NCBI GenBank assembly: GCA_030606265.1
Contig: JAUWGT010000007.1
Location: forward strand, 1-33,023
Direction of reading: 5' to 3'
From: Candidatus Stahliibacteriota bacterium
Lineage (GTDB): Bacteria; Hydrothermota; Tepidihabitantia; SM23-42
Length of the DNA stretch: 33,023 nucleotides
Shown piece after piece: positions 1-33,023 of this stretch. The notes under the pieces are model-generated. The model saw only the letters and a program-made list of their open reading frames with translations. It was not told the DNA's origin and did not search any database. How positions within the stretch are numbered: the first letter of the stretch is position 1; each line of letters starts with the position of its first letter. The translations under genes and the position numbers were made by a program.

Positions 1-260
1 CTGTATCCTTCGTAGTAGTGAAACCGTCCTTGCATCGCGATAATCTTCTTCTGTTTGAGACTGCCGAAAATCAACCTTCCTTTATGGGATTCTACGGTCG
101 AGAGGGGGAAATGCGGCAATTTGCCATAGGTGAATGTCTTACTGGTCTTGAATGATTTAATCAGCGAACCTAAACCAGTTCCGAGGATGATTCCGATCTG
201 CGGTTTTGTCTTTGTGCGCTGGCGTAGGTAATCAGCAGCAGCCAATGCTTCCTGTTTCAT
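1..260 (-). CDS. Purine nucleoside phosphorylase, N-terminal part (runs off left edge)
   Basis: My translation from ATG at 260: MKQEALAAADYLRQRTKTKPQIGIILGTGLGSLIKSFKTSKTFTYGKLPHFPLSTVESHKGRLIFGSLKQKKIIAMQGRFHYYEGY; GTGLG and Q-GR-H-YEGY motifs of trimeric PNPs. Start overlaps the stop of the upstream DivIVA gene (ATGA). Confidence 0.9.
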   Translation of the reverse strand, partial: MKQEALAAADYLRQRTKTKPQIGIILGTGLGSLIKSFKTSKTFTYGKLPHFPLSTVESHKGRLIFGSLKQKKIIAMQGRFHYYEGY

Positions 261-721
261 TTCGTCTCGAGTCTTTCAAGTAACCTCAGATATGATTCCA
301 AGAGCCCTCTGAATTCTGATACAAGTAGAAGCTTTTGGTGTTCAATCATTTTTGTTTCTTCTTTGACTCGAGCGAGCTCAGTTTGAGCTTCTCTTAAAAA
401 CCTCTGAGCTTCGACTTTTGTATTGGCGATTATTGTTTCAGCTTCTTTTCTGGCGCCGTTTTTCAGTTCATCTGCGGCCTTCTGGGTTGTTGTGAGTGTA
501 TCCTGTAAGATCTTTTCCATACGGTGATAGTCTTCGATTTTTGCATCCATATCCTTGACTTTCTCGCTGAGACCAGCATTTTCCCGGAGTAGATTTTCGA
601 GTTCCGTAGATACCATTTCAAGGAATGATCTAACTTCATGGGGGTCGTAACCTCTCAGCGATTTCCGAAATTCCTGCTTGCGGATTTCTAAAGGGGTTAT
701 CGGCATTTTACCTCCTTGCAT
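257..721 (-). CDS. DivIVA-domain coiled-coil protein
   Basis: ITPLEIRKQEFRKSLRGYDPHEVRSFLEMVS is the typical DivIVA N-terminus, followed by coiled coil. Confidence 0.88.
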   Translation of the reverse strand: MQGGKMPITPLEIRKQEFRKSLRGYDPHEVRSFLEMVSTELENLLRENAGLSEKVKDMDAKIEDYHRMEKILQDTLTTTQKAADELKNGARKEAETIIANTKVEAQRFLREAQTELARVKEETKMIEHQKLLLVSEFRGLLESYLRLLERLETK

Positions 722-736
722 AGAAAGTTCAAATGG

Positions 737-1741
737 TTATTCATACATAACCGCCCGGTTACCGCTTTCGCGTTTTGCCTGGTAAAGCGCGTTGTCTGCT
801 TTCTTTATCAATTCGTATGTTCCACCTGCATCTTCGGGGAATCCCGCAATGCCAATTGAAATAGCAAGTTCTTTTACCTTTAGTTTGTCTTTGAAGAAAT
901 CATGATGTTTTATGTACTTTAGGATACGTTCTGCAGTTTTTTTGGCGTGTGGCTTTTTAGTTTCAGGTAAGAGAACTATGAATTCATCACCACCATAGCG
1001 AGCCACGACATCCACGCTTCGTACACTGCGCTCGAGAATATCAGCCAGATCTTCTAGTACGTGATCACCAATCTGATGCCCGAATTCATCATTGATTTTC
1101 TTGAACTGATCAATGTCAACAAATAGAATTGAAAGGTTGTGTTCATACCGTGAAGCTCGCTGCAGCTCTTTGCTAAGCTGGTTCTCAAAATACCGGCGGT
1201 TGAATATACCAGTTAAAGGATCAAGCCATATACGATGTTTGACGCGTGAATAGAAACAATTAGGCTTGAGCAGGTGTTCAACAAAAACATAAGGGTGTAT
1301 CTTGAGGATATCGAGAAGTTGACCAGAACTTATTGTATCGATTTTGTATTGGCAGAGCAAGAAAAGTCTTAAATCAGGCTGGGTATTGAAATCATCCAGG
1401 ATATCTTCGTATCCAAGATAGTCATTTGTGCTTTCCAAAAAGACACGTAAACCTTGGTAGTTCTTTGGTAGCTTATCATACTCACTTTTTATCCAGGGGA
1501 TAAAATCAGCTGCACCAAGGCCTTTACTAATGGTGGTTATTTGCTTTTTGAACTTACGTTTCAAATATGTACTGTCTTCTTCACTACCGACAAAAATACA
1601 TCTCTCCTTACGTTCGTTACCTTCGGTTATGAGTGGTACGATGTTCTCGAGAAGCTGTTTACTTTCTCGATACAGATAAAGCGCATGAACTGGTAGTTCA
1701 AGCTCAATACCTTCATACCCTAGTTTTATGTATCTATTCAT
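737..1741 (-). CDS. GGDEF-domain diguanylate cyclase
   Basis: DPLTGIFNRRYF ... VVARYGGDEFIVLLPET ... SIGIAGFPEDA; intact GGDEF active site. Confidence 0.93.
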   Translation of the reverse strand: MNRYIKLGYEGIELELPVHALYLYRESKQLLENIVPLITEGNERKERCIFVGSEEDSTYLKRKFKKQITTISKGLGAADFIPWIKSEYDKLPKNYQGLRVFLESTNDYLGYEDILDDFNTQPDLRLFLLCQYKIDTISSGQLLDILKIHPYVFVEHLLKPNCFYSRVKHRIWLDPLTGIFNRRYFENQLSKELQRASRYEHNLSILFVDIDQFKKINDEFGHQIGDHVLEDLADILERSVRSVDVVARYGGDEFIVLLPETKKPHAKKTAERILKYIKHHDFFKDKLKVKELAISIGIAGFPEDAGGTYELIKKADNALYQAKRESGNRAVMYE

Positions 1742-1742
1742 T

Positions 1743-2822
1743 TCATGCTCTCCGTTGACCTAATATTGTCTCAAGGGCATCAAGCGCCCCGGTCATTTTA
1801 TTGATATCATAATTTCCCATGTGGCCAATTCTGATTATCGTGCCCTTCAGATCAGCTTGGCCGTTGGCAAATAGGATGCCGTGCTTTTCTTTCAGTTCAT
1901 TTATAAGCTCAGTACTGTTATTTTTCGGGACTTTCATGACGCTGAGTGCGTTTGATGGATGTTCAGGGAGTAGGTCTAAACCCATATTACCGATGCGTTC
2001 GCGGACGTATTTTGCCAGCTTCTCATGATGCTCGAGAACTTCTTCAACCCCTCTTTTTAAAATTTTGTCAAGGCCAGTTTTTAGCCCGTATAGCACGTTT
2101 ATTGCTGGGGTCCACGGGGTTTGGTTCTTGACCCGGAATTTTTCATAGATATTGAGGTTGAAATAATAGCTGGGCAGGTCAGACTCTTTCATTTTTTCAA
2201 AAGCCCGATCATTGACCGAGACAAAGGATACCCCAGGTGGTGACATCAATGCTTTTTGTGAAGCCCCAACTAGGACATCGATATGCCAGTCGTCTTGTGG
2301 GCACACATCAGCACCGATGCCCGCAACGCCGTCTACAACAAGATACGAACCGTGGTTTCTTACAACTTCACCGAGCGCCTTGATATCGTTTAGGGCGCCG
2401 GTCGATGTTTCGGTAAGAGTTGTAAAGACAACGGTTGGCTTATTTCTTTCTTTCAATATCTCTTGAATTGTTGAAGCTTCGATTGATTTTCCATATTCTA
2501 CTTTGGTAATAATTGGGTTCGTATGATAACCTTCGCAGATTTCGAGCCAGCGTTCCCCAAATTTACCGCAGATAGCGACAATTGGTTGGTCAAGGCTTGA
2601 TAAAATATTGCTACATGCTGCTTCCATTGCACCGGTACCGGATGCAGAAAAGAAAAATATTCTACTTTTGGTGGACAGTATTATTTTCAGACATTCCGCA
2701 ATTTCACCAAGCATTTTGGCGAATTTTTCCTCACGATGATAGATAAGAGGTTTTGAAATGTCTTTTATTACCTCGTCGGGTATGTCAACCGGTCCAGGTG
2801 TAAAAAGCGTGTAGCTACTCAA
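1743..2822 (-). CDS. Class V aminotransferase (alanine-glyoxylate / serine-pyruvate aminotransferase-like)
   Basis: FTPGPVDIPDEV start, SASGTGAMEAA, VDGVAGIGAD, GASQKALMSPPG (PLP-lysine context). Confidence 0.9.
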   Translation of the reverse strand: MSSYTLFTPGPVDIPDEVIKDISKPLIYHREEKFAKMLGEIAECLKIILSTKSRIFFFSASGTGAMEAACSNILSSLDQPIVAICGKFGERWLEICEGYHTNPIITKVEYGKSIEASTIQEILKERNKPTVVFTTLTETSTGALNDIKALGEVVRNHGSYLVVDGVAGIGADVCPQDDWHIDVLVGASQKALMSPPGVSFVSVNDRAFEKMKESDLPSYYFNLNIYEKFRVKNQTPWTPAINVLYGLKTGLDKILKRGVEEVLEHHEKLAKYVRERIGNMGLDLLPEHPSNALSVMKVPKNNSTELINELKEKHGILFANGQADLKGTIIRIGHMGNYDINKMTGALDALETILGQRRA

Positions 2823-3297
2823 TTTTACTCCTGCAATCTTGGCAAAAGGTCTGTTCTTTTTCGTCAGTGTCTTTTACTGTATTGGAAAAGTGCATAATAC
2901 ACTTATTATTGGCACAGTGGACGAGACCAAAAAGGTGACCTATTTCGTGGACAATCTCTTTAGAAATACGCTCTCTTGTATTGTCGCCATTGAGACGGTA
3001 AGTCGAGACGATCGCGGTTTTTCGTATGGGGTTGGCTAAACCGAATATGAAGTTCATGTTTTGCGCATATATGTCAACGTTCACTAAACAGAGTTTATAT
3101 TCGATATCTTTGTCGTTCTTGCTTGCGATATCATCTAGAATGACCGCTGCATTATACTGCTGTCTTAATGGGTTGTATGAGCTTTTTTGTAAAGTGATAT
3201 GCCCTTGATCCTGCGCCATAAGGCTAAAAGAATCTTTGATCACGTCTTGTGCCAGGGGGAAAATGTCTAATGTCTCTTGTTGATAGACTCTGATCAT
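2815..3297 (-). CDS. Archaemetzincin-like zinc metalloprotease
   Basis: [39 protein letters not shown] fits HEXXHXXGX3CX4CXM...CXXC of archaemetzincins. Confidence 0.88.
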
Positions 3298-4046
3298 TCT
3301 TTCTCGTTTAGCTTCTTTATAAAGGGAGCAAAGAGATCGATCGGCACCGGGAAAATGGTTGTAGAGTTTTTCTCGGTAGCTATTTCACTGAGGGTCTGCA
3401 AGAAGCGCAGTTGTATACCGGCAGGGGTTTGGCTGATGATCTTTGCCGCTTTGTTTATGTTATCTGCAGCTTGGAGTTCGCCTTGAGCGTGGATAACCTT
3501 TGCTCGTCTTTCTCTTTCAGCTTCTGCCTGGCGGGCAATCGCTCGTTGCATCTCTTGCGGGATATCGACATGTTTGATCTCTACAGCTGAGACTTTGATA
3601 CCCCAGGCATCGGTTTGTGTATCAATGATTTTCTGCAACCGCTGATTGAGTTTTTCTCTTTTGGTGAGGATATCGTCGAATTCATACTCGCCGAGTACAC
3701 TACGTAGTGTAGTTTGCGCGAGCTGACTCGTGGCGTACAGGTAATCTTCAATTTCAAGGATTGCTTTGTCCGGTTCGAAAACCCGGAAATAGGCGACCGC
3801 ATTGACCTTTATCGATATATTATCCCTGGTTATGACATCTTGCGGTGGTATATCCATGGCAACGACCCTCAGCGGAACTCTAACCATTTTATCAATACCA
3901 GGCCAGAGGATAAACAGACCAGGTCCCTTGACCTTCAAAAATCTACCGAGTCTGAAGACAACTGCTCTTTCATATTCTCTCATTACCCTAATTGCACTGA
4001 TGACAATTAAGACAAGAACAATAATAAGTATTCCAGTAAATCCCAT
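3294..4046 (-). CDS. SPFH/Band 7 (slipin/stomatin-like) membrane protein
   Basis: N-terminal TM helix; [75 protein letters not shown] upstream. Confidence 0.92.
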
Positions 4047-4068
4047 ATATTCCTCCTTATAGTATAAT

Positions 4069-4096
4069 ATTCTATGTATATAAAGCAGAAAGTCAA
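4069..4096 (-). promoter_or_regulatory. Promoter upstream of SPFH operon
   Basis: TTGACT (4096-4091), 16-bp spacer, TAGAAT (4074-4069); downstream SD AAGGAGG and ATG 4046. Confidence 0.7.
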
Positions 4097-4158
4097 TACT
4101 ACCGCCCTTTCAAATAGGTAATAGGCGTATCTTCATTGCATAATGAGGTATCCTTGAG

Positions 4159-4186
4159 TTGACAAAAGGGGTTTTCTGAATACATT
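4159..4186 (+). promoter_or_regulatory. Promoter of GHL10-like gene, leaderless layout
   Basis: TTGACA-16-TACATT, then 5 nt to ATG 4192; in-frame TAG at 4186-4188 prevents an upstream start. Confidence 0.65.
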
Positions 4187-4191
4187 AGAAT

Positions 4192-5256
4192 ATGGGTTTA
4201 TTAATACTATTTCTTGCTTTGCATACTGATTTCAAAGGTGTTTGGGTTCCGCGTTGGTCAATCCAAGATAGAAGCGCTATTTTTGACCACTTAGATGGAC
4301 GATTCAATCATATTTTTCTCCAGATCTTTGCTCTGGGTGAGGCTTATTATCCATCAACGTATGTGCCCAGTAAAATGCAATCTGATAGATGGCTAATAGA
4401 ATTCCTGAATGAAGCACACCGCCGGAACATCAAAGTGTCGGCATGGATCAATGTGCTTTATTCATGGGGCTTTGCACCAAAGACCATGAATAGTAAGCAT
4501 CCTATTGACCGACAACCGAATTGGTATGTACGCGACCAGGATGACCGGTCAATTGTTGATTACACTGTTGAAGAACTAAAAGACATAGGTACTGAGGGTT
4601 ATTATCTGACACCGGCAAATCCACAAGTACAATCTTATATCATAGATATCGCGCAGGAAATCATTAGAAAGTATGATTTTGACGGGATTCATTTTGACTA
4701 TATACGCTATCCAAGATCTAACTTTGTTTATGATGTAAGTCTGCGCAGCAAATTCATGAGAAAGTACTATGTGGATCCACTTGATTTGATCAGCAAAGAT
4801 GAATTGAAGGCAAGGTATGGTCTTTGGGGATGTGATGATCTGGCTAAGCAATGGCGCGAGTTCGCGGCCGCTGATCTTACAGCTTTTGCAGGGCAAATGA
4901 GAGATGCGTTAAAAGGGGAGCGACCCGATATTCTGATCTCCGCGGCGGTCAAACCTGACTATTTAAGTGCACGCTATGAGTATCATCAGGATTGGTTAGG
5001 CTGGTTAAATGCCGGTTATGTAGATCTTGTGTGTTTGATGGCTTATGGTAAATACATAAAGAAAAACCTGAATAAGATTCAAAAAGCAGTAAATGATCCC
5101 TACCGCGTAACCGTTGGTTTGGGACTGTATGTTTTATCGCCTGAGGAGATAAGCCGGCAGGTGGATTTGGTTAAGTCAAGAGCCTTTTCCGGGGTCGTTT
5201 TTTTCTCCTATGATCAACTCAAAGAGAACAAAGCATACTTAGATGCGTTGAGATAG
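4192..5256 (+). CDS. Glycosyl hydrolase-like 10 (GHL10/DUF4015-type) TIM-barrel protein
   Basis: FKGVWVPRWSI, FDGIHFDYIRYP, LISAAVKPDY, VDLVCLMAYG; GHL10 motifs. Confidence 0.82.
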   Translation: MGLLILFLALHTDFKGVWVPRWSIQDRSAIFDHLDGRFNHIFLQIFALGEAYYPSTYVPSKMQSDRWLIEFLNEAHRRNIKVSAWINVLYSWGFAPKTMNSKHPIDRQPNWYVRDQDDRSIVDYTVEELKDIGTEGYYLTPANPQVQSYIIDIAQEIIRKYDFDGIHFDYIRYPRSNFVYDVSLRSKFMRKYYVDPLDLISKDELKARYGLWGCDDLAKQWREFAAADLTAFAGQMRDALKGERPDILISAAVKPDYLSARYEYHQDWLGWLNAGYVDLVCLMAYGKYIKKNLNKIQKAVNDPYRVTVGLGLYVLSPEEISRQVDLVKSRAFSGVVFFSYDQLKENKAYLDALR

Positions 5257-5387
5257 AGGGTAGAAAAGGGGAGGAGATGGCAGGAAAGGGCTAAGAAGGC
5301 AATAAAAGGTTTACAAAAAAAGCCAGCTTGTTTGGCCTTCTCGAGCCATCTTTAATCCTTCTTACGCCCTCTTATGCCTTCTATCCC

Positions 5388-5415
5388 TTGACACAGGTTG
5401 TGTTTCGTGTAGAAT
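5388..5415 (+). promoter_or_regulatory. Promoter of folK operon, leaderless layout
   Basis: TTGACA-16-TAGAAT, 7 nt to ATG 5423. Confidence 0.7.
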
Positions 5416-5422
5416 AAATGAA

Positions 5423-5908
5423 ATGGAGAAGATATTGCTTCTCATGGGAACCAACCTTGGTGACCTGGAAACTAACCTCACGAATGCCTTGAATGAATTG
5501 GAAAATAATGACATAAAGGTATTGAAAAAGTCCAGGATTTACCGGACCAAACCCTGGGGTAGGATCGATCAACCGGATTTCTTGAATATGGGGTTAGAAG
5601 TGAGGTGTGATTATGAACCTTTGGATTTAATCCGATTACTCAAGCAAATTGAGGCAAAAATGGGCAGAAAACCAGATGGCATTCAATGGGGACCGAGGAT
5701 AATTGATATTGATATCGTATTCTACGGCAGCCAGATCATCAGGACAAGAGAACTGACAATACCCCACGTGAGCTTTTTCAAACGTCCCTTTGCCATTAAG
5801 GTGCTGTCTGAAATCGCGCCGGATTTTATACCGCCTTGTTCTGATAAAAAATTGAAGGATTGTCTGAGTGGAGTTGAGCATGAAGGATCTGAGATTTATT
5901 ACGGTTGA
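5423..5908 (+). CDS. folK: 2-amino-4-hydroxy-6-hydroxymethyldihydropteridine pyrophosphokinase
   Basis: LLMGTNLGDLETNL, GRIDQPDFLNMGLEV, WGPRIIDIDIVFYG, LTIPHVSFFKRPF; HPPK signatures. Confidence 0.92.
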   Translation: MEKILLLMGTNLGDLETNLTNALNELENNDIKVLKKSRIYRTKPWGRIDQPDFLNMGLEVRCDYEPLDLIRLLKQIEAKMGRKPDGIQWGPRIIDIDIVFYGSQIIRTRELTIPHVSFFKRPFAIKVLSEIAPDFIPPCSDKKLKDCLSGVEHEGSEIYYG

Positions 5909-6515
5909 AGGCGTCATCGGTGCTGGCAAGACGTCATTAGTCGAGATCCTTGCCAAGCGGTTTCACGCTGGTATGGTCCTTGAGAAATTCGAGGATAATC
6001 CATTTCTCGAGAATTTTTATGCAGATCCTGCAAAACATGCATTCCATACTCAACTCTATTTCTTGATGTCACGGTATCGTCAGCAAAGGCAAATATCCCA
6101 AATTGACCTTTTCGCATCGCGGATCATTGCTGACTACTTTTTTGAAAAAGACCGTATTTTCGCTGAGATAAATTTGAATGAAGAAGAATTTGCTCTATAC
6201 GATAAAATATATGGATTAATCGAACGAGATGTCCCAAAACCTGATCTCGTCATCTATCTTCAGGCTTCAGCAGAATTTCTTTACAAGCGGATAAGACAGC
6301 GTGACCGCAATTTTGAGAGCGATATCGACTTCGGCTATATTGAACAGTTGTGTGAGGCGTACAACGCCTTTTTCTTTCATTACAAGACTTCACCACTGCT
6401 TATCGTTGATATCAAGGGCTTTGACTTCACTGGAAATTCCAAGGACCTTGATCTGATTTGTGAGGAAGTGAAGAACTTGAAAGAGCCGCGTAGGATTCTA
6501 TCACGACAATGGTGA
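5880..6515 (+). CDS. Deoxynucleoside kinase (dAK/dGK family)
   Basis: ITVEGVIGAGKTSL P-loop; DYFFEKDRIFA; IYLQASAEFLYKRIRQRDR. ATG taken at 5880 rather than the track's 5868. Confidence 0.88.
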   Translation: MKDLRFITVEGVIGAGKTSLVEILAKRFHAGMVLEKFEDNPFLENFYADPAKHAFHTQLYFLMSRYRQQRQISQIDLFASRIIADYFFEKDRIFAEINLNEEEFALYDKIYGLIERDVPKPDLVIYLQASAEFLYKRIRQRDRNFESDIDFGYIEQLCEAYNAFFFHYKTSPLLIVDIKGFDFTGNSKDLDLICEEVKNLKEPRRILSRQW

Positions 6516-7300
6516 CAATAAGAACATTGGCTTCTATGAGACAGAAGCAGGAGAAGATTGTTTGTCTTACTGCTTATGATTATCCAACCGCATGCATCCT
6601 TGATAAGACAGGTATTGATGTCATACTGGTCGGCGATTCTGCAGCCAATGTTTTTGCTGGCGAAAAAAATACATTACCGATTACCATGGAAGAAATGTTA
6701 TATCATACACGAATTGTGAGCCGAGCTGTGAAAAATGCTCTGGTCATTGCAGACATGCCATTTTTATCTTATCAAACATCGATCCAGGATGCAGTGTATA
6801 ATGCAGGAAGGTTTTTGAAGGTCGGTGCGGCTGGTGTTAAGCTTGAAGGCGGTGCACCGATCCTTGATGCGATCAAGCGACTTGTTGCACTCGGCATCCC
6901 AGTAATGGGACATCTTGGTTTGACACCTCAGTCTATTCACGAATTGGGTGGCTATAGATTACAGGGTAGCACAGAAGAAAGTGGCGCCATTCTGATTGCC
7001 GATGCTAAGTCGCTTGAGATGGCTGGTTGTTTTGCTGTGGTCCTTGAGAAGATACCAGCTAGTCTGGCAAAGGAGATCACGGCAAGCATTTCCATACCGA
7101 CCATTGGTATTGGAGCTGGGCCTTTTTGTGATGGTCAAATTCTCGTTTTGCACGACATGATCGGTCTGTTTGACGATTTTTCACCTAAATTTGTTAAACA
7201 GTATGCACATGTTGGTGAAGCGATACGTCAGGCAGTCGAGCAGTACCGGGATGAAGTAAGAAAGGGCGTTTATCCGGACAAAGCTCATTCTTTCGATTGA
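6509..7300 (+). CDS. panB: 3-methyl-2-oxobutanoate hydroxymethyltransferase
   Basis: LTAYDYPTACILDKTGIDVILVGDSAANV; GAAGVKLEGG; IPVMGHLGLTPQS; TIGIGAGPFCDGQILVLHDMIGL. Confidence 0.96.
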   Translation: MVTIRTLASMRQKQEKIVCLTAYDYPTACILDKTGIDVILVGDSAANVFAGEKNTLPITMEEMLYHTRIVSRAVKNALVIADMPFLSYQTSIQDAVYNAGRFLKVGAAGVKLEGGAPILDAIKRLVALGIPVMGHLGLTPQSIHELGGYRLQGSTEESGAILIADAKSLEMAGCFAVVLEKIPASLAKEITASISIPTIGIGAGPFCDGQILVLHDMIGLFDDFSPKFVKQYAHVGEAIRQAVEQYRDEVRKGVYPDKAHSFD

Positions 7301-9936
7301 ATTTAAGTATTATGCCTATCAAAGACGACAAAAAAGATTTATCTGACAACGAGAGTCAGTATACTAAAGAGCTGAAAGCGCAAGTCAAACAATGTGCTGA
7401 AGATCTTAAGAGATCAAAAGAGCTTTTAGGGCAGGAAGCACAAGAGCGTAAACTTACGGAGCAAGCCTTAAGGACTGCAGAGCAGGAAAAAACTGCTATA
7501 CTTGATAGTATGGCTGAGCACGTGATCTTTCACGATAAGAATATGAAAATCGTGTGGGCAAATCGAGCCGCTGCTAAATCGGTCGGTATGACAACCGAAG
7601 AATTGGTTGGCATGAATTGCTATGAAGTCTGGCAAAAAAGAGATACAATATGTGAAGGATGTCCAGTTATTAAAGCCCTGGAAACCGGTATACCCCATGA
7701 GAACGAAATGACGACACCGGATGGTCGATCTTGGTTCTTACATGGCTATCCAGTGAAGGATGACAAAGGCAAAGTCATCGGTGCAGTTGAAGTGGCCATG
7801 GATTTGACCGTTCTCAAACAAGCTGAACAAGCCTTGAGAGAATCAGAAAGAAAAATAAGAACGGTTTTTGATTCTACGAATGATGCGATCATTATTTATG
7901 ATCTGAAAGGGCATATCCTGGAAGTCAATAAAACAGCGTGCGATCGGCTTGGTTACACGCGCGATGAATTTTTGAACATGACCGCAATGAATATAGCTTC
8001 GCCGGTGTATGCAAAGCTGGTCTTAAAGCGGATTGAGGAGTTAAAGGCAAAAAAGCAGCACTTTTTTGAGACTGCCCATGTGACAAAAGACGGCAAAATT
8101 ATCCCGGTTGAATTAAGCAGCCGGGTCATTGAATTTGATGGCAAACCCGCGATCCTTAATGTCGCCAGAGATATGACTCAACGTAAGCGCGCTGAAGTTG
8201 CACGGCAAGAAAGTGAAGAGATATACAGAACTCTGGTCGAGACACTACCTGAAGCGATTATCATCAGCGATTTAGAAGGGAAGATAATTCACCTATCAAA
8301 CCAGACCCTTGAACTGACCGGGTATGCTAAGGAAGATGATATTATTGGAAAAGATGCTTTTGATTTCATCCACCCTGATGACCAGCACAAGGCGCAAGAG
8401 AATTTGCGGAAAACACTTGAACAAGGTCATATTGAGGCTGAATACCGACTATTGAAACCAGACGGCACCTACTACATAGGTGAGTTTAACGCCGCCGTGA
8501 TCAAGGATGCCCAAGGTAAACCAAGAGCATTCCTTGCTTCAATCCGGGATATTTCAAAGAAGAAAAAGGTAGAAGAAGCTCTAAAGCAAAGTGAAATTCG
8601 TTACAAGTCACTTTTTGAACGAAGTCTATTATGTATTTATATACATGATTTTGAAGGCAGGTTTCTTGATGCTAATAATGCCGCGCTAGATATGTTGGGG
8701 TACAACCGTGAAGAGATACCCAATATCAATCTCGCAACATTGCTTGATGCTGACCAATTATCCAAAGCGTACCGTATGATTGAAGAAATCAAGAATATCG
8801 GGTCTCAGAAGGAAGGGGTTGAATATAGGTTGTTGCGCAAAGATGGCGATTTTGTCTGGGTCGAGGCTGAGGGTACACTATTACATAAAGATGGTAAGCC
8901 TTTTGCCATACAAGGAATTGCGCGTGACATCACAAAACGCGTCATTACCCTTGAGGCACTGCGTCAAAGTGAACAGAAATACAAAACACTTACAGAAAAT
9001 GTGAATGTCGGTATCTACAGAAACACAATTGGTCCGACCGGTGAATTCATTGAAGCGAATCCAGCGATTGTGAAGATGTTCGGCCACGAAAGCAGGGATG
9101 CATTTCTGGCCATTGATGTGGCAGATCTGTACCAGAACCCTGATGACCGAAAGAAGTTCAATGAAAAAATGCTCGTTCACGGATATGTCAATGATGAAAT
9201 CCTGCTATTGAAAAGAATAAATGGATCGCCTTTCTTTGCTTCTGTTTCGGCCGTTGCGGTCAAGGATGAACAGGGTAATGTTCAGTACTATGACGGTATG
9301 ATAGAGGACATTACCGAGCGTATACAAGCTGAACAGGAATTAAAAAAGAGTTATCAGAAGTTGAAGGACGTACTCAATGGTACAGTAAACGCGCTTGCTT
9401 CGACAAGCGAAAAAAGAGATCCCTATACGTTTGGTCATCAGCATAGAGTTAGGCAACTTGCCTTTGCTGTTGCTGAGGAGATGAGGCTCGCGCCTGACCA
9501 GATCGACGGCATCAGAGTTGCTTCTATTGTCCATGATATAGGCAAGATCCATGTCCCTGCGGAGATACTGAATAAACCAGTTTCATTGAGTGATATTGAG
9601 ATGGCTTTAGTAAAAACCCATTGTCAAGCTGGCTACGAAATTCTGAAAACCATAGAGTTCCCCTGGGATGTTGCTGAAATGGTGCTCCAACATCATGAAC
9701 GGATCAATGGCTCTGGGTATCCGCGTGGATTAACCGGCGATAAAATGCTTTTGGAATCAAAAATACTCGCCGTTGCCGATGTTGTTGAAGCCATGGTTTC
9801 GCATCGTCCTTATCGAGCAGCACATAGTATAGATAAGGCATTGGAAGAGATCTCAAGAAATCGGGGTGTACTTTTTGATACGCGGGTTGTGGATGCCTGC
9901 TTGAGACTTTTTGGCCGAGGTTTTCAATTTGAATAA
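7297..9936 (+). CDS. Multi-PAS (about five) HD-GYP domain protein, probable c-di-GMP phosphodiesterase
   Basis: Repeated PAS units plus C-terminal HDIGKIHVPAEIL ... HHERINGSGYPRGL. Track start is TTG; ATG at 7312 (MPIKDDKKD) is an alternative. Confidence 0.9.
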   Translation: MNLSIMPIKDDKKDLSDNESQYTKELKAQVKQCAEDLKRSKELLGQEAQERKLTEQALRTAEQEKTAILDSMAEHVIFHDKNMKIVWANRAAAKSVGMTTEELVGMNCYEVWQKRDTICEGCPVIKALETGIPHENEMTTPDGRSWFLHGYPVKDDKGKVIGAVEVAMDLTVLKQAEQALRESERKIRTVFDSTNDAIIIYDLKGHILEVNKTACDRLGYTRDEFLNMTAMNIASPVYAKLVLKRIEELKAKKQHFFETAHVTKDGKIIPVELSSRVIEFDGKPAILNVARDMTQRKRAEVARQESEEIYRTLVETLPEAIIISDLEGKIIHLSNQTLELTGYAKEDDIIGKDAFDFIHPDDQHKAQENLRKTLEQGHIEAEYRLLKPDGTYYIGEFNAAVIKDAQGKPRAFLASIRDISKKKKVEEALKQSEIRYKSLFERSLLCIYIHDFEGRFLDANNAALDMLGYNREEIPNINLATLLDADQLSKAYRMIEEIKNIGSQKEGVEYRLLRKDGDFVWVEAEGTLLHKDGKPFAIQGIARDITKRVITLEALRQSEQKYKTLTENVNVGIYRNTIGPTGEFIEANPAIVKMFGHESRDAFLAIDVADLYQNPDDRKKFNEKMLVHGYVNDEILLLKRINGSPFFASVSAVAVKDEQGNVQYYDGMIEDITERIQAEQELKKSYQKLKDVLNGTVNALASTSEKRDPYTFGHQHRVRQLAFAVAEEMRLAPDQIDGIRVASIVHDIGKIHVPAEILNKPVSLSDIEMALVKTHCQAGYEILKTIEFPWDVAEMVLQHHERINGSGYPRGLTGDKMLLESKILAVADVVEAMVSHRPYRAAHSIDKALEEISRNRGVLFDTRVVDACLRLFGRGFQFE

Positions 9937-9972
9937 GTTACAGAAGATGGTGTGTCAACTATGACATAACCA

Positions 9973-11013
9973 ATGAAAGAAACAAAGGTCAGAAAAAGAG
10001 ATGTTCCAGACTACACCATAGACCAATCAATCTACACTCAGTTTGACCAAAGAAAAACAGTATTTGGGCGTATCCTTTATGACAAGGCGGCACCGTTTTA
10101 TAAGAAGGATATGTATGAGAAGTCGGCGGAGATCATTGACCGTGACCAAAAGGGGTATTCACGGATTTTATTTGCTCGTACGCTGGCAGGATGGAGCGTA
10201 TATGATTACTTTCACGGAGCATTTTCATGGAAGCAATTACACGACCCGAATAATATCATGTCCAAACCAGAGTTGGGTAAGTACCGGATCGCTGATAAAA
10301 ATGGGATGAGCAAACAGATTAAAAAGATTGCACGTATGTACGGTGCTACCCGAGTCGGAATATGCCGCTTGAATAAACGATGGTTATACTCCCGTGATAT
10401 GCAGGGGAATAAGGTCACTATCCCTGATGAATACGAGTATGCTATCGTCATGGCTATTGCCATGGATGAAAAAGCGATTGCCAAAAGTCCATCTTTTATT
10501 GCATGTGCGGAGACCGCATTGGGCTACTCGCGCATGGCATTCTGTATCGCATGTCTGGCTGAATTCATAAGACAGCTTGGTTACCAGGCAATCCCAATGG
10601 GTAATGATACTGGTTTGAGCATACCATTAGCCATTGATGCTGGATTGGGTGAATTAGGCAGGCTGGGGCTTTTGATTACTCCAGAATATGGTCCTTGTGT
10701 GCGGTTGTGCAAGGTGATAACAGATATGCCGCTGGTACCGGATAAACCTATTTGCTTCGGTGTTACGGATTTTTGCAAGCAGTGCAATCGCTGCGTTGAG
10801 GCCTGCGAGGCAGATGCTATACAGACAAAAATAGAACCATCATTTGATGTGGCATGTCCCTCGAACAATAAGGGTATTTTGTACTGGGCAGTTGACCATG
10901 ACAAATGCTATCAATTCTGGATTGATAATGGAGGTGATTGTTCTAACTGTATCGCAGTATGTCCATTTGATCGGCGCAAGGGAACAACTTTCCCTAATAA
11001 ACAGGGATCATGA
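9973..11013 (+). CDS. Reductive dehalogenase (RdhA)-like 4Fe-4S protein without Tat signal
   Basis: GNDTGLSIPLAIDAGLGELGRLGLLITPEYGPCVRLCKVITDMPL; CKQCNRCVEACEADAI; CYQFWIDNGGDCSNCIAVCPFDR. Confidence 0.82.
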   Translation: MKETKVRKRDVPDYTIDQSIYTQFDQRKTVFGRILYDKAAPFYKKDMYEKSAEIIDRDQKGYSRILFARTLAGWSVYDYFHGAFSWKQLHDPNNIMSKPELGKYRIADKNGMSKQIKKIARMYGATRVGICRLNKRWLYSRDMQGNKVTIPDEYEYAIVMAIAMDEKAIAKSPSFIACAETALGYSRMAFCIACLAEFIRQLGYQAIPMGNDTGLSIPLAIDAGLGELGRLGLLITPEYGPCVRLCKVITDMPLVPDKPICFGVTDFCKQCNRCVEACEADAIQTKIEPSFDVACPSNNKGILYWAVDHDKCYQFWIDNGGDCSNCIAVCPFDRRKGTTFPNKQGS

Positions 11014-11969
11014 ACTTACCAGTGTTCTGGATCGTCATATTTGTTGTTAGTCTTTGCGTTTTGATCCGAGCTGCAGACTATTTTACGGGCGCTGCTGAAA
11101 GGATAGGCTTGTCCTTTGGTATCCCTGATTTTATTGTTGGTGTTACCATCATAGCTATAGGAACTTCTTTACCAGAGATTATATCATCTATTTTTGCAGT
11201 GCTAAGAAACTCTTCAGAAATAGTGATCGGAAATGTGATTGGTTCGAATATAACAAACATATTTCTGGTTGTTGGTATCACTGCAATAATTGGTAAAAAA
11301 TTGAAGATCACTTATGAACTTATTCACGTTGATTTACCTTTACTAATGGGTTCTGCACTTTTCTTGACCCTAACTATATGGGACGGTAAATTCACTTTGT
11401 TCGAAGCACTTCTGTGTCTTGCAGGTGTTGTTGTTTATTTGCTCCATGCAGTAACCAGTGAGAGGCAGTACCTAGATAGTGAAAAGAAGGCAACTTTCAA
11501 GAAAGAAAGGCAAAGAGAAAAAATTGGTTGGAGGACATTTCTTGTTTTTATTATAAGTGCTCTTTTTATCTGTCTTGGTGGACGATACACGATCGAAGCG
11601 GTCATTAGATTGTCAGTAATATTGAACATCGGCAAGGAAATAATCGCAGCCAGCGCAGTTGCATTCGGGACATCATTACCTGAACTCGTGGTGAGTATTA
11701 CTGCTGCAAAAAAAGGAAAGCCTGAGATTGCTATAGGAAATGTGCTTGGGTCAAATATATTCAATGCTCTGGCTGTAATGGGGATACCTGCTTTAATGGG
11801 AACTTTGATTATACCACAAAATATACTTACGTTTGGTCTACCGATTATGCTGATTGCATCATTACTCTTCTTTTTTATGGCTCAGGATAAGGAGATCACC
11901 CAATGGGAAGGTTGGTTACTCCTTATATTCTACGTTTTCTATATTAGCGGTTTATTCAAGATAAACTAA
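11010..11969 (+). CDS. Sodium/calcium exchanger family protein (CaCA, YrbG-like)
   Basis: Two alpha repeats: GTSLPEIISS/GNVIGSNITNIF and GTSLPELVVS/GNVLGSNIFNAL. Confidence 0.92.
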   Translation: MNLPVFWIVIFVVSLCVLIRAADYFTGAAERIGLSFGIPDFIVGVTIIAIGTSLPEIISSIFAVLRNSSEIVIGNVIGSNITNIFLVVGITAIIGKKLKITYELIHVDLPLLMGSALFLTLTIWDGKFTLFEALLCLAGVVVYLLHAVTSERQYLDSEKKATFKKERQREKIGWRTFLVFIISALFICLGGRYTIEAVIRLSVILNIGKEIIAASAVAFGTSLPELVVSITAAKKGKPEIAIGNVLGSNIFNALAVMGIPALMGTLIIPQNILTFGLPIMLIASLLFFFMAQDKEITQWEGWLLLIFYVFYISGLFKIN

Positions 11970-12012
11970 AAAAATGCCGTCAGAAAACGTTGCTGATAGC
12001 GTTATTACAGCA

Positions 12013-12040
12013 TTGACTTTCAAGCTTACCGCGGTATAAT
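12013..12040 (+). promoter_or_regulatory. Promoter of queF, leaderless layout
   Basis: TTGACT-16-TATAAT, 5 nt to ATG 12046. Confidence 0.75.
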
Positions 12041-12045
12041 TCCCC

Positions 12046-12438
12046 ATGGTCAAATACACAAAACAACATGCCAGAGCAGGTTTGAAAGCCAAGTTGCCAA
12101 AATTGCAGGTTTTGCCAAATCAATTCAAAAGCTATAAGATTACAATTGCCATACCTGAATATACATCATTGTGCCCGAAAACAGGGTTGCCTGATGCCGG
12201 TTTGATCACGATTGAATATGAACCAAGCAAGTATTTTGTAGAATTGAAGTCATTGAAACTGTATATTTTAGCCTATCGAAACCTTGGCATTTTCTATGAG
12301 AATGCAGTCAACCGGATCCTAAAGGACTTTGTTAAGGTGGTACAACCACATTGGATGATTGTACGCGGTGCATTTAATACGCGTGGTGGTATGACTTCAG
12401 TCATCGAAGCCAAATACGGCAAGCCCAGAAAAAGCTAA
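12046..12438 (+). CDS. queF: NADPH-dependent 7-cyano-7-deazaguanine reductase
   Basis: EYTSLCPKTGLPD (catalytic Cys), VELKSLKLYILAYRN, FNTRGGM; unimodular QueF. Confidence 0.92.
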   Translation: MVKYTKQHARAGLKAKLPKLQVLPNQFKSYKITIAIPEYTSLCPKTGLPDAGLITIEYEPSKYFVELKSLKLYILAYRNLGIFYENAVNRILKDFVKVVQPHWMIVRGAFNTRGGMTSVIEAKYGKPRKS

Positions 12439-12564
12439 TCGCGTTTTTGAGGGAATATCCTCTCAAGAAACATGTAGTAGTAGATAGTGGCGTTGAAACA
12501 ACATAATCGTTTGTTGAGTTCAGGACCCCACGTTTTTTCTTACATGAAAGAAAGGAGGCAAATC

Positions 12565-13716
12565 ATGGTTAGAAGGATTGGTGGTTTATTGAGCATTATG
12601 GTCATTGGCTTTTGCCTTGTAGGGTGTCTTGGGATTAGTGGTTCTGAGAATATCAATGACATCATGACCCTACTTAAGGCAAAGGTTGGAGAAGAGGTTA
12701 TAATGGCGCATATCGCAGATAAAGGTATGAGTTTTGATCTGTCAACCCGGGACATCGTTAAACTCAAGAAAGCTGGTGCGAGTGACGGTCTACTCTCATA
12801 TATGATCGGTAAAGCCACTGGCGATTTCCCTTTTGAGCTTGGTGAAGAATTTATGGTCCACAGTCCTGCAGTCTACGAGCACCTTGCCATTTACCCGGTT
12901 TTCAGGAAGACATCATTAGAAATAGGCGATTACATAACTTTGGATAAAGCGCAAAGGAATAAAGTCGTGATCATTTCTGAATTGTCGAGCGCATCAGTAC
13001 CAACCGTATTGATAAAGAATACCGGGATTAAAGCAATCTTCGTTATGGCAGGTGAGATAATCATCGGTGGCAAACAGGATAGAATGGTCTCATTCGATAT
13101 TCTTATCCCCGGTGGCAAGGAAGTAAAAGTCGAGGTCAGATGTGTGGAACACGGCAGGTGGCACGGCAAATCGGTTGAGTTCTCATCCGGCGGCGCCCTG
13201 GGTTCTAAAGGTGTCAGGACTGCTCTTCAATTTAAAGAACAACATGATGTATGGGATGAGGTAAGCAAGAAATGCGCTGAGATCGATGTCGCGTCGCAGA
13301 GTGGTACATACGGGGCTATCCTCTCGAGCGAAGAGGTAGAGAAAAGGAGCAAACCATTCCTTGATGCGATGAAACAAGTTCTGACAGATAATGGTACGGT
13401 TGGTTTGATTATGGCGCTGAATGGCGAAGTTGTATGCGTTGATATCTTTGCAAATCCAAAATTCTTTGTTGAAGTCAAAGAGAAACTACTGAAAGCATAT
13501 GTGCTTGATGCGATAAGCAGCGAAGAAACAAGCACAAAACTTGCCGGTAAACAAGAAATCCTTGATTTTTTCAATGAACTTAAAAATGCGAAGACTGCCG
13601 AACTCAAGAAATACGATGCAAACTGTAATACCGAGCTGGAATCTGATGTGCTTATCGGTAACGAGTCGCGCGATAAAGATGGAAGATTACAGCATCTTAA
13701 CCTGTACAAGAAATAG
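12565..13716 (+). CDS. Lipoprotein with ARPP-1-like domain
   Basis: Lipobox LVGC in MVRRIGGLLSIMVIGFCLVGCLG; SD GGAGG before ATG 12565; NTGIKAIFVMAGEIIIGGKQDRMVSFDILIPGGKEVKVEVRCVEHGRWHG resembles ARPP-1. Confidence 0.7.
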   Translation: MVRRIGGLLSIMVIGFCLVGCLGISGSENINDIMTLLKAKVGEEVIMAHIADKGMSFDLSTRDIVKLKKAGASDGLLSYMIGKATGDFPFELGEEFMVHSPAVYEHLAIYPVFRKTSLEIGDYITLDKAQRNKVVIISELSSASVPTVLIKNTGIKAIFVMAGEIIIGGKQDRMVSFDILIPGGKEVKVEVRCVEHGRWHGKSVEFSSGGALGSKGVRTALQFKEQHDVWDEVSKKCAEIDVASQSGTYGAILSSEEVEKRSKPFLDAMKQVLTDNGTVGLIMALNGEVVCVDIFANPKFFVEVKEKLLKAYVLDAISSEETSTKLAGKQEILDFFNELKNAKTAELKKYDANCNTELESDVLIGNESRDKDGRLQHLNLYKK

Positions 13717-13748
13717 CAGGGGTTATTGATGATAATAGGCTGCAGAGA

Positions 13749-14057
13749 CTATTGTTGCCAGAGATAGCGCTTTAGGTCGATGCAGCCGTTTTCATCAAGA
13801 AAAAGACCTTCGTCTTCAAGTAGCTGTTTTTGAAGTTCATAGCCATGTTTGTGCTTGAGCGCAATGCAACCTTTACGGTTAATCACTCTATGCCAGGGCA
13901 GGTTCTCTTTGGACGAAGATGAGTGAAGAATGTAAGCAACCTGGCGCGCACTATGCGGGTTGCCAGCGAGCTTTGCAATCTGTCCATAAGTTGTTACCTG
14001 CCCTTCAGGTATTCTCTTTATAGTATCGACAACTCTATGATAGAATGATTTTGGCAT
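13749..14057 (-). CDS. Alkyltransferase-like protein (ATL, MGMT-like lacking the acceptor Cys)
   Basis: FYHRVVDTIKRIPEGQVTTYGQIAKLAG...PWHRVINRKG: Trp replaces Cys of PCHRV. Start set at ATG 14057; the track's TTG start (14072) overlaps the promoter -10. Confidence 0.85.
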   Translation of the reverse strand: MPKSFYHRVVDTIKRIPEGQVTTYGQIAKLAGNPHSARQVAYILHSSSSKENLPWHRVINRKGCIALKHKHGYELQKQLLEDEGLFLDENGCIDLKRYLWQQ

Positions 14058-14063
14058 CAAACC

Positions 14064-14091
14064 AGTATACAAACTCGCAATATTGTGTCAA
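14064..14091 (-). promoter_or_regulatory. Promoter of ATL gene, leaderless layout
   Basis: TTGACA (14091-14086)-16-TATACT (14069-14064), 6 nt to ATG 14057. Confidence 0.75.
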
Positions 14092-14234
14092 TACAAACCA
14101 AGGAATGAGCAAGGGCACTTACTTATCGAACTTGCCCCGTGAAATACAATGAATTATATATTCAGCTATACCCATTTGTCAATTTCCGTCTGAACTGAGT
14201 CCTCTTTGCTTTTTTCAGATTGCACGATGCACAA

Positions 14235-14345
14235 TGTAGTGGTCGAGCCTGTCTCGAGTTATGTCGAGAGGCTTGCTCGACGATTATCAGTTTGAGCAGA
14301 CCAAGCCTTCGTCCCGAGCTCAGGCCGAGGGGGTCTGCCACTACA
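14235..14345. repeat. Cloverleaf-type intergenic element (outer stem plus two hairpins)
   Basis: Outer TGTAGTGG (14235-14242)/CCACTACA (14338-14345); inner stems GTCGAGC/GCTCGAC (14242-14281) and GCAGACC/GGTCTGC (14296-14338). Confidence 0.65.
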
Positions 14346-14463
14346 AAATCTACGAAACTCCGCATATTTTATTGCAGCAGTAAAAACAGAATTACAAAAA
14401 AGTGGAGAGGAGTCAGGTCAAGAAGCCACTGAGAGCTTGATAATATCATTATTCATCGTTCTC

Positions 14464-14491
14464 TTGACATGAGCAGGAAAAAGAGTTAAAT
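14464..14491 (+). promoter_or_regulatory. Promoter upstream of NTF2-like/GYD genes
   Basis: TTGACA-16-TTAAAT; SD AGGAGA at 14505-14510 before ATG 14515. Confidence 0.6.
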
Positions 14492-14514
14492 TTGTATATA
14501 TCATAGGAGATTGT

Positions 14515-14916
14515 ATGAAAAAAACATTATCCGCATTGATCAGTAGTTATATTATACTGTCATTTGCTATGCTATGCTGGGCTGAAGATTTCAGCTCGCC
14601 CAGAGCAACACTTGAAACATTGTTTCAAGCAATCCGCGATCGTGATAAAGAACTCTGCGCAGCATGCGTTAGTGAAGAGCTACGTCAAGAGATGCTTGAG
14701 AACTGGGATGAATCTGATCTGCCTGATGAATTCGAATATGAAATATTAGAAGAGGAGATCGGTGAATCCGAGGCTGTAGTCAAGATCAAAATGGTTAGCG
14801 ATGAATACGGTGAGGAAGAGGATGAGCTATGGTTGATAAAAGAGGCTGATGGCTGGAAGATCACCATGGATACATACGATGATTATTATGACCAGATGGA
14901 TACTTGTATAAAATAA
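14515..14916 (+). CDS. Secreted NTF2-like (DUF4878-like) protein
   Basis: Signal peptide MKKTLSALISSYIILSFAMLCWA; SPRATLETLFQAIRDRD and LWLIKEADGWKI pattern. Confidence 0.6.
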   Translation: MKKTLSALISSYIILSFAMLCWAEDFSSPRATLETLFQAIRDRDKELCAACVSEELRQEMLENWDESDLPDEFEYEILEEEIGESEAVVKIKMVSDEYGEEEDELWLIKEADGWKITMDTYDDYYDQMDTCIK

Positions 14917-14925
14917 GGAGATAAT

Positions 14926-15222
14926 ATGGCAACATATATACTGGCAACAAAACTTTCACCTGAATTGACCAAAGATGTAAAAAGACGTGCTGAGATAGGT
15001 CGAAAATGGCTTGATAAGGTAAAGAAAAATTGTCCAGAGGTCAAATTTCTTGCCCATTATGCACTCTTGGGCCCATATGATTTTATTGATATCTATGAAG
15101 CGCCTGATGAGCAATCAGCCGCGAAGGTTTCTATGATTAGCTTATCGAGCGGAGCGGTTGCCGCTGAGTCGTGGACTGCAATTCCCTATAAGAACTTTCT
15201 TGAGCTTATTGAAAATCTGTAG
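14926..15222 (+). CDS. GYD-domain protein
   Basis: MATYILATKLSPEL...KFLAHYALLGPYDFIDIYEAPDEQSAAKVSMISLSSGAVAAESWTAIP matches GYD family layout. Confidence 0.8.
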   Translation: MATYILATKLSPELTKDVKRRAEIGRKWLDKVKKNCPEVKFLAHYALLGPYDFIDIYEAPDEQSAAKVSMISLSSGAVAAESWTAIPYKNFLELIENL

Positions 15223-15257
15223 AGTCGGTTCTGATTCAATAAATTGAAGAATAAGGT

Positions 15258-15890
15258 CTATTTTTTCTTGAACAGACCAAAAAGACCACCACCTTCTTTT
15301 TCATCGTTTTTCTTCTCTTCCATCTTTTTAACTGGTTTGAGCGTCTTAGTCTTCTGAACTATCTTAACCAATCCCGAAGAGATCAGGCCATATAGGATGC
15401 GTACGGTTTCGAATTCTGAAACCCTTGCTTTTGACGCAATATCTTTGATTATCCGTGATCCATCAACAAATGACAGAATTTTCCATTCTTCGGGCTTCAG
15501 ATGTATTTTTTCTACACCGGCTTCAGGAACTTCGATAATATTTACCACGACATCAAATGAGGGTATGAGTTTTTGAATTTTAGTCATTTCATCTATTCGA
15601 CGTGCGGCTTCAAGTATTACCTGCTGTATCGGTAGATCAACCGTGCGTTGAAGTGTTTCTTCATTGGGATTGAAGACAAATCTGCCTTTTCTCCAACTTA
15701 GGATTGTATCGATGGCTGCTTCACCTTGAATTGAGTTTGTTTTGGCGTGAATAACTATGCCTTCCTTGAAGTAAACAATTCCAACATCATCTTCAGACTG
15801 AATGCGTAAACCGCCGTCTTTCTGACCGAGTTGGATCAGTTGGAACACATCAGTCAGTTCAAAATCCTCTAAGTTACCTTGTAAAGCCAT
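15258..15890 (-). CDS. PATAN/DUF4388-domain protein
   Basis: ALQGNLEDFELTDVFQLIQLGQKDGGLRIQSEDDVGIVYFKEGIVIHA is the canonical DUF4388 N-terminus. Confidence 0.85.
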   Translation of the reverse strand: MALQGNLEDFELTDVFQLIQLGQKDGGLRIQSEDDVGIVYFKEGIVIHAKTNSIQGEAAIDTILSWRKGRFVFNPNEETLQRTVDLPIQQVILEAARRIDEMTKIQKLIPSFDVVVNIIEVPEAGVEKIHLKPEEWKILSFVDGSRIIKDIASKARVSEFETVRILYGLISSGLVKIVQKTKTLKPVKKMEEKKNDEKEGGGLFGLFKKK

Positions 15891-16831
15891 TACTCTTTGT
15901 AAACACCCATGTTCTGGAATTTACTTATCCTCAGGGGAATGAGTTTATCGATCGGTATCTTGGTTAGTTCATCGAGGTGTTTGATGAGGACATCTTTTAT
16001 ATTTTTTGCAGTTTGCTCTGGATCTAAGTGCGCGCCGCCTACAGGTTCGGGTACGATCTCATCAATGATATTGAATTTCAGCAGATCTGAGGCAGTCATT
16101 TTCAGTGCTTCGGCGGCTTCTTTATTCTTGGAAGAATCACGCCAAAGTATGGCAGCACATCCTTCCGGTGATATTACTGAATAGATGGAATTTTCGAGCA
16201 TGAGAATCCGGTCGCCAACCGCAATTGCCAGGGCACCACCAGAACCACCCTCGCCTAGGATCAAAACAACAAGTGGTACTGGTAAGACAGCGCATTCAAA
16301 CAGATTTGTGGCGATCGCTTCAGCCTGACCGCGTTCTTCAGCATCTGCACCAGGATAAGCACCAGGTGTGTCGACCATGTTTATGATTGGCATCGAGAAT
16401 TTCGCAGCCATTTTCATTATCCGTAAAGCCTTACGATATCCTTCTGGGTGGGGCATACCAAAATTCCGTTTGATTTTTTCCTTGGTGTCCCTTCCTTTTT
16501 GGTGTGCTACGATTGCGACGTTGAACCTATCGAACTTTGCAATGCCTGATACAACTGCCCAGTCGTCACCAAAACGGCGGTCACCATGAAGCTCTATGAA
16601 ATCTTCAGTGATTAAGGGGATGATATCCAAAGGGTAAGGTCTTCTCGGGTGACGAGCAAGTTGGACCCGCTGCCAGCGACTTAAATTCGAGTATATCTTC
16701 TTCTTTAGTCGCTTGGCTTGGGATTCTAGGCGCTTGATTTCTTCATTGACGCCTTTAAGACCCTTTAGCTCTTCGATCTTTTTTTCGAGTTCGATAATCG
16801 GTCTTTCAAAATTTAACCAGATGCCATTCAT
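15890..16831 (-). CDS. accA: Acetyl-CoA carboxylase carboxyltransferase subunit alpha
   Basis: [92 protein letters not shown]. Confidence 0.97.
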
Positions 16832-17667
16832 TAGAACTCAAAACCTATGCCGATGGTGTTGATCAAACCCAGATTATGAGGGTACAGGGCACCAGCGTAT
16901 TTGATAATCAGATTCCCTGGTCTGATTCCTAAACCAAAGCCTGGGTATACTCCATCGCGGTAAAGAACAGCACCATTGAGATTGGCGATTCTGTGGACTG
17001 AAATATCGATACCAAATCCACCCTCAAACTTTGCTGTGTTCACCAAATAATGTATGTCAAAACTGGGGGTGAATTTCTTGAAATCGTAGAAAGCGCCGAC
17101 ACTCATTCGAGCGGGTAGATTAACATCTTCATTATTTAATCTTATCTTCGAGCCGATATCGGATGCGCCAAGACTGACTCCAACCTTGGTGCCAGCATAA
17201 GCAAATGAGATATCAAAAGCTAATGCATAATCAGAATAAATGAGAATATTTTCTGATATGTACTTTAGGTTTATGCCGATTTTGCCTTGTGTTGTAATCG
17301 GTAGACTAGCGCCTAAGACTGCGGTGAAATCATTGGCTGAGTAATATGTCAATGAATCTTCACTCGGGTAGTTTGGATGCCATTCAATATCACCATAGTC
17401 AAAGTTTAGAAATGCGATACCTACATTAACAGTCTTTATTTTTCTACTCAGGGATAATGAAACACTCTGCATCGACAAATAAAAACGGTTGTAGGAACAC
17501 CAGACTTGGTAATTATTTTGTGCTTCAAAATTTGCCGGGTTGTAAAAGATCGCTTCAGCATCTTTTGATACTGAAAAAGGTGTGGCTAAGCCGACCGGTG
17601 ACGCTGGCAATAAGAGCGTGTTCACCCCGGATACCGCGATCAGAAAAACAAGCAGTGCAGTCATCAT
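16831..17667 (-). CDS. PorV/PorQ-like outer-membrane beta-barrel protein
   Basis: Signal peptide; [13 protein letters not shown] motif; alternating beta-strand pattern; C-terminal Phe (GIGFEF). Confidence 0.75.
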
Positions 17668-18794
17668 TACTCCTCAATGATCTCCACGTTGGCTCGTGGC
17701 AAGGCAACAATTTCCTTGTCTTCCAGCTCAACCTGGAGTACTCTCACCAAAGCCTCGGTTTCTATTTTTTTTAGTTCAACTGGTAGCGCTACTACCTTGC
17801 CTATTGCACCAAAATGTGGTTCTCTGATAATGCGAACCGCCATACCAATATCGAGCCCAGCCCCGCTTGAAATATCAGCAGTTTTCTTGGATGCGGGTGC
17901 TGTTTCTGTTGGCACGATCACCTCAGGACGCATGACCCCGGCTCTGATTTGGGTTGCACCATTTATGGACGATTTCTTACCCGCTAAAGATTTAAGCAGC
18001 TGGAAGGTTCGAGCAGCCATGCTCATTTTGCCAAACCCTTCAGTTATAATCAGGGTTAGACCGACCTGCTCAGATCCAGTAATCGCAACCCCGATATCAT
18101 AACCCATGAATTGTTTGAGGTCATCGTCTTCAATACCACCGATTACGATACCTTTGACGCCAACTTTCCTGGCTTGTTCCAATGCACTATAGGTCACAAT
18201 TGAACCACCGACTATTATTTTGTCCTTGAAAGCTTTGTCGATATCTTTTTCTGTAAGCACTTCATTAGCTTTATTCGCGACCATGGCTAATTCACCTATT
18301 GTTTCGCCGCCAATACCAAAGATACCCTGGATAAAACTCCCTTGCGTCTTGATTTTCACACCTTCGTTCTGGATAATATCCACTACTTCACCATCGATAT
18401 AAGCGATAACTTCAACCGGGATAGGTGGTTCTCGCATAATGATCTGACCCGTGATTTTTGAAACACTTTCAATGATTCCGTCAATTGGACTTTTAACTGA
18501 CGATTTGAATAGACCGAATAAACCTTTGCTTTGAGCGATGATTTCATTTTTCTTGATGGTATCATTTACTGTCTTGAGCATCGCTTCTTCAACTTCATCG
18601 GGGAGTATTCCCAATAAACCATGTATGTTCAACGTCTGAACATTCCCTGGTAGATCAGTTTTTGCAACAACTTCTTCACCGCGAACCTTAGTGCCTTGTT
18701 TGATCAGAATTTCTCCGGGTAGTGGAAGCCGACGTTCTTTCGTCAGGGTAGTGTAGGCAAGCACTTTTAGCCCTGGTGTGTATGCGTGTGCCAA
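17667..18794 (-). CDS. Conserved protein of unknown function; barrel-sandwich-like N-terminal part and KOW-like C-terminal part
   Basis: SPIDGIIESVSKITGQIIMREPP (hybrid-motif-like) and MAVRIIREPHFGAIGKVVALP (KOW-like). TTG start with SD AAGGAGG. Confidence 0.6.
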   Translation of the reverse strand: MAHAYTPGLKVLAYTTLTKERRLPLPGEILIKQGTKVRGEEVVAKTDLPGNVQTLNIHGLLGILPDEVEEAMLKTVNDTIKKNEIIAQSKGLFGLFKSSVKSPIDGIIESVSKITGQIIMREPPIPVEVIAYIDGEVVDIIQNEGVKIKTQGSFIQGIFGIGGETIGELAMVANKANEVLTEKDIDKAFKDKIIVGGSIVTYSALEQARKVGVKGIVIGGIEDDDLKQFMGYDIGVAITGSEQVGLTLIITEGFGKMSMAARTFQLLKSLAGKKSSINGATQIRAGVMRPEVIVPTETAPASKKTADISSGAGLDIGMAVRIIREPHFGAIGKVVALPVELKKIETEALVRVLQVELEDKEIVALPRANVEIIEE

Positions 18795-18819
18795 TTTTAT
18801 CCTCCTTTAACTATTCTCA

Positions 18820-18847
18820 ATGATATACATATTTCGGCAATGGTCAA
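18820..18847 (-). promoter_or_regulatory. Promoter upstream of the KOW/PorV/accA/PATAN operon
   Basis: TTGACC (18847-18842)-16-TATCAT (18825-18820); SD AAGGAGG follows. Confidence 0.6.
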
Positions 18848-18962
18848 GAGATATATGAACATCGTTGGTCGTTATAAGACGTCGCAACTTGTTTGGTTAG
18901 ACATTATTCGTTTATCGTATTTTACGGCGTGCGCTACCTTACCGTAAAACCAATAACGACGT

Positions 18963-19811
18963 CTATTGATATCTTCCTTTCTCTTTCAGGATTTCTTTAA
19001 TTGTCTTCAGGTTCATCAAGTCGTCCTGCAGGTTCTTCCTCGGTGTCTCCATGATAAATGGCTTATCCTGCAGAAGGCAGTGGTTGAGAATATAACCCAT
19101 GCCTTTGCCAATATTGCCTTTTCCCACGTGCCAATGTCGATCACGGCATGAACCAATCGCCGTTTTAGAATCATTGAGGTGGACGAGCATTAATTTATCG
19201 ATACCGATGATTTCGTCAAATTCGGTCAGGCTGCGCGCTACGCCATGTTTAGTATGGAGGGGGTATCCAGCAGCAAAGGCATGGGCAGTGTCCAAGACAA
19301 CACCGATTTTGTGATTTTGTTTGATCCCGTCGATTATTTCTTTTATCTGGGTGAATTCATAGCCGAGTTCATGGCCGCTTTTTGGTGTATTCTCCAATAA
19401 CAAGATAATCTTATTTTCGGTGCGCTGAAGAGCTTGGTTTATTCCTCTTATCATTGACCTCAGACCTTTTTCTTCGTCTGGGCAAGAGCCTATATGCATT
19501 ATTACAAAATGAGCATTGATTAGTGCCGTTCTTTGTAGTTCCACGACAAGCGAATCTACTGACCGTTGAAACAGATCTTTGTCAGATGAAGCCAAATTTA
19601 CAAGATACGGCATGTGGACAAATATCGGTGAAATCTGTACTTGTTCCATGCCTTTTTTGAATATTTCAATGTCTTCTTTGTCCAGAGCTCGGTATTTCCA
19701 TGCCCGGGGATTTCTAGAGAATAATTGTAGTGTTTCACATTTCCGGTCGACGGCTCGTTGGATGACATTTCGAAACCCACCGGCGATTGAGATATGAAAA
19801 CCGATCCTCAT
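18963..19811 (-). CDS. nfo: Endonuclease IV
   Basis: RIGFHISIAGGF; IFVHMPYLVNLASSD; VVLDTAHAFAAGY; LVHLNDSKTAIGSCRDRHWHVGKGNIG. Confidence 0.95.
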   Translation of the reverse strand: MRIGFHISIAGGFRNVIQRAVDRKCETLQLFSRNPRAWKYRALDKEDIEIFKKGMEQVQISPIFVHMPYLVNLASSDKDLFQRSVDSLVVELQRTALINAHFVIMHIGSCPDEEKGLRSMIRGINQALQRTENKIILLLENTPKSGHELGYEFTQIKEIIDGIKQNHKIGVVLDTAHAFAAGYPLHTKHGVARSLTEFDEIIGIDKLMLVHLNDSKTAIGSCRDRHWHVGKGNIGKGMGYILNHCLLQDKPFIMETPRKNLQDDLMNLKTIKEILKEKGRYQ

Positions 19812-19821
19812 AATGATCGGT

Positions 19822-20367
19822 TTATTTTCTCTTGTGGATAGCGAGGCTGTTTGGGTCTGTGGTTATGTACCGATCTTTGCCGAAATAAAGCATCGGTGCT
19901 ACATTCTTTTCGTTAACGAGTTTGTCAATGGTCAAAATACCTTCCCGATAATGTATCAAGATTATCTGACCGATGAAGAGGTGATGGTCACCATATTCAG
20001 CAACCGTATGCTTTTCACATTCGTAAGCAGCGTAGCTTGATGCCAAAATCGGTCCGTTGACTTTTTCCGCTTTCGAATATTCAATGTTGAATTTTTCGAG
20101 TTTATCAATATCTCTGCCTGAAATGCTGCCGGTTTGAGCACTCGCTGGTGCTTTGTTATGTTCGAGAAAGTTAACTGTAAAGCCGCTTTCTTTTTGGAGT
20201 AGATCAAAAGTGTATCTTTTCGGGGCGATAAGAATTCCGTATAACGGCGGTTGGGCCGAGATGGGTGTGTGCCATGCTGCGGGCATAATATTTGTACCGA
20301 CTCCGATAAATGCTACAGTTTGAGGAAAGAAATAGTAATACTTGTCGATTTCATCAGTTTTTTTCAT
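19822..20367 (-). CDS. Flavin reductase-like (FMN-binding split barrel) protein
   Basis: NIMPAAWHTPISAQPPLYGILIAPKRYTFDLLQKESGFTVNFL; C-terminal HHLFIGQIILIHYREGIL. Confidence 0.85.
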   Translation of the reverse strand: MKKTDEIDKYYYFFPQTVAFIGVGTNIMPAAWHTPISAQPPLYGILIAPKRYTFDLLQKESGFTVNFLEHNKAPASAQTGSISGRDIDKLEKFNIEYSKAEKVNGPILASSYAAYECEKHTVAEYGDHHLFIGQIILIHYREGILTIDKLVNEKNVAPMLYFGKDRYITTDPNSLAIHKRK

Positions 20368-22552
20368 GCTTCTTTTTCTTGATCAGTCCGGTACAGACTG
20401 GACAGACTTTCTTGCCTCTTTTCATAACCATACCATGCTCGCACTGGGGACATCGGTCTTTGGTTGGTGGGTAAAAGATCGAGAAGTCGCATTGTTTGCA
20501 CTTGTAGACATTACCGCGGCGTGTCTTTATTATGATGACATCACCATGGCACATAGGACACGGCGCATCGTGTGCAAGGTTCTCCGTGTAACGACAATCA
20601 GGATAACCAGAACACGCCAGGAATTTACCGAATTTCCCATGGCGGGTCATTAAATTCTTGCCGCAGTCTGGACACTTACGGTCGCTTTCTTCTTGTTCAA
20701 GGTTCTCCGAGTGCTTGCATTCAGGAAATCCTGAACAAGCCAGAAACTTTCCGTATCTGCCCCATTTAATAACGAGCGGGCGACCACATTTCGGACATTT
20801 TTTTTCGACTTTCTGACTGATCGATTCTTTTATTTTATCAACTTCTTCTTTTATTTTATTCAAATTTATTACAAAGGGATCGTAGAATTCACGGATCACA
20901 TCCTGCCACAGTTTTGTACCCGCTTCGATCTGGTCAAGTTCTTTCTCCATCTTGGCGGTGAATGATACCTCGAAGATATTTGGGAACCTTGGGATGATCA
21001 CATCATAGACCTGAAGACCCAATTCAGTAGCTTGTATTTTGCTTTTTTCTTTGACAGTATAGCCACGATCAAAGAGTGTTTGGAGAATATGAGCATAGGT
21101 TGACGGTCGACCAATGCCATTTTCTTCTAATTTCTTTATGAGACTCGCTTCTGTATAACGGGCTGAAGGTTCGGTCTTTTTCTCGGTGAACTCTATATCT
21201 GTCATCTTTACATTCTCACCGACTTCCATGTCAGGTACTGAGCCCCTGGTAATCGAGTCGCCGCTGACCATTTGAAAGCCTGGAAAGATTTGTTTCATCT
21301 CATCGGCTTTAAAATCAACACCGCTGAAGCTGACTACTGTTTCTTTTTGACGGTATTTAGCCGGCGACATCTGCGAGGCAATAAAACGGTCGAAGATCAA
21401 TTTGTAGATTTTGTATTGATCATCAGTCAAATGTTGTTTAATTTCATCTGGTTCAAGATCCAGCTTGGTCGGACGGATCGCTTCATGACCACCCTGGACG
21501 TTCTTGCGGTCTTTGAAAATCCGGATCGTCTTATTCAAGTATTCTTCACCATACTTGCCAGCGATATGATCCCTCAATTGTTTCAGGGTCTTTGTGTTCA
21601 CGCGGATTGAATCAGTACGCATATAGGTGATGAGACCGATACGTCCTTGCGGCAGCCTTATCCCCTCATAAAGGCTTTGGGCGATGTACATTGTCTTTTT
21701 AGCAGAAAACCGTACGTGTTTTGACGCTTCCTGTTGGAGCGTGGAAGTGATAAATGGTGGCGGTGGTGTTCGCTTTGGATTTGTTACCCGAAAGGAGGTG
21801 ACCTTGAATTTCGTGCCTTTTTTAAGGGTCGTTTTAAATCGGTCTAATTCTTTTTTATTTGCGATCTTTCTAAGATCTCCATCTATACGCCAAAGCTTCC
21901 CGAGAAATTTCTCGTCGCGTTCAGTTGTGAAATCTGCTTCGGCAACCCAATACGGTATTGATTTAAAAGAAGTGATTTCTTTTTCGCGTTCAGATACAAG
22001 CCGTAGTGCAACACTCTGGACCCGACCAGCTGATAACCCTCCTTTGATGATTTTCCAAAGTATCGGACTGGTGTAGTAGCCGACTATTCTATCGAGGACT
22101 CTTCTCGCTTTATGCGCATTGACCAGGTTCTGATTAATGACCGTTGTATTGGCGAGGGCTCTTTTTACATGTTCAGGGGTGATTTCATAAAATAAGGCTC
22201 TTTTTATTCGCGTACCATTAGCATCTAACTCTTCGGCGAGATGCTGGGCGATTACCTCACCTTCGCGGTCTGGATCCGGAGCCAAAAAAATCTCCGATGA
22301 ATTTTTGCACGCTTTTTTTATTTCCCGAATAATACTTGCTTTACCTCTTATTTTAATATAGCGCGGTTGGAAGTTATTTTCAACATCAACCCCGAGAGTT
22401 GATCTGGGTAAATCTTTAATATGACCGCGCGATGAAACCAATGCGTAATCCCGACCAAGAAAACCTTTGATCGTTTTGCATTTGGTCGGCGATTCCACGA
22501 TGATCATTTTTTTATTTATTTTCTTTTTTTCTCTTTTTGTTTTCTTCTTCAT
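20354..22552 (-). CDS. topA: DNA topoisomerase I with C-terminal zinc fingers
   Basis: MIIVESPTKCKTIKGFLG; APDPDREGEVIAQHLAEEL; ITYMRTDSIRV; several CPKCGRPL...C-type zinc ribbons. Start taken at ATG 22552 (track GTG at 22573 overlaps the -10). Confidence 0.95.
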   Translation of the reverse strand: MKKKTKREKKKINKKMIIVESPTKCKTIKGFLGRDYALVSSRGHIKDLPRSTLGVDVENNFQPRYIKIRGKASIIREIKKACKNSSEIFLAPDPDREGEVIAQHLAEELDANGTRIKRALFYEITPEHVKRALANTTVINQNLVNAHKARRVLDRIVGYYTSPILWKIIKGGLSAGRVQSVALRLVSEREKEITSFKSIPYWVAEADFTTERDEKFLGKLWRIDGDLRKIANKKELDRFKTTLKKGTKFKVTSFRVTNPKRTPPPPFITSTLQQEASKHVRFSAKKTMYIAQSLYEGIRLPQGRIGLITYMRTDSIRVNTKTLKQLRDHIAGKYGEEYLNKTIRIFKDRKNVQGGHEAIRPTKLDLEPDEIKQHLTDDQYKIYKLIFDRFIASQMSPAKYRQKETVVSFSGVDFKADEMKQIFPGFQMVSGDSITRGSVPDMEVGENVKMTDIEFTEKKTEPSARYTEASLIKKLEENGIGRPSTYAHILQTLFDRGYTVKEKSKIQATELGLQVYDVIIPRFPNIFEVSFTAKMEKELDQIEAGTKLWQDVIREFYDPFVINLNKIKEEVDKIKESISQKVEKKCPKCGRPLVIKWGRYGKFLACSGFPECKHSENLEQEESDRKCPDCGKNLMTRHGKFGKFLACSGYPDCRYTENLAHDAPCPMCHGDVIIIKTRRGNVYKCKQCDFSIFYPPTKDRCPQCEHGMVMKRGKKVCPVCTGLIKKKKHEKN

Positions 22553-22564
22553 ATTTTCGGATTC

Positions 22565-22593
22565 ATTATACACACCGTTATTTCTTGTGTCAA
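22565..22593 (-). promoter_or_regulatory. Promoter of topA operon, near-leaderless layout
   Basis: TTGACA (22593-22588)-17-TATAAT (22570-22565), 12 nt to ATG 22552. Confidence 0.7.
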
Positions 22594-22609
22594 GAGTGGA
22601 GTTTTAATT

Positions 22610-23446
22610 TTAGAGAATTGTGTTGTCGATAAGTCGGGTTTTACCAAAGAATACAGCAAGCGCAATTAGTGTACCGGCGTCGAGTTTCTTGATTGGCAAA
22701 AGAGTGTTTTTATTGACCACTGCGATATAGTCAATCCTGCCGTTTTTTTTCTCGATCATCTGACGGATCATTGTCTTTGCTCTTCTGGGGTCAGAAAATC
22801 CTTGTCGAAAATCATGTCTGATTTTTCGTAATGCTTGATACAAGACAGTTGCGTTTTTTCTTTGTCTGGGTGAGAGATAGATATTGCGCGAACTAAGTGC
22901 TAAGCCGTCTTTTTCTCTTATTATTTTACCAATAATTATTTTAGTATCCAAGTTCAAATCTTTTGTCATACGTTTGATGATCATACCTTGTTGATAATCT
23001 TTTGCCCCAAAGACCGCGATATCAGGTTTGACGATATTGAACAGATTCAAGACTGCTGTTGTGACTCCTTGAAAGTGATGAGGTCTTGAAGCCCCGCACA
23101 TGAGACGGTTGAGTTTTTTGACATAGACATAGGTTTTATAATCTGGCGGATAGATCTCATTTACTGATGGGTAAAAAATAAGATCAACCTTTTCTTTTCT
23201 GAGCAAAACAGCATCCCTTTTCATATCCCGCGGGTATTTGGAAAGGTCTTCATGAGGACTGAATTGAGTGGGGTTTACAAAAATCGAAACTACGACAAAC
23301 TGCGATTTCCTGCGGGCGATGCGCACCAAGGACAAATGCCCTTCGTGCAAATATCCCATAGTTGGTACAAAACCGATGGTTTTACCGCTCGCTTTTACTT
23401 TCTTAATAAGACGTTTGGTTTTGGCGATCGCTCTTATGATGCGCAT
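22610..23446 (-). CDS. panC: Pantothenate synthetase
   Basis: TIGFVPTMGYLHEGHLSLVRIAR; VVSIFVNPTQFSPHEDLSKYPRD; FGAKDYQQ; GLALSSRNIYLS. Confidence 0.97.
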   Translation of the reverse strand: MRIIRAIAKTKRLIKKVKASGKTIGFVPTMGYLHEGHLSLVRIARRKSQFVVVSIFVNPTQFSPHEDLSKYPRDMKRDAVLLRKEKVDLIFYPSVNEIYPPDYKTYVYVKKLNRLMCGASRPHHFQGVTTAVLNLFNIVKPDIAVFGAKDYQQGMIIKRMTKDLNLDTKIIIGKIIREKDGLALSSRNIYLSPRQRKNATVLYQALRKIRHDFRQGFSDPRRAKTMIRQMIEKKNGRIDYIAVVNKNTLLPIKKLDAGTLIALAVFFGKTRLIDNTIL

Positions 23447-23451
23447 ACGCT

Positions 23452-23479
23452 ATTATAATCAGCACGGAAAACGCGTCAA
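23452..23479 (-). promoter_or_regulatory. Promoter of panC, leaderless layout
   Basis: TTGACG (23479-23474)-16-TATAAT (23457-23452), 5 nt to ATG 23446. Confidence 0.75.
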
Positions 23480-23710
23480 GCATGATCGTACAGAGTGATT
23501 GAGTTATTAAGAGACGCTAGAGTGTTGTGATCGTTTAGATCGTTGAACGTTAGTATCGTTATGATCGTTAAAACCGTATTTTATATGGTCTTACGCACTA
23601 CTCATTACTCTCTACTCCTTTTCTTTTGTTCCCGTACTCCGTTACACCGTTACTCCGATACTGTCTATTCAGCGCTATTGTGACTTCCACTCATTTATGA
23701 TTCAATCAAT

Positions 23711-23757
23711 TGTAGTCGCCCGATTTATCGGGCAGTCCAATGAATTGGACGGCTACA
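23711..23757. repeat. Cloverleaf-type intergenic element (outer stem plus two hairpins)
   Basis: Outer TGTAGTCG/CGGCTACA; inner GCCCGAT-TT-ATCGGGC (23718-23733) and GTCCAAT-GA-ATTGGAC (23735-23750). Confidence 0.75.
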
Positions 23758-23822
23758 GCGCCAGCGTGTTTTCAGCGAAGCATGTCTCCAGCAAAGCGTA
23801 TATTCAAGGCGTGCTGAACAGC

Positions 23823-23850
23823 TTGACTTTTGGGTTTTATCGGCTATAAT
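23823..23850 (+). promoter_or_regulatory. Promoter of porGDAB, long leader
   Basis: TTGACT-16-TATAAT; SD AAGGAG just before ATG 23973. Confidence 0.7.
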
Positions 23851-23972
23851 AATACAAGTATTAGCAAGGTTCTTAGGTCATTTCACAGTTTGTATTTTTT
23901 GCTGATTTCTTGATAAAATTACAGTAATTTACTGACAATTCATAACATATTTAATAAGAAAGGAGATTCACA

Positions 23973-24545
23973 ATGGCGTTACTCGAGATTAGATGGCATG
24001 GCAGGGGAGGCCAAGGTGCAAAGACAGCAGCTTTACTCATAGGCGATGCTGCAGTTGAGACTGGTAAGTATATACAGGCGTTTCCAGAATATGGACCAGA
24101 AAGGATGGGTGCACCGGTTTTTGCATTCAATCGTATTGCTGATGAGCCAATTCTGCAACACTGTGGCATTAAGACGCCACAGATTGTTGTGGTTCTGGAT
24201 CCAACTCTTATGGAAACCGTGGATGTAACCGAAGGTTTACCCGAAGACGGGGTAGTCTTAGTTAATTCACAAAAGAGCGCTGAGGAGATAAAGAAACAAC
24301 TTGGTTTAACCTCACAAAAGGTTTATGTTGTTGATGCCAGCAAGATTTCTAAAGAAATACTGGACCGCGATTTGCCAAATACGCCGATGCTCGGCGCTTT
24401 GATAAAAGCTTCTAGACTATTAGAGTTCGAACCAATGTTGGCTTCTGTTCAAAACCGTTTGAAAAAGAAATTTCCCAATCGGCCTGAAGTTGTTCAAGGT
24501 AATATAAAGGCAATAAAGCGAGCGTATGAGGAGGTGGGAGTATGA
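23973..24545 (+). CDS. porG: 2-oxoacid (pyruvate):ferredoxin oxidoreductase gamma subunit
   Basis: EIRWHGRGGQGAKTAALLIGDAAVETGKYIQAFPEYGPERMGAPVFAFNRI. Confidence 0.93.
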   Translation: MALLEIRWHGRGGQGAKTAALLIGDAAVETGKYIQAFPEYGPERMGAPVFAFNRIADEPILQHCGIKTPQIVVVLDPTLMETVDVTEGLPEDGVVLVNSQKSAEEIKKQLGLTSQKVYVVDASKISKEILDRDLPNTPMLGALIKASRLLEFEPMLASVQNRLKKKFPNRPEVVQGNIKAIKRAYEEVGV

Positions 24546-24832
24546 AAAAGGAGAAAGAGGGCTGGAAAGACCTGCCAATCGGCTTAGTTTTAGGAGCCGC
24601 GACCTGTTTGAATTTTGAGACTGGAGACTGGCGTAGTGAGAAGCCGATCTGGGATTCAGAGAAGTGCACGCACTGCCTTCTCTGTTGGATCTATTGCCCG
24701 GATTCGTCGATCATTGTTAAAGACGGTAAAGTGCAAGGGATTGATTACAAGTACTGTAAAGGATGCGGTATTTGTGCTGAGGAATGTCCACCCAAGGTTA
24801 AGGCAATTACCATGGTAAGGGAGGAGAAATGA
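24542..24832 (+). CDS. porD: 2-oxoacid:ferredoxin oxidoreductase delta subunit (2x 4Fe-4S)
   Basis: CTHCLLCWIYCPD and CKGCGICAEECPP ferredoxin motifs. Confidence 0.93.
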   Translation: MKKEKEGWKDLPIGLVLGAATCLNFETGDWRSEKPIWDSEKCTHCLLCWIYCPDSSIIVKDGKVQGIDYKYCKGCGICAEECPPKVKAITMVREEK

Positions 24833-26001
24833 TAGTCGCGAGAACAGGAAATGAGGCGATGGCTGAAGCAATGCGTCAAATTAACCCTGATGTAGTTGCT
24901 GCTTACCCGATCACCCCGGCTACTGAGATTGTTCAGTTATTTTCCAAGTTTGTTAATGACGGCTTAGTAGATACTGAGTTTGTGCCGGTTGAGAGTGAAC
25001 ACTCAGCCTGTAGTGCCTGTGTTGGTGCTTCTGCTTCAGGTGCTAGAGTAATGACCTCGACTTCTTCCCAGGGACTTGCTTTGATGCACGAAATTCTCTT
25101 CATTGCGGCTGGTCTACGTCTGCCTATTACTATCTGTCTGGTCAACCGTTCTTTATCGAGTCCAATTAATATTCACTGTGATCATTCAGATACCATGGCT
25201 TCAAGGGATGCTGGTTGGCTCCAGATCTACACAGAAAATGCCCAGGAAGCCTATGATACAACGATTCAGCTGGTTAAGATAGCTGAACAGGCTTTACTTC
25301 CGGGTATCGCGTCAACCGATGCCTTTATTATCAGTCATGGTATGGAGCGCGTCGAACTTATTGACGATAAGGAAGTACCGAAGTTCCTCGGTGAGAGAAA
25401 ATTAAATTACTCATTGCTCGATGTTGATAACCCGATTACCCTTGGACCTTTGGATTTGCAGGACTACTTTTTCGAGCACAAGCGGTCTGAGATTGATGCT
25501 ATGGATAATGTGCTACCTATTATTGAAAAAGTGCAGAAGGAGTTTGGTGATAAGTTTGGTAGGTATTACCCGATAGTTGATGAATACAAAATGGACGATG
25601 CTGAAGTGGCGATTTTGGTGATGGGGTCGACCGGTGGTACGGCAAAGGTTACAGTCGAGAGAATGAGAGAAAAAGGTAAGAAGGTTGGTCTTGTCCGTGC
25701 CAGAGTGTACCGACCATTTCCCAAGGATGCAATGACTAAAGCACTGAGTAAACCAAAGGTTGTCGGCGTTATGGACCGTTCTGATACCATGTCAACACTC
25801 GGTGGTCATCTTTATAATGATGCCCGTTCGATATTGTATAAATCTGATAAGCAACCACTTATGAAAAATTACATCTATGGTCTTGGTGGAAGAGATATTA
25901 GCATTGAAGAGATAGAAGCGATATACGGACAGTTATTTGACATCCAGAAATCAGGGGAAGTTGATAAAGATGTCGTGTATTTTGGAGTGCGAGGTGAATA
26001 A
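24829..26001 (+). CDS. porA: 2-oxoacid:ferredoxin oxidoreductase alpha subunit
   Basis: AAYPITPATEIVQLFSKF; EFVPVESEHSACSACVGASASGARVMTSTSSQGLALMHE. Confidence 0.93.
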   Translation: MIVARTGNEAMAEAMRQINPDVVAAYPITPATEIVQLFSKFVNDGLVDTEFVPVESEHSACSACVGASASGARVMTSTSSQGLALMHEILFIAAGLRLPITICLVNRSLSSPINIHCDHSDTMASRDAGWLQIYTENAQEAYDTTIQLVKIAEQALLPGIASTDAFIISHGMERVELIDDKEVPKFLGERKLNYSLLDVDNPITLGPLDLQDYFFEHKRSEIDAMDNVLPIIEKVQKEFGDKFGRYYPIVDEYKMDDAEVAILVMGSTGGTAKVTVERMREKGKKVGLVRARVYRPFPKDAMTKALSKPKVVGVMDRSDTMSTLGGHLYNDARSILYKSDKQPLMKNYIYGLGGRDISIEEIEAIYGQLFDIQKSGEVDKDVVYFGVRGE

Positions 26002-26924
26002 TGGCTAAACTGAAAGAACTTGCTGCACAGAAAGAGAGATTTGTTGGTGGCCACCGCGGCTGTGCTGGTTGCGGCGCGTCGATCATTGCACGCCAGGTGC
26101 TTATGGCTGCAGAAAACCCGGTTGTGGTTGGTGCGTCGACTGGTTGTTTAGAGGTTTTCTCGACGATATATCCATATTCAGCGTGGAATGTTCCGTACAT
26201 ACACAATGCCTTTGAAAATGTTGCCGCAACAATGGCTGGTGTAGAGGCTGCTTATAAGGTACTCAAAGCAAAAGGCAAGATTTCCAAAGATCTAAGGTTT
26301 ATTGCTTTTGGCGGTGATGGTGGCACATATGACATTGGTATACAGGCACTTTCTGGTATGATTGAACGGAGGCACCGCGTACTTTATGTCTGTTATAATA
26401 ATGAGGCATACATGAATACTGGTATTCAGCGTTCATCAGCAACACCGCGTGGCGCACATACGACAACTTCGCCAGCTGGTAAGGTGATTCCTGGTAAGCT
26501 CCAGCCCAGAAAGAATCTAACTGAGATAATTATTGCCCATGAACCTGCATATGCTGCACAGGCAACATTTGGCTACTGGAATGACCTGATTACAAAGGTA
26601 CGCAAAGCACTTGATGCTGAAGGACCTTCTTTCCTTAATGTTTACGCGCCTTGCCGGCTTGGTTGGGCATACGCTCCAGAAAAAACCGTGAAAGTGTCGA
26701 AGATGGCGGTGGAAAGCTGCATCTGGCCGCTCTATGAATATCAGGATGGAAAATACCGGATCACTATTAAACCCAAAGAAAAGAAACCTATCGATGAATT
26801 CCTCAAAATGCAGGGAAGGTTTGCTCACTTATTCAAATGGAAGGATGATGTACCTATTAAGGAATTTCAAGAAGAGGTGGATTATATCTGGAATAGATTA
26901 CTGAAGCGAAGCGAAGTATTATAA
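26001..26924 (+). CDS. porB: 2-oxoacid:ferredoxin oxidoreductase beta subunit (TPP-binding)
   Basis: GHRGCAGCGASIIARQVL; FGGDGGTYDIGIQALSGMIERRHRVLYVCYNNEAYMNTGIQRSSATP. Confidence 0.95.
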   Translation: MAKLKELAAQKERFVGGHRGCAGCGASIIARQVLMAAENPVVVGASTGCLEVFSTIYPYSAWNVPYIHNAFENVAATMAGVEAAYKVLKAKGKISKDLRFIAFGGDGGTYDIGIQALSGMIERRHRVLYVCYNNEAYMNTGIQRSSATPRGAHTTTSPAGKVIPGKLQPRKNLTEIIIAHEPAYAAQATFGYWNDLITKVRKALDAEGPSFLNVYAPCRLGWAYAPEKTVKVSKMAVESCIWPLYEYQDGKYRITIKPKEKKPIDEFLKMQGRFAHLFKWKDDVPIKEFQEEVDYIWNRLLKRSEVL

Positions 26925-26951
26925 ATCATATCACAGATTACACGGAAAAAC

Positions 26952-26990
26952 GCGGAGTACACAGAATAATTTGAATTCTATGTGCTCCGC
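26952..26990. repeat. Long hairpin after porB
   Basis: GCGGAGTACACAGAAT / ATTCTATGTGCTCCGC, 16-position stem with two non-Watson-Crick positions. Confidence 0.65.
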
Positions 26991-27017
26991 AAAACTTTAT
27001 AGAAATTTATTCAGTTT

Positions 27018-27653
27018 ATGATCAAAGCAATTATCTTTGACATGGACGGCACGCTCTACACGAATACAGATATCAAAGAGCAGTTTGCAAAAGCTGCATA
27101 TTCTACCCTGGCAAAGTCTGACAATATTCCAATAGACCAAGCCCAAGACCTAATTGAGGAACGGAGAGCTGAACTCAAAGCAAAAAGCGGTTTTCCAGTT
27201 CCTTACACCTTAACTTTGAAATCATTCGATATCCCGATAAAAGTCTGGCATAAAGAGAACATCGCGTTCTTTGACCCACGTGACTTTCTGCATAAAGATG
27301 AGAGATTGAAAGCGAGCCTCGTTAAACTAAAAAAGAATCATCGCCTGGCAGTTATGACCAATAATAACAGAATACAGACTGAGCGGGTTATTGAAGCCCT
27401 TGAATTGGATGGTTTATTTGATAGAGTATTCACCTTTAATAGCTTTGAGATCCTGAAACCGGAACTTGAATTTTTCAAAAAAGCCGCAGCCGAGTTAGGC
27501 ATTGAGCCCAAAGCCTGTTTGTATGTGGGCGATCGCTATGATGTTGATTTACAGCCGGCTCAGGAAATAGGCATGCAGATCCTTGAAGTCAAAGGACCTG
27601 AGGATATTTATAATATGACAAGCAAGGTGTTTGGAAAGGAGCAGAAAAAATGA
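27018..27653 (+). CDS. HAD-superfamily hydrolase
   Basis: IFDMDGTLY; MTNNN; LKPELEFFKKAAAELG; YVGDRYDVDLQPAQEIGM. Confidence 0.92.
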   Translation: MIKAIIFDMDGTLYTNTDIKEQFAKAAYSTLAKSDNIPIDQAQDLIEERRAELKAKSGFPVPYTLTLKSFDIPIKVWHKENIAFFDPRDFLHKDERLKASLVKLKKNHRLAVMTNNNRIQTERVIEALELDGLFDRVFTFNSFEILKPELEFFKKAAAELGIEPKACLYVGDRYDVDLQPAQEIGMQILEVKGPEDIYNMTSKVFGKEQKK

Positions 27654-28594
27654 AGAAATTGTGTTGTTTCTTTTTATTACTTATTTTCTTAATAGCAAAT
27701 AACTGTACTGGGCCAAAGATAGAATTACGGTTTAATGTAAAACCTGGTACAATCTATACGTATAGAGTGACAACTGATCAGCTGATATCACAGACCATAA
27801 AGGGACAGGCGCTTGATATGAACCAGACCATAATAATGGAACACCGATACGAAGTGATTGAAATCAATGATGCAGGTAATACAATCCTGAAAATAGTTTA
27901 TGATAAGGTGGGATATATGCAGGACGGTCCCTTAGGTGAGATTGAATACAGATCGTGGGAAGACACTACGGATATACCGATGATTGCCCAAGGGTTTGCG
28001 TCCTTGGTCGGTCAAGAGTTCTTGGTGGAGATTTCGTCTCAAGGCAGTATTGTTGATGTTAAAGGAACTGATAAAATAATTAAGAAGATGCTTGAAGATT
28101 TGGACTTACCGGCAGTTGGTGCAATGAAAGAGGAGATGGAGAGGAACATGCGAAATCAGTTTGGTGATGATGCGTTTAAGGAAAATATGAAAAGTATGTT
28201 CTATTTTTATCCAGACCGACCAGTTGGAGTTGGCGATTCTTGGCAAGCCACATGGCGTATGAGCAAAGGCTTTCCAATGATCCTTCATAATACCTGGAAA
28301 ATAACGAAGATGAATGAGACTGAAGTATTCCTTGATGTCTATATAAAGGTGGAATCAAACAAAGAAGCAACTCTGTTGCAGATAGGCGGCATAGAGATGT
28401 CTTATGACTTGTCTGGAGAGCAGAAAGGTACAGTGGTTGTGGATCGGGAAACTGGTTGGTGCACGAAATCTCATTTAGAACAAACATTCGAAGGGATGAT
28501 ACGAACATCTGGTGGGATGTTTGGTTCTCAAGATGGGATGGAGTGGCCAATAAAGGTCGCTGGCACGGTGACTATTGAATCCACAAGAGAATAG
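27650..28594 (+). CDS. Lipoprotein, DUF6263-like
   Basis: Signal peptide ending ANNC; LRFNVKPGTIYTYRVTTDQ; FYPDRPVGVGDSW; GTVVVDRETGWCTKSHLEQTFEG. Confidence 0.65.
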   Translation: MKKLCCFFLLLIFLIANNCTGPKIELRFNVKPGTIYTYRVTTDQLISQTIKGQALDMNQTIIMEHRYEVIEINDAGNTILKIVYDKVGYMQDGPLGEIEYRSWEDTTDIPMIAQGFASLVGQEFLVEISSQGSIVDVKGTDKIIKKMLEDLDLPAVGAMKEEMERNMRNQFGDDAFKENMKSMFYFYPDRPVGVGDSWQATWRMSKGFPMILHNTWKITKMNETEVFLDVYIKVESNKEATLLQIGGIEMSYDLSGEQKGTVVVDRETGWCTKSHLEQTFEGMIRTSGGMFGSQDGMEWPIKVAGTVTIESTRE

Positions 28595-28647
28595 CATTTA
28601 GAATACGACCGCATCCGCCTCAGGCGGACTGTCATTGTTTGACCGCC

Positions 28648-28700
28648 TTGGGAGTGACACGGCTTGCGGTGTCAAAACAGCACGAGTGCTGTTACTCCAA
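28648..28700. repeat. Cloverleaf-type intergenic element (outer stem plus two hairpins)
   Basis: Outer TTGGGAGTGA/TTACTCCAA (one bulge, one G-T); inner GACAC...GTGTC (28656-28673) and ACAGCAC-GA-GTGCTGT (28677-28692). Confidence 0.6.
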
Positions 28701-28705
28701 CCAAG

Positions 28706-29419
28706 TCACTCGAAGTTATTTTCTAACATCCCACGTGCCTTAACTGCATAAATTGAAGTCGGCTCACGCACGATGAGTTCTTCCAGGATTGCGCGCGCTT
28801 CCTTTTCCTTATTTAAATCAATATATATACCAGCCTGGAGTAAGATCGCATTGTGTATTTTGTGATCTGGGAATGAAATGGTTAAATTGTCAAGAGCGCT
28901 GAGTGCTTGCCCAAGGTTTTCTTGTTTGATAAAGGTTAGGGCAAGATAGTAGAGTGCATAATCTCCTAACCTGGTCTTTACGAGATTTTTTAGGCTATCT
29001 TTTGCCGCGTTTAGTTGACCGCTTTGATGGAGAAAAATTGAATAACCCAAGAATTTGAAAATTGTTGTATCTAAACGGGCACTTTCAATCATATAGAGTT
29101 TTTCAAGAGCATCATTGGCAAATACCGAACCAGGGTAACGGCTAACTAATTTCAGATATTCATCGCGTGCCCCAAGGATATTGCCAGTATATAGATAATC
29201 ATCAGCTAAATGTAACCTAATCGCAGTATTGTCATGAGCACCCAGACGGTCGTAGTATTTTCTTAGTAGTGCAATACCTAAGCTATCGTGACCAGCCATG
29301 AAATAACACATATTGAGTTCAGTAATGATTGATAATTTGGGGTTTTTATCTACAATGCTTTTTAGAGTATCAATTTTGTTGCTTAGTTCAAGGTTGAAAA
29401 AGAAAAATAGTAATATCAT
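28706..29419 (-). CDS. TPR-repeat protein
   Basis: Helical repeats with AKDSLKNLV, GQALSALDNLTISFPDHKIHNAILLQAGIYIDLNKEKEARAILEELI. Confidence 0.75.
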   Translation of the reverse strand: MILLFFFFNLELSNKIDTLKSIVDKNPKLSIITELNMCYFMAGHDSLGIALLRKYYDRLGAHDNTAIRLHLADDYLYTGNILGARDEYLKLVSRYPGSVFANDALEKLYMIESARLDTTIFKFLGYSIFLHQSGQLNAAKDSLKNLVKTRLGDYALYYLALTFIKQENLGQALSALDNLTISFPDHKIHNAILLQAGIYIDLNKEKEARAILEELIVREPTSIYAVKARGMLENNFE

Positions 29420-32400
29420 CGGTCCTCAAGCAGTTTATTGAAATATTCTCTTATGTACAATTCGTATTCTTTGGGGTATGATTCGCGCAGGGCTTTTTGG
29501 ATTAGCTCGCGCAGGCGGTCTTTGCCGAGTTCTGCAGGCAGGGCATCAGGATTTTCTCTAACGAGGAATTCCTCACCGGGTTTGCTTTTGCGCTTCTTTT
29601 CATAATCTTCCTTGCGGATCGATTTCTGTGCATCAAGGAGTCTTGATATTATTTTTTTCTGGCGTTCAATAAGCTCACGGTCAAGTTTGTATTGGTATAG
29701 ATCTTCTTCCGCCTGTTTCATTTCTTCGATTACTTGGTCGAGCATCTCTTGGTGTTGGTTCGGTCCCACATCACTGCGTAGTGATTCCAGTGATTGACGC
29801 AGGGCGCGCTGTTTGCCGGCAAGTCTTTGAATCTGTGCCTTTTGATCGGACGTCAACCCGCTGACTGGGATAGGGAAGAAACCAGACATCGATTGGCTCA
29901 AAGACATCTGTCCTTGTGACAGCTTTGAGAGCGCTTGTAGGAAATTATCCATGCCAGTTGATGAACCGCCTTCACCTGCTTGCTCAAGTTTTTTGAGCAT
30001 TTCAAAACAGACGAGGTTGATTTGCTTCATTGCCTCCTGGCTGTTCTGCATATGTGTTTTTGCCTGTTTAGATTTTTCCATATGCTTGATCGCTTTGGCA
30101 AGGTTCTTACCCATGCTCGGCGTAATGTGAAGACTCTTGACCTGTTGGGCATAAAGACTTTCAGCTACAGCTTTAGTGGCATTGATGATCTGGTTTTGTT
30201 GCACTATGTCAAATGTCTTATCCTGAGCAAGATGCTCTTCAGCTTTAGAGATGTCGATTAGTTGATTCACGACATCAAGAAGTTTCTTTCTCAATTGTGC
30301 TGACCGACCTTTTGTGAGTTGTTCATACAACTTCTGCAGATCCGCAGCCGTCATTTCTAAGCCTTTTTGCATTTCTCCAGGTGAAGGGGACATATCGCCA
30401 GTCATGTCCTGACTTTGCTGGGCGAGTTCCTCTAGTTTTTGTTTTATGTCTTGCTCAAGACCTTCAGCGTCAGCGAGTTCCTGTAGCTCTTTGCCGAGTT
30501 CGGAAATAGCTTTCTTTAAATCGTCAAGTTCCTGCTGGAGTGCTTGAGAATTTTCCTGATCGAGCGCTTGATCGATTTCCTCAGCTTGTTCGGCAAGCTC
30601 GTCAGCCATTTGTGCAAGCTCTTTCAGTTTTTCTTCTTGCTGGAATCTCCTTAGGATCTCCAGAGTTCTTTCAATGGCTTTTGCCATTTCTTCCTGTTTC
30701 TTTTTCAAATCTTCAAGCGCCATTTGGATATCCCGCGGTCCTTTGTTCAACGCAGTCTGGAGATTCTCCAAAGCTTTGCGTAATTCATCGGGCGCGATTT
30801 CCTGCAATATCTTTGCAATTTCCTGGAGATGCTCAATTGATTCCTGGTCAAGAAGTATGCCTTGGTTCAGTTTCTCAATGGTCTTTTCGAATTCAGTCTG
30901 CCATGCATCAATCTTTTCAAGGATCTTCTGTTCTTTGGAAATCGCAGTGCGCAATTTTTCCTGATCCGCCCAGAGAAGTTCCCGTTCTCTCATTATCTTC
31001 TCGTGTAACCTTGAGATTTCGTCTATTTCATCTGCGTGTTCTATTTGGAGGTCCTCGAGCTCTCTTTGTACCAGTTCTTCTTTTCTGTCTATTTCTTCAT
31101 AAATCTCTTCCATGGTAGGGAAGTAGATATAGTACATCTCGCTTTTGCTTACCTTACCGGCATTGTCGATAATTTCTGCAAAATATGAAACTTCATCACC
31201 AGGAAGCATGCCAAGGTCTGATACATCCCATGCAAAATACACGGTATCTTCGAGTGCACCATGTTTTATGGCGAGTGTTTTTTTGTATTTATTTTCAAAG
31301 GTGTAATGAAACAATGCTTTTGCTAAACCATAGTCATCACTACACCTGATGCTGATATCGATCTGCATGTCATGGGGTAGCGGTATATTGAAGCCCGGGT
31401 AAAAGATGTCGACAAGTGGTGGTAAATCAGGCACCGCGTAGATGATTATCTGCTCTTTTATTTCAGTCGTTGATTTAAGGTACAGGAAAGCTGTGCCACT
31501 TTGTTTGACCTTAAACTCCGCGTAAAAGGTCTTATCTTCGCACTTTAGTTCGATTGTGTCGTTCAAGACCAGTCTACCCGAAACCAGGGGTTGTGATGTT
31601 TTCCCTTTCATGATTATTCTGGTTCCTTCGGGAACGATCAGTTGCCGGCCAGTTTTTACGTCATCTTTGAGTTTTGTGTAAGTTGGATACTTGAGAAGAA
31701 AAGTTAGTTCCTCAATATATATTGGTTCCATTTTTTTCAGGAAATATGGTTCAGTCGTGTGCTCGAGGAAAGTAAAATGATAAGATATTGATTCTGCCAA
31801 CTTGATATTCTCTTGCGCAAGACCATCTTGTACGGTGATTTTTTTCTGGGTCACTGTTTGATTTTCAGTAAGCACGAGCCTTGCGTTTTTTGGAAAATAT
31901 ACTCCATTGAGGAATAGTTTTACCTCGACTGTAGAACCTTTGAGAAGTGCTGTATCTCCAGGTTCCACAGTGTAGAATATATCATGATTAAGGGCATACC
32001 AGAAGTGTCCAGGATGAACTGCTGGGTGAAGCAATGCAAGAATAATTGCGATCAGCAGGAATCGCAGACCAGCGTATATGGGTGTGTACGAAAGGTATTT
32101 TTTGAAATCGATTGCCTTTATTTTCTCGGTCGCGTCTGAAATATAGGCATGTATTAACTCGGGTGAATATTTCTCCTTATTGTCCTTTTTGATAAGTGAT
32201 AATTGAATACTGTTTACAATTTCACCTTTAAGACCGATTTTTTCCTCAAGGATTTTTGCTCGTTTGATAAGGGAGACCGGACGATAAAAGAATAGCGGGA
32301 TAAGACCGATAATGCCATAAAGCGGTGATTTGAGAAGAAGCAGTGCGACTGAAATCGATATTATCGTTATGCCTAGCACGACGATCAGTAAAACGATAAA

Positions 32401-32466
32401 ATCAATAAGTTGCTGATGACGCGCGAACTTTCTTGTTTTGCTGAAGATTAGGTTAATATCTGACAC
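29416..32466 (-). CDS. DUF4175-like membrane protein with long Gln/Glu-rich coiled coil
   Basis: N-terminal TM helices, SLIKRAKILEEKIGLKGEIVNSIQL, long heptad-rich C-terminal half. Confidence 0.75.
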   Translation of the reverse strand: MSDINLIFSKTRKFARHQQLIDFIVLLIVVLGITIISISVALLLLKSPLYGIIGLIPLFFYRPVSLIKRAKILEEKIGLKGEIVNSIQLSLIKKDNKEKYSPELIHAYISDATEKIKAIDFKKYLSYTPIYAGLRFLLIAIILALLHPAVHPGHFWYALNHDIFYTVEPGDTALLKGSTVEVKLFLNGVYFPKNARLVLTENQTVTQKKITVQDGLAQENIKLAESISYHFTFLEHTTEPYFLKKMEPIYIEELTFLLKYPTYTKLKDDVKTGRQLIVPEGTRIIMKGKTSQPLVSGRLVLNDTIELKCEDKTFYAEFKVKQSGTAFLYLKSTTEIKEQIIIYAVPDLPPLVDIFYPGFNIPLPHDMQIDISIRCSDDYGLAKALFHYTFENKYKKTLAIKHGALEDTVYFAWDVSDLGMLPGDEVSYFAEIIDNAGKVSKSEMYYIYFPTMEEIYEEIDRKEELVQRELEDLQIEHADEIDEISRLHEKIMRERELLWADQEKLRTAISKEQKILEKIDAWQTEFEKTIEKLNQGILLDQESIEHLQEIAKILQEIAPDELRKALENLQTALNKGPRDIQMALEDLKKKQEEMAKAIERTLEILRRFQQEEKLKELAQMADELAEQAEEIDQALDQENSQALQQELDDLKKAISELGKELQELADAEGLEQDIKQKLEELAQQSQDMTGDMSPSPGEMQKGLEMTAADLQKLYEQLTKGRSAQLRKKLLDVVNQLIDISKAEEHLAQDKTFDIVQQNQIINATKAVAESLYAQQVKSLHITPSMGKNLAKAIKHMEKSKQAKTHMQNSQEAMKQINLVCFEMLKKLEQAGEGGSSTGMDNFLQALSKLSQGQMSLSQSMSGFFPIPVSGLTSDQKAQIQRLAGKQRALRQSLESLRSDVGPNQHQEMLDQVIEEMKQAEEDLYQYKLDRELIERQKKIISRLLDAQKSIRKEDYEKKRKSKPGEEFLVRENPDALPAELGKDRLRELIQKALRESYPKEYELYIREYFNKLLEDR

Positions 32467-32472
32467 TTGTAC

Positions 32473-33023
32473 CTAATGGGTTAAGCTATAGATTATAATA
32501 TTGATCCCCATCCGGATGGCATCTTCCCTTTTTTCTGGTGGGTCATTGTGCACATCAGGTTCTTCCCAGCCATCGCCTAAATCACTTTCATAAGTGTAGA
32601 AGACAACAAGTTGATCATCGTAGAATATACCAAAGCCTTGAGGAGGTTTACTATCGTGTTCATGAATCTTTGGTAAACCATTAGGGAATCCATAAAAAGA
32701 ATGATATATATCATGGTCAAAGGGTAGTTCAATAAGCGGCGAATCAGGGAAAACCTTTTCTATTTCTCGACGGAAAGTAGAATCCATGCCATAATTGTCG
32801 TCAGCGTGGAGAAATCCGCCGGCAGCAAAATACTTCCTCAGGATCTTGATTTCCTCATCTGAAAAACGGACTTTGCCGTGACCGGTCATATATAGGTATG
32901 GATACTGGAACAATTTGGGGTCAGTGATCTCCACGTTTTCCTCTCGGGGCGCAGCCCGAATCGTGGTTCTTTCATTTATCGCCTCGAGCAAATTCGGTAA
33001 AGACGAGGGGTCTGAATACCAGT
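32473..33023 (-). CDS. DUF4159-domain protein (partial; open to right edge)
   Basis: YLYMTGHGKVRFSDEEIKILRKYFAAGGFLHADDNYGMDSTFRREIEKVFPD. My reading shows the frame stays open past the track's TTG start (..WYSDPSSLPNLLEAINE) to the edge. Confidence 0.85.
   Translation of the reverse strand, partial: WYSDPSSLPNLLEAINERTTIRAAPREENVEITDPKLFQYPYLYMTGHGKVRFSDEEIKILRKYFAAGGFLHADDNYGMDSTFRREIEKVFPDSPLIELPFDHDIYHSFYGFPNGLPKIHEHDSKPPQGFGIFYDDQLVVFYTYESDLGDGWEEPDVHNDPPEKREDAIRMGINIIIYSLTH

Follow-up and report, generated by a model that had tools for sequence, protein, structure and literature searches.

A head-outward doublet of GTAG-headed REP palindromes between panC and the por operon of an uncultured Stahlbacteria lineage, and its probable partner transposase

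RESULTS

Structure of the panC-por element

We analysed a 33,023-nt stretch of DNA (the window) from a fragmented MAG (G000, here the source genome; 2.28 Mb in 193 contigs, 89% complete), whose host is an uncultured Ca. Stahlbacteria/WOR-3 lineage. Between the divergent panC (- strand) and por operon (+ strand) lies, at 23711-23757, the sequence TGTAGTCGCCCGATTTATCGGGCAGTCCAATGAATTGGACGGCTACA, which an earlier sequence-only reading had given with the right letters and position. Its siting of the element between these genes, 65 nt upstream of the por promoter, also agrees with the TTGACT-16-TATAAT sequence found there. The features referred to below are as follows.

23711-23757, no strand assigned: whole REPIN, a head-outward REP doublet with flanking T and A (from sequence)
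23712-23733, + strand: REP unit 1, GTAGTCG head and 7-bp hairpin GCCCGAT-tt-ATCGGGC (from sequence, the genome-wide family and hairpin covariation)
23734, no strand assigned: 1-nt linker (A) between both REPs
23735-23756, - strand: REP unit 2, inverted, GTAGCCG head and hairpin GTCCAAT-tc-ATTGGAC (from genome-wide copies and the doublet alignment)
23823-23850, + strand: por operon promoter, sigma-70-like (TTGACT-N16-TATAAT), 65 nt downstream from the element, to which it does not belong; listed for context
14235-14345, no strand assigned: doublet of a second REP family (GTAGTGG heads) with enlarged hairpin loops
Contig C2, 225-638: RAYT gene, 138 aa (P0001), among REPs of the family (from the Y1_Tnp profile, fold and motifs)

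The element core spans 23712-23756, or 23711-23757 with the outer T-A pair, and is laid out as TGTAGTCG CCCGATTTATCGGG C A G TCCAATGAATTGGA CGGCTACA. The three-way pairing described earlier was recovered, but an 8-bp outer stem together with two 7-bp hairpins is impossible in 47 nt: G23718 and C23750 are claimed by both the 8-bp outer stem and the 7-bp inner stems, so the earlier counts overlap by one base per side. The element can pair either with 7 outer bp (one T-G) and two 7-bp hairpins separated by a single A, or with an outer stem of 8 bp and two hairpins of 6 bp separated by CAG. Energy models widened the 2-nt hairpin loops to 4 nt and gave a three-way DNA fold of -14.6 kcal/mol (z = -3.1 versus shuffles) and RNA folds of -23.7 on the + strand and -19.7 on the - strand. 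About 0.08 comparable junctions per shuffled window are expected from geometry alone, and the bare cloverleaf is thus only mildly improbable and weak evidence in itself.

A family of GTAG-headed hairpins

A TGTAG-N20-45-CTACA pattern matched more than 12 elements of like plan in the source genome. The repeating unit is smaller than the doublet: a GTAG-T-Y-G head precedes a hairpin whose loop is T-Y. A pattern that left the stem free, GTAGTNGNNNNATTNATNNNNC (GTAGTNG head plus ATTNAT core), gave 93 matches in the source genome and 0 for a reversed-pattern control; the lack of further copies genome-wide had been named as a result that would count against the repeat, and it is these copies that make the element certain. 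All four free stem positions were Watson-Crick paired in 71 of the 93 REPs, with several pair types at each position. Across the genus, REP copies per genome ranged from 79 to 207. The REPs are mainly extragenic, with 26 of 32 lying outside ORFs of at least 110 aa and 6 inside, compared with 28 and 72% of random points, respectively.

Many REPs are solitary, and some follow one another directly in tandem, the period being 35-36 bp. Among 20 inverted neighbouring pairs, 19 were arranged heads-outward ('+-') and one heads-inward ('-+'). The gap between paired REPs is 1-3 nt in tight doublets, which are 44-47 nt overall, and 28-47 nt in the others. The window element is a tight outward pair, and its flanks AATT/GTAG and CTAC/AGCG recur at other copies. 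The strict pattern catches only unit 1, because the head of unit 2 has changed from the family's GTAGTTG to GTAGCCG (retaining GTAG); allowing one mismatch recovers both units. The cloverleaf is best understood as a pair of GTAG-headed REP palindromes, inverted, head-outward and 1 base apart, that is, a REPIN (BIME, HH dimer).

Two other arrangements were noted in the source genome. A tandem array of degenerate REPs with a 35-bp period (L014, C74:2168-2469) has broken stems (ATCCCAC for ATCGGGC) with GTAG heads still present. At C51:4839-4868, TGTAGGGACACGCCATGGCGTGTCCCTACA forms a perfect palindrome that carries GTAG at each end and is similar to the 'double foot' REPs of RAYT subclass 2.4.

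Conservation of the hairpins and of the outer stem

Covariation was assessed in 28 tight doublets (26 distinct) from the source genome and sister species. The inner hairpins were 99.5 and 98.4% paired, with two-sided changes at 8 pairs, and the whole structure held 59 two-sided cells versus 20 in shuffles. In the outer helix, four of the six pairs were invariant, although the doublets were gathered by head-fixing patterns, making head invariance partly a product of construction; for the hairpins, the free-stem pattern backs the result. The sixth outer pair was broken in 24 of the 26 distinct doublets, mostly as C opposite A, because tight doublets are heterotypic, with one head GTAGTCG and the other GTAGTTG. 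In the window copy, GTAGCCG in place of GTAGTTG happens to restore this pair.

The conserved object is thus the GTAG head plus hairpin and not the cloverleaf, since the outer stem is simply the facing GTAG heads, with the sixth pair mismatched in most copies. The sequence-only reading had proposed that structure rather than sequence was conserved and that compensatory changes should be looked for; such changes are present in the inner hairpins, whereas the outer stem does not covary, so the idea holds for the hairpins and fails for the three-way junction as a whole. Conservation of the junction is also contradicted by the many REPs that are single or 28-47 nt apart. The junction is a by-product of two near-identical heads facing apart.

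Presence and absence between species

In a genome of the same genus (G011), the panC-por flanks align at 92 and 95% identity and the REPIN is absent. The spacer there carries more differences than a clean excision would leave, so of the empty site sought at the outset, the missing element was found and an exact empty site was not. Two further genomes (G009 and G010) have no element beside the aligned por-side flank. The site is polymorphic between species. Doublets near-identical to that of the window, save for the changed head, occur at several unrelated loci in G010; this recurrence, taken with the absence from the window site in G011, where there is no clean empty site, may reflect movement of the doublet as a unit.

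A RAYT gene among REPs of the same family

The source genome has nine Y1_Tnp genes. One of them (C2:225-638), found on following up the earlier suggestion to look for a transposase gene, is embedded in REPs of the window REPIN's family, with at least seven intergenic copies around it on contig C2 (at 20, 163, 197, 732, 802, 839 and 877) and one within the gene at 500. This flanking by cognate REPs is the arrangement of a REPtron. Near the other eight Y1_Tnp genes, a search for GTAG hairpins with an ATTYAT core found none of the REPIN's family.

The C2 protein scores 35.7 bits against PF01797 (Y1_Tnp; cut-off 23) and 63 bits (E = 2.7e-17) against NCBIfam REP_Tyr_transpos (NF047646), the latter below the curated cut-off of 80 bits. 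Its top sequence match in the PDB is 4er8, the E. coli TnpAREP, onto which its AlphaFold2 model (mean pLDDT 86) superposes with a TM score of 0.73 and an rmsd of 2.6. It has the HUH and YxxxNP motifs of Y1 HUH transposases: among 43 relatives, the histidines H66 and H68 never vary, and Y121, N125 and P126, of which Y121 lies in the motif YIVNNP, are nearly invariant. We identify the gene as a RAYT from its fold, its motifs and the REPs around it, and not from the NCBIfam cut-off.

At least 20 REPs were found in 8 of 147 genomes of the phylum, all 8 in one family. All five genomes encoding a RAYT at 80% identity or more have at least 27 REPs, against 3 REP-rich genomes among 18 without a close RAYT in the family (Fisher p = 0.0017) and 3 of 142 in the phylum (Fisher 1e-7), values that are inflated by relatedness because the REP-rich genomes all belong to one family and are not phylogenetically independent. 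In the three REP-rich exceptions (G008, G014 and G020; 27-33 REPs each), no close RAYT was detected; the gene may lie in an assembly gap or may have been lost.

REPs within RAYT genes

REPs also lie inside RAYT genes, with 59 in 32 of 51 related genes from many phyla compared with 0.83 expected from synonymous codon shuffles; a few of the 59 are at ORF ends where the exact start or stop is uncertain. The REP in the source RAYT (L024:500-521, on C2) falls at codons 40-47, and 11 genes have one at codons 40-44, before the HuH motif (L024, L092-L095, L097, L103, L107, L111, L121 and L134). The codon-40 REP is always in frame 0 on the coding strand (GTA GTC GCT CGA TTC ATC GAG C, giving VVARFIE) and, in the AlphaFold2 model, lies within a predicted core helix (residues 35-51) ahead of the HuH motif; the RAYTs that carry it are no longer there than relatives without a REP. 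The hairpin alters among relatives by paired substitutions (CGATTCATCG to CAATTTATTG), and three relatives (L098, L101 and L096) have a decayed head or no hairpin. On the RAYT tree, on which REP types were labelled by eye, codon-40 REPs form two groups that stand apart and differ in REP type. One RAYT clade that extends over many phyla has a single REP loop type in 20 of its 21 members, and REP specificity can therefore be traced along the transposase tree.

The in-frame REP at codons 40-47 might be a kept site, the transposase's own recognition hairpin used for autoregulation or self-targeting, with a REP of another type having arisen independently at nearly the same place in Elusimicrobiota RAYTs. 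We consider this unlikely, because a tolerated insertion, or gene conversion with copies outside the gene, explains the in-gene REP as well as selection does.

Other repeats in the window

Of two more elements of the same layout claimed for the window by the sequence-only reading, one related element was located (14235-14345), and a search of the window for a second found none. The located doublet belongs to a second REP family, GTAGTGGTCGAGCttGCTCGAC / GTAGTGGCAGACCttGGTCTGC, of about 16 units in the source genome, which also forms heterotypic inverted doublets (further sites at C121:15030, C159:3993, C189:15794 and C20:1534). A partner RAYT for this GTAGTGG family was not found in the source genome. 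The panC-por spacer also harbours additional repeat families, since short stretches within 23494-23672 (~23494-23560 and ~23625-23672) match many sites in the genus.

DISCUSSION

We put at about 93% the probability that the element is a REPIN (BIME), a non-autonomous pair of inverted GTAG-tagged REPs mobilized in trans by a RAYT/TnpAREP, an HUH single-strand DNA transposase. The early guess of a REP- or MITE-like repeat serving as a RAYT/Y1 substrate is borne out by the copies genome-wide, the presence and absence between species and the RAYT among cognate REPs. In the TnpAREP proteins that have been studied, cleavage needs the GTAG head, which seems to guide the choice of a CT or CA site beside the hairpin (PMC8266576), and a case has been made for the REP doublet as the unit that replicates (Bertels & Rainey 2011, PMC3116915). 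By analogy, each REP would fold when its strand is single-stranded, for example on the lagging-strand template, and RAYT would bind the GTAG head plus hairpin. The putative catalytic Y121 in YIVNNP would then cut beside the palindrome; the doublet would be excised or copied from single-stranded DNA by RAYT and placed elsewhere by strand transfer.

A structured RNA or cis-regulatory junction of panC or the por unit (riboswitch-like or an attenuator), in which the three-way junction is conserved, would account for the good RNA folding on both strands, the covarying inner stems and the nearby por promoter. We regard it as very improbable: the sister species lacks the element in the same intergenic region despite conserved promoter and genes, copies are spread over tens of unrelated loci, the outer stem shows no covariation, and the element is not in the por mRNA because it lies upstream of the por promoter. 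Its absence from the sister species and the lack of outer-stem covariation led us to reject this explanation; an Rfam search of the window gave 0 matches.

There is likewise very little probability that the element is a MITE belonging to a conventional DD(E)D transposase, or that it is maintained for a nuclease or recombinase which recognizes the four-way or three-way junction itself. A short, intergenic, multicopy inverted-repeat element is what such systems would produce, but hairpin units are also found singly and as direct tandem repeats, making the unit GTAG plus hairpin and not a terminal inverted repeat; moreover, the outer stem of the junction is not maintained and the gene among the repeats is a Y1 HUH RAYT. 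Chance pairing without biology deserves almost no weight: the geometry alone, at ~0.08 per shuffled window, is not vanishingly rare, but the 93 family members in the source genome, with 0 in the control, refute it.

The REPIN reading places the element in known company. Like the REPINs of Pseudomonas fluorescens (PMC3116915), these are hairpin-forming inverted REP doublets that are intergenic, multicopy, RAYT-linked and subject to compensatory changes, but those REPINs are longer (the most frequent spacings between REPs being 71 and 110 bp, versus doublets of 44-47 nt with 1-3 nt linkers here) and the host differs, being here an uncultured Stahlbacteria/WOR-3 lineage. The GTAG-tagged HH dimers of Di Nocera et al. 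(2013, PMC3733652), as described in the part of that paper available to us, share the GTAG head, a 6-9 bp stem with complementary variants, a TY loop, head-outward placement 1-5 bp apart and occasional location in ORFs; the Stahlbacteria lineage is not mentioned in that part. The present REP family is a new one of a known kind, likened to the 24 published GTAG consensus families by general features. The RAYT shares with E. coli TnpAREP (4er8) the fold, the HUH motif, a GTAG-headed hairpin as its probable substrate and a putative catalytic Tyr in the C-terminal helix region with the Y---NP motif as for class 2; it differs in having 24% identity and 138 aa, and the E. coli REPs have stems that are longer and bulged. 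For TnpAREP subclass 2.4, in-frame REPs within the RAYT gene have been reported before (Quentin et al. 2018, PMC6006769), for the most part in the stretch from HuH to Y, where many relatives here also have them, whereas the internal REP of the source gene precedes HuH, within predicted helix 35-51, and does not make the protein longer; the likeness is one of in-gene REPs.

For its host, the window REPIN is probably a neutral passenger, since it is situated upstream of the por promoter, in the interval that separates the divergent panC and por promoters, and the sister species does without it. The element also illustrates a trap, in that a seemingly perfect cloverleaf can be merely same-headed palindromes placed back to back. 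The literature search found no report pairing Stahlbacteria with palindromic repeats, and the present system adds a compact REPIN-RAYT pair for the uncultured Stahlbacteria/WOR-3 lineage. With an in-frame REP that changes by paired substitutions within a core helix, whether RAYTs act on their own genes becomes testable.
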